Shown here: in pieces, positions 1 through 64,000 of the stretch
Numbering within the stretch: position 1 is the first letter of the stretch
Layout: each line of letters begins with the position of its first letter
NCBI GenBank assembly: GCA_016291085.1
Contig: JAEEVW010000004.1
Location: 1-64,000 of the forward strand
Direction: 5' to 3'
From: Prevotella sp.
Lineage (GTDB): Bacteria; Bacteroidota; Bacteroidia; Bacteroidales; Bacteroidaceae
Length of the DNA: 64,000 bases
Notes under the pieces: generated by a model
The model's database searches: none
Seen by the model: the letters and a program-made list of their open reading frames with translations, nothing else
What the model was told of the DNA's origin: nothing
Made by a program: the position numbers and the translations under genes

Positions 1-57
1 ATGTACATTGATTATTCGTTTGCAAAGGTAATAACAATTCTTGGATTATCCAAAAGA

Positions 58-198
58 GATCACGGGGTCGGTTCTACTGATCATTTTTTACGTTGAAAAT
101 TTGGATGTTGGATCATGGGGAGTTAAGAACGATGTGTAATACAGAAACTTCAAAAAGTGATCAGTAGAACCGACCCCGTGATCACGACCCCGTGATCA
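58..198. repeat. Perfect 26-bp inverted repeat (58-83 / 158-183) bounding a 126-bp element, plus an extra tandem 14-bp half-copy (171-184 / 185-198)
   Basis: GATCACGGGGTCGGTTCTACTGATCA at 58-83; exact reverse complement TGATCAGTAGAACCGACCCCGTGATC at 158-183; CGACCCCGTGATCA twice in tandem. Confidence 0.9.
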
Positions 199-228
199 AG
201 ATTTTATTTTGCTTTGTGATGCTGACAG

Positions 229-426
229 TTACTCTGCAAAGAGGAAGTCTTCTGGGAGCAAGCCTGGTGAGAGAGGTACGTCCACCTCATCGTCTGTGCC
301 GATGGTCAGTCCGGTATCGCCCCCGTCGATGGTATTGACGAGTGAGCTGCCTGTCAGAATCGACTGACAGGTGGTCAGTGTTATCACGTCCATCCGTGGA
401 TTGATATATTTCTTTTTCATAGTCAC
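229..426 (-). CDS. Small Bacteroidales protein of the KxYINPxMxVxxL...SILxGS type, function unknown
   Basis: 65-aa ORF MTMKKKYINPRMDVITLTTCQSILTGSS..., directly downstream of and abutting the 936-aa secreted protein gene. Confidence 0.6.
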   Translation of the reverse strand: MTMKKKYINPRMDVITLTTCQSILTGSSLVNTIDGGDTGLTIGTDDEVDVPLSPGLLPEDFLFAE

Positions 427-3237
427 TTACTTTATAATCACCTTTTTACCTTTGTTGATATAGATGCCTCGGGGCAACTGGCTGCCGGTCATTCTGCGAC
501 CGCCCAGCGTATAGAAGACATTGCTGTCCTCGCCAGTGAGCACCGGTATGCGCTCCAGCGTTTCTATTCCCGTCACCTCACCGTCGCCGAAGTCGAGCAC
601 GAATCGGGTTGCGGCGGCATCGGCTCCCGCAGCGGCACCCTTCAGCATGAAGGCTGCACGGCAGCTTTTCAGTGTGGTGTTACCCTTGGGCCAGCGCAGT
701 GTGTTGTCTTTGCCAAGATAAAGCACGTCGGTCATGCTGGCATCCAGTTCGATGGCACTGTAGGTGCCTATGAAGTCAACGACATCGGTCTGTATGCTGT
801 TGTCGGTAGTGTTGATGGTGACATTCGTGAAGGTGGGGTCCGACAATTCGGTGTAGCCTATGTGTTCGTTCTCCGAGCGGATGATGTAGGGCTTTCCTGC
901 CTCTATCTTCGTCACCTTTGTGAATGTCAGCTTCAGTGTCTTCGTTGTGGCATCGTAGCTGCTGGCGGACAGTGTGCGCAGGTCGAGGTCAATCCATCCC
1001 AGATCGGTGCCGCTGAGGTCGTCAATGTCGAAGGGCAGCACCAGTGTGTTCCACTTACCGTCGCGATAGATGGTACGTCCGCTGAGCTCCACCCTTTGCA
1101 CCTGGGTGTCATGGTTCTCCCACAGCAGATCGTCGTTGTCGGCATTGTCCTGCAGGGTAAGGCTATAGACATGGGTTGTCTCAAAGACATCGGTAGCCTG
1201 ATAGGTGATGCCCGTAGCTTTCTCCCATTGGGCAGTTGCCGTATATCTCTTGTATCCGTTCTCGCTTGCCGTGGCTTCCTTTTCCTCTGTCGTGACAGTG
1301 GCAGCGATGTTGCTCTTCACCACCACGTTGCCCTGCTTCAGCGTCACCGTTGCTGACGAGTGGTCGGCAGACCATGTCCACTCCTCGTTGTAGGCGTAAC
1401 GGTACTGGGCATAGAGGGTGACATCTGCTGTCGGGGTAATCTCAAGCGCCGCTGGCGCACCAGCATCAATGTCGGCATCCTTCATCTCAATGTTCTCAGG
1501 AGCCGAGGTGGGGTTCTGCTTCCATTGCATGAAGGTCAGTCCCTCAATGGCATCAGGAGCAGGGACGGGGAATTGCTGTCCCTTCAGCACCTTATACTCC
1601 TTGCCGTCACCATAGGATGTCGAACTGCTTGAGGTTGCCTGGTAGATTGTAACGGTCCACGTCTCAGGCTCATTGTTACCCTCCTTACCGCAGACGCACT
1701 TGCCATCCACGTAATTATGGGCTTCGTCATTCTGATAGCCGCAATATTTGCAGTATTTGTGGTGTTTCTCGTCGTCTACCTGCGTATAGCTGAGGGCACC
1801 GTCATCGTCGTGATTACACGTCTCCACCTTGGCATGGAAGTGCGTACGACAGTCATTCTTACGGTTAGCTGCTAAAGAGTACTGGGTTCCAAGCTCTGTT
1901 TTGGAATTGCCAATCCTCACCTTCACAAAGTGCGTTTCATCACCCAGATAGAGAAAATTTCTCCTATACTCAATTCCAGGTCTAGTATCTTGGAAATCAT
2001 TATTATCCTTGAGATTTCCTGAGCCGAACGCTCTGTAAAGGCCGTAGGGCATTTCTCCACTAACGGCTTCCAAAGTACCGCCAAAGATGCTTGTCTTGCC
2101 TCCATAGTTATTTTTTCCACCGCCCACGCCAGCAGATTCTATGCCTCCTTCGGCATATACCGTACCGCCATACATATTGAATTCAGTAGGACTGCCATAA
2201 CATCCGCTGCCGATTCCTGCTCCCTTTCCATAGGCCTTGACGTTGCCCCCATTTATGGTAATAACCGGTGAATAACTTTGGGAGGTTCCACCGATGCCTG
2301 CGCCTTCGACACCACCTGTGGCTGTGACAGTTCCGCCGTTGATAATTATTTCACCACCCTTATTGGCATCATTACCAGAACCTATTCCTGCACCGAATTT
2401 TCCACCCTTGGCTGTCAGTGTTCCGCCGTTTATAGTAGCTTTCCATATCTGACCGCCCAGAGCCCCCGAATTACCCCAAATCTTATAGAATCCGCCACCG
2501 CCGCCAAGTCCTGCAGCATTATCACCACCCGTGCAGGTGACAGTGCCACCATACTGAATATATTCCGGGCTGTCGTTGGCATCATCATAGTGCCCCGAGC
2601 CGCTACCTATGCCTGCGCCACTATCTCCGCCCGTAGCATTGATGGTGCCGCCATAGACAATGATTTTACCTGTGTACTTGGTCTTCGAATTACTGTCAAA
2701 GGCTCCATGACCGATACCTGCACCATAGGCGCCTCCATCGGCGTTGATTCTGCCACCATGTATTTCAAGAGTGCCTATAAAAGCGGCTTCTCCGCCACCT
2801 ATGCCTGAGGCGTTCTTGTAGCCTTTATAAGTGTCGGTACCTTGGTGCGCCCAGAGGAATCCTGCGCCATCGCCTTCCGACTGACCATAGATGGTCAACT
2901 TATGACCCTCCTCCAGCTTGATGCCACCGTAGCACTCAAAGATTGTTCCGTCACCGAGGATGAGGTGTACGTCAGTACCCAGGATATTGAGTGTCTGGAT
3001 ATTGATGCGCTCGCCTTCCATGTAGTACCAGCCGTCGCCGAGTCCCATCCACTCGCCATCTTTTGCCACGCTACGCAGTGGGGTGGCATTTGCCGTCTTT
3101 GTTTCCGTTTTCACGGTCTTTGTACTCTCGTCCCACGAGCGATACAGATAAGTCACGTTGTCCGCACATGCAGTCTGTTGCAGAGCCGGCATGAGCAGCG
3201 TCAGTGACAAGAGAAAATTTCTGATAGACAGTTTCAT
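427..3237 (-). CDS. Secreted Gly-rich repeat protein (about ten GGxxxAxGGxxGAGIGxG repeats), CxxC-rich segment, InlB-like repeat and C-terminal sorting-type tail
   Basis: Signal peptide; repeated GTVTATGGVEGAGIGG-type units; YCKYCGYQNDEAHNYVDGKCVCG; C-terminus FYTLGGRRMTGSQLPRGIYINKGKKVIIK typical of secreted Prevotella proteins. Confidence 0.75.
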   Translation of the reverse strand: MKLSIRNFLLSLTLLMPALQQTACADNVTYLYRSWDESTKTVKTETKTANATPLRSVAKDGEWMGLGDGWYYMEGERINIQTLNILGTDVHLILGDGTIFECYGGIKLEEGHKLTIYGQSEGDGAGFLWAHQGTDTYKGYKNASGIGGGEAAFIGTLEIHGGRINADGGAYGAGIGHGAFDSNSKTKYTGKIIVYGGTINATGGDSGAGIGSGSGHYDDANDSPEYIQYGGTVTCTGGDNAAGLGGGGGFYKIWGNSGALGGQIWKATINGGTLTAKGGKFGAGIGSGNDANKGGEIIINGGTVTATGGVEGAGIGGTSQSYSPVITINGGNVKAYGKGAGIGSGCYGSPTEFNMYGGTVYAEGGIESAGVGGGKNNYGGKTSIFGGTLEAVSGEMPYGLYRAFGSGNLKDNNDFQDTRPGIEYRRNFLYLGDETHFVKVRIGNSKTELGTQYSLAANRKNDCRTHFHAKVETCNHDDDGALSYTQVDDEKHHKYCKYCGYQNDEAHNYVDGKCVCGKEGNNEPETWTVTIYQATSSSSTSYGDGKEYKVLKGQQFPVPAPDAIEGLTFMQWKQNPTSAPENIEMKDADIDAGAPAALEITPTADVTLYAQYRYAYNEEWTWSADHSSATVTLKQGNVVVKSNIAATVTTEEKEATASENGYKRYTATAQWEKATGITYQATDVFETTHVYSLTLQDNADNDDLLWENHDTQVQRVELSGRTIYRDGKWNTLVLPFDIDDLSGTDLGWIDLDLRTLSASSYDATTKTLKLTFTKVTKIEAGKPYIIRSENEHIGYTELSDPTFTNVTINTTDNSIQTDVVDFIGTYSAIELDASMTDVLYLGKDNTLRWPKGNTTLKSCRAAFMLKGAAAGADAAATRFVLDFGDGEVTGIETLERIPVLTGEDSNVFYTLGGRRMTGSQLPRGIYINKGKKVIIK

Positions 3238-3378
3238 TGTTTTTGTCGTTGTTTATTTGTTTCACTTTACAGCGTGCAAAATTATACAATTTTGAGCAAA
3301 TACGTTGCATCCATGTCGAAAAAACTTACGTAATCGATTTCTATACCCATTCCTCAGGCTCACCCAACTGGTCAATGA

Positions 3379-3480
3379 TCAGGGCGACCTGGGCGCAACG
3401 TCATTGTCCTCAGAAGTGCAAGCCGTAAATGTCATGCTGCCCATCAAGGCTGCAATGACGAACAAATTGAATTTTCTCAT
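3379..3480 (-). CDS. Small lipoprotein-like ORF, possibly frameshifted
   Basis: MRKFNLFVIAALMGSMTFTACTSEDNDVAPRSP* with lipobox TAC; the shifted frame continues AQVALIIDQLGEPEEWV*. Confidence 0.45.
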   Translation of the reverse strand: MRKFNLFVIAALMGSMTFTACTSEDNDVAPRSP

Positions 3481-3699
3481 ACTTAATTATTATTTAACAG
3501 GGTATTAAAAAAGTTCTTCCTCACAGAAAATTGATTTGACTCTGCAAAGATAAGGATTTTTTAGAAAAAACAAGTTTTTTTCAAAAAAAATGCAAAAAAG
3601 GCGAGTTTCTTAAGAAAACTCGCCAGGTTATGCTCTGTATGTCCTATGTGATCAGGGAAGACTGATAGCCTCTGACGGACATGTCACAAGGTGTCTGAC

Positions 3700-3946
3700 A
3701 CTTTGTGAGGCACACATCTGTATCTGCTTCGTGGCATACAAGGTTTATAAGGAACTGGAACGCGTCATCAGACATGCCGGCATTGACATGAGTGTGGACA
3801 AAGTCCTGGATATTGCCAAGACCATCATCACCATCGATGTCAGGACAGATGGAGTGCATGGGGTGTCAAAGCGAACGCTGTTTCTCACGGAAGAGCAGAA
3901 AGCCATCAAGCAATTGTTCGAAATGGATACCACAAAAGGTGATTAG
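3700..3946 (+). pseudogene. C-terminal fragment of an IS4/IS1634-like DDE transposase
   Basis: Reads EAHICICFVAYKVYKELERVIRHAGIDMSVDKVLDIAKTIITIDV...SKRTLFLTEEQKAIKQLFE, typical C-terminal transposase motifs; no N-terminal part present. Confidence 0.7.
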
Positions 3947-3996
3947 GGTGACGCATCGACGAAGTCAGGATGAACAGAGGTTAATGAAAACAAAGA

Positions 3997-4025
3997 AAAG
4001 AGGCAATCGCTTGCCTCTTTTTTGT
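3997..4025. terminator. Bidirectional hairpin terminator
   Basis: AAGAGGCAA-TCGC-TTGCCTCTTTTTT. Confidence 0.7.
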
Positions 4026-4027
4026 TG

Positions 4028-5206
4028 TTATTTCTTCAGATAGAGCCCGTTCAGGTCGGAGAGGAACAGCGTGCGGGGGTCGTTGTAGAAACGGATGAAG
4101 TCGGACGCTGACTGCTGGCCTGGATAGGGTGCGAAGAAATGGTTCGGACGGTTGTGGGCATTGCGCCAGACGAGGGCGTAGCAGATGGGATGGCGTGCCA
4201 GGACGGGGGCCAGCGCGTGGGTCCACCAGTCGGGTGTCTTCACGCATTCATAGCCGGTCTCGGTGAGTGCCACGGCCTTATGATGCTGCTTGGCAATGGC
4301 ACAGACCATCTGGAGGTTCTTGTCGAGCGTGGCGGCATACTGGGCCACCTGCGTGGTATCGGCATCGGGTGCCCAGCAGTAGCAGTCGAGTCCCAAGAGG
4401 TCGATGCAGTCGTCGCCAGGATAGCGCTCGAGGTATTTCTCTGCGTCGCCATCGCTCTCAGTGCCTGGTGAATAGGCATAGAGTGCATTGGTGACGCCCT
4501 GCTGGCGCAGGCGGTCGATGGTGAGATGCCACAGTGCTTTGTACTGCTCGGCGGTGCAATGCTGCTGTCCCCACCAGAACCACGAACCGGTGTGTTCATG
4601 CCATGGGCGGAACAGGACGGGCACGCGGACGCCATAGGGTGTCTCGAGGGAGTTGAGGAACTGTGCCACGCGGTCGAGCCACGAGAGGAACACCTCGTGC
4701 TTTGCCCCACCCTCGAGCACGGCGGTCACGGTGCGCGTCTCGACGTCCTTGAGGGAGTCGGCGACCCACGAGGTGCCTCCGCTGAGCGGATTGTCGAGGT
4801 GCCACGACAGCGTCACCATGCCCCCGCGGCCAAAGTGGGCAATGGCCTCCTGGCGGATGCGCTGGAAGGGTACGCCGTCGAGGTTCAGGCTGTCGCCGAG
4901 CTCGAGGTGTCCGAGGTCGAAGCTGAGCAGGGCGGGATGGTCGCCACAGACGCTCTTGACGTCGCTGCGCTGATGGACGGTGGAGTCGTTGGCGTAGTCG
5001 GCCTCCCAGCCGATGCCATAGACGGTGGCGTCGTGCTGTCCGAAGAGGTAGACGCTGCTGTCGCCCAACGCCTTGAGGTTGTCGAGCAGGGTTTCCGTGC
5101 GCTGTGTGCGCCCGCTGTCGGCCAACGGATCGTCGGCCTTTTGCGATTTACTGCTGCAGCTCATCAGTAAGATGGCTGCAGCAGTAATAATCAGTTGATG
5201 TTTCAT
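4028..5206 (-). CDS. GH26 family beta-mannanase-like lipoprotein
   Basis: RPWHEHTGSWFWWGQ (acid/base region) and ALTETGYE (nucleophile region); lipoprotein signal MKHQLIITAAAILLMSCSS; start set to internal Met 22 of the supplied ORF. Confidence 0.85.
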   Translation of the reverse strand: MKHQLIITAAAILLMSCSSKSQKADDPLADSGRTQRTETLLDNLKALGDSSVYLFGQHDATVYGIGWEADYANDSTVHQRSDVKSVCGDHPALLSFDLGHLELGDSLNLDGVPFQRIRQEAIAHFGRGGMVTLSWHLDNPLSGGTSWVADSLKDVETRTVTAVLEGGAKHEVFLSWLDRVAQFLNSLETPYGVRVPVLFRPWHEHTGSWFWWGQQHCTAEQYKALWHLTIDRLRQQGVTNALYAYSPGTESDGDAEKYLERYPGDDCIDLLGLDCYCWAPDADTTQVAQYAATLDKNLQMVCAIAKQHHKAVALTETGYECVKTPDWWTHALAPVLARHPICYALVWRNAHNRPNHFFAPYPGQQSASDFIRFYNDPRTLFLSDLNGLYLKK

Positions 5207-5213
5207 AAAGTCG

Positions 5214-6770
5214 TTATTTCTCCGGTTCTGGCGAGTGAGTCCAAATGGCATCGAACCAGTAACTGGCATCGGTGTTGGTGCAGGCCTTGATCATGAGCGG
5301 CACGATGTCGGCGCCGTCGGCCACGAAACTACCGTCGTTGTGGTTGATGTAGTAGTTGACCTCGTTGCCGCCCGTAGTGAACAGAGCATCGTTGCCTGTA
5401 TTATCCCAAACCATCATCGGGATGCCAGCCAGATAGGCTGAACGGCAGAAGTACTCAAGGTAGTACTTACGGTAGGCGTTGGCTGGCGCTGTGGTCTGAT
5501 ATACGCATCCGTACTCTCCCAGATAGCAGGGGATGCCCTTCTCGATATAGGCAGTGCGCAGCTTGTAGAGCTGGTTGATGATGTACTCCTCGTTCTTATC
5601 GTCGACCGAGTAGCCCGGAATGGCATTATGTCCCCAGCTGTTCACTTTAAGGGTGTCTGCTTTTTCATCAACAGGTGCCAGACAGAAGTCGTACGGGTCG
5701 TAGCAGTGAACACCTACCATGATATGATTGGCGGGGTCGGTAGGCAGTACGAGATTTTTGATGGTCAGGTCGATGTTGGCAGCATAGCCCGAAACTCCGA
5801 TCCAACGGGTAACATTGTTACCACCAGATCCGCGAATGGCGTCAACGGCATACTGGTTCCATTTGTTCAGCATCTTGAACTGCTCATCTGAACCTGTGCC
5901 CCAGTCGTCGCCAGCATGTACCTCGTTGAAGGTCTCGAAAATGAGCTGGTCGTTGTAATTAGCAAAATACGTGGCAACTTGTGACCACAGGTTTGCAATA
6001 GCTGCAGAGTCGCTCTTTGCGACAAGTTTCTGGTTGGCAGCGCTGCCCAAATCAGTCTCGAACCAGTCATGATGAGTGTTCAGAATAACGTTAAGACCGG
6101 CTGCAATGGCCATGTCGACAACACCAGCCACTTCGTTGAGGTAGGCAGGGTCGAGCGTGTTTGTTCCCTTAATCATGTGGATGGACCATGTGACAGGGAC
6201 ACGTACGGTCTTGGCGCCGGCAGCAGCCAGTTTCTGGAACAGTGCCGGCTGGGGGGTAGCACCGTCCCAGTAGCCCCACTGCATGTTGCTGGTGTCGAAG
6301 TGGTTACCCAGGTTCCAGCCCCAGCCTAACTTCTTTGTCATAGCTGTTGCGTCGTTGCTGGGGAAGTCTTTGATAGTCCACGTGAAGTTTAACTCCTTGT
6401 CGTAGACGTCGCCTTGGGGACCGACAATGAGTCCTGCCGGAATCACCAGATTCTGCGTCTTATCGAAGCTGACATCGGCATAAATTGTCAACACGGAGTC
6501 TGCACCCAGTACCAGGGCTTTCTTGACAGGAACGCCATTCAGTGTGATCTTCTCCGTATTCTTGGTGGCAAAACCGATCCTTTTGTCGAACTTAACCTTG
6601 ATGGTCTTGTCGCCATATATCAGTGCAGAATTTACATCGGGAGATACGGCAGTAAATTCAGGGGCACCTACGACAGGTATACTGTACTGCGCATCAGTAT
6701 CGTTGCAGGCTGTGACAACGAGTGCCACAGCTGCAAGAGACAATGTATTGATAATATTTCTTAGTTTCAT
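5214..6770 (-). CDS. GH5 family endoglucanase/mannanase lipoprotein with N-terminal Ig-like domain
   Basis: LGWGWNLGNHFD, IFETFNEVHAGDDW and YLGEYGCVY motifs; lipobox TAC. Confidence 0.88.
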   Translation of the reverse strand: MKLRNIINTLSLAAVALVVTACNDTDAQYSIPVVGAPEFTAVSPDVNSALIYGDKTIKVKFDKRIGFATKNTEKITLNGVPVKKALVLGADSVLTIYADVSFDKTQNLVIPAGLIVGPQGDVYDKELNFTWTIKDFPSNDATAMTKKLGWGWNLGNHFDTSNMQWGYWDGATPQPALFQKLAAAGAKTVRVPVTWSIHMIKGTNTLDPAYLNEVAGVVDMAIAAGLNVILNTHHDWFETDLGSAANQKLVAKSDSAAIANLWSQVATYFANYNDQLIFETFNEVHAGDDWGTGSDEQFKMLNKWNQYAVDAIRGSGGNNVTRWIGVSGYAANIDLTIKNLVLPTDPANHIMVGVHCYDPYDFCLAPVDEKADTLKVNSWGHNAIPGYSVDDKNEEYIINQLYKLRTAYIEKGIPCYLGEYGCVYQTTAPANAYRKYYLEYFCRSAYLAGIPMMVWDNTGNDALFTTGGNEVNYYINHNDGSFVADGADIVPLMIKACTNTDASYWFDAIWTHSPEPEK

Positions 6771-6788
6771 AATTCGAATAGTGTTTTG

Positions 6789-9245
6789 TTATTCAATCGT
6801 TACCTTTGTGCAAATTACGTTGTCGCCATTGAGCAGGAACGAGCCACCCCATCCACCAGAAGTTGTAATGTGTTCATAAACATACTCTGTGACTACGAAC
6901 TCGATAGCTCCGTTATGTTCAGCCAGGTTCCAGTTGCCGCTGCTGAAGTCGCAATCGGGGAATGCCGTGTTGGGATTCCAGTGTCCGTCGACAATCTGGC
7001 AGTTCCAAGTGTCTTCCATCGCAGTCAGATAGCAACGGATGATGGAACCAACCTTCATGCCTGCTGCGAGCAGCTCGACACCACCATCGCTGAGTACGTA
7101 GGGCTGGTTACCCCAGTCGTCGGCAACGAGTTCGCCTGTCCATACGACAGTCTCCAGTGAGTTGTAGTGTGTGACGGCAATCTTGGTGATGACGGCCTGA
7201 CCCATCATGATCCAGCACATGCCCCAGTCGGTGAGCGTCGTCAGCTGCTCAACCATCTTGGCTGTAGCAGTGAACTCGATGCAGCCATCGTGCTCGTCGA
7301 GGTTGTAGTTGCTGGCACTGATTTCGCAGGTGCTGCCAATGCCTGCTGCCACACCGGCCTCAGTATGCTCGGCCCAGTGGCCATCGTAGAACTTGACCAT
7401 CCACCAGCCGTCGACGGGAGTGACATAGACGCGGATGACATCGCCCTCCTGCAATTCCATATCCTTGAACATGTTGGGGTTGTTGTCGCCATAGGTACCC
7501 TTACCAATCTCCCAGTTGAAGCTCCAGTTCTTCAGGTCAGCCAAACCAGACCACAGCAGGGTGGTCACCTCGGTGTTGGGAGTGAAGTCGAAGGTATAGG
7601 TAATCTCGCCGTTCGAAGAAATGAGGCGCACCTTAGAGCCCTTCTTGGCAGTGGTAGGAATACCGACGATGAGTTGGCCGTTGGCCAATACATACTGGCA
7701 GTCCGTGCCGTCAATCTGCACACCCGTCAGCTTGTCGCCATTGGCCACAGGCAGTGTGAACGAGTCGCCAGCCTTCAGCTCAACATCCTCGCCGGGCAGT
7801 TCGGTGAAGTAGCAGAACACAGCCTCATTGATGGCCAGCTCAGGACCTTCGACGAAGGTGCCGTTGGCCAGGTTGAGTTGGGGCTTGCCGCTCTTACCAT
7901 CCATAGGAATGGTAACGGTAATCGTCTTTCCGTCAGCGCTCACCTCGAACTTGCCGTCCTCGTTGGGGGCATCACCGAAGGTCACGCTCTTGACGAGGTC
8001 GAGATTGGTACCGGTAATCTGCAACGGAGAACCGGCACTGGCAGGATTCACATTATAAGCTGTTGCGGTAGGCTTGACCAGCGTGAAGGGAACTTCAACG
8101 CTCATGCCGTTGGCCAGTACCAGGAGCAAATTGCCTTCGACAGCAACGTCGGGCACAGACTTGACAACGACCTTATCGTCCGTTACCTGAATCTCGCCAC
8201 CGTCGGGGTTAGCACCATCGAGGATGGTGGGGAACGTCACTGAACTGACAGTAATCATGTCCTTACCCTTGATGGTCAGAGCCTGACCGGCCTTGACGGG
8301 ATTCGGTGTTGCGACGCACTCTGAGGGTTTCACGGTGGTAACAGTACCTATGGGAACCTCGACGCCAGACTTAAGAACCAGTACAATGTCGCCATCGGGA
8401 GCCTCCAAAGGCAGCTTGCACGAAATGCCCTTGCCTTCGACATACTGCACGAAATTAGCGCTGACACCACCGATCGTGACGTCTTCCACCAGATTGAGAT
8501 AAGAACCGTAGATAAGGATGTCCTCGCCAGCCTTACAGAGGATATTACCCATAGGCTCGGCACTATTGCGGCCCTTGATGCTGGTAACGGTAGGCAAGCC
8601 GATTTCGATAGCGGTCTCGCTCTGGATAATCTGATATTCCAGTTCCTCTTCAGACTGAACGGTCAGATCGGCCGTGTAGAGCTCAATCTTACCGGTCTTT
8701 GCTGCCTCGGGAACAGCCACCGTAATGGTATAGCGGTCGTGAGTGATGAAATCGTTCTCGCTGATAACGACATCTTCAGCAAAAGCCAACGAGTAGACCA
8801 GATTCAGGTAGTCACCCTTGATGGTCACTACGTCGCCAGGCATTGCAGAAGCCGGCGAGAAGCTTTCAAACACGATGCTTTCAATGTAAGTCAGCTCACT
8901 CTTGGTCGTGATGGTCTGATTCGTATTGGTCGTCAAGGTGACAAGGCCTACTTCAGGACCATCCTTGGGGACGCTGACGCGAATTTCGCTGGGAACGCCA
9001 GACTTCACGACTTCGTAATTGGTGATGGCGGAAACACCAGGAATCTGGATGCTAGAAATCTGGTCGAGATTGCTACCCACAAAGCGCAGGGTTCCGCCAC
9101 GCATCACGGGATTGGGACCGAATGCGTTCAGACTGACACCGCCTTTATACTGGTTGGTGTCCAGGTCGTCGTTGCTGCACGCTGTCAGGGACAGCCCGAC
9201 AAGGGCCATCACCAACAGGGCAAATATATTTTTGATACTTTTCAT
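6789..9245 (-). CDS. Surface glycan-binding lipoprotein with multiple IPT/TIG domains and two tandem Trp-rich C-terminal modules
   Basis: Lipobox LTAC; repeated IPT/TIG patterns (P..G..I.I.G..L); two homologous modules ending ...DGHW...NL.EH.G.IEF. Confidence 0.8.
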   Translation of the reverse strand: MKSIKNIFALLVMALVGLSLTACSNDDLDTNQYKGGVSLNAFGPNPVMRGGTLRFVGSNLDQISSIQIPGVSAITNYEVVKSGVPSEIRVSVPKDGPEVGLVTLTTNTNQTITTKSELTYIESIVFESFSPASAMPGDVVTIKGDYLNLVYSLAFAEDVVISENDFITHDRYTITVAVPEAAKTGKIELYTADLTVQSEEELEYQIIQSETAIEIGLPTVTSIKGRNSAEPMGNILCKAGEDILIYGSYLNLVEDVTIGGVSANFVQYVEGKGISCKLPLEAPDGDIVLVLKSGVEVPIGTVTTVKPSECVATPNPVKAGQALTIKGKDMITVSSVTFPTILDGANPDGGEIQVTDDKVVVKSVPDVAVEGNLLLVLANGMSVEVPFTLVKPTATAYNVNPASAGSPLQITGTNLDLVKSVTFGDAPNEDGKFEVSADGKTITVTIPMDGKSGKPQLNLANGTFVEGPELAINEAVFCYFTELPGEDVELKAGDSFTLPVANGDKLTGVQIDGTDCQYVLANGQLIVGIPTTAKKGSKVRLISSNGEITYTFDFTPNTEVTTLLWSGLADLKNWSFNWEIGKGTYGDNNPNMFKDMELQEGDVIRVYVTPVDGWWMVKFYDGHWAEHTEAGVAAGIGSTCEISASNYNLDEHDGCIEFTATAKMVEQLTTLTDWGMCWIMMGQAVITKIAVTHYNSLETVVWTGELVADDWGNQPYVLSDGGVELLAAGMKVGSIIRCYLTAMEDTWNCQIVDGHWNPNTAFPDCDFSSGNWNLAEHNGAIEFVVTEYVYEHITTSGGWGGSFLLNGDNVICTKVTIE

Positions 9246-9264
9246 AATCGTAATAGACTTTTAT

Positions 9265-10695
9265 TTATTTGTAAGGAACAACGCGAATGTTATCGATGCG
9301 GAGAAGTGGAGTACACTCCTTACCCTTTCCGCCGCCCAGCAGGAACAGAGTCAGGCTGGCAAAGTCGGAGGCCTTGGTGGGACCTACGGATGCGGGCTTT
9401 CCGTCCTTGTCGAGCTTGAGATCTTCCAGAGGAACAGTCACTGTAATCCACTTTCCGTCGGTGTGGAATTCACCTGTGGTCATCCAGGGACGGTAGAAGG
9501 CACGTCCCCAGTCACCAGAACCCCATTTGAAATCAGGTTTGGAAGCATCGAATACAGCATGGTTGGCATCGCCGACTTCCTTGTAGCCAGCAACAGGATT
9601 TCCAGAGAGCGTTACTTGCTCGATGGGCTGGAAGCAGATCTGCATAGCACCTGATGCCCAAACGTTGCTAGAAGGAATGTTCATCTCGAACTTCAAGGCC
9701 ATGCTTTCCCACTTGCTGAAGTCAGCGACGTTGAACAGGGCAGCACCAGGAGCTGTGGTGATGTTCTGCGGAGTATCCCAGCTACCGCACCAGAAGTCGA
9801 AGCGGAAAGGAACATCGCACCATCCACCGTCTTCGTCGAGTGTGGTTGATCCGTCACCAATGGTGATGTAGTGTCTGCAGTTGGCGAGTGAGAATTCGTC
9901 TTCGATCGGGTCGCGGACCTTCCATCCCTGTGAGAACAGACCTGTTCCACCGTCAGCGATGGTCTCAAAATCGAAGAGCATGCCACGATCGTCGAGATAG
10001 TAGAATGCTGACGAGGCCGTACCATAGATAGAAGACATGGTGATGGGACCTCTTCCAGCTCCCTCAGGAATGGTCAACGATACAGAAGTGAAGTCATCAG
10101 CAATATCACTCACCTCAATAGGTGCAGGAATCTGCGAGCCGTCTGTGCCCGTAAACCACGCCTGAAGCGGGAAGCTGGGGTCGTAGACGAAATAGTTACC
10201 AGTGAATGTGACTTTATCGCCAATGGCGGCATATTCACACGACATCGCCTTGATGTCAGGAGCAGGAATCACCACCTTGAAGTCGACCTTGACAGTATCC
10301 TTGCTCTGAGTGATGAGATATATTTTGTCGGTGACGTCCTTGGGCACTGATTTGGGAACGTCTACAAGCAGTGCGTTGTCAGTAATATAACTGGTGTTCA
10401 AAACGGCCTGTTTGTCATTAAACCAAATCTCATAGACACTACGCAGGTTAGAGCCAATGAGCGCAATGGTTGACTGAGGTGAAGCCTGTTCTACCAATTC
10501 ACCATTTGTGTAGTGGGTGTCGGCAGCATCGTTGTTGCCTTTGATTTCTGAAGACAGACAACGAATGTAGTTCACTGTGGGGAGTCCATCAGCTACTTCG
10601 TACTTGTCAGGCTCATCCTTGCACGATGTTACCGTTAAGCTGATAGCGGCCACCAGCATCAGACCAAAGCCTTTATAATATCTTGTTATTTTCAT
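9265..10695 (-). CDS. Glycan-binding lipoprotein (SusE/F-position, IPT/TIG plus CBM-like C-terminus)
   Basis: Lipobox VTSC; position in the susCD operon; C-terminal jelly-roll-like glycan-binding region. Confidence 0.75.
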   Translation of the reverse strand: MKITRYYKGFGLMLVAAISLTVTSCKDEPDKYEVADGLPTVNYIRCLSSEIKGNNDAADTHYTNGELVEQASPQSTIALIGSNLRSVYEIWFNDKQAVLNTSYITDNALLVDVPKSVPKDVTDKIYLITQSKDTVKVDFKVVIPAPDIKAMSCEYAAIGDKVTFTGNYFVYDPSFPLQAWFTGTDGSQIPAPIEVSDIADDFTSVSLTIPEGAGRGPITMSSIYGTASSAFYYLDDRGMLFDFETIADGGTGLFSQGWKVRDPIEDEFSLANCRHYITIGDGSTTLDEDGGWCDVPFRFDFWCGSWDTPQNITTAPGAALFNVADFSKWESMALKFEMNIPSSNVWASGAMQICFQPIEQVTLSGNPVAGYKEVGDANHAVFDASKPDFKWGSGDWGRAFYRPWMTTGEFHTDGKWITVTVPLEDLKLDKDGKPASVGPTKASDFASLTLFLLGGGKGKECTPLLRIDNIRVVPYK

Positions 10696-10715
10696 AATGC
10701 TTACATACTTTTAAG

Positions 10716-12491
10716 TTATTCATAACTATAGGTTGCGCGGACGTCAACATGCACACCATCGACATCTGAAGCCAGATTCGGGTTGGACAGCACGTCGTCA
10801 GCTGTAGGAGGAAGGATGAAGTACATCTTGCCAGAGTCTGGATCCTTCTTCATCAATGCGGTAACATTAGGAGCTTGTACGGAAGTGTTATACATCATAC
10901 TGGATGGGTCAACATTCCATGTTCCCTTATCGTGATACTCCTTATACAGACCGTCAAGTCCCCAGAACTGGTTACGCTTCTGAGACTGGAGCTCGTTGAT
11001 ACAGAAGTCAGGATCGTAGTAAGAAGTGCGAACGTAGTCGTACCAGCGGTCACCCTCCATAGCGAATTCCAGGCGGCGCTCCTTCCAGATGTCGTCCCAT
11101 GTAATAACGCTGGGCTTGGCATCAGGATTCTGCTGGCCACGGCTGCGTACAGCGTAGAAGGCGTCGATGGCAGAAGCATCGGATGTAGAAGAACCGCGTC
11201 CTCCACAAACGGCCTCAGCGTAAATCAGATAGACATCAGAAAGGCGCAACAGGAAGGTTGGCACTGAGCTGGCCATACGTCCGTCAGAGCAACCAGCGCC
11301 CTGCTCGTGGTCGTAAGTGTCGCCATAGATGTGTTTCACTGAGTTCGAACCTGTTGCAGACTCGAGCGAGCCGGTAGTACTGTTCTCATAGATGAATTTG
11401 ATGTAGCTCCAGCCGTTGGCATCGTGTGGCTTATCCTGCCAGAACTGCTTATAGCTAAAGCCCGGCAACATCATGGTAGCGTGCAGACGTGGATACTCTT
11501 GCAGACCTTTCCAAACGTCAGGTGACTGCTCCAGCAGCTTTACGCCGAAAGCCTCCTGCAGGTCAACCGAGAAGCCATTCCAGCCTCCCCAGGTAGCACC
11601 CCAGTCGTCGATACCACTAATGCACAAGTCGCTCTGATAGGAGTTCTGACGTGTCCAGTTGGTTCCGTCAGCGGTCCAGCGCCATGCTATCAGACCTTCC
11701 TCAGTATAGCGGTTTTTGAGCAGGAAGATGTCCTCATAGTTGGCCTCCAACTTCTTGCCGGAATTCTGGATTACGTCCTTAGCATAGGAAGCAGCCTTGG
11801 CGAGATCGTCCTTATTGATGGTTCCGCTCAGGCCTGCCTTCGTCAGGTACACCTTAGCCAGCAAGCCCTTAGCCGACCACTTGTCGAGGCGTCCAGGCTG
11901 AGCGGCCTTTTCTGGGAGCAGTTCAATGGCTCTCTCCAAAGTCATGATGATATATTCGTACACATCAGCTCTTTTGACCTTCTTAACGGTACTGTAGTCG
12001 CCAGACTTCAGCATGTTGGTATTGTTGTGTACAATGGGAACTTCACCAAAGGTACGTACCAGGAAAAAGTATCCCATAGCCTTCCAAAGGAGACATTCAC
12101 CCATGGCTGAACCTTTAATGGACATGTCGATAGGACTACCTTTCAGCAGGTCGTAAACAGTGTTGGAGTGACCAATAGCAGCCCAAAGGGAGGCAGACAT
12201 GTTCACCAAGTCCTCGTCAGTTCCGTTTACCGTGAACTGCAAGTAGGGGCTTGATCCCCAGAAATAGTTTCCTGAGAGCACTTCACCAATCTTGATGAAA
12301 CCACGCTGGAAGTCATACCAAGGTGAGTTGTACAGATAGGACGTTGCTCCCAGACATTGTGCTTCTGTCTTATAATAATTGTCTGTAGTATAGCTATCCT
12401 CACTTGGTCTGTTTAGGAAGTCCTCGCAACTGGCGAAGGTAAGACCTGTGATTGCAGCTAAAGCTAGAAGTTTTATATTATCGAATTTCAT
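10716..12491 (-). CDS. SusD/RagB family outer-membrane nutrient-binding lipoprotein
   Basis: SCEDFLNRPSEDSYTTDNYY..., IDAFYAVRSRG, WDDIWKERRLEFAMEGDRWYDYVR. Confidence 0.95.
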   Translation of the reverse strand: MKFDNIKLLALAAITGLTFASCEDFLNRPSEDSYTTDNYYKTEAQCLGATSYLYNSPWYDFQRGFIKIGEVLSGNYFWGSSPYLQFTVNGTDEDLVNMSASLWAAIGHSNTVYDLLKGSPIDMSIKGSAMGECLLWKAMGYFFLVRTFGEVPIVHNNTNMLKSGDYSTVKKVKRADVYEYIIMTLERAIELLPEKAAQPGRLDKWSAKGLLAKVYLTKAGLSGTINKDDLAKAASYAKDVIQNSGKKLEANYEDIFLLKNRYTEEGLIAWRWTADGTNWTRQNSYQSDLCISGIDDWGATWGGWNGFSVDLQEAFGVKLLEQSPDVWKGLQEYPRLHATMMLPGFSYKQFWQDKPHDANGWSYIKFIYENSTTGSLESATGSNSVKHIYGDTYDHEQGAGCSDGRMASSVPTFLLRLSDVYLIYAEAVCGGRGSSTSDASAIDAFYAVRSRGQQNPDAKPSVITWDDIWKERRLEFAMEGDRWYDYVRTSYYDPDFCINELQSQKRNQFWGLDGLYKEYHDKGTWNVDPSSMMYNTSVQAPNVTALMKKDPDSGKMYFILPPTADDVLSNPNLASDVDGVHVDVRATYSYE

Positions 12492-12507
12492 AATTCTTTT
12501 CCTTTCT

Positions 12508-15500
12508 TTAGAATGAGACGTTTAGAGCGAATGAGTAAGTAGTCGGTGAGGGGTAACGTCCGTTGTCAAGTCCAAAGACGTTGGCGCTGGTCGTACTGGC
12601 ACCCACTTCCGGGTCATATCCGCTATAGTTAGTAATAGTCCAGAGATTCTGAATGTTGCATGAGAGACGAAGGTTATCGATACCACACTTGGAGATCCAC
12701 TTCTTGGGGAAGGTGTAGCCCAGTGTTATGTTCTTCAGACGGACATAACTTCCGTCCTCGATGTAACGGTCGCTCCAACGGTCGTTATCGTTAGGATCGT
12801 TGATAGAAGCACGAGGCATTGAAGTGCCAGGGTTGGCAACGCGGATGTTGGAAATATCATCGTACCAATTCCATATGAGCTGTCCGTCGCCACGGTCAAT
12901 ACCAGCAGAGTAGTCCTTGTTGGCATCGATAGGCTGCAGGATGGCGCGTCCGTTGACATCAATCAACTGGTTGGTCCACGATGAGTTCATGTGGGTGAGC
13001 TTCATCTTGTTATAGTTACCAATCTTACCACCAACAGAACCGTTGATAAAGATGTTGAGGTCGAAGCCTTTGTATGTAAAGGTGTTGTTGAAACCAAAGG
13101 TGTACTTCGGCAGGGGGTTACCAATGACGGTACGGTCGGCTTCAGTGATGACGCCGTCACCGTTCAGGTCCTTATACTTGATATCACCAACCCAAACGGT
13201 AGAACCTTTTGAGAATACGCCATTGGAAGGATAGGATGCTGGTTTCGGAGAAGTCTCGATGTCCTCCAGGCTTTCGTAAACGCCATCGCACACATAGCCA
13301 TAGAAGTTGTACAAAGCATCACCTTCTTGGGTGTAAGAAACCAAGTCTGTCCATTGGCCAAAACCTCTCAGAGGAACTGATGTGGTTCCATCACTCAGGC
13401 TGACCAGCTTGTTCTTGTTGAACGAAATCTGGAAGTCAGAATCCCAGGTGAAGTCCTTGGTACGGATGGGATGGGTATTGAGGGCAATCTCAAGACCTGT
13501 GTTACGGATGTGACCGTAGTTACCCCAAGGTGCTGCAAGGGCTGAAGAACCATTACCTTGAGTACCCATGATGCTTGGAAGACTCAGAGTCATCAGCATG
13601 TCCTTGGATTCCTTGATGTACCAGTCGACTACCAAGTTGATGCGATCGTTCAGGAAACCGAGGTCGAGACCTACGTTCCACTGTTCCTGGCTCTCCCATT
13701 TGATGTCTTCGTTGGCAATCTGTGCAGGACGATAGGTGACGCCAAGGTCGGACTCCATCTTGCTCAGAGGAACGCCCCACTTGAATCCACCAATGTTGGA
13801 GTTACCCGTCTGACCCCAGCCGAGACGCAGCTTACCATTACTAATCACTTTGCCAAGAGCATCTTGGAAGAACTTCTCATTCGAGAAACGCCATGAAGCG
13901 GCAAACGAGTGGAAACCTGCCCAGCGGTTGTTGGGGCCGAAGTTTGAGCTACCGTCGTAACGGTATGTATAAGTGGCATTATAGCGGTTATCGAAGCTGT
14001 AGGTCCAACGAGTGAAGAACGATGCCATAGAACTGCTTCCGAAACCGTTGCTGAAGGTTTGTGTACCCTGACCGAGGTTCGGGCTGTGTACCTCATCAGA
14101 AGGCAGGTTGGTATTAGAAATAGTAATGTAGTCATATTTTGACTCCCATGCTTCCTGTCCGACCATACCTGTTACGCTGTGCTTCTCGGCAAAGGTGTGC
14201 ATCCAAGTCAGATAGTTCTTGATTTGCAGGAACGTTCCGCTGTTCTTATTCCATTGCGAAGAGTTGGTGGTACGCTTCCAAGTACCCAAGCTGATCATGG
14301 GTTCATAGGTCTCACCCTTGCTGGAGTTTATGTCGAAACCTACTTCAGTATGCCAAGTCAGATTGATAGTCTTAAAAGGCGTCACATCAAAGAAGATGTT
14401 ACCATTCAGTTTCTGACGGTTCAGCAGGATTTCGTCCGACAAAGCCATAGCAATGGGGTTGGGATTGGTGTAACCCTCCTGACTGATGGATGAATATCCG
14501 CCATCTATATTATAAATAGGTATAGAGGGAATCGTGGTCAGTGAGTAGGTAATCAAACCCTCGTCAGAGTCGGCCAGCTTCAGGTCATCGTTACTGTTAG
14601 AATAGGCAAGGTTGACACCCATCTTCAACCAACTCTTCAATTCCGCATCAAGATTAGTACGGAAAGAAAGACGGTTGAACTTGGAACCGATAATAGTACC
14701 TTCTTGGTTCATGTAGGAACCAGAGACATAGTACTTGACCTTGTCTGTACCACCCTGGGCACTAATCTGGTGGCTGTGCTGCCAAGCAGTCTGGAACACG
14801 GCATCCTGCCAGTTGGTACCCTTGCCCAAAAGAGTAGGATCTGCCAAATAGGCATTCTGGGTGGCTATCTCGCCTTGTTCATATAAACCATTATAGAACT
14901 GGGCGTATTCACGCAGGTTCATCATGTCCAGACGCTTGGTCTGACGGCTGGCTGCTACCATCCCGTTATAAGAGAACTTTGCTTCGCCGGCCTTACCATG
15001 CTTGGTGGTGATGAGCACAACACCATTGGCACCCTGAGCACCATAGATAGCTGTTGCTGAAGCATCCTTCAGGATTTCCATGCTAACGATGTCAGCAGGG
15101 TCAATCGTTGACAGGGGAGAGATGGTAGAAACGGAACCATTACCCAGCGCGTCGCCCAAACCATAGGCTGCACCAGACTCACCGCGGTCATTACCTCTAA
15201 CGATGACACCATCGATGACGTACAGTGGTTCTGCATTGGCATTGATGGTAGCGGTACCACGCACACGAATAGACGATGCGGAACCAGGCGCACCAGAGGT
15301 CTGTACTGCTGACACACCGGCTGCACGACCCTGCAGCGACTGGTCGAGCGAGGTGATGATAGACCCCTTGATAGCACTCTCACCAATGGTAGAGGAAGCA
15401 CCGGAGATGTCCGACTTCTTCATCGTACCGTAACCCACGACAACGACCTCGTCGAGCATCTTCTTGTCTTCTTCGAGAACAATCTCGTAGTTGTTACGAC

Positions 15501-15810
15501 CATCAATCTTGATCTCCTTCGTAAGGTATCCGATGTAGGATACGACGATGGTCTGACCTTGATTGACACTTAGCGTAAAGTTTCCGTCGAAATCGGTGGC
15601 GACACCGTTCGAAGTACCCTTTACAACGACACTGGCACCAATGACGGGACCCATAGCGTCCGACACAGTACCCGTAATCTTCTTCGCCTGTTGTACCTCA
15701 TTGGGCAGCGGCGAGCTGCCCTCAGCGGCATACGTTACGGGCGAATAGCCCAGCAGGGTTATTGAGAACAATCCTGCCAGCAGAGAGTTTTTTCTGCAAT
15801 TTAAATCCAT
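12508..15810 (-). CDS. SusC/RagA family TonB-dependent transporter
   Basis: Carboxypeptidase-like N-domain ITGTVSDAMGPVIGASVVVKGT, TonB box region, plug motif ATAIYGAQGANGVVLITTK, C-terminal SFALNVSF. Confidence 0.97.
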   Translation of the reverse strand: MDLNCRKNSLLAGLFSITLLGYSPVTYAAEGSSPLPNEVQQAKKITGTVSDAMGPVIGASVVVKGTSNGVATDFDGNFTLSVNQGQTIVVSYIGYLTKEIKIDGRNNYEIVLEEDKKMLDEVVVVGYGTMKKSDISGASSTIGESAIKGSIITSLDQSLQGRAAGVSAVQTSGAPGSASSIRVRGTATINANAEPLYVIDGVIVRGNDRGESGAAYGLGDALGNGSVSTISPLSTIDPADIVSMEILKDASATAIYGAQGANGVVLITTKHGKAGEAKFSYNGMVAASRQTKRLDMMNLREYAQFYNGLYEQGEIATQNAYLADPTLLGKGTNWQDAVFQTAWQHSHQISAQGGTDKVKYYVSGSYMNQEGTIIGSKFNRLSFRTNLDAELKSWLKMGVNLAYSNSNDDLKLADSDEGLITYSLTTIPSIPIYNIDGGYSSISQEGYTNPNPIAMALSDEILLNRQKLNGNIFFDVTPFKTINLTWHTEVGFDINSSKGETYEPMISLGTWKRTTNSSQWNKNSGTFLQIKNYLTWMHTFAEKHSVTGMVGQEAWESKYDYITISNTNLPSDEVHSPNLGQGTQTFSNGFGSSSMASFFTRWTYSFDNRYNATYTYRYDGSSNFGPNNRWAGFHSFAASWRFSNEKFFQDALGKVISNGKLRLGWGQTGNSNIGGFKWGVPLSKMESDLGVTYRPAQIANEDIKWESQEQWNVGLDLGFLNDRINLVVDWYIKESKDMLMTLSLPSIMGTQGNGSSALAAPWGNYGHIRNTGLEIALNTHPIRTKDFTWDSDFQISFNKNKLVSLSDGTTSVPLRGFGQWTDLVSYTQEGDALYNFYGYVCDGVYESLEDIETSPKPASYPSNGVFSKGSTVWVGDIKYKDLNGDGVITEADRTVIGNPLPKYTFGFNNTFTYKGFDLNIFINGSVGGKIGNYNKMKLTHMNSSWTNQLIDVNGRAILQPIDANKDYSAGIDRGDGQLIWNWYDDISNIRVANPGTSMPRASINDPNDNDRWSDRYIEDGSYVRLKNITLGYTFPKKWISKCGIDNLRLSCNIQNLWTITNYSGYDPEVGASTTSANVFGLDNGRYPSPTTYSFALNVSF

Positions 15811-15970
15811 ACTTTGTTTGTTAGTTAATAGTATAATGTATTATCATTATCTGTTTGACGTTGCAAAGTTAATACTATTTTTCGAAAATGCACAATACTT
15901 TATTGCTTTTCTTTGATACTTTTCTGAAAAGAAGGCAAAAAAATGCAAAAAATATGGTTTTGGAAGTAAT

Positions 15971-15998
15971 TTTTGCTCATTTTTTCGTACCTTCGCAC
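15971..15998 (+). promoter_or_regulatory. Bacteroidetes-type promoter for ilvC
   Basis: TTTTGC-N11-TACCTTCGCAC; the same arrangement occurs before truA (36041-36068). Confidence 0.5.
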
Positions 15999-16024
15999 CC
16001 GATTCTATTAGTTAACCCCTTGTC

Positions 16025-16081
16025 GCACCCTCGGGTAGGGTGAGAATGTGCTGACAAAACGACGGCTCTCGGGTAGGGCTG
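16025..16081 (+). promoter_or_regulatory. ilvC 5' leader with two hairpins sharing the loop TCGGGTA
   Basis: CACCC-TCGGGTA-GGGTG (16026-16042) and GGCTC-TCGGGTA-GGGCT (16064-16080); stems differ but pair in both (second with GU pairs). Confidence 0.55.
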
Positions 16082-16132
16082 GCATAGTGCATAGGGATAT
16101 GTATAACATTTTTTAAAAAAAATTAAGCTATT

Positions 16133-17182
16133 ATGGCAGAAATGAATTTTGGTGGCGTGATTGAGACTGTAGTCACCAGCAAAGAGTTCTCACTCGAGAA
16201 AGCACGTGAAGTATTAAAGGATGAGGTAATCGCCGTCATCGGTTATGGTGTTCAAGGTCCTGGACAGGCCTGTAACCTGCGCGACAATGGTTTCAACGTG
16301 ATTGTTGGCCAGCGTCAGGGAAAGACCTATGACAAGGCTGTGGCTGACGGTTGGGTACCTGGTAAGACGCTGTTCTCTATTGAAGAGGCTGCCGAGAAGG
16401 GTACTATCCTCTGCATGTTGCTCTCGGATGCTGGTCAGATGCAGCAGTGGCCGACCATCAAGAAATACCTGAAGCCTGGTAAGACACTCTACTATTCTCA
16501 TGGTTTCGCCATCAACTGGAGCGACCGCACGGGTGTGGTTCCTCCCAAGGATGTTGACGTGATTATGGTGGCTCCTAAGGGTTCTGGTACCTCTCTCCGC
16601 ACCATGTTCTGCGAGGGTCGCGGTCTGAACTGCTCATACGCCGTCTATCAGGATGCTACGGGTAAGGCTAAGGAGAAGACACTGGCCTTTGGTATCGGTA
16701 TCGGTGCCGGTTATCTGTTCGAGACGACCTTCCAGCGTGAGGCTACCTCTGACCTGACTGGTGAGCGTGGTTCACTGATGGGTGCTATCCAGGGACTGTT
16801 GCTGGCTCAGTACGAAGTGCTCCGCGAGAATGGTCACACACCTTCTGAGGCCTTCAACGAGACTGTTGAGGAGCTGACTCAGAGCCTTGGCCCGTTGTTC
16901 GGTGCTAAGGGTATGGACTGGATGTATGCTAACTGTTCTACCACCGCTCAGCGTGGTGCGCTTGACTGGGCTCCCCGTTTCCACGACGCCATCAAGCCCG
17001 TCATGCAGTGGCTCTACTATTCTGTAAAGACTGGCAACGAGGCACAGATTACCATCGATGCCAACTCGAAGCCCGACTACCGTGCAGGCTTGGAGAAGGA
17101 ACTCGAGGCTATGCGCAATCAGGAAATGTGGCGCGCAGGTGAGACCGTCCGCAAGCTGCGTCCTGAGTATCAAGAAGACTAA
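16133..17182 (+). CDS. ilvC: Ketol-acid reductoisomerase
   Basis: VIGYGVQGPGQACNLRDNG Rossmann motif and full-length KARI similarity (MVAPKGSGTSLR). Confidence 0.95.
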   Translation: MAEMNFGGVIETVVTSKEFSLEKAREVLKDEVIAVIGYGVQGPGQACNLRDNGFNVIVGQRQGKTYDKAVADGWVPGKTLFSIEEAAEKGTILCMLLSDAGQMQQWPTIKKYLKPGKTLYYSHGFAINWSDRTGVVPPKDVDVIMVAPKGSGTSLRTMFCEGRGLNCSYAVYQDATGKAKEKTLAFGIGIGAGYLFETTFQREATSDLTGERGSLMGAIQGLLLAQYEVLRENGHTPSEAFNETVEELTQSLGPLFGAKGMDWMYANCSTTAQRGALDWAPRFHDAIKPVMQWLYYSVKTGNEAQITIDANSKPDYRAGLEKELEAMRNQEMWRAGETVRKLRPEYQED

Positions 17183-17184
17183 AC

Positions 17185-17212
17185 GATGTCTGATGTCAGA
17201 TGTCTGATGTCA
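17185..17212. repeat. Heptanucleotide array GATGTCT/GATGTCA x4
   Basis: GATGTCT GATGTCA GATGTCT GATGTCA directly after the ilvC stop. Confidence 0.9.
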
Positions 17213-17228
17213 GATTCTTGTGTTTTGA

Positions 17229-17258
17229 GGGCGTGTCATTTATTTTGGCACGCCCTTT
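17229..17258 (+). terminator. Rho-independent-like terminator after ilvC
   Basis: GGGCGTG-N13-CACGCCCTTT. Confidence 0.75.
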
Positions 17259-17291
17259 ATCTAAATTAATAACCAACTTTTATTGAGAAAT

Positions 17292-18641
17292 ATGGAAAAC
17301 AGAGGGACATTTGGTAGTAAACTTGCCATCATTCTGGCTACGGCAGGTTCCGCGATAGGCTTAGGAAATATCTGGCGATTCCCGTTTACAACAGGACAGA
17401 ACGGTGGCGCAGCCTTCATTATCATCTATCTGGTCTGTGTGCTGTTCTTGGGTATACCAGGCATGGTCAGTGAGTTCATCGTGGGTCGCCGTGCCCAGAC
17501 GAATGCAGCACGTGCTTACGCCCAGTTAGGACGCAAGAATTGGCGCTTCGTGGGCTACCTGGGTATTCTCACCTCTACGATTATCCTAGGCTTTTATGCC
17601 GTAGTGGCTGGTTGGTGCTTGCAATACCTGTTTGCCGCCATTGCCGGACAACTGAACGGTGACGCGCAGTACATCATCAAGTATTTCCAGGATTTTTCGA
17701 ACGACCCCGTTAAACCCTGTCTATGGGCAGTAGGATTTGTGCTGATTACACATTTCGTGATTGCCCAGGGGGTGAACAAGGGTATCGAGCGTATTTCCAA
17801 ACTGCTGATGCCATTGCTGTTAATCCTGTTGCTGATTCTGGTGGTAGCCTCATGTATGCTACCTGGAGCCGTTGAAGGCATCAAGTTCCTACTGAAGCCC
17901 GATTTTTCGAAGATGAATAGCGACGTGATTCTTGAGGCCTTGGGACAGGCATTCTTCTCACTGAGTCTGGGAACGGCCTGCCTCTGTACCTACGCGTCCT
18001 ACTTCAAGAGCGACACCAATCTGCTGAAGTCAGCCACTCAGATAGCCTTCCTGGACTCAGCCATCGCCATCTTGGCAGGCCTGATGATCTTCCCGGCAGC
18101 ATTCTCCGTGGGAGTACAGCCCGACAGCGGTCCTTCGCTGATATTCATCACGCTTCCGAACGTGTTCCAGCAGGCCTTCAACGCATTGCCTTGGAATGGA
18201 TATCTCCTTTCCTGCCTATTCTATGCGCTGCTGGTCTTCGCTGCCCTGACGTCCACCATCTCCATGCACGAGATTGGCACGGCGTTCTTCCACGAGGAGC
18301 TGAATCTGCCACGTAAGTATGCCACGTGGATTCTGACGGTGGTATGCTCTGTCATCGCCGTATTCTGCTCCCTTTCTGCTGGAGCCCACGACCTGCAAGT
18401 GTTGGGCATGTCGCTGATGGACTTCTGCGATTTCCTGACCGCTAAGTTCATGCTGCCCATCGGTGGCTTCCTCACAAGTATCATCATGGGATGGTTCGTG
18501 AATCGCCAGTTGGTACGCGATGAGTTCACCAATCATGGTACCGTCACAGGGTCGTTCTTCACGGCCTATATTTTCTCAGTAAGATATATCGTGCCGCTCT
18601 GCATTGTTCTTATATTCCTGCATCAATTCGGTATTCTATGA
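17292..18641 (+). CDS. Neurotransmitter:sodium symporter (SNF/NSS) family transporter
   Basis: ATAGSAIGLGNIWRFPFTTGQNGGAAF. Confidence 0.92.
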   Translation: MENRGTFGSKLAIILATAGSAIGLGNIWRFPFTTGQNGGAAFIIIYLVCVLFLGIPGMVSEFIVGRRAQTNAARAYAQLGRKNWRFVGYLGILTSTIILGFYAVVAGWCLQYLFAAIAGQLNGDAQYIIKYFQDFSNDPVKPCLWAVGFVLITHFVIAQGVNKGIERISKLLMPLLLILLLILVVASCMLPGAVEGIKFLLKPDFSKMNSDVILEALGQAFFSLSLGTACLCTYASYFKSDTNLLKSATQIAFLDSAIAILAGLMIFPAAFSVGVQPDSGPSLIFITLPNVFQQAFNALPWNGYLLSCLFYALLVFAALTSTISMHEIGTAFFHEELNLPRKYATWILTVVCSVIAVFCSLSAGAHDLQVLGMSLMDFCDFLTAKFMLPIGGFLTSIIMGWFVNRQLVRDEFTNHGTVTGSFFTAYIFSVRYIVPLCIVLIFLHQFGIL

Positions 18642-19834
18642 AACACAAGAGAATATTGAGGCTGGGACTGATGGCTGTCTTTGTGATGACTGCTGTCAAC
18701 GGTTGGGCGCAGGGAGCCAATACGGGTATGGGTGGACGCGATGAAGGTGTAGCCTCCATCCTCGAGAAACTCAAGGTCATGGATAAGAAAAACGATGCCT
18801 TCAACATCTTCCTGAACACAAACACTGCTTACGAGGAAAACTTAGGAGGCGACCCCGACGGAGGATTCAAAGGGCGGAGGTTGCGTTTCGAGGCCCGAGG
18901 ATTTCTGGATGAGCACTGGAGCTACCGTCTTCGCTTCAAGTTTGAAAATTCTTGGCAGAAGCAGGATGACGGGTTTTCCAACAGCCTCGACATTATGATG
19001 GTGAACTATCAGGTCAACAAGCGGCTGCGACTGAAAGTTGGTAAGCAGGCGCTGGGAATGGGAGGCTTCGAGTATGATGCCAACGCCATTCAGGTGCTCG
19101 ACTATTCTGATTTCAATGCCAATTTCAACACCTCGCTGATAGGTATGGAAGTCGCATACGACGTCAGTAAAGGGCAGGAGATATCGCTGGCGGTATCAAA
19201 CTCCAACAACAATTCAATCGAGAAGGTGTATCCTGGTGCAGGGCTTCAGAAATCCCGACATCCGCTGGCTGTTACCGTCAACTGGATGGGTAACCGTCTT
19301 TGGGACAAGCTGGAGAACCACTGGTCGTATACCTATATGCACGAGGCCAGCGGGGTGAGCAACCAATTTCTGATGCTTGGATCGCTCTTGACGTGGAACA
19401 AGTGGCAGTGCTACCTTGACTACTATCACGCATGGGAGAATATCGACCGTCACGGCATTGTCAGTGCCGATGCCGCCGCAGCAGGCATTGCACAGCCTGA
19501 GGGTAGCGACGCGTCTTCACCGGCCTACATCCGTGACGTGCGCTACCAGACGCTCGTGGGCTATTGCCAATACCACTTCACTCCTCATTGGGCTGGCACC
19601 GTGAAAGGGTTTGCCGAATGGGCTTCAGCACCCGACATCAGCGCATTGAAGAACTATCGCCGCAACTACGGCTATCAGGTTGCCCTGCAGTGGTTCCCCG
19701 ATCTTTCCCAAGATGCGCACCTCTCGCTGGCTTATGTCGGAAAGACGACCCGTTATGACGATGCCGTAGGGTTGCCTAACCACAGCAGCAACCGTGTGGA
19801 GCTCAGTTTGATATACCGTATCAAGATATTCTAA
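18638..19834 (+). CDS. OprO/P-like outer-membrane porin
   Basis: Signal peptide, beta-barrel pattern (FRLRFKFENSW, LRLKVGKQALGMGGFEYD), terminal aromatic strand. Confidence 0.7.
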   Translation: MKHKRILRLGLMAVFVMTAVNGWAQGANTGMGGRDEGVASILEKLKVMDKKNDAFNIFLNTNTAYEENLGGDPDGGFKGRRLRFEARGFLDEHWSYRLRFKFENSWQKQDDGFSNSLDIMMVNYQVNKRLRLKVGKQALGMGGFEYDANAIQVLDYSDFNANFNTSLIGMEVAYDVSKGQEISLAVSNSNNNSIEKVYPGAGLQKSRHPLAVTVNWMGNRLWDKLENHWSYTYMHEASGVSNQFLMLGSLLTWNKWQCYLDYYHAWENIDRHGIVSADAAAAGIAQPEGSDASSPAYIRDVRYQTLVGYCQYHFTPHWAGTVKGFAEWASAPDISALKNYRRNYGYQVALQWFPDLSQDAHLSLAYVGKTTRYDDAVGLPNHSSNRVELSLIYRIKIF

Positions 19835-19874
19835 GAATGAGTATTGTACCCGAAATCTACATAATAATAAAAAA

Positions 19875-21206
19875 ATGATTGATAAGAAAGCGTTCAACAA
19901 AGAATTCTGGGTGTTCCTCTGGTCATCCATTCTGATAGCCCTCTCAGCTTGTCTGGGCAATGTTTTAGATGCCATCATTGTAGGCAATCTGATCGATGAA
20001 GACTCAGTGAGTGCCATCAACATCTCACGCACCATGGTACAGTTCATGTTTACCCTGAATATGCTACTGGCTACAGGTGCCGGCATGCTGGTGGGTATTC
20101 AGCTGGGCAAGAAGGACATTCAACAGGCCTCTTACATCTTCACCATATCGATGGTGGCCTGTGTTGTGGCAGGTCTGGTCATCGCGGCTATCGGGTTCTA
20201 CTTTCCTGATGCCTCTACCAGGTTGTTTTGTAACAACGAGCGTTTCTTTGAACCTACCAAGGCCTATCTGCAGGTGATGATGATAGGCGCACCGGTATAT
20301 CTGCTGATGTGGGGTCTCGACACGATGGTGAGCGTCGATGGCAGCCCTAAATTGGTATCGCTCTCCATATTTGTCGACAATCTCGTCCATCTGGTGCTCG
20401 ACATCGTGTTTATCAAATACCTCGGTTGGGGTATCGCAAGTTCATCTGTGGCAACGGTCATTGGCCACGTTGTTGGCATCGCCTTTATGGCATTCCATTT
20501 CCTATCGCCCAAAAACAACCTGCGACTGAAGTGGAGAAGCGTCCCACAACGCTACACTCTGAACTCAACACTGAAAGAAATCATCTCGCAGGGAGCCCCA
20601 CTGGCTATTGCGTCCATCTGTCTGACGCTGTTGCTGTTCAGCTCGAACCACATTGTGCTTTCTACACTGGGGCGTGCCGGTATTTTCGCTTTCTCACTGT
20701 GTATGTATATGTTGCAAATCTACAACCTTTTCCTCGGTGGTGTTTGTCGTACTATCCAGTCGTTTGGCTCCATCCAAGTTGGCAAGGGCGATAACGAGGC
20801 CTTCTTGCTGGTGCAGCGCAAGTCGTTTGGCTTCATCACGTTGGCGATGGTAATAACCTGTGTTGTCGTGTGGATTTGGCCTGAGTCCATCGCGTCGCTC
20901 TTTGGAGCTGACGAGGGCGAATTCTTCAGCGAGTCCAGCAATGCTCTCCGGATCTTTGCCATCAGCTTCATTCCCTTCTGTTACATCTACACCATCATGA
21001 TTGTCTATAAACTCTATGGCTATGGTAAGATAGCGCTGTTCATCTCCTTTGCCTTGTCGCTGACAGTGATTCCCGTGCTATGGATTATGTCGAAAGTGGC
21101 ACCAGGACTCCTGTGGTACAGTTTCCTGATAGCCTACATCATTGAGACTGCCGCCATATTCATGTTGCATAAGATGTACAAAGTAAAATTTGAACTTAAA
21201 AATTAG
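19875..21206 (+). CDS. MATE family efflux transporter
   Basis: 12-TM MATE pattern; stop is 6 nt before the NRPS start. Confidence 0.88.
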   Translation: MIDKKAFNKEFWVFLWSSILIALSACLGNVLDAIIVGNLIDEDSVSAINISRTMVQFMFTLNMLLATGAGMLVGIQLGKKDIQQASYIFTISMVACVVAGLVIAAIGFYFPDASTRLFCNNERFFEPTKAYLQVMMIGAPVYLLMWGLDTMVSVDGSPKLVSLSIFVDNLVHLVLDIVFIKYLGWGIASSSVATVIGHVVGIAFMAFHFLSPKNNLRLKWRSVPQRYTLNSTLKEIISQGAPLAIASICLTLLLFSSNHIVLSTLGRAGIFAFSLCMYMLQIYNLFLGGVCRTIQSFGSIQVGKGDNEAFLLVQRKSFGFITLAMVITCVVVWIWPESIASLFGADEGEFFSESSNALRIFAISFIPFCYIYTIMIVYKLYGYGKIALFISFALSLTVIPVLWIMSKVAPGLLWYSFLIAYIIETAAIFMLHKMYKVKFELKN

Positions 21207-21212
21207 AAAACT

Positions 21213-24200
21213 ATGATTATTACAGCACCAACAACTAAAACGCAGTATGGTCTCTACGCAGAGTGTATCGCTCATCAAGGAGAGGCTTGTTATAATATAC
21301 CTTATCTTTATACGTTGGATGGCAGTCTAGATGGGGAACGGCTATGCAAAGCCATCGAGGCCGCAGTCAAAGCCCACCCCACGCTGTTCACCCGTATCGA
21401 GCTTACCGAGCAGGGAGACCCTATACAAACGATTCATGTGGATGACGATTTTGTCGTCATCCCCGAACCAACCACTGACATCGAGGCAGAAAAGAAATCG
21501 TTTATCCAGCCCTTCGATTTGTATAAAGACAGGCTGTTCCGCATTCGTCTGCTGAAAGATGCAGAACATTACTATCTGCTACAGGACATTCATCACATCA
21601 TTTGTGATGGTGCATCAAGAAAGGTGCTGTTGGCGGATATCGAGAAAGCCTATCGAGGTGAGACTTTGCCATCAGAAACACTCACTCTGGCTGATGTCGC
21701 CAATGCCGAGGCAGAGGTGCGAGAGACTTCGAAGTTCGAGGAAGATAAGAAGTGGTATGCTGAGCACTTCGACTGCGGCGATACCTATTCTCCGCTGTTG
21801 CCTGACTTGGAAGGGGAGGAGCCTACAGAGGGGTTGCTGACTCGAACGATGAGCGTGGGTATCGATGCCGTCGATGCCTTCTGTAAGGAGCACGCCATCT
21901 TTAAGAGTACATTCTTCACAGCAGCGTATGGTTTCCTGCTGGCAAAATACAATAATGAACAGGAAGCATTGTTCAATACAATCCATAATGGTCGTGCAGA
22001 CAAGAGACTTGCAAACTCAGTAGCGATGCTCGTCAGAACACTGCCCGTCTATGCCAAGTTTGACAATGACACCAGTGTGCTCGATTTCCTGAAGGCCGGA
22101 CAGGAGCAGATGACAGGATGCCGTCAACATGAGGCTTACGCTTATAGCGACATCATCCAAGATTTAGGTTTGCAGACTGCTACATCGTTTGGCTGGCATG
22201 GACCATTGTTTGACAGCCTGCAGTTTGATGGCAAACCCATGACTGCTCTGCGTCTGAACAACAATACCAGTGGTGTGGCTTTGTATGTGAAAGCCTATAT
22301 TCGTGACGGACACTACTGCGTGGAGGCTGAATATAACGCCAGTGAGTATTCTGAGGCACTGATTAGTCAGTTCTTGGAGAGCTACGAGGCAGTAATAAAC
22401 GGTTTCCTCGCTCAGGAACAGTTGTGTGACATCAGCCTGATAACATCTGCTCAGTTGGAAGTACTCGATAGTTTTAATCAGACCGATGTTCCCTACGATG
22501 ATACCCAAACCATCGTCTCGCTGTTCCGTCGTCAGGCTAAGGCCACGCCCGATAAGACAGCAGTGGTCTTTAAGGACAAGCGGTTCACATACGCAGAGGT
22601 AGATGAAATCAGCGACCGCATTGCAGGCTATATCGCATCAAAGGGACTTGGTTTAGAGGATATCGTTGCCGTCTTGATTCCACGTTGTGAGTGGATGGCC
22701 ATCGCCTCGCTGGGTATCATCAAGGCGGGATGTGCCTTCCAACCACTCGATCCCAGCTATCCGAAGGAGCGACTGAACTTCATGATGCAGGATACTGGAA
22801 CCAAGTTGCTGATAGCCGATGAGGAACTGCGCCCTATCGTGGATGAATATCATGGTGATGTTATATTGACGAAAGATCTGTTACTGTGTGCTGCGACTGA
22901 GTCGCAGCCAACAGCTCCAAAGCCTGAGAGTCTCTTCACCCTCATCTACACCTCGGGCTCAACAGGTGTACCCAAGGGCGGCATGTCTGAACACAGAAAC
23001 TGGGTGGCTTTCTGCAACATGCATCAGCATTTCTACAACATAACAGCAGAAAGCAAGGTGGCCGCATACGCCAGCTATGGTTTCGATGCCTCTCCGATGG
23101 AGATCTTCTCTGCACTTACCATTGGTGCTGAGTTGCATATCGTACCAGAGGAATTGCGTCTCGATCTTATTGCTCTGAACGACTATTTCGAGCAGAATGG
23201 TATCACTCATAGCTTTATGACCACACAGGTGGCCTACCAGTTTGCAACCAGTATCGAGAACCACTCGCTGAAGGCATTGATGACTGGTGGAGAAAAGCTG
23301 TCGACACTGACACCACCAAAGACCTTCAGTCTGACGAATGGCTATGGCCCGTCGGAGACTATCTGCTACGTCACCAACTACTGGGTGAAGGAGCGAATGA
23401 AGAACATTCCTATCGGTCCTGCCATGCAGAACTGTAAACTGTACATCGTTGACCCACAAGGCCATCGCCTGCCTGTGGGAGCTGCTGGTGAACTTTGGGT
23501 GGCTGGCCCACAGGTTACCAGAGGTTATCTGAACCGCCCAGAGAAGACGGCAGAGGTGTATATCGATAATCCGTTCATATCTCTCACCTCTCACCCCTCA
23601 TCCCTCACCTCTAAATACGCCCGCTGCTATCGCACTGGCGACATCGTGCGCTATCTGCCCGACGGAAACATCTCGTTTGTAGGTCGTCGCGACGGACAGG
23701 TGAAGATTCGTGGTTTCCGCATCGAACTGAAGGAAGTGGAGGCAGTGATTCGTGAATTCCCAGGTATTAAGGATGCTACCGTTCAGGCCTTTGATGAGGA
23801 GAGTGGTACGGGTAAGTTTATTGCGGCCTATATCGTCAGCGATCAACAGATAGATATCGATGCACTGAACAACTTTATCCTCGACCAGAAGCCACCGTAT
23901 ATGGTGCCTGCCGTGACGATGCAAATCGACGCCATCCCGCTGAACCAGAACCAAAAGGTAAACAAGAAGGCGCTTCCAAAGCCAGAAAAGAAAGCTGCTG
24001 CTATAGAGGAGTCAAATGTTCCTATGAATGTGCTGGAGCAGGAACTGCATGAGATGATTGCCGCTATCGTTGGCAACACGGATTTCGGCATTACTACCGT
24101 TCTCGGCTATGCTGGTCTAACCTCTATCTCTGCTATCAAACTCGCCGTTCAGGTCAATAAGCGCTATGGCGTGACATTGGATTCAAAGTCGCTGGTAAAG

Positions 24201-27200
24201 ACTGGTACACTTCAGAGCATTGAGAACGAGATTCTCCATTCATTGTTATCAGAAACAGAAGATGCTGCATCGCTTTCAGTCCGAAGCCGTCGGACTCACA
24301 GTCCGAAGCCGTCGGACTCACAGTCCGAAGCCGTCGGACTACCAGCGTCTGTGCCCCTCTCTTACGCTCAGACAGGTGTTTACTTCGAGTGTCTGAAGAA
24401 TCCTGAGACGACGCTTTATAACATTCCCACAAAGATTGGATTCCCAAAGGATACAGATGCGACAGCCATTATCGATGCTATCAAGGTTCTTGTGAAGGCG
24501 CATCCGCAAATGACTGTACATTTCGGCAATGGCGAAGAGGGCATCGTTCAGACTGTCGATTTGGAACAGGCTGTGGAGATTCCTGTGAAGCAGATGAGCG
24601 AACAGGAGTTGGCATCATACAAACACGACTTCGTACGTCCCTTCGACCTCGCCACGGGTCCGCTCTATCGCTTTGAAATCATAACGACTGAGACGCAGAC
24701 CTATCTGATGATGGATGTGCATCACCTGATTTTTGATGGTGGTTCTGTGGATATCTTCCTTCAGCAGCTATGTAGTGTGCTCGATGGTTTTGCCATCGAG
24801 GACGAAGATCAGTCCTATGCCGCCTACGTTACCGCCGAACAGGCCGTAGAGAGTGGTGAGGAATACACTAAAGCTCAGGATTTCTTCAAAGAGCGTCTGG
24901 CTGTTGTCGAGGCTGCTACTGAGGTGCGTCCTGATTTGCCCAATCCTACTAAGGGCACCATCAGTAAAGCTATTTCAGCGCTCGATATCAAGACCATCGA
25001 CGTTTTCTGTCGCAACAACAACATCACACCTGCTCATCTGATTCTGTCAGCTATATACTATTCTCTGTCACGCTTTGCCAACAGCGAGCAGGTATGCATC
25101 ACAACAGTCTCCAACGGCCGTTCTAACCTACTGATTCGCAATACGGTGGGAATGTTTGTCAACACCTTGGCACTTGGTGCGACCATCGGTAAACAGACCA
25201 TCAAAGAATTCCTGCAGGAGGTGAGCGAAAACTTCGACGAGACGTTGCGCCACGAGAACTATCCGTTCGCACAGATTGCAGCCGACTACGGTTTGACAGC
25301 TGAGATTCAGTTTGTTTATCAGCTCGGCGTCATCAGCCAATACGTCTGCAACGGTACACCATTGGAGTTGGAGGGCTTGGAATTGAAAGTGCCTAAGTTC
25401 CCCATTACCTTCTTTATTCGCGATATCGATGGACAGGCAAGCGTCTGCGTAGAATACGATAACGGCAAGTATTCTGAGCGGCTGATGCAGAGTCTGGCAG
25501 ATGCCGTGAAGGTTACTGTAGAGCGAATGATTGCCAAGCCCGAAGCCGCCCTGACGAGCATCAGCATTGTCAGCGACGAGGAGGCTGAGCGCATTATTAA
25601 AATAGGTACGGGCAAGGAGATTGACGTTGACCTCTCCAAGACCTTTGCCAACCTGTTTACTGAACAGGCCAAGCGCACGCCCGATGCACCCGCTGTGGTG
25701 GATCGCGACAGTCAGTTGACCTACGCTGAAATGGATAACTACTCGAATGCATTGGCTCGCCAGTTGATTGAGTTTGGCGTACAACCTAACGACTTCGTCT
25801 GCGTCATGCTCGACCGTTTCAAGGAGTTCCCATTGGCAGTGCTGTCTATCCATAAGGCAGGTGCCGCCTATACCCCACTCGACTTTGAATATCCCAACGA
25901 GCGACTGAGCTATATGTTGGAGAATTCTGAGTCGAAGGTGCTTATCACTTCTCACGATGTGCTTGAGGCCAAGATGGCCGAGGGCGACTTCAGTACCGCT
26001 GCCGCTAAGACCTTCTTCATCGACGACTTTATGGCGGATGTGGTTGGCGGTTCTCCCGCTGACGCTATCGACCTGTCAAATCCCGATGGTCTGGCCTATA
26101 TGATCTACACCTCTGGTTCTACAGGCAAGCCCAAGGGCGCCATGCTCCATCAGGCTGGTCTTCGCAACTTCATTGCTGTGGTCATTGACATGGAGAAGTT
26201 GACGGCTGCCGACCGCATCAGCGGACACCGCTCGTTCTCGTTCGATGCCCATATCGAGGATATGTATCCCGTATTGACGCTGGGCGGCTCGTTCCACATC
26301 ATGCCTACAGAGATTCGTAAGGACTTGGCTCAGATCCGCCAGTTCCTGATAGACCATCAGATTACGGGTGGTGGCTATTCGACGGCGATGACCTGTCTGC
26401 TGCTCAATGCCTTCGATGACCTGCCCATCCGATTCACAACGGGTGGTGGCGAGAAGATGGATGGCGTCTACAGCGACCATATCGAGATTATTAATGTCTA
26501 TGGTCCGACGGAGTGTACTGACGATACCTCTTATTATAGCATTGCTCCAGGCCGACGTGTGGAGAACATTCCTATTGGCCAAAGTGTAGCCAACAATTGG
26601 AACTTCATCGTCGATACTGCTGGCAATCTTGTGCCACAAGGTGTGGCTGGTGAACTCTGCTTCGCAGGTATTCAGGTTGGACGCGGCTATTGGCGACTGC
26701 CTGAGCGAACGGCGAAGTCGTTTGTCGACTGCCCGTTTGTAAAGGAAGACCGCTGGGGACGTCCTGTCCGTATGTACCACACGGGCGACCTCTGCCGTTG
26801 GTCGGAGGACGGTCAGATTGAGTACATGGGACGTATCGATACGCAAGTGAAACTACGTGGTTTCCGTATCGAGTTAGGCGAGATTGAGAGCAAGGTCTTG
26901 AACTTGGAAGGTATCCGCCAGGCAGCTGCCGAGGTGCGCAAGGTACAGGGCAACGAACACCTCGTACTCTACTATACTGTGGTCGACGGATTTGCCATCG
27001 ACAGCGACGCCATCCTCGCAGCACTCAAGGCTTCGTCTTTGGCCGAATACATGGTACCTGACGTCTATATGAAGATGGAGGTGATGCCGATGACGCCTAA
27101 CGGTAAGATTAATCGCAAGGCACTGCCCGCTCCAGAACTGCAGCGCACCACAGAGTATGAGGCTCCTAAGGGCGAGATGGAAGAGCTCTTCTGCACTATC

Positions 27201-28670
27201 TTCTCTGACATCCTTAAGATTCAGGAGGTGGGTGCTACAGATAACTTCTTCGAGATTGGTGGTACCAGCATCAATGCCATCAAGGTCATCGTAGAGGCTA
27301 GCAAGCACGGTGTACAAATCGTCTTCAACGACCTGTTCACCCAGAAGACGCCACGAGCGTTGGCTGCGTTTGTTAATGGCAGCGAAGCTAGTCCTTCTAG
27401 TCTGACTAGTACGACTAGTGAGACTAGCCCTCAAATCGACTCCCCAGAAGCAGAGCACTTTGCACCGCTGAATGCCCTCCTCGAAGCCAACAGTCTCGAC
27501 AATTTCCGTGAGGGCAAGCGTCAGCCAATCGGTGATGTTCTGCTCACAGGCGCTACTGGTTATCTTGGCATTCATATCCTCAATGAGTTGCTGACAAATT
27601 ATCACGGCAAGATTCTTTGTCCTGTCCGTGCTAAAGGAAACGACGAGGCATTGAGTCGCATCAAAACGCTCTATTATTACTACTTCGGTCGCACAGAGGC
27701 CTTCAGCCATTTCGATGAGCGTGTCACCGCCTTCGCCTGTGAAATAACAGAACCTGACGCATTAGCCACCGTGCCCGATGGTTTCCCGTCGGGTCCGCTA
27801 ACAGTCGTCAACTGCGTAGCCAACGTGAAGCACTTCTCTGCCGGCAACGACATCGAGATGGTGAACATCGAGTCAGTTCGTCACCTCGTGGCCTTCTGTC
27901 TGCGCACGGGTTCGCGCCTCATTCATATCTCGACGAACAGCATTGCAGGCCTCAGTATTGACGGCAAGCCCGGTCCTGAGGCGAAACTGACAGAACAGCT
28001 GCTCTGGCTCGGGCAGGATATCAACGACAACAAATATGTCTATTCGAAGTTTAAGGCCGAAGAACTGGTGCTCGATGCTGTAGCCCATCACGGACTGAAT
28101 GCCAAGATTATGCGTGTAGGTAATCTGTCTGCCCGTCAGAAGGACGGTGAGTTCCAGATTAACTTCAACACCAACAACTTCCTCGCCCTGCTACGTGCCT
28201 ATGTGGTTATTGGCATGGTGCCTTACGATGCGCTTGACCGCCGCTTTGAGTTCTCGCCCATCGACGAGGTGGCCAGTGCTATTATGCAGCTTGCCCAGAC
28301 CCCGAAAGAATGCGTGGTGTTCCATCCTTCCAACACCCACCGTCAGTTCCTCTCCGACATCCTCACAGGTTTTGCCGAGGCTGGCATCACGTTGAAACGT
28401 GTGGAAAACGAAGAGTTCCAGGAAGCACTCGGACGTATGATGGATAATCCTGATCTTGTCACACTCCTGCGTCCGCTGATGGCTTATAAGATGAGCGGTT
28501 CTCGACAGGTTCGTTTCATAGAATCTACCAACGACTACACCACTCAGGTGCTCTACCGTCTTGGCTTCCAATGGCCACCTACTGCAGCCGACTATGTCCA
28601 TCGCTTCGTTGACACCATCGTAGGTTTCGGATTCTTTGACCAAAGTCAAAGCGTAACACGCAATCTTTAA
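21213..28670 (+). CDS. Two-module non-ribosomal peptide synthetase, C-A-T-C-A-T-R (terminal thioester reductase)
   Basis: C motifs HHIICDG and HHLIFDG; A-domain YTSGSTGVPKG / YTSGSTGKPKG, YGPSE / YGPTE, YRTGD / YHTGD; T-domain serines in GLTSISAI and GGTSINAI; terminal R domain LLTGATGYLGIHILNELL with YVYSK. Confidence 0.95.
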   Translation: MIITAPTTKTQYGLYAECIAHQGEACYNIPYLYTLDGSLDGERLCKAIEAAVKAHPTLFTRIELTEQGDPIQTIHVDDDFVVIPEPTTDIEAEKKSFIQPFDLYKDRLFRIRLLKDAEHYYLLQDIHHIICDGASRKVLLADIEKAYRGETLPSETLTLADVANAEAEVRETSKFEEDKKWYAEHFDCGDTYSPLLPDLEGEEPTEGLLTRTMSVGIDAVDAFCKEHAIFKSTFFTAAYGFLLAKYNNEQEALFNTIHNGRADKRLANSVAMLVRTLPVYAKFDNDTSVLDFLKAGQEQMTGCRQHEAYAYSDIIQDLGLQTATSFGWHGPLFDSLQFDGKPMTALRLNNNTSGVALYVKAYIRDGHYCVEAEYNASEYSEALISQFLESYEAVINGFLAQEQLCDISLITSAQLEVLDSFNQTDVPYDDTQTIVSLFRRQAKATPDKTAVVFKDKRFTYAEVDEISDRIAGYIASKGLGLEDIVAVLIPRCEWMAIASLGIIKAGCAFQPLDPSYPKERLNFMMQDTGTKLLIADEELRPIVDEYHGDVILTKDLLLCAATESQPTAPKPESLFTLIYTSGSTGVPKGGMSEHRNWVAFCNMHQHFYNITAESKVAAYASYGFDASPMEIFSALTIGAELHIVPEELRLDLIALNDYFEQNGITHSFMTTQVAYQFATSIENHSLKALMTGGEKLSTLTPPKTFSLTNGYGPSETICYVTNYWVKERMKNIPIGPAMQNCKLYIVDPQGHRLPVGAAGELWVAGPQVTRGYLNRPEKTAEVYIDNPFISLTSHPSSLTSKYARCYRTGDIVRYLPDGNISFVGRRDGQVKIRGFRIELKEVEAVIREFPGIKDATVQAFDEESGTGKFIAAYIVSDQQIDIDALNNFILDQKPPYMVPAVTMQIDAIPLNQNQKVNKKALPKPEKKAAAIEESNVPMNVLEQELHEMIAAIVGNTDFGITTVLGYAGLTSISAIKLAVQVNKRYGVTLDSKSLVKTGTLQSIENEILHSLLSETEDAASLSVRSRRTHSPKPSDSQSEAVGLPASVPLSYAQTGVYFECLKNPETTLYNIPTKIGFPKDTDATAIIDAIKVLVKAHPQMTVHFGNGEEGIVQTVDLEQAVEIPVKQMSEQELASYKHDFVRPFDLATGPLYRFEIITTETQTYLMMDVHHLIFDGGSVDIFLQQLCSVLDGFAIEDEDQSYAAYVTAEQAVESGEEYTKAQDFFKERLAVVEAATEVRPDLPNPTKGTISKAISALDIKTIDVFCRNNNITPAHLILSAIYYSLSRFANSEQVCITTVSNGRSNLLIRNTVGMFVNTLALGATIGKQTIKEFLQEVSENFDETLRHENYPFAQIAADYGLTAEIQFVYQLGVISQYVCNGTPLELEGLELKVPKFPITFFIRDIDGQASVCVEYDNGKYSERLMQSLADAVKVTVERMIAKPEAALTSISIVSDEEAERIIKIGTGKEIDVDLSKTFANLFTEQAKRTPDAPAVVDRDSQLTYAEMDNYSNALARQLIEFGVQPNDFVCVMLDRFKEFPLAVLSIHKAGAAYTPLDFEYPNERLSYMLENSESKVLITSHDVLEAKMAEGDFSTAAAKTFFIDDFMADVVGGSPADAIDLSNPDGLAYMIYTSGSTGKPKGAMLHQAGLRNFIAVVIDMEKLTAADRISGHRSFSFDAHIEDMYPVLTLGGSFHIMPTEIRKDLAQIRQFLIDHQITGGGYSTAMTCLLLNAFDDLPIRFTTGGGEKMDGVYSDHIEIINVYGPTECTDDTSYYSIAPGRRVENIPIGQSVANNWNFIVDTAGNLVPQGVAGELCFAGIQVGRGYWRLPERTAKSFVDCPFVKEDRWGRPVRMYHTGDLCRWSEDGQIEYMGRIDTQVKLRGFRIELGEIESKVLNLEGIRQAAAEVRKVQGNEHLVLYYTVVDGFAIDSDAILAALKASSLAEYMVPDVYMKMEVMPMTPNGKINRKALPAPELQRTTEYEAPKGEMEELFCTIFSDILKIQEVGATDNFFEIGGTSINAIKVIVEASKHGVQIVFNDLFTQKTPRALAAFVNGSEASPSSLTSTTSETSPQIDSPEAEHFAPLNALLEANSLDNFREGKRQPIGDVLLTGATGYLGIHILNELLTNYHGKILCPVRAKGNDEALSRIKTLYYYYFGRTEAFSHFDERVTAFACEITEPDALATVPDGFPSGPLTVVNCVANVKHFSAGNDIEMVNIESVRHLVAFCLRTGSRLIHISTNSIAGLSIDGKPGPEAKLTEQLLWLGQDINDNKYVYSKFKAEELVLDAVAHHGLNAKIMRVGNLSARQKDGEFQINFNTNNFLALLRAYVVIGMVPYDALDRRFEFSPIDEVASAIMQLAQTPKECVVFHPSNTHRQFLSDILTGFAEAGITLKRVENEEFQEALGRMMDNPDLVTLLRPLMAYKMSGSRQVRFIESTNDYTTQVLYRLGFQWPPTAADYVHRFVDTIVGFGFFDQSQSVTRNL
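23580..23614. repeat. Heptanucleotide array (core CTCA at 7-bp spacing) inside NRPS A1
   Basis: CTCA at 23583, 23590, 23597, 23604; encodes SLTSHPSSLTS before the YRTGD motif. Confidence 0.8.
24277..24341. repeat. Three tandem 22-bp hairpin units inside the NRPS T1-C2 linker
   Basis: CAGTCCGAAGCCGTCGGACTCA starting at 24277, 24299, 24321; each contains AGTCCGA-AGCCG-TCGGACT. Confidence 0.97.
27388..27432. repeat. CTAG-N5 array, 5 units, exact 9-bp period, in the NRPS T2-R linker
   Basis: CTAG at 27388, 27397, 27406, 27415, 27424. Confidence 0.97.
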
Positions 28671-28723
28671 TGTATTGATTGGCGAGGACGGTTCTACAGG
28701 AGCAGGCATTAATAAACGAATGA

Positions 28724-29560
28724 TTGAAACAGATGGAATTACAACAGTTGACACTGAGTGTCTGTAGAGTGGCTCGCGAGGCAGGTGCATATATAAAAAA
28801 GGAACGCGCGAGCTTTTCGTTGGACAAAGTGGAGCGCAAGCATGCCCACGACTATGTGTCGTATGTGGACAAAGGGTCGGAGCAAATGATTGTGAAAGCC
28901 CTGCGCAAAATATTACCCGAGGCAGGCTTTATTACGGAAGAAGGCACGACGAAGGATGATGTAAGAGGTCAGAAAAAAAATGTTTCCGACGTCAGCCCTC
29001 AGCCATCAGATTTCACCTGGGTAGTAGATCCTCTGGATGGTACGACGAACTTCATTCATGGTTTTGCACCATATGCCGTGAGTATTGCTCTCTGCAAAGG
29101 TCGCGAAATCGTAATCGGTGTGGTTTACGAGATCGTCAGCGATGAGTGTTTCTATGCCTGGCAGAATGGTGGTGCTTTTGTCAATGAAGAGCCTCTCCAT
29201 GTTGGAACGAGTGCCATTAACGATGCCCTGCTTTGTTTGCAGTTGCCCTACAATAGCGATGCCTACAAGCCCATCATTACCCGATTGCTGAACCGTTTCT
29301 ATGGCAACGTGGGCAGCATTCGCATGTTGGGTTCGGCAGCTATTGCTTTATGCTATGTGGCAGCAGGCCGTTTAGATGCATACGCCGAGCGGTATATCGG
29401 CCAGTGGGACTATATGGCTGGTGCACTGATTGTCAAGGAGGCTGGTGGACGTGTCACGAACTATGCAGGCGATGACTATTTCATGGAGGGCGACAGCATC
29501 GTGGCCACAAATAGCGTCGTACATCAAGACTTGCTGGAAGCCGTCAGACAAGCTGAATAA
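28724..29560 (+). CDS. Inositol monophosphatase family protein
   Basis: WVVDPLDGTTNFIHG, QWDYMAGALIVKEAGG. Confidence 0.9.
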   Translation: MKQMELQQLTLSVCRVAREAGAYIKKERASFSLDKVERKHAHDYVSYVDKGSEQMIVKALRKILPEAGFITEEGTTKDDVRGQKKNVSDVSPQPSDFTWVVDPLDGTTNFIHGFAPYAVSIALCKGREIVIGVVYEIVSDECFYAWQNGGAFVNEEPLHVGTSAINDALLCLQLPYNSDAYKPIITRLLNRFYGNVGSIRMLGSAAIALCYVAAGRLDAYAERYIGQWDYMAGALIVKEAGGRVTNYAGDDYFMEGDSIVATNSVVHQDLLEAVRQAE

Positions 29561-31493
29561 ATCCGTCGTCCTGGCGGATTTTTTCTTCTTTTATTAGGAA
29601 TGCAAGTGCTGCATCAAGTTCTTCCGTCGGCAACTGCAGGCGGAAAAGTTCCGTGATGTGGTGACGCTGGCGGTCAGCCAGTAGTGCGAGGATGCGCTGA
29701 CGGGCATCCTGCTGGCCCTCGGGCGTAACCAGACGGCCCTGCTCAGAAAGACACACATCGCATTGCCCGCAATTCGTGGAGGTCTCCTCGCCAAAATACT
29801 CCAAAAGCATACGGCTCCGACAACGGTCGCTGCTCTGCGCATAACGGAGCATGGATTGAATGCGCAGGCGATATTGCTCCAGGCGGTCTTCGTAAATTTC
29901 GCGTGGCAGCTGGATGTGCTCCTGGTCTTCGCGACGCTGCATATAGCGGATGTATGGCACCTGCTTGCGAGGAATGAAACTGACGAGGTGGCGCATGGAG
30001 AGGGCTTTCAGTATGTCGTAGGTCTGAGGCTGCGACAATCCTGCCTGTTGGGCCAGCATACCCTCATCAATATAACCATAGTCGGCAAAAAGTCCACCAT
30101 AGTTGCGTAGCAGGGCCACAATGACACGTTCTTCCTCGGGGGAAACCTGTTCCAAACGATAGAGATCGTCGCGGCCCACCAGGAAACGTACGCGAGCCTG
30201 ATGGTCTGCCTCCTCATCATATTCGATGTATCCTGCACGTTGCAGAATTTGGAGGGCTGAATATACACGAATAGGGAAATGACGAAAGCGCTGGCAGAAC
30301 TCCTCGATGTTGAATTCGTGGCTGACACCATAGCCGTCACCGGTGGCTATCTGGTAGTAGTAGGCCAGATGTTCGTAAACCTCTTTAATATACTCACGCG
30401 GGGGAAAGGTATCATCGATACGTTTCGTCAGTTTGCCGTTGTCGTTGCCGTTGAAGAGCAAGATGGCACGGGCTGGTTGACCGTCACGGCCCGCACGGCC
30501 TGCCTCTTGGAAGTATGCCTCCAGTGAATCAGGACAGTCGTAGTGGATAACCTGTCGGACATCGGGCTTATCGATACCCATTCCAAAAGCGTTGGTGGCT
30601 ACCATGATGCGCACAGCATCGTGTTGCCAGTCGCGCTGGCGGCGATCCTTGTCTGCGTGGTCTAACCCAGCATGATAGAAGGTGGCAGAGAGTCCCGCTT
30701 CCGTCAGGTGTTCGGCAATCTCGCGAGCATGAAGACGACTACGGACATAGACAATGGCAGAACCACCCGATTCCTGTAAAAGACGGATGAGTTCGAAGTG
30801 CTTGTCTGCGGCATAGTGAACCAAATAGGCCAAGTTTTTGCGCTCGAAGGACATGCGAAAAACGTTAAAGCTAGTCTTACTAGTCAGACTAGTAGGACTA
30901 GTCATACTAGGAATACTAGATTCTCTACTCAGCTTGTCCTGGATGTCCTCCACCACTTTGGGCGTAGCGGTAGCGGTAAGCGCCAACACGGGGGCTTCCG
31001 GGCAGATTTCACGGATGTTGGCAATTTCCAAATAGGAAGGTCGGAAATCGTAGCCCCATTGGGAGATACAGTGTGCTTCGTCGACGGTGATGAAACTCAC
31101 CTGCATATGGCGCAGCTTGGTCTGAAACAGACTACTGCCCAACCGTTCGGGAGACACATAGAGAATTTTGGAACTTCCCAAAATACAGTTTTCCAAGATG
31201 CGCAACACCTGCTCGTGCGTCATACCGCTGTAAATGGCAGCAGCCTGGATATCCAGCTGGCGCAAGTGGTGCACTTGGTCCTTCATGAGGGCAATGAGTG
31301 GTGTGATGACTACACAAACACCCTCCTGAGCCAGAGCTGGTACTTGGAAGGTAATGCTTTTGCCGCCACCCGTAGGCATCAGTCCAAGCGTATCGTGACC
31401 AGCACCAATGGACTCGATGATTTCGCGCTGAATGCCGCGAAAATCATCATAGCCCCAATATCGTTTAAGAATGAGTTGATACTTATCACTCAT
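29544..31493 (-). CDS. recQ: ATP-dependent DNA helicase RecQ
   Basis: LMPTGGGKSITFQVPAL, DEAHCISQWGYDFRPSY, GRAGRDGQPA, Zn-binding C-terminal cysteines, winged helix. Confidence 0.95.
   Translation of the reverse strand: MSDKYQLILKRYWGYDDFRGIQREIIESIGAGHDTLGLMPTGGGKSITFQVPALAQEGVCVVITPLIALMKDQVHHLRQLDIQAAAIYSGMTHEQVLRILENCILGSSKILYVSPERLGSSLFQTKLRHMQVSFITVDEAHCISQWGYDFRPSYLEIANIREICPEAPVLALTATATPKVVEDIQDKLSRESSIPSMTSPTSLTSKTSFNVFRMSFERKNLAYLVHYAADKHFELIRLLQESGGSAIVYVRSRLHAREIAEHLTEAGLSATFYHAGLDHADKDRRQRDWQHDAVRIMVATNAFGMGIDKPDVRQVIHYDCPDSLEAYFQEAGRAGRDGQPARAILLFNGNDNGKLTKRIDDTFPPREYIKEVYEHLAYYYQIATGDGYGVSHEFNIEEFCQRFRHFPIRVYSALQILQRAGYIEYDEEADHQARVRFLVGRDDLYRLEQVSPEEERVIVALLRNYGGLFADYGYIDEGMLAQQAGLSQPQTYDILKALSMRHLVSFIPRKQVPYIRYMQRREDQEHIQLPREIYEDRLEQYRLRIQSMLRYAQSSDRCRSRMLLEYFGEETSTNCGQCDVCLSEQGRLVTPEGQQDARQRILALLADRQRHHITELFRLQLPTEELDAALAFLIKEEKIRQDDGFIQLV
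30871..30924. repeat. CTAG-N5 array, 6 units, exact 9-bp period, inside recQ
   Basis: CTAG at 30871, 30880, 30889, 30898, 30907, 30916; encodes SSIPSMTSPTSLTSKTS. Confidence 0.97.
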
Positions 31494-31515
31494 CGTTTGT
31501 CACTTATCACTCTTC
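31481..31515. repeat. Heptanucleotide array across the recJ stop / recQ start
   Basis: ACTTATC ACTCATC GTTTGTC ACTTATC ACTCTTC. Confidence 0.85.
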
Positions 31516-33228
31516 TGACGGACTGATATCTTCAATCTGCAGTTGCACCTCGCCGCGTTTGTAGGTATTCTCTTCGACGGTATAGACAATGTCGAACGAG
31601 CGTTTCGACTTGATGTAGCGTGCAGCAGCCGACTGTCCAAAGGCGATACCGTTCATAACCACAGCCGACTTTGAATCGACAAGTTCCAGCTTGATGTGCT
31701 CCTGATGGCGGCCCACTACCTTCGACGTACCATAGTCGTAGACATTGCGTGTCAGGAACAGTGGCTTTTCGTTGGCAGGCCCGTGGGGAGCAAGCTTTTT
31801 CAGTTCGTTGAGCAGACGTTTGTTTATCTGGTGGAAGTCAACCTCCATGTCGATGTCCAGCGTCTGTTGCGTCTGTTCGGGCATGATGTGCGTACTAACG
31901 AACTCCTGGAAGCGGCGACGGAACTCAGGAATGTTTTCCTGTTTTAGCGTCAGACCGACGGCATAAGTATGTCCGCCGAAGTTCTCCAACAAGTCGCGGC
32001 ACGACTTAATGGCCTCGTAGATATCAAAGCCTGCTACCGATCGTGCAGAACCCGAGGCAACACCATTAATGATGGTCAAGACCACAGTAGGACGGAAATA
32101 GAGTTCCGTCAGTCGTGATGCCACAATACCCACCACACCTTTTTTCCATCCTTCATCGTAGAGTACGATAGACTTCTGGTGCTGTTGGCTTTCCAGACGG
32201 GCCACAATCTCGTTGGCCTCCTCCGTCATCTGCTTATCAACATCACGGCGTTGGTCGTTATACTCGTTGATGCGCGTTGCCTCCTCAAGGGCACGTTGCA
32301 GGTCTTTCTCCACCAGTAGAGTCACTGTTTCCGTACCGTTCTGCATACGTCCCGAGGCGTTGATGCGAGGGCCAATCTTGAACATAATATCGCTCATGGT
32401 CAACTCGCGTCCTGTCAGTCCACAGATTTCGATAATGGCTTTCAGACCTATTGACGGACTCTGGTTCAGCTGTTTCAGTCCGTGGAAAGCCAAAATGCGG
32501 TTTTCTCCATCGATGGGAACCAAATCGGCTGCTATGCTCAGTGCGCAGAAATCGAGCAGGGGAATCAGACGTGAGAAAGGAATGCCGTTATTCTTGGCAA
32601 ATGCCTGCATGAGTTTGAATCCTACGCCACATCCCGACAGATGGTGATACGGGTAGGTAGAATCCGCACGCTTGGGATTGAGGATGGCCACCGCGGGTGG
32701 CATCACATCGTCGGGAACATGATGGTCGCAGATGATAAAATCTACGCCCAACGCCTTCGCATACGCTATTTCATCGATTGCCTTGATACCGCAATCGAGC
32801 ACGATAATCAATTTTACACCATTCTCTGCCGCATAGTCTATACCCTTAATGCTGACACCGTAACCTTCTTCGTATCGGTCGGGGATATAGTACTCCATGT
32901 TGGAGTAGAACTGCTGCAGGAATTTATACACCAAAGCTACTGCTGTACATCCGTCCACATCGTAGTCGCCATATACCATGATGCGCTCTTTTCGGCCCAT
33001 CGCGTCGTTCAGGCGGTCTACTGCCACGTCCATGTCGTTCATTAGGAACGGGTCTATCAGTTCGTTGAGCATGGGGCGGAAGAAACGCTTGGCGGCACTC
33101 TCCGTCTTAATGCCTCGCTGAATCAGCAGGTTAGCCATGACAGGACTCATTCCTATCTTCTCGGCCAGCTCTTTAGCCGCTTGCAGTCTTTCTGGTGTAG
33201 GTGGTTCGTAATTCCATTTAAACTGCAT
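31507..33228 (-). CDS. recJ: Single-stranded-DNA-specific exonuclease RecJ
   Basis: VYGDYDVDGCTAVAL, DCGIKA, ICDHHVP, HLSGCGVGFK, GPRINASGRM. Confidence 0.95.
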   Translation of the reverse strand: MQFKWNYEPPTPERLQAAKELAEKIGMSPVMANLLIQRGIKTESAAKRFFRPMLNELIDPFLMNDMDVAVDRLNDAMGRKERIMVYGDYDVDGCTAVALVYKFLQQFYSNMEYYIPDRYEEGYGVSIKGIDYAAENGVKLIIVLDCGIKAIDEIAYAKALGVDFIICDHHVPDDVMPPAVAILNPKRADSTYPYHHLSGCGVGFKLMQAFAKNNGIPFSRLIPLLDFCALSIAADLVPIDGENRILAFHGLKQLNQSPSIGLKAIIEICGLTGRELTMSDIMFKIGPRINASGRMQNGTETVTLLVEKDLQRALEEATRINEYNDQRRDVDKQMTEEANEIVARLESQQHQKSIVLYDEGWKKGVVGIVASRLTELYFRPTVVLTIINGVASGSARSVAGFDIYEAIKSCRDLLENFGGHTYAVGLTLKQENIPEFRRRFQEFVSTHIMPEQTQQTLDIDMEVDFHQINKRLLNELKKLAPHGPANEKPLFLTRNVYDYGTSKVVGRHQEHIKLELVDSKSAVVMNGIAFGQSAAARYIKSKRSFDIVYTVEENTYKRGEVQLQIEDISPSEE

Positions 33229-33257
33229 TTACCTTGTCTTTTAGGTTTGTCCTGTGG

Positions 33258-34484
33258 CTATAGCCCCAATTTCTTACGAATGTCCTTAGGGATGGCATTC
33301 TTATTGATGAGGAAGTCCATCGTGTTGGCTGCGATGAAGGTCTTGGTCATATACCAGATACCCTTGTATTCACCTGTCTCGCCCCACGAATTCTTGACCA
33401 TGTAGTATTCTTTGCCGTTCTGGTCCTTGGCGATACCATAGATGAGCATGCCATGGTCGTCAGTCAGTTCCCAGTTATCGAAACGCTCCTGACGCAGCTC
33501 TTGAGTAGCTACGATCTCGGGCACGTTGCATCCCAGTGAGTCGATGATGTCGCGCTTCTTGGCGGTAGTCAGTTTCAGCCACTTGGCCATGTCGCTGCCA
33601 CGCAGGCTCTGGGTAGCCTTGCCGTCGATGGCATAAGCCAGTCCCTGGCGAGTGAAGCCATCCTCCGAAACGTCACCGCCCCATGCTATAGTATAGCCGT
33701 TCATAACAGCGTTGTCGATAACCTGCATCATCTCATCCATCGGCAGATTGTATGACTGCGGGAAGCGCCAGTTGTCCTGTACCTCTACAGCGAAAGTGGT
33801 GTAGAAAGGATGGTGGGTGTAGCTGGTAATGCTGACATAGTCGTCGAGGTTGATGCCAAGCGATTGCATAAAGGTCTTCGGGGTGTACTTCTTGCCCTCA
33901 TAGGTGAACTCCTCGGGGCACTTACCCAAATAGGCGTCGAGGATGCCCTGCAAACCAACCTTCCACTGGTTGGAAATCTTCTTGGCATCACTCTTGGCGA
34001 TAGCTGCCACATAGGGCTCCAGCAGTTTGAAGAACTCGTTGAAATTGTTCAGCGAGTCGCCATACAATGAACCAGGGAACGGCATGATGCCCTGCGGAAT
34101 GATACCGTGGGTCTTCATCGTTGCCAGCACGTCTTCTGCTGAGCCACCCTGAGCAAACTGGCAGTCACCATGATAGCGCACCACCTGAATGGCACGTTCC
34201 ATGTAGGTCTTGTTGGCTACGAACGACTCGTCAAGGTCGTAGGTCTTACCCGTAGCCTTCAGAATTTCAGCCTCGAAGAACGACAGGGTGGAGTAATCCC
34301 AGCACGTGCCGCTTCGGTTCTGGTCCTTGATGCTGGTGATAGGATTCTCCTTAATCACCGTAAACACCGGTTTGTTTTTGTTGACGGAGTCCGACTTTCC
34401 GTCGGACGCAGACATTTTAAAGTCCTCCGCCTGGGCTCCCACTGTCATACATGCCAGCAGGGCCAAAGTCATTAACTTTCTCAT
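33258..34484 (-). CDS. Secreted C1 family (bleomycin hydrolase/aminopeptidase C-like) cysteine peptidase
   Basis: Signal peptide; RSGTCWDYSTLSF; DDHGMLIYG; MVKNSWG. Confidence 0.9.
   Translation of the reverse strand: MRKLMTLALLACMTVGAQAEDFKMSASDGKSDSVNKNKPVFTVIKENPITSIKDQNRSGTCWDYSTLSFFEAEILKATGKTYDLDESFVANKTYMERAIQVVRYHGDCQFAQGGSAEDVLATMKTHGIIPQGIMPFPGSLYGDSLNNFNEFFKLLEPYVAAIAKSDAKKISNQWKVGLQGILDAYLGKCPEEFTYEGKKYTPKTFMQSLGINLDDYVSITSYTHHPFYTTFAVEVQDNWRFPQSYNLPMDEMMQVIDNAVMNGYTIAWGGDVSEDGFTRQGLAYAIDGKATQSLRGSDMAKWLKLTTAKKRDIIDSLGCNVPEIVATQELRQERFDNWELTDDHGMLIYGIAKDQNGKEYYMVKNSWGETGEYKGIWYMTKTFIAANTMDFLINKNAIPKDIRKKLGL
34389..34407. repeat. Short palindrome in the C1 peptidase N-terminal region
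   Basis: GTCCGAC-TTTCC-GTCGGAC. Confidence 0.85.
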
Positions 34485-34528
34485 TACTTTTCTCTTTTTT
34501 TATTGTGTTATTTATTGTATTCAAAAAC

Positions 34529-35932
34529 TTAACCAGCGTTGTGCGCCATGAATTCCTCCAGTTCCTGGGGGTGATACGGGATGCGCTTCGAGCCGAGGAA
34601 ACGGCAGCCGTCCTTCGTTATCAGCACATCGTCCTCGATGCGGATGCCTCCAAAATCCCTGAATGTATCGATTTTGTCGTAACATAAGAACTCCTTGCAG
34701 TATCCCGAGGCTTTCCACTCGTCGATGAGTGCAGGGATGAAATAGATGCCAGGCTCGTCAGTCACGACAAAGCCTTCTTCCAGCCTGCGTCCCATACGCA
34801 GACAGTTGGTACCAAACTGTTCCAGGTTGGGATGCGTCTCGTCATCGAAACCCACGTAAATTTGTCCCAGTCCTTCCATGTCGTGCACGTCCATTCCCAT
34901 CATGTGTCCTAGTCCATGCGGAAGGAACATGGCGTGGGCACCCTGACGGACGGCCTCGTCCACATCACCTTTCATGAGTCCGAGTTCCTTAAGGCGCTCT
35001 GTCATCATACGACAGACTGCAAAATGCACGTCCATATATCTGACGCCGGGCTTGGCCACTTCCAGTACGTAGTCGTGACAAGCCTCGACAATGCTGTAGA
35101 TTTCCAGTTGACGCTGGGTGAACTTACCATTCACTGGCATCGTACGAGTGTGGTCTGAACAGTAGTCGTCCAGTTCGCAGCCTGCATCGCAGAGCACGAG
35201 CCGTCCATCCTCCAACTTAGCCTCCGAAGGATTACCATGCATAATCTCGCCATGCTGCGAGAAAATGGTGGCAAAGCTGGTTCCGCTAGCCAACGAGCGG
35301 GCGATACCGTCCACCTGTCCACCGATGAAACGTTCCGTCACACCTGGCTTAATCAACAACTGAGCTGTGGTATGCATGGCATAACCAACATCGCAAGCAC
35401 GATCGATGGCTGCAATTTCCTGCGGCTCCTTTGTAGCACGCATTTTTACGACGGCCTTGATGAGCGCCAGCGAGGCAGCCTCCTTCTGTTTCGAAGGATG
35501 AATGCCCAGCAAATCCATAATCTGAATCTTAGTATCATGGCGATAAGGAGGCAGGAAGTGAACCGTCCTGTGTGTTGCAATGCCATTGCGACATACGGAA
35601 CCCAGATCTGCCATCGGGGCAGTCTTGGTAATGCCCACCTCAGAAGCCAGATCACTGACCGTCGGAGTGAATCCCATCCATACGATATCTTCTACGTCAA
35701 TGTCGTCGCCAAACAGCCACTCTTCGTCGTTATCAATATCGATGAGCCCCACCAGTCCGTCGCGATGCTGTCCGAAGTAGTACAGGAACGACGAGTCTTG
35801 GCGCATAGGAGCATACGCGTTAGCGGGGTAATTACACGGTGCTTCATTATTGCCGAAGAGCACGATAATGCCCTCACCTACCAGTTTTTTCAGTTCCGCC
35901 CTGCGACGGATGTATGTATCCTTATCAAACAT
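34529..35932 (-). CDS. pepP: Xaa-Pro aminopeptidase (M24B)
   Basis: LCDAGCELDDYCSDHTRTMPVNG, HGLGHMMGMDVHD, TDEPGIYF; start placed at MFDKDTY. Confidence 0.9.
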   Translation of the reverse strand: MFDKDTYIRRRAELKKLVGEGIIVLFGNNEAPCNYPANAYAPMRQDSSFLYYFGQHRDGLVGLIDIDNDEEWLFGDDIDVEDIVWMGFTPTVSDLASEVGITKTAPMADLGSVCRNGIATHRTVHFLPPYRHDTKIQIMDLLGIHPSKQKEAASLALIKAVVKMRATKEPQEIAAIDRACDVGYAMHTTAQLLIKPGVTERFIGGQVDGIARSLASGTSFATIFSQHGEIMHGNPSEAKLEDGRLVLCDAGCELDDYCSDHTRTMPVNGKFTQRQLEIYSIVEACHDYVLEVAKPGVRYMDVHFAVCRMMTERLKELGLMKGDVDEAVRQGAHAMFLPHGLGHMMGMDVHDMEGLGQIYVGFDDETHPNLEQFGTNCLRMGRRLEEGFVVTDEPGIYFIPALIDEWKASGYCKEFLCYDKIDTFRDFGGIRIEDDVLITKDGCRFLGSKRIPYHPQELEEFMAHNAG

Positions 35933-36040
35933 GTCTTCAATCTTGCGTTTTAGAGTCAGCGTACCCCTATAGGGTACAAATCGGTGCAAAGATACAAAAT
36001 AACGAACAAAATACCAAATTTTTTTGCATATTCCTTTCTG

Positions 36041-36068
36041 TTTTGCAAAAAAATGAGTACCTTCGCAC
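36041..36068 (+). promoter_or_regulatory. Promoter-like element upstream of truA
   Basis: TTTTGC-N11-TACCTTCGCAC, same arrangement as before ilvC. Confidence 0.45.
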
Positions 36069-36074
36069 GCTGTT

Positions 36075-36803
36075 ATGAGGTATTTTGTGTGGTTTAGTTA
36101 CGACGGAACGGCCTATCACGGCTGGCAGATTCAACCCAATGGCATCACGGTGCAGAGCGAACTGCAGCGCTGCTTGTCCGTGCTGTTACGCAAGGAGATT
36201 ACACTAACAGGGGCCGGACGTACCGACACTGGTGTGCATGCCCGTCGCATGGCGGCCCATTTCGATACTCAGCAAGCGTTCGACCCCAAGTTGCTGACTA
36301 GAAAACTCAACGGACTGCTCCATCAAGACATCGCCGTTTACAGCATTGAACCTGTCAGTGACAATCTACACGCACGATTCTCAGCTGTCGAGCGCACCTA
36401 CCGTTATTATGTTCATACCCACAAGGACCCGTTCCTCAGGGCATATTCTCTGGAACTACACTATAAGCTCGACTATGAACTGATGAACCAGGCCGGGCGC
36501 ATCCTGACCGAATACGACGATTTTGGAGCCTTCTGCAAGGCGGGCAGCGACGTCAAGACGACGCTTTGTCAGGTTACCCATGCCCAGTGGCACCAGACAT
36601 CACCTACGACGTGGTATTTCGAGATTACCGCCAATCGATTCCTGCGCAACATGGTTCGTGCCGTTGTCGGTACGTTGGTTGAGGTAGGGAGGGGCCGCAT
36701 GTCGCTCGACGATTTTCGTCAGGTCATCGAGGGCAAACAGCGCACCCTGGCGGGCGAATCCATGCCTGCAAAGGCGTTGTTCTTGGAGGATGTTAAATAT
36801 TAA
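36075..36803 (+). CDS. truA: tRNA pseudouridine(38-40) synthase
   Basis: YDGTAYHGWQIQPN, GAGRTDTGVHARRM, NRFLRNMVRAVVG. Confidence 0.96.
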   Translation: MRYFVWFSYDGTAYHGWQIQPNGITVQSELQRCLSVLLRKEITLTGAGRTDTGVHARRMAAHFDTQQAFDPKLLTRKLNGLLHQDIAVYSIEPVSDNLHARFSAVERTYRYYVHTHKDPFLRAYSLELHYKLDYELMNQAGRILTEYDDFGAFCKAGSDVKTTLCQVTHAQWHQTSPTTWYFEITANRFLRNMVRAVVGTLVEVGRGRMSLDDFRQVIEGKQRTLAGESMPAKALFLEDVKY

Positions 36804-36849
36804 ACGGAATGCCGGAATAACGGTATAACAACAAAAAACAGATAACGAT

Positions 36850-37770
36850 ATGGCCTGGTTGATATTGGCTTTTATGTCGGCAGCGTTGCTAGGCTGCTAC
36901 GACTCTCTGAAAAAGGATGCGCTGCGTGGTAACGCTGTAATTCCTGTGTTGTTTCTGAACACCCTGTTCTCATCGCTCATCTTCCTGCCGTTCATCGTGC
37001 TTAGCGCTGGCTCGCAGATACTCGACGGAACCATGTTCCACGTCGCTTCTGGCGGATGGGATATGCATAAATACATCCTTTTGAAAGCCCTCATAGTACT
37101 CTCCAGCTGGGTGCTAGGCTATTTCGGAATGAAACACCTGCCACTGACTATCGTCGGACCTATCAATGCCACACGCCCAGTCATGGTACTCGTCGGTGCC
37201 TTGCTGATATTTGGCGAACGACTCAACGTATGGCAGTGGATTGGTGTTCTTCTGGCCGTAGCCTCGTTCCTGTTGCTCAGCCGTAGCGGTAAGAAGGAGG
37301 GTATTGATTTCCGTCGCGACCACTACATCTGGATGATTGTCGGTGCAGCGGTCATGGGGGCCATTAGCGGGCTTTACGACAAATACCTCATGGCACCTGT
37401 CGATGAGGGTGGCATCGGACTCGACCGCATGATGGTGCAGTCGTGGTACAACATCTACCAATGCTTCATGATGCTCGCCATGTTGTGGCTGCTGTGGTGG
37501 CCCAAGCATCACGAAACCACACCATTTCACTGGAGTTGGTCCATCATCGGCGTCAGCATCTTCCTGTCGACGGCCGATTTCCTGTATTTCTACTCGCTGT
37601 CTCTGCCAGATGCCATGATCAGTATCGTTTCCATGATCCGACGGGGCAGTGTGGTAGTCAGTTTCCTGTTTGGAGCGGCATTCTTCCACGAGAAAAACCT
37701 CAAGGCAAAAGCCTTCGACCTGGCATTGGTACTGCTCGGAATGGTGTTCCTCTACATCGGGTCGAAGTAA
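36850..37770 (+). CDS. EamA/DMT family membrane transporter
   Basis: About 10 TM segments, EamA pattern (GPINATRPVMVLVGALLIFGERL). Confidence 0.85.
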   Translation: MAWLILAFMSAALLGCYDSLKKDALRGNAVIPVLFLNTLFSSLIFLPFIVLSAGSQILDGTMFHVASGGWDMHKYILLKALIVLSSWVLGYFGMKHLPLTIVGPINATRPVMVLVGALLIFGERLNVWQWIGVLLAVASFLLLSRSGKKEGIDFRRDHYIWMIVGAAVMGAISGLYDKYLMAPVDEGGIGLDRMMVQSWYNIYQCFMMLAMLWLLWWPKHHETTPFHWSWSIIGVSIFLSTADFLYFYSLSLPDAMISIVSMIRRGSVVVSFLFGAAFFHEKNLKAKAFDLALVLLGMVFLYIGSK

Positions 37771-37786
37771 AAAAGGCGCGTTTTTA

Positions 37787-37818
37787 TTTGGCTTTTCGCT
37801 CGATTATTAGTACTTTTG
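37787..37818 (+). promoter_or_regulatory. Promoter of trpS
   Basis: TTTG-N20-TACTTTTG, matching the Bacteroidetes -33/-7 consensus. Confidence 0.65.
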
Positions 37819-37848
37819 CAGCCAAAATAAAAAAACGCATTAAAAAAT

Positions 37849-38940
37849 ATGGGAAAGATTATTCTTACAGGAGACCGCCCTACAGGCAAACTCCACCTTG
37901 GACACTATGTCGGTTCGCTGCGCCGTCGCGTGGAACTGCAGAACGCCGGCGACTATGAGAAAATGTTTGTGTTTATGGCCGACGTACAGGCCTTGACCGA
38001 TAATGCCGACAATCCTGAGAAGATTCGTCAAAACATCATTGAGGTGGCTCTCGACTACCTCTCGGCAGGTCTCGACCCCGAGAAGTGTGTGCTGTTCATC
38101 CAGAGCCAGATTACCGAACTCGCTGAACTCACTACCTATTTGATGAACCTCATCTCGGTGAGCCGTGTCCAGCGTAACCCAACGGTGAAGACCGAGATTA
38201 AGATGCGTGGTTTCGAGGGCGAGAGTATCCCCCTCGGATTCTTCTGCTATCCTGTTTCACAGGCTGCCGACATCACGTTGTTCAAGGCTACCACTGTGCC
38301 AGCTGGCGAAGACCAGGAACCCATGCTCGAGGTCACTCGTGAACTGGTAAACCGTTTCAACAACACCTACGGTCCCGTGCTCGTCGAACCTAATATCATG
38401 CTGCCTGAGAATGCCACAGCCCGACGCTTGCCAGGAACTGACGGCAAGGAGAAAATGTCAAAGTCTTTGGGTAACTGCATCTACCTTTCCGACGATGCCG
38501 ACACCGTTTGGCAGAAGGTACGTTCGATGTACACCGACCCCCTGCATGTCAACCTGAACGACCCAGGCCATATTGATGGCAATGCCGTATTCACCTATCT
38601 TGACGCCTTCTCAAAGACGGAGGACTTCGCCAATTTCTGGCCTGAGTACCAGAATTTGGACGAGCTCAAAGACCACTACCGTCGTGGCGGCTTAGGTGAT
38701 ATGAAATGTAAGAAATTCCTCAATCAGATTCTGAACGAGATGCTCGACCCCATCCGTCAGCGCCGTCATGAGTTCGAGCAGGATATTCCCGAGATTTATA
38801 ACATCCTGCGCAAAGGCACAGAAAAGGCCCGCGAGACTGCTGCTCAGACTATGGACGAGGTTCGTAAGGCCATGCAGATCAACTACTTCGAAGACCAGGA
38901 ACTCATTCAGTCGCAGGCTGAACGCTTCCGCGCCAAATAA
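37849..38940 (+). CDS. trpS: Tryptophanyl-tRNA synthetase
   Basis: [26 protein letters not shown]. Confidence 0.96.
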
Positions 38941-38953
38941 AAAAGTGTGACTT

Positions 38954-40153
38954 ATGAAAAGAATTGCTCTTAGTCTTGTAGCTCTGCTCACGATGATGAG
39001 CACCTTGCAGGCCCAGCGTTTGGTGCCAGTGGAGAATTTTGGTGCCGATTGGCAGAAGTCGATGATTTCGACGAAGAACAAGCCCAACGGCATCATCTAT
39101 CGTCTGCGTGTAGACAAGCAGAACGAGAATCTGCCCCTTGTGGAGGAAGCCCGTGGACTTGAACAATTCATTTCCGAGCGCATCGATATCGGATGGCTAG
39201 CCATGTATCGCCTGCCAACGAGTGCTGACGACTACAAATTCATCGTGGTCATCTACGATACCGAGGAAAAGCCTCTCTACACCGTTGACCTCGGTGCCGT
39301 GTCGGGCAACAACTACTGCGAGGTGCAAGATGTGCGCTGGGACAACGACACTCACAACCTGTTGTTCAACATGGCATGTCCCAGTTATGCCCATAATATC
39401 GACGGCAAGGGTTCTAAGCTGCATTGCTACAATCCTGAGCGCCAAGAAATGGTGTGGTCTACCGACTGGCTCACCAGCAACGATATTTTCATTCTCGATT
39501 CCAAGTTCGTTTTCTGCTCCTATGGTTTTACCAGCGAGAAGAAATTCCTCTTCATGCTCGACAAGTTTACTGGCAAGGTTTACAGCAAGCTGCCATTCAC
39601 TTACAAAGTGGAATATCTGGAATTGCAAACAGAAAGCAATGGCCGCGAATATCTCTATGCCATCGACTACAACGACCACCTCTTCAAATACTATGTCGAC
39701 GGTGGCAAGACGGTGCCCGAAACAGGTAAGGTGTTCACCGTGGCCTATGCCGTTTCTGATGATGGATATCTGAACATCCGTTCGTTACCCAGCATGAATG
39801 GCAGGGTTCTCGGAAAACTATGGATGCAGGACCACGGACTGGGTCGTGGCATCCTCTTGGAGCGTGGTGCGACGTGGAGCAAGGTGTGTGTGGACGATGT
39901 TGAGGGATGGGTCTTCAACAAGTATCTGGGTACTCAGAATTGGGTCGGTGGTCATGGCCCGAAGCTCATTGCCAAACAGCATTCTACTGCCATCTGGGTA
40001 GGGAACAATGTCGATGGTGGTCTCAACGTGTTCTGTTCTGTCGATAAGGGCACCATCATTGCCGACACCTTCTTCGACCAAGGCGACTACTACGAGTTAC
40101 GCACTGGTCACGACTATCTCTTCGTCAAGAAAACCGACGTAATCGTGAAGTAA
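38954..40153 (+). CDS. Secreted SH3-domain protein
   Basis: Signal peptide; SH3b-like YLNIRSLPSMNGRVLGKL...WSKVCVDDVEGWVFNKYLG. Confidence 0.7.
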   Translation: MKRIALSLVALLTMMSTLQAQRLVPVENFGADWQKSMISTKNKPNGIIYRLRVDKQNENLPLVEEARGLEQFISERIDIGWLAMYRLPTSADDYKFIVVIYDTEEKPLYTVDLGAVSGNNYCEVQDVRWDNDTHNLLFNMACPSYAHNIDGKGSKLHCYNPERQEMVWSTDWLTSNDIFILDSKFVFCSYGFTSEKKFLFMLDKFTGKVYSKLPFTYKVEYLELQTESNGREYLYAIDYNDHLFKYYVDGGKTVPETGKVFTVAYAVSDDGYLNIRSLPSMNGRVLGKLWMQDHGLGRGILLERGATWSKVCVDDVEGWVFNKYLGTQNWVGGHGPKLIAKQHSTAIWVGNNVDGGLNVFCSVDKGTIIADTFFDQGDYYELRTGHDYLFVKKTDVIVK

Positions 40154-40163
40154 GAAAGAGCGA

Positions 40164-41555
40164 TTAGAACTTGTAGTCGATACCAAGTCCAATGACGTTG
40201 TTGGTACGCGAATAGGTCTCGGTGCCGTAACTTGCCTGTTTGTCGTAGTCACTGTAGATGCTAATGAAATAGCCGGCATTGAGACGTACTTTCTCGTTGA
40301 TGTTCCATGCACCACCAAGTCCGACACTGTAGCTGTCACAGGCAAACGAAGTGTTCTGCTGGTAACCGTCGCTAAGTCCGTAGTCGGTGCGCTGACCACC
40401 ACAGCTGACGGTGAACTTGTCGTTGATGTCGTATTCGACACCAGCCAGGAACTCGTGAGTGCCATGGGTAAGCTCGTTCTGACGGTCGTTGGCCATCTTG
40501 GCGTTCTTATCGTCGAAAAAGTGATATTCAAGGGTGGCACGCAACTTGGGAGTGAACTCGTAACCGGCTGATACTGAGAGCAATGCGGGCATGTCGTAGC
40601 GCGTGCGGGCACCGTCCTGATAGGGTGCGGTGTAGACAGCTAGACCGGACTCTACCGTGGTCTTGATCTGTGTGGCCATTGCCGTTGCCGTCTCTGCTGG
40701 CAACTTTCCGGCTGCAACCAGTTGTGCCAACGGAGCCACCACCAACTGATCAGAGTTGAGCGATGCAGACAGGGAGTTGGTCTCGTTCTTAGTCTCGATC
40801 TTGGTGCGGAACTCATAACGAGCCGTCAGCGTAAGGGGTCCCTGATGGTAGTTCAGGCTGATGATAGGCGTAAAGCCCCACCCTTTCTGATCGACGTCGA
40901 GCGAGAGGCTGGCCAAGTTGCCGATGGTGGAATGGTTGGCCTTGACATGTCCGCGATAGTAGCCATCGTAGTAGTTGGCACGAAAACCAGCCGCTGCTGA
41001 GAGGCAGTCAAGAATCTTATAGGTGAAGTTAATCTGTCCACCATAGATGTATTGCTTGCCCTTCATCTCGGAATCAAACTGATCAGGACTGACAACGGGT
41101 GCAAAGCCCTGAGTGGCTTGGTTCAACTGCTGCGTCAGCCCTGTGACCACACTGCCCAGCAGCACGTTGAACATAGGGACACCGTTGTCGTACTTGACGA
41201 AACCGCCACTGCCCACAATGCCAATCATCGAGGAAATGGCCCAGCGGTCCTTCTTATAGGAAGCAAAGAGTGCGGGCACGATAGGCGCAGAGGCTACTCC
41301 TTCGTACTTTACCCCGTTGTAGGAGATGTCTCGATTCTGCCAGGGTTTCTGGAAATTAAGCGAGAGTTGCCAGCCTTCGTGTCCCCAGGCAAGTCCTGCG
41401 GGGTTGGAGAATACGGCGTCGATGTCGAACGAAGCGCCACGAGCCATCATGCGGTCGAAGGCGATGTGATAGTTGGTGTTGGTCATCAGACCGCCAGCAA
41501 AGGCGGTGGTTGAAACGAGGGCTGCGAAAGCCACAAAAGCAAATATTTTTTTCAT
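40164..41555 (-). CDS. OmpP1/FadL family outer-membrane transporter
   Basis: Signal peptide, NPAGLAWG motif, barrel pattern ending GLGIDYKF. Confidence 0.82.
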   Translation of the reverse strand: MKKIFAFVAFAALVSTTAFAGGLMTNTNYHIAFDRMMARGASFDIDAVFSNPAGLAWGHEGWQLSLNFQKPWQNRDISYNGVKYEGVASAPIVPALFASYKKDRWAISSMIGIVGSGGFVKYDNGVPMFNVLLGSVVTGLTQQLNQATQGFAPVVSPDQFDSEMKGKQYIYGGQINFTYKILDCLSAAAGFRANYYDGYYRGHVKANHSTIGNLASLSLDVDQKGWGFTPIISLNYHQGPLTLTARYEFRTKIETKNETNSLSASLNSDQLVVAPLAQLVAAGKLPAETATAMATQIKTTVESGLAVYTAPYQDGARTRYDMPALLSVSAGYEFTPKLRATLEYHFFDDKNAKMANDRQNELTHGTHEFLAGVEYDINDKFTVSCGGQRTDYGLSDGYQQNTSFACDSYSVGLGGAWNINEKVRLNAGYFISIYSDYDKQASYGTETYSRTNNVIGLGIDYKF

Positions 41556-41737
41556 TGGAAATATGGATTGATTGATATTTCGGCTGCAAAATTACGAAAA
41601 ATAATTGATATGACCATTGACTTAGATTAATATTTTATAATAGGAGGAAAATTTTCCCAAAAACATTGGGAGGAGTGGATTCTTTTTTGTAATTTTGCAG
41701 CCCAATTGTACATTTTATAACGCGTTATTATATATTT

Positions 41738-42334
41738 ATGGCAGACAAGAAGAAAATCAAGACCGCGCTCATCTCAGTGTTTCACAAAGATGGGCTGGAA
41801 GAATTGCTGAAGAAGCTGAACGACGAGGGCGTGAAGTTCCTGTCGACAGGCGGTACGCAGACATTTATTGAGTCGCTGGGCTACGAGTGTGAGAAGGTGG
41901 AGAACGTGACGACATATCCCTCGATACTCGGTGGCCGTGTGAAGACCCTGCATCCGAAGGTGTTCGGAGGCATTCTGGGCAGACGCGAGCTGGAGGAAGA
42001 CCGCCAGCAGATGGCCCAGTACGAGATTCCTGAAATCGACCTTGTGGTGGTTGATTTGTATCCCTTCGAGCAGACGGTGGCCAGTGGTGCCAGCGAAGAA
42101 GACATCATCGAGAAGATTGACATCGGTGGCATCTCGCTGATTCGTGCAGGTGCAAAAAATTTCAATGATGTAGTGATCGTTCCGTCGAAGGCTGAGTACT
42201 CTATATTATTGGACATCCTGAACAAACAGGGTGCCGAAACCACTAAGGACCAGCGACGCATGTTCGCCACACGTGCCTTTGGCGTCAGCAGCCATTATGA
42301 CACAGCCATTCATGCTTGGTTTGAGAAGAAGTAA
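41738..42334 (+). CDS. purH: IMP cyclohydrolase domain of PurH only (no AICAR transformylase domain)
   Basis: ALISVFHKDGLEELLKKL, STGGTQTF, GGRVKTLHPKVFGGIL; ends at 198 aa. Confidence 0.88.
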   Translation: MADKKKIKTALISVFHKDGLEELLKKLNDEGVKFLSTGGTQTFIESLGYECEKVENVTTYPSILGGRVKTLHPKVFGGILGRRELEEDRQQMAQYEIPEIDLVVVDLYPFEQTVASGASEEDIIEKIDIGGISLIRAGAKNFNDVVIVPSKAEYSILLDILNKQGAETTKDQRRMFATRAFGVSSHYDTAIHAWFEKK

Positions 42335-42361
42335 AAAGTAAAAAAGTAAAAAGGTAAAAAA
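42331..42361. repeat. GTAAAAA(A/G) array (7/8-bp) between purH and mreB
   Basis: GTAAAAA GTAAAAAA GTAAAAAG GTAAAAAA. Confidence 0.8.
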
Positions 42362-43384
42362 ATGGGATTTTTTAGTTTTATTCAGGAGATAGCCATGGAC
42401 CTGGGAACGGCTAACACCATCATTATCAGTGATGATAAGATTGTGGTCGACGAGCCGTCAGTAGTAGCGCTGGACCGCCACACAGACAAGATGATTGCCG
42501 TGGGCGAGAAGGCCAAGATGATGTATGAGAAGACTCATGACAACATACGTACCGTTCGTCCGTTGCGAGACGGTGTGATTGCCGACTTCTCGGCCTGCGA
42601 GCAGATGATGCGCGGACTGATCAAGATGGTACATACAGGTCACCGTCTGTTCTCGCCATCGTTGCGCATGGTAATCGGTGTGCCCTCGGGTTCGACTGAA
42701 GTGGAGCTGCGCGCCGTGCGCGACTCAGCCGAGCATGCCGACGGACGTGATGTTTATCTGATTTTCGAGCCTATGGCAGCAGCAATCGGTATCGGTATCG
42801 ATGTGGAAGCTCCTGAGGGCAATATGATTGTCGATATCGGTGGCGGTTCTACGGAGATTGCTGTCATCTCGCTGGGTGGTATCGTATCGAACAACTCGAT
42901 TCGTACGGCTGGCGACGACTTGACTGCTGATATTCAAGAATACATGTCGCGCCAGCACAACGTGAAGGTGTCGGAGCGTATGGCAGAGCGCATCAAGATT
43001 GCTGTAGGTTCGGCTCTGACCGACCTGGGCGATGATGCTCCCGAAGACTACATCGTGCATGGCCCGAACCGTATCACTGCACTGCCTATGGAGGTTCCCG
43101 TATGCTATCAGGAGATTGCACACTGCTTGGACAAGACTGTGGCCAAGATTGAGAATGCCGTCCTGTCTGCGCTTGAGAACACGCCCCCTGAGCTGTATGC
43201 TGACATTGTGAAGAACGGTATCTGGCTGGCTGGCGGTGGTGCACTGCTTCGCGGACTGGACCGTCGTCTGGAAGGAAAGATCAACATTCCTTTCCACATT
43301 GCAGAAGACCCCTTGCACTCAGTGGCCAAGGGTGCTGGCATCGCACTGAAGAACGTGGACCGATTCTCATTCCTGATGAGATAA
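42362..43384 (+). CDS. mreB: Rod shape-determining protein MreB
   Basis: AMDLGTANTIII, IDIGGGSTEIAVISLGG, LAGGGALLRGLD. Confidence 0.96.
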   Translation: MGFFSFIQEIAMDLGTANTIIISDDKIVVDEPSVVALDRHTDKMIAVGEKAKMMYEKTHDNIRTVRPLRDGVIADFSACEQMMRGLIKMVHTGHRLFSPSLRMVIGVPSGSTEVELRAVRDSAEHADGRDVYLIFEPMAAAIGIGIDVEAPEGNMIVDIGGGSTEIAVISLGGIVSNNSIRTAGDDLTADIQEYMSRQHNVKVSERMAERIKIAVGSALTDLGDDAPEDYIVHGPNRITALPMEVPVCYQEIAHCLDKTVAKIENAVLSALENTPPELYADIVKNGIWLAGGGALLRGLDRRLEGKINIPFHIAEDPLHSVAKGAGIALKNVDRFSFLMR

Positions 43385-43391
43385 CCCCTCC

Positions 43392-44264
43392 ATGAAGAAC
43401 CTGCTGGAGTTTCTGAAAAACCACTTCCACTGGGCTCTCTTCGTATTGCTTGAAGTGCTGAGTGCTGTGCTGTTGTTTCAATACAACAACTACCAGAACA
43501 GCGTTTGGTTTACGACAGCCAACTGGGCTGTAGGAAAAGTGTACGAGGGAACCGCGTGGGTGGAGTCGTTTTTCTCATTGTCGAAAGTCAATGAGGACTT
43601 GACGCTTCGTAACTTTTATTTGGAGCGTCAGGTCACTCAGCTTCGCCGTCTGTATGACGAGGCTACGGCTCCTGAAGCAAGTGCTCAGGAACAACAGGAA
43701 ATAGAGAAACTTGCACAGTATAAGTTGATACCCGCCAAGGTGGTAACCAACGAACTGCACTTGTCGAACAACCTGATTACCATCAACAAAGGCGCTAAGG
43801 ATAGTGTGGAAGTTGGCATGGGTGTGGCCTGTGGGAAAGGCGTTGTCGGCGTGGTATTTCTAACGAGCGATCACTACAGCGTGGTGATTCCCGTGCTGAA
43901 CATGAAGTCGTCGCGCATCAGCTGTGCCATCCGCAATCGCGGATACTTCGGTGTGCTGCGCTGGGACGGCAAAGATGCTGGTATAGCGTATGTGGAGGAT
44001 ATCCCCCGCCATGCCCGATTCAAGCGAGGCGAATGGGTAGAAACCAACGGCTATTCGACAATCTTTCCCCCTGGCGTACTGGTGGGACAAATCAAACAGG
44101 TATATAACTCACGTGATGGACTATCGTATCGTCTACAGGTGCGGCTGTCAACTGATTTCGGCAACCTGCGCGACGTAGTGGTAATCAGCGACAAGTCGAT
44201 TGCCGAGCGCATGCGCATTATGCAGGCAGCAAGAGATTCACTGAAACTGAACGTGAGCGAGTGA
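43392..44264 (+). CDS. mreC: Rod shape-determining protein MreC
   Basis: Position in the mre operon; ACGKGVVGVVFLTSDHYSVVIPVLN. Confidence 0.93.
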   Translation: MKNLLEFLKNHFHWALFVLLEVLSAVLLFQYNNYQNSVWFTTANWAVGKVYEGTAWVESFFSLSKVNEDLTLRNFYLERQVTQLRRLYDEATAPEASAQEQQEIEKLAQYKLIPAKVVTNELHLSNNLITINKGAKDSVEVGMGVACGKGVVGVVFLTSDHYSVVIPVLNMKSSRISCAIRNRGYFGVLRWDGKDAGIAYVEDIPRHARFKRGEWVETNGYSTIFPPGVLVGQIKQVYNSRDGLSYRLQVRLSTDFGNLRDVVVISDKSIAERMRIMQAARDSLKLNVSE

Positions 44265-44269
44265 AGAGA

Positions 44270-44297
44270 GTTGACAGTTGATAGTTGACAGTTGAGA
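44270..44297. repeat. Heptanucleotide array GTTGANA x4
   Basis: GTTGACA GTTGATA GTTGACA GTTGAGA between mreC and mreD. Confidence 0.92.
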
Positions 44298-44300
44298 AAT

Positions 44301-44804
44301 ATGAAAGCGGATATACTGAAACGGTTAGGGGTGTTTGTCATTTTCGTGCTGGCACAGGCTATTGTGCTGGGACGTATACACCTGTTCCATTATGCCACAC
44401 CGCTGCTATACATTTACTTCGTACTTAGCTTCGAGCGCAACCATCCGAAATGGGCCATCCTACTGTGGAGTTTCTTCATGGGACTCTTCGTCGATATTTT
44501 TGCTAATACACCAGGACTGGCTGCAGCATCGATGACGCTGATTGGCGCACTGCAACCCTACTATCTGGAACTCTTCGTACCTCGCGACTCGGCAGAAAAC
44601 ATGAAACCCAGTATTCAGACGCTGGGACCATCGAAATATTCTACCTATATCGTGCCGCTGACATTGCTCTACTGCATTGTGTTCTACTCGCTCGAATTCT
44701 TCAACTTCTTCAACTGGCTGCAATGGCTGTTCTGCGTAGTAGGCAGTGCGGCACTTACGTTAGGACTTATCTATACCTTCGAGATCTTCAAAAGCAGACA
44801 ATAG
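44301..44804 (+). CDS. mreD: Rod shape-determining protein MreD
   Basis: Small membrane protein between mreC and mrdA; ATG start at 44301. Confidence 0.88.
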   Translation: MKADILKRLGVFVIFVLAQAIVLGRIHLFHYATPLLYIYFVLSFERNHPKWAILLWSFFMGLFVDIFANTPGLAAASMTLIGALQPYYLELFVPRDSAENMKPSIQTLGPSKYSTYIVPLTLLYCIVFYSLEFFNFFNWLQWLFCVVGSAALTLGLIYTFEIFKSRQ

Positions 44805-46661
44805 ATGAAGGAGCACCGTTCGGATTATAGGCACTACGTCATCGGAGGTGTCGCCATCCTTATCGTGGCGGTATACATTGCCCGTCTGTTTCAGTTGCAG
44901 ATATCGAGTGACGACTACAAGAAGAGCGCGGACTCGAATGCATTCCTCAAGAAGATAGAATACCCCTCGCGAGGCGTTATCACCGACCGGAACGGCAAAT
45001 TGTTAGTGTATAACCAGCCCGCGTACGATATCATGGTGGTGATGAACGAGGCGAAAGACCACCTGGACACGCTGGAATTCTGTCAGGCCCTAAACATCAG
45101 TCGGCAAGAGTTTGACCGCAGGATGGAAAACATCAAGGACCGCGGCAAGAATCCAGGCTATTCGCGCTTTACGCAACAAATCTTCATGAGCCAACTGTCG
45201 GACAAGGACTTCTCGGTCTTTCAGGAGAAGATGTTCCGTTTTCCCGGCTTCTACGTCCAGCGACGAACCATCCGCCAATACCAGTATCCGCTGGCTGCCC
45301 ACGTATTAGGCGACATTGCGGAAGTGTCGCAAGGCGATATTGAAGCCGACGACTACTACCAACCTGGTGACTACATTGGCAAGCTGGGCATTGAGCGCAG
45401 CTACGAGAAACAGTTGCGAGGCGAGAAAGGTATACAGATTCTGTTGCGCGACGCCCATGGCCGTGTACAGGGACGCTATCAGAACGGACGATTCGACCGC
45501 CGCCCTGTGGCAGGCAAGAATCTGAAACTGGGTATTGACGTTGAACTGCAGGCGCTGGGCGAACGGCTGATGGAAGGCAAGATAGGCTCCATCGTGGCCA
45601 TCGAGCCGTCAACGGGCGAGGTACTCTGTATGGTGTCGTCACCCTCTTACGATCCTCGTATGATGGTAGGTCGCCAGCGTTCTAAAAGCCACCACCAACT
45701 GAGCCAGAACGTGTGGAAGCCGTTGTTGAACAGAAGCATCATGGGACAGTATCCACCTGGATCAACGTTCAAGACCACACAGGGCCTGACATTTATGTCG
45801 GAAGGCATTCTGCACCCCACACATACCGCGTACCCGTGCGGACACGGATTCAACTACAAGGGTTTGCACGTAGGCTGTCACGGGCATGCCTCGCCACTGC
45901 CCTTAGTGCCGGCATTGTCGACGTCGTGCAACGGATATTTCTGTTGGGGACTCTACTACATGATCAACCAACACGTCTCAAAATACGGCTCCGTACAGAA
46001 CGCCATGGACAAATGGCGCGACTACATGGTGTCGATGGGATTCGGTTATAAACTGGGCGTAGACCTGCCTGGCGAGAAACGAGGACTCATTCCCAACTCG
46101 AAATTCTACGATAAAGCGTATAAGGGTTCTTGGAACGGACTGACCATCATCTCTATCGCCATCGGACAGGGCGAGGTGAACGCCACCCCACTTCAGATTG
46201 CCAACCTGGGAGCGACGATAGCCAACCGGGGATGGTTCATTACGCCCCACGTCGTGAAGCAGGTACAAGGTGAAAAACTGGACACCACCTATACACGACG
46301 TCGTTACACGATGGCCAAGCGCGATGCATATGACTATGTGGTACAGGGTATGAGGGCATCGGCTACGGGCGGAACGTGCAAGGCGCTGGCTCACTACGAC
46401 TTTATGGCGTGCGGCAAGACGGGTACGGCGCAAAACCGCGGTCACGACCACTCGGTATTCATGGGTTTTGCACCGATGGACAAGCCCAAGATCGCTGTTG
46501 CCGTCTATGTGGAGAACGGTGGCTGGGGCGCTACATATGGTGTTCCTCTGGGGGGACTGATTATGGAACAGTATATCAACGGAAAACTTTCAGAAGCCTC
46601 GCAGAAGAAGGCTGATGAATTCCAACACAAACATATTTCGTATGGCACGACGAGCAGATAA
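44805..46661 (+). CDS. mrdA: Penicillin-binding protein 2
   Basis: PPGSTFKTTQ (SxxK), CNGYF, CGKTGTAQN. Confidence 0.95.
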   Translation: MKEHRSDYRHYVIGGVAILIVAVYIARLFQLQISSDDYKKSADSNAFLKKIEYPSRGVITDRNGKLLVYNQPAYDIMVVMNEAKDHLDTLEFCQALNISRQEFDRRMENIKDRGKNPGYSRFTQQIFMSQLSDKDFSVFQEKMFRFPGFYVQRRTIRQYQYPLAAHVLGDIAEVSQGDIEADDYYQPGDYIGKLGIERSYEKQLRGEKGIQILLRDAHGRVQGRYQNGRFDRRPVAGKNLKLGIDVELQALGERLMEGKIGSIVAIEPSTGEVLCMVSSPSYDPRMMVGRQRSKSHHQLSQNVWKPLLNRSIMGQYPPGSTFKTTQGLTFMSEGILHPTHTAYPCGHGFNYKGLHVGCHGHASPLPLVPALSTSCNGYFCWGLYYMINQHVSKYGSVQNAMDKWRDYMVSMGFGYKLGVDLPGEKRGLIPNSKFYDKAYKGSWNGLTIISIAIGQGEVNATPLQIANLGATIANRGWFITPHVVKQVQGEKLDTTYTRRRYTMAKRDAYDYVVQGMRASATGGTCKALAHYDFMACGKTGTAQNRGHDHSVFMGFAPMDKPKIAVAVYVENGGWGATYGVPLGGLIMEQYINGKLSEASQKKADEFQHKHISYGTTSR

Positions 46662-48105
46662 ACAACCAAGCGTTCTGAGGAGCATCGACTGGTGGACGAT
46701 AGCTATCTATATCGCCCTGCTTTCCTTCGGATGGATCAGCGTTTGCGGAGCCAGCTACTCGTATGGAGAGACGGATATCTTCAGCCTGTCGACACGTTCT
46801 GGTATGCAGATAGTATGGATAGGGACAAGTATCGTGCTGGGATTTGTCATCGTCATGCTCGACGACAGGTTCTACGACACCTTCGCATACATCATCTATG
46901 CCCTATTGCTACTGTTGCTATTTGCCACGATATTCAATCCACACAGCATCAAAGGCTCACGATCATGGCTCGTACTGGGTCCCCTGCGACTGCAACCGGC
47001 GGAGTTTGCCAAATTCGCCACCGCACTGGCGTTGGCCAAGTTCATGTCGGTATATGGCTATAACATCAACCAGACGAAACACTTCGTGGCCACACTGGCA
47101 CTTATCCTGATGCCGATGATATGCATCGTACTGCAAAGGGAAACGGGCTCTGCACTAGTCTATCTGGCGTTTTTCCTGATGTTCTATCGCGAGGGGATGC
47201 CTGGATCCATCCTATTTACAGGAGTGGCGCTGGTGGTCTATTTTGTAGTGGGCATCCGCTTTGCCGACGTCCACATGGGCGCTGCGGGAGTGACGAGTGT
47301 GGGCAAGTTTGCCGTCATGCTGCTTATCCAGATTTTCTCGATAGGCATGATATGGGTGTATTGCAACCAACGGACAGCCTTGCGACTATTCTTGTATTGC
47401 ATGGGCATCACGCTGGCCTCGCTGCTACTGTTGCAACTGCCTTTCGACATTGTCTATATCCAACTGGCCGCGACACTCATCCTTGTGGGGTATTGCATCT
47501 GGGAGGGGCTGGGAACACGCATCCGCTCCTATTTCTTCATCGCCCTGTTTGCCGTGGGTTCTGTGGGTTTCTTCTACGGAGCCGACTTCATCATGCAAAA
47601 CGTGATGGAGCCCCACCAGCGCTCGCGTATCAACGTACTGCTGGGACTGGACGAAGACCTGCGCGGTGCAGGCTATAACGTGCACCAGTCGGAGATTGCC
47701 ATCGGATCGGGAGGTCTCGAGGGAAAAGGATTCCTGAATGGTACCCAAACGAAACTGAAGTTCGTTCCTGAGCAGGACACCGACTTCATCTTCTGTACCG
47801 TTGGCGAGGAAGAGGGTTTCCTGGGGTCTGCCGCTGTGCTGCTATTGTTCCTGGCATTGATACTAAGGCTCATCTACCTGTCGGAACGGCAACTGCTGCG
47901 TTTTAACAGAGTCTATGGATACTGCGTGCTGTCCGTCTTCCTGTTCCATCTCTTCATCAATGTGGGCATGGTGCTGGGACTGACACCTGTGATTGGTATT
48001 CCCCTGCCGTTCTTCAGCTATGGAGGATCGTCGCTATGGGGATTCACCTTCCTGCTATTCATCTTCCTGCGTCTCGACGCCAACCGCAACCTGACGCGTT
48101 CATAG
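46642..48105 (+). CDS. rodA: Rod shape-determining protein RodA
   Basis: FTSW-type membrane protein; FVPEQDTDFIFCTVGEEEGFLG, FFSYGGSSLW. Confidence 0.93.
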   Translation: MARRADKQPSVLRSIDWWTIAIYIALLSFGWISVCGASYSYGETDIFSLSTRSGMQIVWIGTSIVLGFVIVMLDDRFYDTFAYIIYALLLLLLFATIFNPHSIKGSRSWLVLGPLRLQPAEFAKFATALALAKFMSVYGYNINQTKHFVATLALILMPMICIVLQRETGSALVYLAFFLMFYREGMPGSILFTGVALVVYFVVGIRFADVHMGAAGVTSVGKFAVMLLIQIFSIGMIWVYCNQRTALRLFLYCMGITLASLLLLQLPFDIVYIQLAATLILVGYCIWEGLGTRIRSYFFIALFAVGSVGFFYGADFIMQNVMEPHQRSRINVLLGLDEDLRGAGYNVHQSEIAIGSGGLEGKGFLNGTQTKLKFVPEQDTDFIFCTVGEEEGFLGSAAVLLLFLALILRLIYLSERQLLRFNRVYGYCVLSVFLFHLFINVGMVLGLTPVIGIPLPFFSYGGSSLWGFTFLLFIFLRLDANRNLTRS

Positions 48106-48585
48106 TCAGTGGCGCCTGACAAGTCGCAAACCGACGTCAGCTATGCCAGGCAGGATATCGCGTTTCATATCGTGCCGGACAGACACATAAAGCCGGGCGC
48201 CCTCCTGCAAATCCACCGTCGACAAGGGGAAGAGGTATTGAGATTGGCTTAAGCCCCTACCCTCCGCATTGCCTCGCTCGTCAATCAGGTTACACGCAAG
48301 GGTGTCAACATGCAGCAACTGCTTCGATTCGTTTTTCTGTTCCACAATCAGCGTCAAGCCCGTAAACGGATATTCGCCACCGATGCGCAGTCCGATATCC
48401 TCCTGATAGTGCCCTGACACCGTCACCGGACCGACAACAAACGACAACGTATCGTTCTTGTCCCAACCAGCCATGGGGGTATGCTCGTAGTGATAATAAA
48501 CGGTCTTCTCGTTACAGGCCGTCATCAGCACACCACACAATGCCAAAGCCACTATATATAATAAGGTATGCTTACTGTTTGCCAT
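48106..48585 (-). CDS. gldH: Gliding motility lipoprotein GldH-like
   Basis: Lipobox MTAC, YYHYEHTPMAGWDKNDTLSF, location next to ricT. Confidence 0.8.
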   Translation of the reverse strand: MANSKHTLLYIVALALCGVLMTACNEKTVYYHYEHTPMAGWDKNDTLSFVVGPVTVSGHYQEDIGLRIGGEYPFTGLTLIVEQKNESKQLLHVDTLACNLIDERGNAEGRGLSQSQYLFPLSTVDLQEGARLYVSVRHDMKRDILPGIADVGLRLVRRH

Positions 48586-49696
48586 CTTTGGGTTGGGCAG
48601 GCTTTTTGGACTTCTTCTTTTTCTTCTTTTTGGCACGATCGAAACGGGCGATATTCTCTTGAGTAGCCAAATCGATGGGACCTTGAGGAGCTTTCTTCCC
48701 ACTATCTTCCAGCAACGAGATGGGTTTCTCGCCCTTGCGGTTCATCTCGATAATCTGTTTGGCCCGCTCGGAAGGAATGGTCTCCAGATTGGCAGCAATA
48801 TTCTTGTCTGTCGAATAAGTAATAAGACCTGCCAGGATATCAGCCTTGAAATAATAGTAGTCAGCATCCTGCGTCTGCAGCACGGCCTCCTTAGACGGCA
48901 ACTTTCGACTTGCCTCGACATAGTTGTCGACCTCATAGTTCAGACAACACTTCAGCTTGGCACACATGCCAGCCAATTTCTGAGGATTCAAGGAGATGTC
49001 CTGGAAACGAGCTGACGACGTGCCTACGGAAACGAAATTCTTCATCCACGTAGCACAGCACAACTCGCGTCCACAGGGGCCTGTACCGCCAATAAGACCA
49101 GCCTCCTGGCGCGCACCAATCTGCTTCATCTCGACACGGATATGGAATGCTGCTGCCAAATCCTTAATCAACTGGCGGAAATCGACACGTTCGTCGGCAA
49201 TATAGTAGAAAATGGCTTTCTGTCCGTCGCCCTGATACTCTACGTCGCCTATCTTCATCTTCAGGCCCAGGCCCTTGGCTATCTGACGACTCTCAATCAT
49301 CGTCGAATGCTCGCGCTGCTTGGCTTCCTTGTATTTATCGATATCCATCGGACGAGCCAGACGATAGATGCGACGGATGTCGTCAGCACTCTTCAGATTG
49401 GCCTTTTTAATCTGCATATGCACCAGACGGCCCGTCAGCGTCACCACACCGATGTCGTGTCCGGGATTGGCTTCTACTGCCACGATGTCGCCCTTATGCA
49501 GGGGCAGATTGTTCACATTATGGTAATATCCCTTGCGCGTATGCTTGAACTGCACCTCGACCAGGTCGGTAGTATCAGCATTTCCTGGTACATCGGCCAG
49601 CCAGTCGTAGGTATTCAACTGACGATCCTGACGGCCTACACCATATTTGCACAGGCCGCGGTCGCAACCAGTCATTATATCTAAGTCTTTTTCCAT
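48572..49696 (-). CDS. ricT: PSP1/RicT (YaaT) domain protein
   Basis: FKHTRKGYY, IGGTGPCGRELCCATWM, KLAGMCAKLKCCLNYE. Confidence 0.9.
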   Translation of the reverse strand: MEKDLDIMTGCDRGLCKYGVGRQDRQLNTYDWLADVPGNADTTDLVEVQFKHTRKGYYHNVNNLPLHKGDIVAVEANPGHDIGVVTLTGRLVHMQIKKANLKSADDIRRIYRLARPMDIDKYKEAKQREHSTMIESRQIAKGLGLKMKIGDVEYQGDGQKAIFYYIADERVDFRQLIKDLAAAFHIRVEMKQIGARQEAGLIGGTGPCGRELCCATWMKNFVSVGTSSARFQDISLNPQKLAGMCAKLKCCLNYEVDNYVEASRKLPSKEAVLQTQDADYYYFKADILAGLITYSTDKNIAANLETIPSERAKQIIEMNRKGEKPISLLEDSGKKAPQGPIDLATQENIARFDRAKKKKKKKSKKPAQPKDGKQ

Positions 49697-49715
49697 ATTT
49701 TTTCGTTATTACGAT

Positions 49716-49755
49716 ATTTCGTTATTCCGTTATTCGGTTATTTCGTTATTTCTGA
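49716..49755. repeat. 8-bp period array ATTNCGTT x4-5 between ricT and holB
   Basis: ATTTCGTT ATTCCGTT ATTCGGTT ATTTCGTT ATTTCTGA. Confidence 0.85.
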
Positions 49756-50855
49756 ATCAGCAGCACAATCATCTGCAGGGCCAGGTCGAAGAACACTATC
49801 TTGGCATTGGCATTCTGCCCGATGTCGCGAATGGCTTTGTTGATGAGATCTGTGATTGGCAGGATATTGGCCTCGTTGATGAAGCGGGCAAAATTGCGGG
49901 CGAAATCCTCTTCACGCTGAGTCATGTAGCAGAGTTCCTCCTGACGGAAGTTATACATGAAGTTCTCACGAACCAGCCGCAAAAAATAGTCCAAGAAGCG
50001 TTTCTGTTTCTCGCGCCCCATGCCTGCCATGCGCTCCGACCATGTCTTCAGGTCTTTCACTTTGCGCTGGTAGGCCAGTCGCATCAGCGTCTGGAACATG
50101 TCCAGGAACAACTCATTCTCAGAATCGGTACTCAGCATTTCCAATGCCTTCAGCCAACTGCCATTGGCCATACGGCTAATACGACGGGCGACATCCTCGG
50201 TCAGGCCGCGCTTCTCCATCAATGCCTGAAGGACATCCTCATCAGCAATCTTCTTGACATCGATACGCTGTACACGGCTCCGAATGGTTTCCAGCAACTT
50301 GTCGGGTTCCTCGCAAACCATGATGAACACCGTCTGCGAAGGGGGTTCTTCCAAGAGTTTCAGGATTTTGTTAGCGCACTCGGTGTTCATACGCTCTGGC
50401 AACCAGATCACACTGACCTTATAGCCGCCCTGACTGGATTTCAACGACAGCTTACGGATCAGTTCGTCGCTCTCACCGGCCGTAATGATGGCCTGCTGGT
50501 TCTCACCACCCATCATTTCCAGCCACTCGTTCATCGTAAAGAAAGGGCCAGCGGTGATGAGTTCATGCCATTCGCGGGCAAAATCATCACTGACAGGCTT
50601 GTGATCAGCACTCATAGAGGGCAGCTTGATCGTAGGATAGGTGAAATGCAAATCAGGATGCTCTAATTTGCGTAGCATCGCCACATCATTGGCAGTACGG
50701 CTCAACAGTTGTGTAGCGAAACCAAGGGCAAGTGCCTTCTTGCCACACCCCACCGGCCCACAGAGCATAAGGGCATGTGGCAGACGGTCTTCACTGACCA
50801 TCTGCTCCAGGCGCTGACGCACCTCTTGCTGTCCGATTACCTGCTCAAAAGCCAT
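49746..50855 (-). CDS. holB: DNA polymerase III delta' subunit
   Basis: LPHALMLCGPVGCGKKALALGFA, NKILKLLEEPPSQTVFIMV. Confidence 0.9.
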   Translation of the reverse strand: MAFEQVIGQQEVRQRLEQMVSEDRLPHALMLCGPVGCGKKALALGFATQLLSRTANDVAMLRKLEHPDLHFTYPTIKLPSMSADHKPVSDDFAREWHELITAGPFFTMNEWLEMMGGENQQAIITAGESDELIRKLSLKSSQGGYKVSVIWLPERMNTECANKILKLLEEPPSQTVFIMVCEEPDKLLETIRSRVQRIDVKKIADEDVLQALMEKRGLTEDVARRISRMANGSWLKALEMLSTDSENELFLDMFQTLMRLAYQRKVKDLKTWSERMAGMGREKQKRFLDYFLRLVRENFMYNFRQEELCYMTQREEDFARNFARFINEANILPITDLINKAIRDIGQNANAKIVFFDLALQMIVLLIQK

Positions 50856-50959
50856 TTTCTGTGCAAAATTAGTTAAAAAGTGTGGTATTCGCAAGATAAT
50901 TTCAAAGAAAAACGTTACTTTTGTAATCTGTTAACGAAAACTAACTAAAATCATAGGAT

Positions 50960-52465
50960 ATGAAACAACAAGAAACGGGCAGTAGCGCCTATCTGATCAG
51001 TATCGTAATGGTTGCCGTGCTGGGAGGTCTTCTCTTCGGATACGACACCGCAGTCATCTCAGGAGCAGAAAAAGGTCTGCAGGCTTTCTTTAAAGAGGCT
51101 GGCGACTTTAACTACACAGACGGATGGCACGGATTCACCTCATCATCAGCACTCATCGGCTGTATCATCGGCTCGGCCCTCTCCGGATTCCTGGCTACAA
51201 ACCTGGGACGTAAGAAATCGCTTATCATTGCAGGTATTCTCTTCTTCATCTCTGCCTTAGGCTCGATGGACCCGGAGTTCCTGTTCTTCAACTATGGTGA
51301 GCCCTCCTACTCACTGCTCATCATGTTCAACTTCTACCGCGTCATAGGTGGCATCGGCGTAGGTCTGGCATCAGCCATCTGTCCGATGTATATCAGTGAG
51401 GTGGCACCATCCAGCATTCGAGGCATGCTCGTCTCATGGAACCAGTTTGCTATCATCTTCGGTCAGCTGGTAGTGTATTTCGTCAATTTCTTTATTCTGG
51501 GCGATCACATCCAGCCCCTCGTCGAGGAGATGGGTAAGGGCATTGCCGCCATCAACCCCGCAGCACAATGGACGGTAACCACTGGTTGGCGTTATATGTT
51601 CGGTTCTGAGGCTGTGCCCGCAGGACTCTTCGCACTGCTCATTTGCTTCGTGCCCGAGACGCCGCGATACCTCGTCTCTGTGGGTCAGGACGACAAAGCC
51701 CTCCGTATCCTGCAGAAAATCAATGGTGAAGAGCGTGGTGCCTATGTGCTGAAGCGCATCAAAGAGACCATCACCATCAAGATAGAGCCCATCATGACCT
51801 ATGGTGCCATGTGTATCTTCGTGGGCATCATGCTCAGCGTATTCCAGCAGGCAGTAGGTATCAATGCCGTACTCTACTACGCTCCGCGCATCTTCGGCGA
51901 TATGGGCATGGACAACCCGATGATGATTACCGTATTCATGGGCTTTATCAATATCCTCTTCACAATGGTGGCTATCTTCACGGTTGAGAAGCTGGGTCGC
52001 AAGCCGCTGCTCATCTGGGGCTCACTGGGTATGGCACTCGGTGCCTTCGGCGTGGCAGTGACCTTCGGCAAGGCAGGATTGGAACTTGTGACAGCCATCA
52101 GCATCATGGTCTATTCGGCCTCGTTCATGTTCTCGTGGGGTCCCATCTGCTGGGTACTCATTGCCGAGATTTTCCCCAACACCATCCGCGGTCAGGCTGT
52201 GGCAGTAGCCGTAGCGTTCCAGTGGATATTCAACTTCATCGTCAGCTCTACCTTCGTGCCGATGTTCAATATGCACCTCACCGAGGGCGACGACTTCGGA
52301 CATTGGTTCACTTACGGACTGTACGGCTGCATCTGCGTCATTGCTGCCATCTTCGTCTGGCGACTCGTGCCCGAGACCAAGGGTAAGACGCTGGAGGACA
52401 TGAGCAAGCTCTGGAAGTGGAAGGGTTACGACGCCGTTAACCGCCTGGAGAAAGTGTTTGAATAA
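50960..52465 (+). CDS. MFS sugar porter (XylE-like)
   Basis: GLLFGYDTAVISGAEKGLQ, PETPRYLVSVGQ, VPETKGKTLEDM. Confidence 0.93.
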   Translation: MKQQETGSSAYLISIVMVAVLGGLLFGYDTAVISGAEKGLQAFFKEAGDFNYTDGWHGFTSSSALIGCIIGSALSGFLATNLGRKKSLIIAGILFFISALGSMDPEFLFFNYGEPSYSLLIMFNFYRVIGGIGVGLASAICPMYISEVAPSSIRGMLVSWNQFAIIFGQLVVYFVNFFILGDHIQPLVEEMGKGIAAINPAAQWTVTTGWRYMFGSEAVPAGLFALLICFVPETPRYLVSVGQDDKALRILQKINGEERGAYVLKRIKETITIKIEPIMTYGAMCIFVGIMLSVFQQAVGINAVLYYAPRIFGDMGMDNPMMITVFMGFINILFTMVAIFTVEKLGRKPLLIWGSLGMALGAFGVAVTFGKAGLELVTAISIMVYSASFMFSWGPICWVLIAEIFPNTIRGQAVAVAVAFQWIFNFIVSSTFVPMFNMHLTEGDDFGHWFTYGLYGCICVIAAIFVWRLVPETKGKTLEDMSKLWKWKGYDAVNRLEKVFE

Positions 52466-52491
52466 TCAGATGTAATTAAGCATATAGAACT

Positions 52492-52848
52492 ATGAAAAGA
52501 ATACTTATAGCTGAAGACAACGACAGCAATTACATATTGATGAACTATATCCTGAAGAAGCACTACGAGTTCTTCCGTGCCCGTAACGGGCAGGAAGCCG
52601 TAGAGCTGGCAGAATCGGAAAAGCCCGATTTGATTCTGATGGATATCAAGATGCCTGTCATGGACGGTCTTGAGGCCACACGGCAGATTAGGGCCAAGAT
52701 GCCCGACATGCCGATTGTCGCCCTGACAGCCAACGCCTTCGACAGTGACCGCCATTCCGCTTTCGAAGCAGGGTGCAACGATTTCCTCTCGAAGCCCGTC
52801 AATGCTGAGAAGTGCATTCAGACCATTGCGAAATACATTGGCGAATGA
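52492..52848 (+). CDS. Single-domain response regulator (receiver only)
   Basis: AEDNDSN, LILMDIKMPVMDG, ALTANAF, FLSKPVN. Confidence 0.92.
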   Translation: MKRILIAEDNDSNYILMNYILKKHYEFFRARNGQEAVELAESEKPDLILMDIKMPVMDGLEATRQIRAKMPDMPIVALTANAFDSDRHSAFEAGCNDFLSKPVNAEKCIQTIAKYIGE

Positions 52849-53891
52849 AACCACAGAAAGTCATTCTTTCCACAAATTTGCAGCAATCGCTTTCCGAGGC
52901 GGTTGCTGCATGCAAATATGACGTATTGTTTGTCCTCGTCGACGAAACCACCGAACGCCTTTGTCTGCCTGTCGTTGCCGATTTCGAATGCATGCAGTCT
53001 GCCCAGCGCATCGTTATCAAAGACACCGACACGAACAAAACGCTCGAGTCAGTCGTCCACGTATGGTCCGAACTGCAACGTCTGGGAGCCACACGCCACT
53101 CGCTGATGATTAATCTGGGAGGAGGCATGGTGACCGATTTGGGTGGTTTTGCAGCATCAACCTTCAAGCGCGGCATACAATACATTAATATCCCCACGAC
53201 GCTGCTTTCCATGGTCGATGCCTCCGTGGGCGGAAAGACCGGTTTTAACTTCGGAGGTCTCAAAAACGAGATTGGCGTGTTCAACAATGCCAGTTCCGTC
53301 ATCCTTGACACGACGTTCCTCCGCACCATGGATCACGAGAATCTGCTTTCCGGCTATGCCGAGATGCTGAAACACGGACTCATCTCCAATGATAAGATGT
53401 GGGCGGAGCTATTAAATCTAGAGAATCTAGACAATCTGGATATACTAGGCAAAATGCTCGCTGACAGCGTTGCCGTCAAACAGCGCATCGTCACGGAAGA
53501 CCCCACCGAACAGGGCATCCGCAAAGCACTCAACCTCGGACATACTGCTGGGCACGCCTTCGAGTCGATGGCTCTGGAGCGCACCCCCATCCTTCACGGC
53601 TATGCAGTGGCCTACGGACTCATCGTCGAGCTCTACCTCAGCTGTGTAAAGACGGGATTTCCCCAAGACAAGATGCGCCAGACGGTGTCGTTCATCAAAG
53701 AACACTACGGACGCATGGCTATCACCTGCGACGACTATCCCCACCTGATAGCCCTGATGCATCACGACAAGAAGAACACGGGCCGCGACATCAATTTCAC
53801 CCTATTGGGCGACATTGGCGATATCCGCATCAACCAGACTGCATCGGAAGACGACATCAAGGAAGCCCTCGACTTCTATCGCGAGTGCTAA
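52845..53891 (+). CDS. aroB: 3-dehydroquinate synthase
   Basis: GGGMVTDLGGFAASTFKRGI, TTLLSMVDASVGGKTGFN, NLGHTAGHAFE; ATGA overlap with the response regulator. Confidence 0.95.
   Translation: MKPQKVILSTNLQQSLSEAVAACKYDVLFVLVDETTERLCLPVVADFECMQSAQRIVIKDTDTNKTLESVVHVWSELQRLGATRHSLMINLGGGMVTDLGGFAASTFKRGIQYINIPTTLLSMVDASVGGKTGFNFGGLKNEIGVFNNASSVILDTTFLRTMDHENLLSGYAEMLKHGLISNDKMWAELLNLENLDNLDILGKMLADSVAVKQRIVTEDPTEQGIRKALNLGHTAGHAFESMALERTPILHGYAVAYGLIVELYLSCVKTGFPQDKMRQTVSFIKEHYGRMAITCDDYPHLIALMHHDKKNTGRDINFTLLGDIGDIRINQTASEDDIKEALDFYREC
53418..53453. repeat. CTAG-N5 array, 4 units (one CTGG), 9-bp period, inside aroB
   Basis: CTAG at 53418, 53427, CTGG at 53436, CTAG at 53445; encodes LENLDNLDILG. 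Confidence 0.9.
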
Positions 53892-53989
53892 AAAATGTCA
53901 TGAAAGTCAAATGTCACTTCACAGCGTGCCTGTCACCGTGTGACCCCTGCCACTTGCCCTTTCACAAGGAGGCTGAAAGGGGTTCGCAA

Positions 53990-54115
53990 GGGGGCGCGCA
54001 AGGTACAACATGCCTTTGCACAGGGAGCGAGAAGGCACCTCGCGACCTTGCAGGCACACGCAAAACACCTTGCGGGCACCCCCAAAACACCTTGCTGGCA
54101 TACGCAAAAAGTTTT
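53990..54115. repeat. GC-rich GCAAG/CTTGC island with a 22-bp period array
   Basis: GGCACACGCAAAACACCTTGCG (54053), GGCACCCCCAAAACACCTTGCT (54075), GGCATACGCAAAAAG (54097). Confidence 0.85.
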
Positions 54116-54147
54116 AAACGCCCGCCCAAAAACAGCCGTCATTTTTT

Positions 54148-55011
54148 TTATACATTTCCTAAATACACATACTTGATGCCCTCTTCCTGTGCAATCCGCT
54201 TGGCTTCTTTCAACGTCTGAACAGGCGTTGGCATGACGTTTTGCATCTTGAAGCGTGGGAAGAAGCGGCTAAAGTGCAGGGGATTGTTAGCAAGACCATT
54301 GTCTGCTATCCAGCGGCACATCTGGCGAATCATAGTCATGTCATCGTTCACATCAGGGATGATGAGATTCGTCAGCTCAATCCATACACCAGCTTTCTGC
54401 ATGGCCAAGATGGTATCGAGGACTGGCTGCAAGTGGCCACCGCTGACCTTCTGATAGATGTCATCGCTAAACGACTTCAGGTCGATGTTGGCAGCATCAA
54501 GATACGGCAGCAGGTCTGCCAATGGCTCCTGACACACGTAGCCTGCTGTCACGAGGATATTCCAAAGCCCGTTTTTATGTGCCAACCGAGCCGTGTCCAC
54601 AATATACTCCAGATACGTCAGAGGTTCTGTATAGGTGTAGGCGATACCAGGGCAGTGGTGCTCCAAGCACAGATCTACGAGTTGTTGTGGAGAAAGGTCA
54701 TAATGGCCAACATCCGATGGCGACACCTGCGAAATCTCGTGATTCTGACAGTTCAAACACCTAAAGTTGCAGCCAGTACAGGCAATGGAGAGACACTTGG
54801 TGCCAGGATGGAAGTGATACAGCGGCTTCTTCTCAATGGGATCAATGGCTAGCGAACAGGGCTTGCCATAGACTTCGCTCACGAGCACACCGCCCTTATT
54901 ACGACGACTCCGGCAGATACCCGTCTTTCCATTCGCAATCTTGCAATGGTGGGGACAGAGCAGACACTCCACCCGTCCATCATCCAACCGCTGATAATAC
55001 CTGCACTCCAT
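54148..55011 (-). CDS. amrS: AmmeMemoRadiSam system radical SAM enzyme (AmrS-like)
   Basis: CLLCPHHCKIANGKTGICRSRRN, ACTGCNFRCLNCQNHEISQ, IAYTYTEPLTYLEY. Confidence 0.92.
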   Translation of the reverse strand: MECRYYQRLDDGRVECLLCPHHCKIANGKTGICRSRRNKGGVLVSEVYGKPCSLAIDPIEKKPLYHFHPGTKCLSIACTGCNFRCLNCQNHEISQVSPSDVGHYDLSPQQLVDLCLEHHCPGIAYTYTEPLTYLEYIVDTARLAHKNGLWNILVTAGYVCQEPLADLLPYLDAANIDLKSFSDDIYQKVSGGHLQPVLDTILAMQKAGVWIELTNLIIPDVNDDMTMIRQMCRWIADNGLANNPLHFSRFFPRFKMQNVMPTPVQTLKEAKRIAQEEGIKYVYLGNV

Positions 55012-55037
55012 ATAAGAATCGTTTAATCCGTGATTGC

Positions 55038-55070
55038 AACGCCACACTTTGTACCTTTAGGTCAAAGAAA
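55038..55070. repeat. AACGCCACAC-hairpin-GAAA repeat element
   Basis: AACGCCACAC followed by CTTTGTACCTTTAGGTCAAAGAAA. Confidence 0.75.
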
Positions 55071-55081
55071 TCCGTGGTCGT

Positions 55082-56566
55082 TTAAAATACTATTGCTTCG
55101 TAAACATACAACTCCGCATCCTTCCAGCCATCCCATCCGATGCCAGCCTTGTCCTGAGCACAATGGCCCACAAACTCCTCCTTCGTCCAGTTTACTTCAT
55201 CGGCAACCTGAGGCAGGAACGTGCCACTGCGATAACCTTTCTTGATATAGATGCCATGCTTGTGCAACTGGAATTCATCCAGATTCTGAATGCGACGCAT
55301 AGGTGTCAGCACAGAGATTTCGATGTCAATATCGTCCAGTTCGTCTCTGGTTACAGGCATGAACCGCGGATCTTCAAAGGCAGCGGCACGAGCCATTTCT
55401 GCAACTATTTCGTGCAATGGCACGTCTTCTCCAAAGTGACCAATGCAGCCACGCAACCGCCCCTGCTTGTGTAACGACACAAATGCGCCACATCTTGAAT
55501 TGAGAATTGAAAATTGAGAATTGAGAGTTGGCTGCGCAATTCGTTTGCCATCAAGACTGTCCTTGATACTTGTCAGTGCTATGGCCTTCAGCATCCGTTT
55601 TTCCTCGTCATTCAATGAGAATTCACTCTTTCTCAGTATCGCAAACGCATGATAGCCCACCACACGACTATGGTCGTGATTATCAATGTCACCGGAGTTC
55701 TGATACAGCAGATGTTTCACTTCGTAGCCGCCATCCTGCATCATCAGCATCAGCGTAGCAATGGCCAGCTCTCCGCAGGCACTCGTAGCCAGATTCTTCA
55801 CACCACTTCTGGCGTTTTTCTCTAGCTGAGCGATAAAGCGTTCCACGTCACCGCTCTCCACAGCCTTGCCTGTCCGAGCATCCACCTCGCAGGCATCCTC
55901 ATATTTCGGATAGTGCGAGAAGTCGCTGCTCACCACAAACAGATTCTCTTCCGTCATATACGGCTTCAGTACTTCTGCTATCTTTTGCAACTTCCTAAAA
56001 TCGTTTGTCGATATAATAATCGGTACAATCGGTGGTACTTCGCCAAATCTTCTCTGTAGGAACGGCAACTGAACCTCTAGACAATGCTCCCTATCATGAG
56101 CCTTGGGATTATAAAAGAACACAGAATCCGTTTTATCCGTGCCATCCGTGTTCGTTAATAATCTTGCCGTCTCGACATCTACCTTCACATTGCCCAATGG
56201 TGTACTGTAATAGTCGTATTCCGTATTCACCGAAGCCCCATCAAGCCACTCATGATGGCTTGGTCCCAACAGAAATATCCGCTTGTACTGCACATCGTCA
56301 GGTATCGACTGATACGCCGCTGCAGCCACATTGCCAGAAAAATAGTAGCCTGCATGAGGCACTATCAACGCTGCCACATGCTTGTATTTCTTATCCTTGG
56401 CATGTATCGTCAAGAAGCTATCCACCTCCTCGCTCAGTTCCTTGGCATCACCCGTATAGAAACGGTTCGCCTGAGTTGCAGGTCTTACTATCGGCTCCTT
56501 CGCCACGTTCCCGTTACATGTATTCATCATCATTACAGCTATGATTATTGTCAACAGTTTCATCAT
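55082..56566 (-). CDS. MEMO1-like (AmmeMemoRadiSam B) fused to AMMECR1 domain (AmmeMemoRadiSam A)
   Basis: ALIVPHAGYYFSGNVAAAAY, VVSSDFSHYPKYED; FVSLHKQGRLRGCIGHF. Confidence 0.92.
   Translation of the reverse strand: MMKLLTIIIAVMMMNTCNGNVAKEPIVRPATQANRFYTGDAKELSEEVDSFLTIHAKDKKYKHVAALIVPHAGYYFSGNVAAAAYQSIPDDVQYKRIFLLGPSHHEWLDGASVNTEYDYYSTPLGNVKVDVETARLLTNTDGTDKTDSVFFYNPKAHDREHCLEVQLPFLQRRFGEVPPIVPIIISTNDFRKLQKIAEVLKPYMTEENLFVVSSDFSHYPKYEDACEVDARTGKAVESGDVERFIAQLEKNARSGVKNLATSACGELAIATLMLMMQDGGYEVKHLLYQNSGDIDNHDHSRVVGYHAFAILRKSEFSLNDEEKRMLKAIALTSIKDSLDGKRIAQPTLNSQFSILNSRCGAFVSLHKQGRLRGCIGHFGEDVPLHEIVAEMARAAAFEDPRFMPVTRDELDDIDIEISVLTPMRRIQNLDEFQLHKHGIYIKKGYRSGTFLPQVADEVNWTKEEFVGHCAQDKAGIGWDGWKDAELYVYEAIVF
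55499..55530. repeat. Heptanucleotide array ATTGARA x4-5 in the MEMO-AMMECR1 linker
   Basis: ATTG at 55499, 55506, 55513, 55520, GTTG at 55527. Confidence 0.9.
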
Positions 56567-56590
56567 TCCGTTCCCATCTGCCGCAGTTAC

Positions 56591-57646
56591 TTATTCGTAG
56601 TGTCTTATCCTTACATCTATCCCTTCTGCCTTTAGCAACTCAGGGATACCGCTGACGTTGGTTTCTCCATAGTGATATGGGAACAGCACCTTGGGCTTCA
56701 CCACCTTTGCAGCCTTTACCAGCTGTTCTGGCGTCATGGTGAACGGCTGATTGCAGGGCATGAAGGCAATGTCGATGTCCTTGATGTCTGCCATTTCAGG
56801 AATGTCTTCCGTATCGCCAGCAATGTAGATTCTCAACCCATCGATAGTCAGGATAAAGCCATTGTCCCTACCCTTGGGGTGGAATTTCTGATTAGCCTCT
56901 GTGGTATTATAGGCTGGTACGGCTTCAACCGTGAAGTCGTCAGCTATCTGTAGCTTGTCACCATTGCCCATCACTTTTCCATAGCCCAACATGTCGCCAC
57001 AGCGCTTGTTGGTAATCAACTGTGTGCCGTCTTTCGTCAGTTGCTTGATGGCCTCCTTGTCGAAGTGGTCCATGTGTTCGTGGGTCACGAAGATATAGTC
57101 TGCCTTGGGCATCTTGCTGTAGTCAATTGTCCTCTCGCGCAGCTTCAGCACAGGGTCTATCTCTATCTCCCTGCCGTCATACACCATCCTGATGCTGGCG
57201 TGCATCAGCGCATGGAACTTGACGGTTTTTCCACTTTTCGTCTGGAACACATCCACTTCATAGGTATCTGTTGTCACAGGCATATTGTTTTCTTTCCATG
57301 CCAAGATACCACCCAAGAGGTTCACAACCTTGTAACCTTCAGCACCCAGTTCTGATGCTGCACTGGCAGAGCGACGTCCACTACGGCAATACACGGCTAT
57401 CGTTCTGTCTTTGGGTAACGTTGCTAGTGCCTTCTCCATAAAACCGTCCTGCTTCCAGTCAATGAACAGGGCGCCCTCGATATGTCCTTCGTTGAACTCT
57501 TCAGCAGTTCTCACGTCAAGAACCACCACGCCAGGCTCTGTTATCAATTTCGCAAAACCTTCAGGATCAGTGTTTTCATAATTTTGCTGGCAGCAACCAG
57601 TTGCCAGTCCAAATGTTGCAAGTAAGCAAGTAATAATCTTCTTCAT
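56591..57646 (-). CDS. Lipoprotein with rhodanese domain fused to metallo-beta-lactamase-fold hydrolase
   Basis: Lipobox TGC; VVVLDVRTAEEFNEGHIEGALFIDW...VYCRSGRRS; HEHMDHFDKEA. Confidence 0.9.
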   Translation of the reverse strand: MKKIITCLLATFGLATGCCQQNYENTDPEGFAKLITEPGVVVLDVRTAEEFNEGHIEGALFIDWKQDGFMEKALATLPKDRTIAVYCRSGRRSASAASELGAEGYKVVNLLGGILAWKENNMPVTTDTYEVDVFQTKSGKTVKFHALMHASIRMVYDGREIEIDPVLKLRERTIDYSKMPKADYIFVTHEHMDHFDKEAIKQLTKDGTQLITNKRCGDMLGYGKVMGNGDKLQIADDFTVEAVPAYNTTEANQKFHPKGRDNGFILTIDGLRIYIAGDTEDIPEMADIKDIDIAFMPCNQPFTMTPEQLVKAAKVVKPKVLFPYHYGETNVSGIPELLKAEGIDVRIRHYE

Positions 57647-57664
57647 ATTGTTATTGTTTTATTC

Positions 57665-58039
57665 TTACCATCCAGGTGGCAGCACGATGTTCTCTACGTC
57701 GTGAGCCTTCTCGAACAGTGGAGCAATCTCTTCATCCGTGAAACCTGCGATGCCACAGCCGATGCGAGTCACGAGGAACGTCAGGTCAGGATGCTCCTTG
57801 GCGAACCTGATGAACTCGTCCACATACGGACGGATGGTCTCTACACCACCCTGCATCGTTGGGATGGCATAACTCTGTCCCTGCAGACCCACGCCCTGCC
57901 CCATGATAGCTCCAAACTTGCGGTAGGCAATATAAGCTGCCCCACCGCCATGCATACCCTTCAGATTGCTGCCAAACACGAAGATCTCGTTCGGCTGCAG
58001 TTCCGTAATAAACTCTGGTGTACTCCTCTTCTGTTCCAT
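57665..58039 (-). CDS. Macro-like (A1pp-type) uncharacterised domain protein
   Basis: NEIFVFGSNLKGMHGGGAAYIAYRKFGA...GLQGQSYAIPT...RIGCGIAGFTDEEIAPLF. Confidence 0.7.
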   Translation of the reverse strand: MEQKRSTPEFITELQPNEIFVFGSNLKGMHGGGAAYIAYRKFGAIMGQGVGLQGQSYAIPTMQGGVETIRPYVDEFIRFAKEHPDLTFLVTRIGCGIAGFTDEEIAPLFEKAHDVENIVLPPGW

Positions 58040-58101
58040 AATCGATTCTTTTGAAAGTTTCTCTTCGAAAGCCATAGGTTCTGCCATTTGGGACATCGAC
58101 T

Positions 58102-58509
58102 CTATGTCCTTGGTGTTTCCAACAATTCTAATACCATGCCGCGCCATTCCCGATATCGAAAAGAAGGTCGTAATTTTAGCAGGTTACGCCCTATTCGATT
58201 ATATATAGGTTCTGCAAGAACCAGGAAATTACCCATACCCAAACCAATGCCCTTCCATCCATTTGGTGTTTTTTCGACTTCTAAAACACCAAATTCACAA
58301 TCTTTCAATGTAGAACAGACTTCATCGCACATTTCGATAGTCATATCGCCAAAAACATAATTCATACTGTAAATTCCTGCTCCTTTGGTAATGACTATAA
58401 TCTCTCCGCCACTGCCCATCGCTCCTCCATAGGCGAAAGAAAAAGCTACAACATCAAGGTTTAAATAATCCCTGTAATTCTTATCGTTGATAAATATTAC
58501 TTCTTTCAT
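58102..58509 (-). CDS. Hypothetical protein
   Basis: 135-aa ORF, no motif recognised. Confidence 0.5.
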   Translation of the reverse strand: MKEVIFINDKNYRDYLNLDVVAFSFAYGGAMGSGGEIIVITKGAGIYSMNYVFGDMTIEMCDEVCSTLKDCEFGVLEVEKTPNGWKGIGLGMGNFLVLAEPIYNRIGRNLLKLRPSFRYREWRGMVLELLETPRT

Positions 58510-58568
58510 CTTTAAAACTTTAGTAACCTAATCTGAATTCATCGCTATCGTAGGGGCATCACTTTCAA

Positions 58569-58595
58569 TGCACACGGGGACAGTCCCAGTGTGCA
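58569..58595. repeat. Near-perfect 27-nt palindrome
   Basis: TGCACAC-G-GGGAC-A-GTCCC-A-GTGTGCA. Confidence 0.8.
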
Positions 58596-58710
58596 CTCGT
58601 GATTATTTGAGGATTTGCCTTCATAATTTAGGATTTTACTGTTTTTTATTGTTGCAAATTTATTGTTTTTTTTGACATTGAAGAATAAAGCATTGAATAT
58701 TAAAGTGTTT

Positions 58711-58941
58711 TTATCTCCCGTCAGCAGCTTTCATTTTCAAAGCGTGACAATTTGTCACGGTTTCATTTCCTTCATCTTTTAGTCTCTGTTTCAGCTTTCT
58801 CCAATATGCTTGCGGATCTTTACTATCTGTCAGCACCTCACATACATCCACTATGGAGAAATACCATTTCTCCTTCTCATCATCCCACGCTGTGCGTACT
58901 TTCTTGTCTTCAAATAGTTTTATTTCTTGTTTCTTTGTCAT
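58711..58941 (-). pseudogene. Truncated Bro-N/antirepressor-like protein
   Basis: MTKKQEIKLFEDKKVRTAWDDEKEKWYFSIVDVCEVLTDSKDPQAYWRKLKQRLKDEGNETVTNCHALKMKAADGR*; N-terminal part only. Confidence 0.75.
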
Positions 58942-58945
58942 GTCA

Positions 58946-61861
58946 TCAATGTTTCGTCAGTTCTTGATAAAGTTTAAATAGCTCAGCCACGCACTGGCTT
59001 TCTGTCATTGTTTTGACGTTGAAGCCATAGGCCGCCATCACAGCGCGGTCGTTGTCCTGATGAGCCTTGCGGAGTTCTACGGGCATGGTTAACTCGTCGT
59101 AGAGATCGGCCAATGATGAATCAGGATAAAGGGTACGTGCATCGAGGATTGCCTGAGCTGTTTGTTCTATCTTTGCCTTTTGTTCTTCTGTTGGAGTTGG
59201 CCAAGGAAAATTGTTGTAGACAATATTTATACTATAGTCGTAGCGCATTTCCAAGCGACCAGCGACTGCACGCATCCACGCCATGTGAACATTTGACTGT
59301 AGAACGCCAAAATGGTAACGCGAGACATCGGGCATAATACGTAGTTTGTTGCTACAAATAACATTAGGAGTCATTAATCCCATTGGAATATACCGACGCT
59401 TCTCTGATGAAACTTCAGGTATGACGATATAATCTTCTGCAGGGAAGTTCTCAACATGGAACCTCGTGGGTCTATCTGCAATCTTTCGTGTTCCTTCACT
59501 CTTACTCGCCAATCTTGCATCTTTTACGGCTTCTACTCTTTTCATGCACTGAGGCATTCTGCGGAGTTCCGCAGGAGAACAATCACCAAGCCATAAACAA
59601 TAACGTGGTTTCTGATTGATAAATTCGTAGGCTCCGTAGAAAGGATGAAAGTATGCAGCAGAGGCAGGCTCCATACGTATAAACTCTTCCATTTCTTCTT
59701 TTTCGAAGAGATAATTGCCACCATCAATGGGCTTGTTACCTATTCCAATCATTGGAACATCACAAATAGGTTTTGGCCTGCTCCAAATGAAAATATCTGG
59801 TGCAGCAGTCAGATAGGCATTAATGTGCTTAACTTTTGTTACCTTGTCGTTGTCAAACAATAGACATTCTTTGCTTTCTTCGTCTTGCTTGCTAAAGCCC
59901 ACTATGACACAATGAACTTGTGCTTTTGTAGAAGACTCGCTGTCCCATCGGAAGGTACGATGGGCAAAGTCTATATGTAAGCCATGCTCTATGAGAGGCT
60001 GCCAAAGATTGGCCACTTGTTCACCCTGGCAGATGCTATTAGTAGAGACAAAAGCGACTTTGGGATTGCCTATTCTCATTGCATCGAAGGCTTTTTTATA
60101 CCAACAGCAGACATAGTCGAGATTGCCGACGTTTTTCCATTTCTCTCCAAAGATGTTAACGACATCCTGTTTTTGTTCGCTGTTCATTTGACGGGCGCCA
60201 ATGAACGGCGGATTGCCGATGATGTAGTCATAAAACATCAAATAGGCTGGAATCCTTGGCGCTTCTGAATAGGTTAGCAGTTCAACCTTAGGGCGAACTT
60301 CTTCTCTATTTATAACCTCTGGCACAAATCCTGCCTGAGGAACTGATGTTGGTAATGCTTTAGGGGGTAAAGGTTGAGGCAATCCATCCTTGCATTCAAT
60401 TATATTCCAATCCATCCTCAGCGCATTGCCCTCGCGGATGTTATGGTAGCTCTTCAGAGGCAGGAAATCGATGTCCTTATGAATAATTTTCTCCGTTTCT
60501 GCCAACATCTGAGCCTCGCTAATCCAAAGAGCAGTGGTGGCAACGGTAACGGCAAAATCGTTTATCTCGATGCCATAGAACTGATTGATACTGACCTTGA
60601 CTGCATCGACAAACTCACCCATCATCGTCTGGCCATGATACATCTCGCGAATAGCCTCGTTTTCCAAGCGGCGCAGACTCAAATAGGTCTCTGTCAGGAA
60701 GTTACCAGAGCCACAGGCAGGATCGAGGAAGGTCAGCGACGATAGCTTCATCTGGTACTCACCGAGTTTCCGCTTACGTTGTTTCTCTACCTTTTCTTCA
60801 AGGATGTCGTCCAATTCACGACGCAGGTCGTTCAGGAACAGCGGGTCGATGACCTTGTGAATGTTCTCAATCGAGGTATAGTGCATGCCTCCGCTGCGAC
60901 GGGTTTCAGGGTTCAGCGTCGATTCAAACACGGCACCAAAGATAGTGGGCGAAATCTCGCTCCAATCGAAATCGAGGCTGGCATTCTGTAGCAGCGTCTG
61001 CTTCAGCTCCTCAGTAAATTGGGGAATCTCGATTTCCTCTTCAAACAATCCACCATTGGTGTACGGGAAAGCCTTCAGGTCGTCCTTCAGATATTTGCTG
61101 CGCTTGTCTTCTGGCGTGTTCAAGACATCAAACAGGCGAATCAGCGCATTACGCAAATCCTCTGCATCATAGCGCACCAGATAGTCGTGGAACTGGTCGT
61201 GAGTGAACACGCCTGCATCCTCAGCATACAGACAGAACACGATGCGAACACAGAGAATGTTCAGCCAGCGCAGGGCCTCAGGCGAATTGTCGTCGTATTG
61301 CGCCAGCAGGGCCTCATAAATTCTTCCAACGATTTCACCTGCTTGCATCGAGACTTCCATCTCTTTCGAAAGGTGCTCGTTCTTAGCGTCAACCAGGAAC
61401 TGCAAGCGATAGTATTCCTTGCCCAGATTCTCCAACAGAATCTGCTCCGGTTCGCCATTGGGCTGCTCCATATCATAGACCAAGAACTCCTTGAAGTTGC
61501 AAGTAACAATCCAGCGAGGATGCTCTGACACGGGAAGACTGACCACATAGCGGCGTGCCTGCTGGAAAGGCGTCAACAGCGAGCCGTCACTTTGCTTGAC
61601 AGGTGCTCGTAAGTCCTTGTCTATCGACTTCTGCTCAATCAGCACGCGGGTAGAACGAATACGGCCATCAACAAAGTTGGAAGCGTCTACTTTTTGATGA
61701 TCTTCAAAAGTAATGAAACCATCCGAGGGAGTCTCGATGCCAAAGACGTTTGTCAACAGGTCTATCCAGAAAGGCTGTGATTCGCCTCTCTCGTAACCTC
61801 TGCCTTTCCATCGCTCAGCGAACTCCGCAGCAGCCGCAGCTATTTGTTTCTCTGTCTTCAT
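58946..61861 (-). CDS. Type IIG/MmeI-like restriction-modification enzyme (N6-adenine methyltransferase)
   Basis: LDPACGSGNFLTETY (motif I), YIIGNPPFIG (motif IV), N-terminal RVLIEQKSIDKDL consistent with a PD-(D/E)xK nuclease. Confidence 0.88.
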   Translation of the reverse strand: MKTEKQIAAAAAEFAERWKGRGYERGESQPFWIDLLTNVFGIETPSDGFITFEDHQKVDASNFVDGRIRSTRVLIEQKSIDKDLRAPVKQSDGSLLTPFQQARRYVVSLPVSEHPRWIVTCNFKEFLVYDMEQPNGEPEQILLENLGKEYYRLQFLVDAKNEHLSKEMEVSMQAGEIVGRIYEALLAQYDDNSPEALRWLNILCVRIVFCLYAEDAGVFTHDQFHDYLVRYDAEDLRNALIRLFDVLNTPEDKRSKYLKDDLKAFPYTNGGLFEEEIEIPQFTEELKQTLLQNASLDFDWSEISPTIFGAVFESTLNPETRRSGGMHYTSIENIHKVIDPLFLNDLRRELDDILEEKVEKQRKRKLGEYQMKLSSLTFLDPACGSGNFLTETYLSLRRLENEAIREMYHGQTMMGEFVDAVKVSINQFYGIEINDFAVTVATTALWISEAQMLAETEKIIHKDIDFLPLKSYHNIREGNALRMDWNIIECKDGLPQPLPPKALPTSVPQAGFVPEVINREEVRPKVELLTYSEAPRIPAYLMFYDYIIGNPPFIGARQMNSEQKQDVVNIFGEKWKNVGNLDYVCCWYKKAFDAMRIGNPKVAFVSTNSICQGEQVANLWQPLIEHGLHIDFAHRTFRWDSESSTKAQVHCVIVGFSKQDEESKECLLFDNDKVTKVKHINAYLTAAPDIFIWSRPKPICDVPMIGIGNKPIDGGNYLFEKEEMEEFIRMEPASAAYFHPFYGAYEFINQKPRYCLWLGDCSPAELRRMPQCMKRVEAVKDARLASKSEGTRKIADRPTRFHVENFPAEDYIVIPEVSSEKRRYIPMGLMTPNVICSNKLRIMPDVSRYHFGVLQSNVHMAWMRAVAGRLEMRYDYSINIVYNNFPWPTPTEEQKAKIEQTAQAILDARTLYPDSSLADLYDELTMPVELRKAHQDNDRAVMAAYGFNVKTMTESQCVAELFKLYQELTKH

Positions 61862-61957
61862 TGGTAGCAATATTTTTCTGCAAAGATAGTCATTATTTTC
61901 GATAACTCCAAAACTTTCCCACAAAAAATCTTCCATCTTTCTAGGGAAGTACAAGTT

Positions 61958-62200
61958 TTCAGGAAAGATGTCAACAATTCCAGGAAAGTGTCAACTTGTT
62001 CAGAAAAACGACTGTCAACCACATCAGGAAAAAGAGCAAAAACTGTCAACCGAAATCAGGAAAAGACAGACTGTACAATTCGGGACTTTCGGACTTTTTT
62101 GCGTGTCAAACTGAATCCCCAAAATTTGCCCTCAATGAGCGAGAAGCCGTTTCTCTCATAGCGAGAGGCCGTTTCTCTGCCAGAGAGAAGCCGTGTTGCT
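61958..62200. repeat. Intergenic repeats: CAGGAAA...TGTCAAC units and three 22-bp GAAGCCGT units
   Basis: CAGGAAA/TGTCAAC recurring 61960-62070; GAGAAGCCGT at 62141, GAGAGGCCGT at 62163, GAGAAGCCGT at 62185 (exact 22-bp spacing). Confidence 0.88.
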
Positions 62201-62221
62201 AAAAACGGGAGGAAATCTATT

Positions 62222-62460
62222 TCTACGGAGCCAGGGAACCAAAGGAGAACTGGTCGTCGCTGTGCTCCTCAAAATCTAACAAAATCTGATTCAAAATTAA
62301 AGAAAAATAGAATCTACGGAGCCGGGGAGCCAAAGGAGGCAAAATGTCCCGCAGATTGCATTGCAACGCCACACTCTCAAAGAGAGAACGCCACACTTCG
62401 ATCTTTAGTCGAAGAAAGCGCAGATTGCAACGCCACACTCTGACCAAGGTCAGAGAAATG
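62222..62460. repeat. TCTACGGAGCCRGGGARCCAAAGGAG direct repeats and three AACGCCACAC-hairpin units
   Basis: TCTACGGAGCC at 62222 and 62313; AACGCCACAC at 62365, 62387, 62429, each followed by a different self-complementary stem. Confidence 0.88.
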
Positions 62461-62598
62461 GCAGAAATACATGACTCCACGTCCTCCATTCCTCCATAGA
62501 CAAGTCTTTGAGACTCTTGCCAATAGTTGTTTCGATTAAAAAAAGTGAAAAAAAACAGATTTATACAACTACCAGTTGTTTTTCTCAAATAATCTTCC

Positions 62599-62606
62599 TA
62601 TCTTTG
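62599..62606 (+). promoter_or_regulatory. -7 element TATCTTTG of the toxin-antitoxin remnant operon
   Basis: TATCTTTG 22 nt before the ATG at 62628; -33 not clear. Confidence 0.45.
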
Positions 62607-62627
62607 CAGCACAAAAAGCTATATGAT

Positions 62628-62752
62628 ATGACATTCGACAAGCTTCTCGACAATAACACCCTATGGGCTGTGCGCTATGAAGGAGTAGCCGACAACGCAT
62701 TCAGGCCATTGATGCTGATGGTTTTGTGGACTTTCTGTCAGAACTATTATAA
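62628..62752 (+). pseudogene. Internally deleted toxin gene remnant
   Basis: N-terminus MTFDKLLDNNTLWAVRYEGVADNAF; another frame then gives QAIDADGFVDFLSELL* just before the antitoxin RBS. Confidence 0.5.
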
Positions 62753-62768
62753 AGAAAAGGAGGTATAT

Positions 62769-63113
62769 ATGAAAAAGAAGACACTTGAATTCCTCGAAGC
62801 TCACCAGAGCGAAACACCATCAAAGTGGCGCGAGGAGGCAGAATGGAGACGCGACAATTGGTCGTGGTTGCAGCATTCGCAAAAGATTGCTGTCAAGGTA
62901 CTGCTGCAGATGAAACAAAAAGGGCTTACCCAAAAGGCCCTTGCTGAACGAATGAACTGCACCCAGCAATACGTTTCTAAGATTCTGAAAGGCAAGGAAA
63001 ATATGTCGCTTGAAACACTCACAAGGTTGGAAATTGCCCTTGGCATCAACCTCATCCTCGACGAGCAGATACCTTTTCCTTGTATTGCTGCAGAAGAAGA
63101 GGTGTTCGTTTAG
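62769..63113 (+). CDS. XRE/HigA-like HTH antitoxin
   Basis: QKGLTQKALAERMNCTQQYVSKILKGKENMSLETLTRLEIALGI; RBS AAAGGAGG upstream. Confidence 0.82.
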   Translation: MKKKTLEFLEAHQSETPSKWREEAEWRRDNWSWLQHSQKIAVKVLLQMKQKGLTQKALAERMNCTQQYVSKILKGKENMSLETLTRLEIALGINLILDEQIPFPCIAAEEEVFV

Positions 63114-63155
63114 ATTAAGTACTTATAGAAAGCGCATCATTTTTCTGCAAAATAA

Positions 63156-63509
63156 GGACGGAAAATAGGGTACGAAAAAGGTGGTAGCGGTTCGGGTTCA
63201 GGCACCGGTAGCGGCGAGGGAAGCGGCAGTGGTTCAGGCAGTGGCACGGGCAGCATCACCACTGGCGTAGCGGCTCCGACCATTGGCGGTGAGGCAGCAT
63301 TCACCACATCGACACAGGTGACCATGTCAGGTCCTGACGGTGCTGAGATTCGCTACACCACGGACGGTTCTACGCCTACGGCCAGCAGCACGCTGTACAC
63401 CGAGCCTCTCACCGTGAGCTCGTCCGTGACTCTGAAGGCCATCGCCATCAAGGACGGCCAGTCGAGTGAGGTGACCACCAAGCAATGCGCAGCCGGTTTT
63501 TTAGCGTAA
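63156..63509 (+). pseudogene. Start-less fragment: Gly-Ser linker plus chitobiase/beta-hexosaminidase C-terminal-like domain
   Basis: Open frame from an in-frame TAA at 63153: GRKIGYEKGGSGSGSGTGSGEGSGSGSGSGTGSITTGVAAPTIGG...IRYTTDGSTPTASSTLYTEPLTVSSSVTLKAIAIKDGQSS; no plausible start before 63318. Confidence 0.75.
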
Positions 63510-63521
63510 GCAATGTTTTTC

Positions 63522-63647
63522 CTTTCTGAGAAAGAGTCCCTGAAAGGGATAACGATATTAGTTGTAAGGCTGTCTGGATGCTTGCATACAAGCAGAATTG
63601 CAACTAATGGCGTTAAGACTCTGACAAGAGTGTCTTTCTCAGAAAGG
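63522..63647. repeat. 126-bp imperfect palindrome
   Basis: Outer arms CCTTTCTGAGAAAGA / TCTTTCTCAGAAAGG (15/15); inner TAACGATATTAGTTG / CAACTAATGGCGTTA (12/15); apex GCTTG-CATA-CAAGC, all roughly concentric. Confidence 0.8.
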
Positions 63648-63804
63648 GGTTTTTGAGGTTTTTGTTAGAAAATGGGAACGTAAAATCTATCAAATTCAAA
63701 AGGTTATGAGTGACAAGACTAAAAAGGAGGACCACTGAGGGACCTCCCGATTTTTTATGTATCAGTGGACCTGCCCCCCATGGCACATGGGTCTCCACAG
63801 TCTT

Positions 63805-64000
63805 TTAGAACGGATAACCGATGGCGAAGTGGAGGGTATGGTTGCCCTTAAAGCCATCGATATTGAAATATCCTGACTTTCCTGTATTGTAGGGCACATG
63901 CAGGGCCAAGCCCCAGTCGAGGCGCAACACGAGGAATCCCAGGTCGTAGCGCAGACCCACGCCCGTTCCAAGGGCAAGGTCTTTGAAGAAATCTTTCAGG
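63805..64000 (-). CDS. C-terminus of an Omp85/BamA-TamA-type outer-membrane barrel (continues past the window)
   Basis: LKDFFKDLALGTGVGLRYDLGFLVLRLDWGLALHVPYNTGKSGYFNIDGFKGNHTLHFAIGYPF*. Confidence 0.75.
   Translation of the reverse strand, partial: LKDFFKDLALGTGVGLRYDLGFLVLRLDWGLALHVPYNTGKSGYFNIDGFKGNHTLHFAIGYPF

Follow-up and report, generated by a model that had tools for sequence, protein, structure and literature searches.

Periodic CTAG arrays in recQ and other genes of Prevotella and their linkage to genes of the TIGR04258 four-helix family

REP elements with their RAYT transposases combine dispersed short repeats with a cognate gene that is itself flanked by repeats, and Rickettsia palindromic elements sit in frame in essential genes, at loops that tolerate them. 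For BldC of Streptomyces, sites with a variable number of 9-bp units have been described, each unit consisting of a 4-bp core and free positions (PMC5859096), and the TAACTGA heptamer repeats of Beggiatoaceae and some Bacteroidetes are short tandem arrays located beside start codons, patchy in their distribution and possibly transferred (PMC4679880). Here we describe arrays in which a CTAG core recurs at a fixed step in the DNA of Prevotella, starting from one inside recQ, together with the gene family to which they are linked. In the open-licence papers searched, nothing was found on CTAG arrays in Prevotella, on a role of TIGR04258 proteins or on a link between the two.

Arrays in recQ and elsewhere in the window

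The window is the whole stretch of 64,000 nucleotides that was analysed, part of the genome designated here as G000 (3.63 Mb, 78 contigs). The first-pass annotation had reported six CTAG words inside recQ, and each of them was re-found, at 30871, 30880, 30889, 30898, 30907 and 30916, in exact 9-bp steps, the last one ending at 30919. Two further arrays which it had assigned to the same family, in a putative NRPS gene and in aroB, also proved to be real members of it. The features concerned are listed below.

29544–31493, minus strand: recQ (649 aa), in which the array forms part of a variable loop between the helicase lobes, at about residues 191–207
30871–30919, strand not applicable: six-unit CTAG-N5 array of period 9 in recQ, with the spacers TCTTA, TCAGA, TAGGA, TCATA and GAATA
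21213–28670, plus strand: large ORF (2485 aa) hosting the five-unit array, a putative NRPS, the name being that of the first-pass annotation
27388–27427, strand not applicable: five-unit CTAG-N5 array in the 2485-aa NRPS ORF, encoding ASPSSLTSTTSETSP
52812–53891, plus strand: aroB, 3-dehydroquinate synthase (359 aa)
53418–53448, strand not applicable: four-unit array with one unit decayed (CTAG.CTAG.CTGG.CTAG) in aroB, in the LEN/LDN frame

The three-unit CTAG-N5 pattern occurs seven times in the window and not once in 100 dinucleotide-preserving shuffles, which excludes chance as the origin of arrays of the recQ type. CTAG as such is scarce (34 observed versus approximately 118 expected), 14 of the 34 copies belong to arrays, and every pair of CTAG words lying less than 60 bp apart is separated by 9, 18, 27, 36 or 45 bp. 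Further tandem arrays, built of words of 7 or 8 bp, are present in the window at 17185–17215, 44269–44295, 49701–49752 and 55497–55530.

Read in the minus-strand ORF, the recQ array translates as SSIPSMTSPTSLTSKTS, at about residues 191–207, and is bracketed by the DEAD lobe (residues 21–183) and the Helicase_C domain (234–338), which agrees with the position between the two helicase lobes originally proposed for it. The proposal that this is a tolerant loop is likewise borne out: residues 194–207 are without structure in the AlphaFold model (pLDDT<50), the array appears as an insertion in the interdomain loop when aligned to RecQ of the E. coli type, and among 30 RecQ sequences of the genus it is found in G000 only, the 29 orthologues carrying a decayed array in the same loop (G013), different short repeats or nothing. 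The RecQ interdomain loop is a general landing place for repeats. As the array is nearly confined to G000 and the loop is unstructured in the model, there is no ground to expect an altered helicase function. In aroB the array is without a large insertion relative to solved AroB structures.

The repeats occupying the RecQ loop of relatives are a decayed CTAG array at L283 (G013) and others at L275 (G033), L292 (G059), L279 (G037) and L286 (G032); the families represented are, besides the decayed CTAG array, GAGAGGT heptamers, the GAATTACGAATT type, the CCTCCCC/GGGGAGG type and CCACAGG words.

Distribution of the arrays and constraint on their cores

The complete G000 genome contains 106 overlapping four-unit matches, equivalent to about 43 arrays of at least four units, versus none for the reversed control, and these arrays are not copies of each other, the longest stretch in common being 24 bp. 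Within the genus (a Prevotella-like sample of 71 genomes) the distribution is very patchy: 37 genomes have four-unit matches, from 1 to 189 each, and 34 have none, several of the latter being 98–99% complete. Outside the genus, matches were obtained in one of 48 members of the order, while the five-unit pattern, run against 396 genomes of the phylum, matched only in G000 and in one plain tandem repeat; since this last sample had few members of the window's family, the range limit of the arrays is approximate. Named records with arrays belong mostly to Prevotella and related Bacteroidales and include the cultured Prevotella conceptionensis, Hoylesella shahii and Prevotellamassilia timonensis, so the arrays are not an artefact of metagenome assembly.

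Exact four-unit CTAG matches in the 71 genomes number 0 at period 8, approximately 1,200 at period 9 (37 genomes, the total being the sum of per-genome counts), 122 at period 10 (10 genomes) and a single one at period 11. The period goes with the genome, as G008 and G019 have period 10 only, many genomes have period 9 only and some, G000, G027 and G063 among them, have both. When all 256 tetramers were counted at periods 6–15 in the sampled DNA, no other combination came near CTAG at period 9 in frequency, a ranking biased toward CTAG because most of this DNA was fetched by the CTAG pattern. The sole period-11 array of the sampled genus is located at L483:5063-5099 (G000 C46:68062).

Several other loci deserve mention in their own right. 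A six-unit array at L305:5693-5741 lies between rplL-like and rpoB-like genes (read by eye), after an attenuator-like hairpin, and G022 has an array at the same position. In G010, arrays at L315:13912-13942, L317:10200-10230 and L322:5450-5480 sit inside inverted repeats (GAGAGTT heptamers, GATGCCCGTC/GACGGGCATC), some of them in near-identical copies resembling palindromic mobile elements. A chromosomal array domain common to G000 and G010 was looked for and not found, and the array-dense part of G010 was rejected as an island because it contains core genes.

Of the 44 arrays found in 447 kb of G000, 31 are inside ORFs, each in one of the two stop-free frames and never in the one in which TAG would be a stop; arrays also occur between genes. 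The coding frames yield TSx or SRx in linkers and tails and, in a few cases, LVx, including the cores of predicted signal peptides, which were judged by eye. Genes for alanyl-tRNA synthetase, DXS, IspG, IlvD, RNase R, ClpC, Tex, AroB and RecQ are among the hosts. Outside arrays, only 4 of 456 TS dipeptides produce CTAG, and CTA makes up 3.5% of Leu codons and 1.5% of those that precede a G-starting codon, where it creates CTAG.

Thirteen array-bearing genes were compared with those of six relatives, fetched irrespective of their CTAG content. Where both orthologues hold at least four CTAG, to which the following figures are conditional, differing positions amount to 15% in the core, 47% in the spacers and 34% in the flanks, and within a single array the spacers are unlike each other while CTAG is invariant. 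In RNase R, GcvP, a 4Fe-4S protein, RlmL, Uup and AlaRS, several species share an array position in one loop, and other species have no array there. In GcvP of G000 and G033, five Leu codons are all CTA, which gives five CTAG in step without any insertion, and relatives with a closely similar peptide use CTG or TTG; the IlvD array likewise leaves protein length unchanged, whereas in RecQ, AlaRS, Tex, GH3, ClpC, MgsA and DXS the array is an insertion. With cores kept, gcvP recoded, ilvD unchanged in length and other genes bearing insertions, the ortholog panel shows several routes of array origin and upkeep at the nucleic-acid level: what keeps the arrays, even in essential genes, is selection on DNA or RNA and not on the peptide.

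The bases next to the core vary by genome, being ACTAGT in G000 and TCTAGA in G033 and G007, which suggests a trans-acting reader of drifting preference. The original view of the recQ array as an inserted DNA element stands for the recQ copy, which is an insertion, and is not supported as a general description, because the gcvP and ilvD arrays involve no change in length and no G000 array is a copy of another; the arrays are better described as a core-and-spacing motif under selection, to which a cognate protein probably belongs. An interpretation as stop-codon arrays was rejected, as it leaves the C and G flanks and the exact steps unexplained.

The four-helix protein linked to the arrays

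Clustering of the genes neighbouring arrays gave one standout family. Its G000 member (L304:5941-6594, 217 aa) is bracketed by the two longest arrays of the genome, of 14 and 12 units. In all the DNA examined, a total of 21 homologues was found, 20 of them distinct; CTAG arrays adjoin 19 of these, often on both sides, and the twentieth has TAGG/CCTA arrays instead, an adjacency that is biased since most homologues come from loci fetched for their arrays, the locus of Prevotella nigrescens alone being free of this bias. Typically the arrays begin 2–50 nt past the stop codon or 12–60 nt before the start.

Because most other loci were fetched for arrays, the P. nigrescens FDAARGOS_1486 locus, which was reached via protein similarity alone, is the cleanest test of adjacency: its 12.6 kb contain just four CTAG, all in a single array lying 47 nt past the stop codon, on a replicon that has, over 162 kb, 16-fold fewer CTAG than expected. 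The culturable Prevotellamassilia timonensis is another species with the gene. In G005, G006 and G014, every four-unit match of the genome is at the four-helix gene, and G008, which has matches at period 10 and none at period 9, has arrays of period 10 around its copy of the gene. The period-10 arrays sampled in G000, G019 and G027 had no homologue next to them. A second G000 paralogue has TAGG-N5 repeated nine times and then CCTA-N5 seven times at the gene's end (L342:2363-2509), and a solo five-unit CCTA-N5 array lies between two other genes elsewhere (L336:4243-4283); core and paralogue therefore seem to be paired.

All seven proteins scanned, including that of G000, match the TIGR04258 four helix bundle suffix model at 45–77 bits (cut-off 40 bits), and the eight scanned with PF05635 (S23, the 23S rRNA intervening-sequence protein) score 19–31 bits versus a gathering threshold of 33.8. 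In the structure model four helices form a bundle and the C-terminal helix is long; the top Foldseek matches, at a probability of 0.93–1.00 but with weak E-values (E>0.05), are 2GSC and 2RLD, both S23/IVP proteins. None of the homologues lies within a 23S rRNA gene, all being located between protein-coding ORFs.

Three homologue loci are of separate note. At L138:790-1476 (also L015, G014) a stop and a frameshift make a pseudogene of the array-flanked gene, so the arrays there outlast it. At L041, outside the 71-genome sample, the gene at 4577-5242 has long period-8 CTAG arrays upstream and period-9 arrays downstream. L079 is in a contig binned as Kiritimatiellae, which may reflect transfer or a binning error.

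Other candidates for reader or carrier were rejected. TrpR was dropped, as no Trp repressor match above cut-off was found in the 71 genus genomes, with the E. coli control detected, and RRM proteins, as no CUAG or UAG motif was found in the RRM literature examined. In G010, L316:885-2365, by the dense array region, encodes a ParA-like ATPase and a partner of 184 aa, and the stretch between the two has about 20 CTAG at irregular intervals; the pair was rejected since the partner does not track array presence. Phages were rejected as carriers because viral matches to varied-spacer arrays are mostly serine/glycine-rich protein repeats, and the four-helix homologue is absent from the viral contigs and phage records searched.

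Interpretation and comparison with known systems

The arrays, with their periods and their constraint at the nucleic-acid level, are physically linked to the TIGR04258 gene family, and we put a probability of about 0.6 on the reading that the approximately 43 arrays of at least four units in G000, that of recQ among them, are cognate nucleic-acid sites of a protein of this family. Recognition would depend on CTAG cores set at a constant step, 9 in one dialect and 10 in another, with spacers free to vary, and the protein would probably act as an oligomer, its sites comprising those on its own gene and dispersed ones; the bracketing of the gene by the longest arrays suggests self-regulation. Sites would arise by insertion or point mutation wherever transcript or protein tolerates them (loops, tails, signal peptides, intergenic gaps) and would then be held by selection on the CTAG cores. 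As most orthologous positions are without arrays, array function at any given site is dispensable.

The reading could take two forms, of which RNA is slightly favoured over DNA as the working form. In the first, quite possible if somewhat short of even odds, CUAG repeats would fold back or base-pair in trans from one mRNA to another, and this RNA would be the ligand of the four-helix protein. Arrays are almost confined to transcribed positions, and their self-complementary cores permit fold-back. Co-directional genes flank 90 of the 130 intergenic arrays, 35 are where genes converge and 5 where they diverge, and the slight preference for RNA rests on the 125 in the first two classes and on the non-palindromic TAGG array followed by its inverted CCTA partner, the arrangement that fold-back would need. 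Also consistent with RNA are the placement of arrays 2–50 nt past stop codons or 16–60 nt before starts of the cognate gene, the purine-rich sense-strand spacers (67 to 23), folding better than that of shuffles (z −2.0 to −5.9) and the apparent fold kinship with 23S rRNA intervening-sequence proteins. Any palindromic tandem core is expected to fold back, though, and the purine bias may come from A-rich leaders; moreover, arrays within ORFs show no strand bias, those of G010 occur in both orientations and the solo CCTA array is unable to fold back.

In the second form, which is rather doubtful, the protein, as an oligomer, would coat the double-stranded DNA of CTAG arrays and so serve regulation or nucleoid structure, much as BldC does on 9-bp direct repeats. 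The palindromic core and the precedent of BldC, whose 9-bp repeats, bound in varying number, each contain a 4-bp core (PMC5859096), favour DNA, as do the exact steps of 9 or 10 bp, the variable unit number and the strong genome-wide shortage of CTAG outside arrays; against it, the linked protein is a four-helix bundle and not a winged helix, and the arrays avoid divergent promoter regions.

Unlikely, but more serious than what follows, is a mobile repeat with a cognate gene as in REP/RAYT, in which the gene with flanking arrays would be the autonomous unit and solo arrays its copies. It would fit this reading that several loci have arrays on either side of the gene, that neighbouring genes mostly differ by locus, that one homologue is in a Kiritimatiellae-binned contig and that array-bearing loops can grow by 7–17 residues; yet the G000 arrays share at most 24 bp and are not copies, those of GcvP and IlvD came without insertion, cores are constrained after arrival, and a transposase or phage link was not found. 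Neutral tandem repeats expanded by slippage in tolerant places are very improbable: some arrays have higher-order duplications (the 12-unit array of L304) and the RecQ loop of relatives is taken up by short repeats of other families, but spacers differ within an array where cores are fixed, period and core are specific, and gcvP was recoded without insertion. Selection for TSx or LVx peptide repeats, to which the TSx of linkers and LVx of signal peptides might point, can be dismissed as practically negligible, being at odds with the use of two frames and the exchange of TSx for SRD while CTAG stays, with both strands and non-coding copies involved and so few TS dipeptides outside arrays (4/456) written with CTAG.

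If the arrays are cognate sites of a TIGR04258 protein, a tentative extension, for which the odds are against rather than for, would be a family of genome-wide two-part systems, each four-helix-suffix paralogue reading its own dialect (CTAG at 9, CTAG at 10, TAGG/CCTA at 9) at dozens to hundreds of sites written by selection into coding and non-coding transcripts, essential genes included, with array-bearing transcripts or loci gathered via the protein and mutually complementary cores. The preferred reading, if true, would mean a class of sites present in dozens per genome, inside essential genes, under selection strong enough to rewrite codons, and thus a layer of sequence information missed by annotation in a major gut and oral genus. 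The TIGR04258 family, which is without an assigned role, gains a concrete candidate ligand, and the differing steps and cores between genomes constitute a natural experiment on the co-change of reader and site. Should the linkage prove to reflect transposition, it would still be a new pairing of repeat and gene.

Among known systems, a simple tandem repeat or VNTR has near-identical units, whereas in CTAG arrays the spacers vary and CTAG is invariant; in TAACTGA repeats the whole unit is fixed, and here only CTAG and the step. Of the models NCBIfam TIGR04258, TIGR02436 and PF05635, the array-flanked protein is above the cut-off of the first; its modelled fold resembles that of S23/IVP proteins, at weak E-values, the eight scanned score below the PF05635 cut-off, and the gene lies outside 23S rRNA. 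Avd, a protein of diversity-generating retroelements, in which a reverse transcriptase and a template repeat accompany the gene, is likewise a four-helix bundle. Rickettsia palindromic elements are alike in lying in-frame in tolerant loops of essential genes, but theirs is a conserved inserted sequence, whereas the G000 arrays share at most 24 bp and arrays can arise by codon change, gcvP and ilvD having no insertion. REP-RAYT systems are alike in their dispersed repeats and repeat-flanked gene, and differ in that their cognate is a Y1 transposase, the candidate here being a TIGR04258 protein, without the GTAG hairpin module and with arrays that are not copies. BldC sites resemble the arrays in their 9-bp units with a 4-bp core; BldC is MerR-like with sites in promoter regions, in contrast to the four-helix bundle found here, the sites of which would lie in coding and intercistronic DNA.

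Follow-up and report, generated by a model that had tools for sequence, protein, structure and literature searches.

Rickettsia palindromic elements (RPEs) are short palindromes that lie both between genes and in frame within genes, as longer single elements. STRR-type heptameric short tandem repeats have a period of 7. REP, BIME and REPIN sequences, which are associated with RAYT transposases, are short dispersed palindromes that occur several per site (PMC3733652). In Porphyromonas gingivalis, BrickBuilt is a minisatellite MITE with a 23-nt tandem unit; it is always intergenic and has a leader, a tail and terminal inverted repeats (PMC4596501).

The window analyzed here is a 64,000-nucleotide (nt) stretch of a Prevotella sp. 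contig, and it carries tandem arrays of a 22-bp palindromic unit, for which BrickBuilt is the closest known system. Both systems belong to the Bacteroidales and share a similar unit length, many dispersed arrays, a variable unit number, predicted long stem-loops and the absence of an Rfam match (PMC4596501; in the window, no Rfam family was matched at the gathering score). They differ in that the unit is 22 bp instead of 23 nt, the arrays hold 2 to 5 units, and six arrays lie in frame within ORFs, whereas BrickBuilt is strictly intergenic. REP, BIME and REPIN sequences are comparable as short dispersed palindromes with several per site, but the strict 22-bp tandem phase sets our arrays apart. 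RAYT-linked REPs are also disfavored because the RAYT gene (Y1_Tnp, PF01797) had 0 matches in the 96.6% complete genome that holds the window (G000; 3.63 Mb, 78 contigs), while 5 of 14 control genomes were matched. Neither a GTAG nor a CGTC tetranucleotide is present at the ends of the unit consensus AGCGAGAAGCCGTnTCnCT. In a CRISPR array, which is accompanied by cas genes, unique spacers of about the length of the repeat separate the repeats; the 3-nt spacers of the family do not fit this by length. The arrays resemble RPEs in being both intergenic and in frame within genes and differ, by the above description alone, in consisting of 22-bp tandem units and not of longer single elements. In related species, 22-bp arrays and STRR-type heptamers occupy corresponding linkers, and heptamers are abundant in the same genome, but the family period is 22 instead of 7. 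We found no earlier description of a genus-wide formation of exact 22-bp tandem repeats, of which this family is one case; a literature search gave no account of such repeats in Prevotella, although absence there is no proof.

Tandem units in the window and in related genomes

Direct reading of the intergenic array at 62138-62200 gave three 22-bp units with the spacers CAT and GCC. The features needed below are as follows.

62138..62156, + strand: unit 1 of the intergenic array, AGCGAGA-AGCCG-TTTCTCT, spacer CAT (62138-62159, AGCGAGAAGCCGTTTCTCT-CAT; direct reading, TRF, unit collection)
62160..62178, + strand: unit 2 of the intergenic array, AGCGAGA-GGCCG-TTTCTCT, spacer GCC (62160-62181, AGCGAGAGGCCGTTTCTCT-GCC; direct reading, unit collection)
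62182..62200, + strand: unit 3 of the intergenic array, AGAGAGA-AGCCG-TGTTGCT (AGAGAGAAGCCGTGTTGCT; direct reading, unit collection)
62090..62212, + strand: dispersed noncoding element of ~120 bp around the intergenic array, TTTTTTGCGTGTCAAACTGAATCCCCAAAATTTGCCCTCAATG - array - AAAAACGGG (alignment, blast)
24278..24340, + strand: NRPS array, three identical TCCG-class units AGTCCGAAGCCGTCGGACT, spacer CAC (TRF, sequence reading)
54045..54109, + strand: third 22-bp tandem array of the window, of unrelated sequence, ACCTTGCAGGCACACGCAAAAC x3.0, TTGC...GCAA (TRF)

TRF reported period 22 for both family arrays, with 2.6 copies and a score of 79 for the intergenic one and 2.9 copies, 100% matches and a score of 128 for the one in the NRPS gene. 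This agrees with the first-pass annotation, which had described three 22-bp units between genes and the same family inside the NRPS. Its spacing was exact; its unit starts (62141, 62163 and 62185) were 2 bp too low, as the cores GAAGCCGT, GAGGCCGT and GAAGCCGT begin at 62143, 62165 and 62187. The window contains GAAGCCGT 12 times compared with 1.96 expected, a count reached in 0 of 100 shuffles. The right arm TGTTGCT of unit 3 is a recurrent array end; elsewhere, it is followed by AAA or ATT at several loci.

The intergenic array is flanked on one side by an ORF for an MmeI-like restriction-modification protein (58946-61954) and on the other by an ORF encoding a helix-turn-helix domain. Irregular TGTCAAC and CAGGAAA repeats occur upstream of the array, at 61950-62080. 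Beside it, at 62230-62460, CTACGGAGCCRGGGARCCAAAGGAG is found twice together with GCAACGCCACACTCT and hairpin-like inserts; related stretches are present near other arrays. Further copies of the ~120-bp element were detected on contigs C19 (4 units) and C45 (3 units). In the alignment of the three copies, the sequence outside the 4, 3 and 3 units was near-identical. The copy number thus changes by whole units between copies (3 versus 4), as is characteristic of a palindromic minisatellite.

The NRPS array is located in ORF 21213-28670, in the linker preceding a condensation domain, and its in-frame translation is SVRSRRTHSPKPSDSQSEAVGL. In NRPS orthologues, other repeats occupy the corresponding linker. 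Heptamer tandem arrays of the window are found at 17185-17215 (GATGTCA), 23581-23612 (CTCTCAC, within the NRPS ORF), 44269-44295 (AGTTGAC) and 55497-55530 (GAATTGA), and period 7 is common in G000 and in part of the genus.

From G000 and its relatives we collected 36 chains with 107 units, 64 of them distinct; one chain (L056 at 7251), an apparent chance match, was left out of the later register and unit-number tests. The unit consists of a 7-bp stem arm, a near-constant 5-nt core (RGCCG), a complementary 7-bp stem arm and a free 3-nt spacer, in total 22 bp. GAGA-type and TCCG-type units occur together, in a single 22-bp phase, in the arrays at L026 and L031. The intergenic and NRPS arrays of the window are therefore variants of one family, in line with the original proposal. 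The predicted enrichment of the core in tandem 22-mers was also borne out by a genome search: RGCCGT-N16-RGCCGT occurred 43 times in G000 compared with 2 for a reversed-pattern control. The respective counts (control) were 17 (7) in G074, 11 (2) in G007 and 5 (7) in G040. Thus, G040 as a whole shows no core excess, although one strict array is present there.

Of 100 genus genomes, 4 (among them G000) contained a stricter array pattern, and of 78 genomes across the order, G000 alone did. The family is dispersed in several related species, with arrays in G074, G007 and G040 as well as in G000, and its arrays were matched in rumen or gut Prevotellaceae/Bacteroidaceae MAGs. Searches of viral contigs, phages and plasmids gave no match, and an origin from these sources was rejected. 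A solitary ancestral hairpin, TTTAGCAACARGCCGTGTTGCTAAA, did not occur at ≤3 mismatches.

In-frame arrays and the genus-wide 22-bp period

Six ORFs carry an array in frame: those for the NRPS, a CobQ/CobB-like protein (L018), RsmF (L140), a GH106/GH2 protein (L166) and a DegT aminotransferase (L009), and the unassigned ORF at L158. For five of the six, the product is supported by Pfam. Each array has exactly three units, which span 66 bp and keep the frame; at L158, the pattern listing gave two units, and the missing one, the first of the array (core AGCCA), was recognized by eye. Outside genes, 31% of the arrays have three units, which by our arithmetic gives 0.31^6, or ~0.001, for six such arrays. 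The NRPS and RsmF arrays lie in interdomain linkers, and the DegT aminotransferase array lies inside a single matched domain.

The RsmF linker was surveyed in related genomes, where pattern-based extraction from 70 loci yielded 30 linkers. A significant tandem lag was present in 16 of these 30 linkers, mainly at 7 and its multiples or at 22. At this orthologous position, four species (G074, G083, G035 and G007) have four different 22-bp arrays, and other relatives have heptamer arrays. The linker (loci L232-L301) comprises ~110 residues in several more distant genus members compared with 30-65 in many nearer relatives, and it is often filled with repeats.

The period itself was surveyed with one TRF setting in 1.49 Mb from G000 and other genus genomes, the hand-chosen stretches being samples. 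There were 47 arrays at period 22 compared with 4, 2, 3 and 4 at periods 19, 20, 23 and 24; the 30 arrays at period 21 may in part be multiples of 7. G016 and G024, both single-contig genomes, showed the peak as well. It was absent from the 326 kb sampled in other families of the order, where 2 arrays had period 22. The 47 arrays fall into 39 sequence families, of which 9 have a stem at p≤0.05 in a stem-score permutation test (2 expected). Two measures of palindrome enrichment were tried, and the result depends on the second; the first, the fold energy of doubled units, gave no period-22 signal. A simple ORF rule placed 2 of the 47 arrays in ORFs and 5 near a stretch end. The remaining arrays are in convergent gaps in 13 cases and in divergent gaps in 4, compared with 88 and 125 in the background, a bias that hints at a role or at tolerance at gene 3' ends.

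Unrelated arrays thus recur at this period, even at one orthologous linker. Tentatively, this could reflect a genus-specific process that builds 22-bp tandem repeats whatever the sequence, with a preference for palindromes. To our knowledge, current accounts of bacterial minisatellites do not predict so sharp a period of 22 bp in unrelated sequences. If the period reflects a mechanism, this can be sought directly by strain comparison.

Pairing between the stem arms

When folded as RNA, the + strands of both window arrays were more stable than dinucleotide shuffles (z -2.6 for the intergenic and -5.2 for the NRPS array); the first-pass annotation had noted their self-complementary flanks. The NRPS array folded into one long rod. 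Complementarity between adjacent arms allows an array to form either separate hairpins or such a rod. The DNA fold of the intergenic array was unremarkable (z -0.99).

The stems first quoted for the two arrays (GAGAA-GCCGT-TTCTC versus TCCGA-AGCCG-TCGGA) are not in a common register. In the common 7-bp register, 81.9% of the cells of distinct units were paired, compared with 72.9% after shuffling and 31-49% when the register was slid. The covariation score was 0.281 versus 0.142 and was reached by 0 of 500 shuffles. When all units were used, pairing of columns 4-8 with columns 14-18, a shifted 5-bp register, was not above shuffles. The excess of pairing is due to the division of the units into two stem classes, GAGA and TCCG. 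Upon removal of the TCCG class it disappeared (5.35 pairs observed versus 5.46 permuted, p 0.90). Within the GAGA class, pairing did not exceed that of permuted arms, whether the arms were paired across the core (p 0.90, 0.999) or across the spacer (p 0.23, 0.48) or the outer arms were considered (p 0.054). Stepwise compensatory covariation, tried in several registers, was absent within this class, and its commonest unit, AGCGAGA/TTTCTCT, contains a C-T mismatch. What separates the two classes is a contiguous block of positions in each arm, and stepwise intermediates were not seen. The earlier claim that pairing-preserving changes point to selection thus receives partial support: overall pairing is above chance, but covariation within the GAGA class is lacking.

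The hairpin is a real property of the family, but the pairing data do not demonstrate selection on the stem. Copying of the palindrome would account for the paired arms equally well. Since stepwise intermediates are missing, we propose that one arm of the palindrome may serve as the template for copying or repair of the other; both arms would then change together, and arm complementarity would be kept mainly in this way. More generally, paired palindrome arms can mimic selection on structure where copying alone may suffice.

Selection for an RNA hairpin, with arrays at gene ends serving as terminators or protectors of transcript 3' ends and the stem held by compensatory mutation, seems unlikely. 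It is consistent with the fold z-scores and with the overall covariation score above all shuffles, but the GAGA class is devoid of covariation. Similarly, the preference of the genus-wide 22-bp arrays for convergent over divergent gaps fits a function at gene ends, but the GCCGT family itself is found about equally in convergent (6) and divergent (7) gaps. The six in-gene arrays, the variable unit number and orientation, and the lack of an Rfam match at the gathering score in the window also argue against it.

Dispersal of the arrays

Taken together, the arrays are probably dispersed palindromic minisatellites that change by whole units and belong to a genus-wide tendency to exact 22-bp tandem repetition. 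Slippage or unequal recombination would add and remove units, and short arrays, or mosaic noncoding elements bearing them, may be copied to new sites. The arrays would then persist where harm is small, i.e., between genes and in tolerant protein segments. As mover of the arrays, neither an enzyme nor a transposition event was found, and no clean empty site with a target duplication was found because linkers and intergenic flanks are unalignable between species; for these reasons, we infer the route of dispersal. In a genus that is abundant in gut and rumen, this class of repeats remodels the linkers of proteins and the ends of genes.

The flanks of the arrays bear on a further explanation, namely MITE- or REP-like miniature transposons that are mobilized by a transposase in trans and contain the tandem units internally or at their ends. 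Intergenic copies of the family are embedded in mosaic repeats that share stretches of up to 295-388 bp (blast). Transposition would agree with the presence of such dispersed elements around many intergenic arrays and with the 23-nt tandem core of BrickBuilt, the P. gingivalis MITE (PMC4596501). However, two element groups aligned from a subset of copies had ragged, mosaic edges without clear inverted ends, and neither terminal inverted repeats nor target duplications were apparent at the edges inspected. Moreover, in-gene TCCG-class arrays move without flanks, their mutual similarity being confined to a few bases around the array (blast), and G000 lacks a Y1_Tnp gene. We therefore regard miniature transposons as improbable. 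A chromosomal DNA-binding protein that recognizes the arrays as rows of sites spaced by two helical turns would suit the sharp period in unrelated sequences and the near-constant core with a free spacer, but is very improbable, as one site-specific protein would not recognize all 39 sequence families, arrays occur in genes, and the strict pattern is limited to 4 of 100 genus genomes.

Another family with 22-bp spacing, consisting of AGCCGTAATCTCGT and a variable remainder, was observed at L142 and L149 and on contigs C62 and C66 of G000; it is present in G000, G007 and G074.
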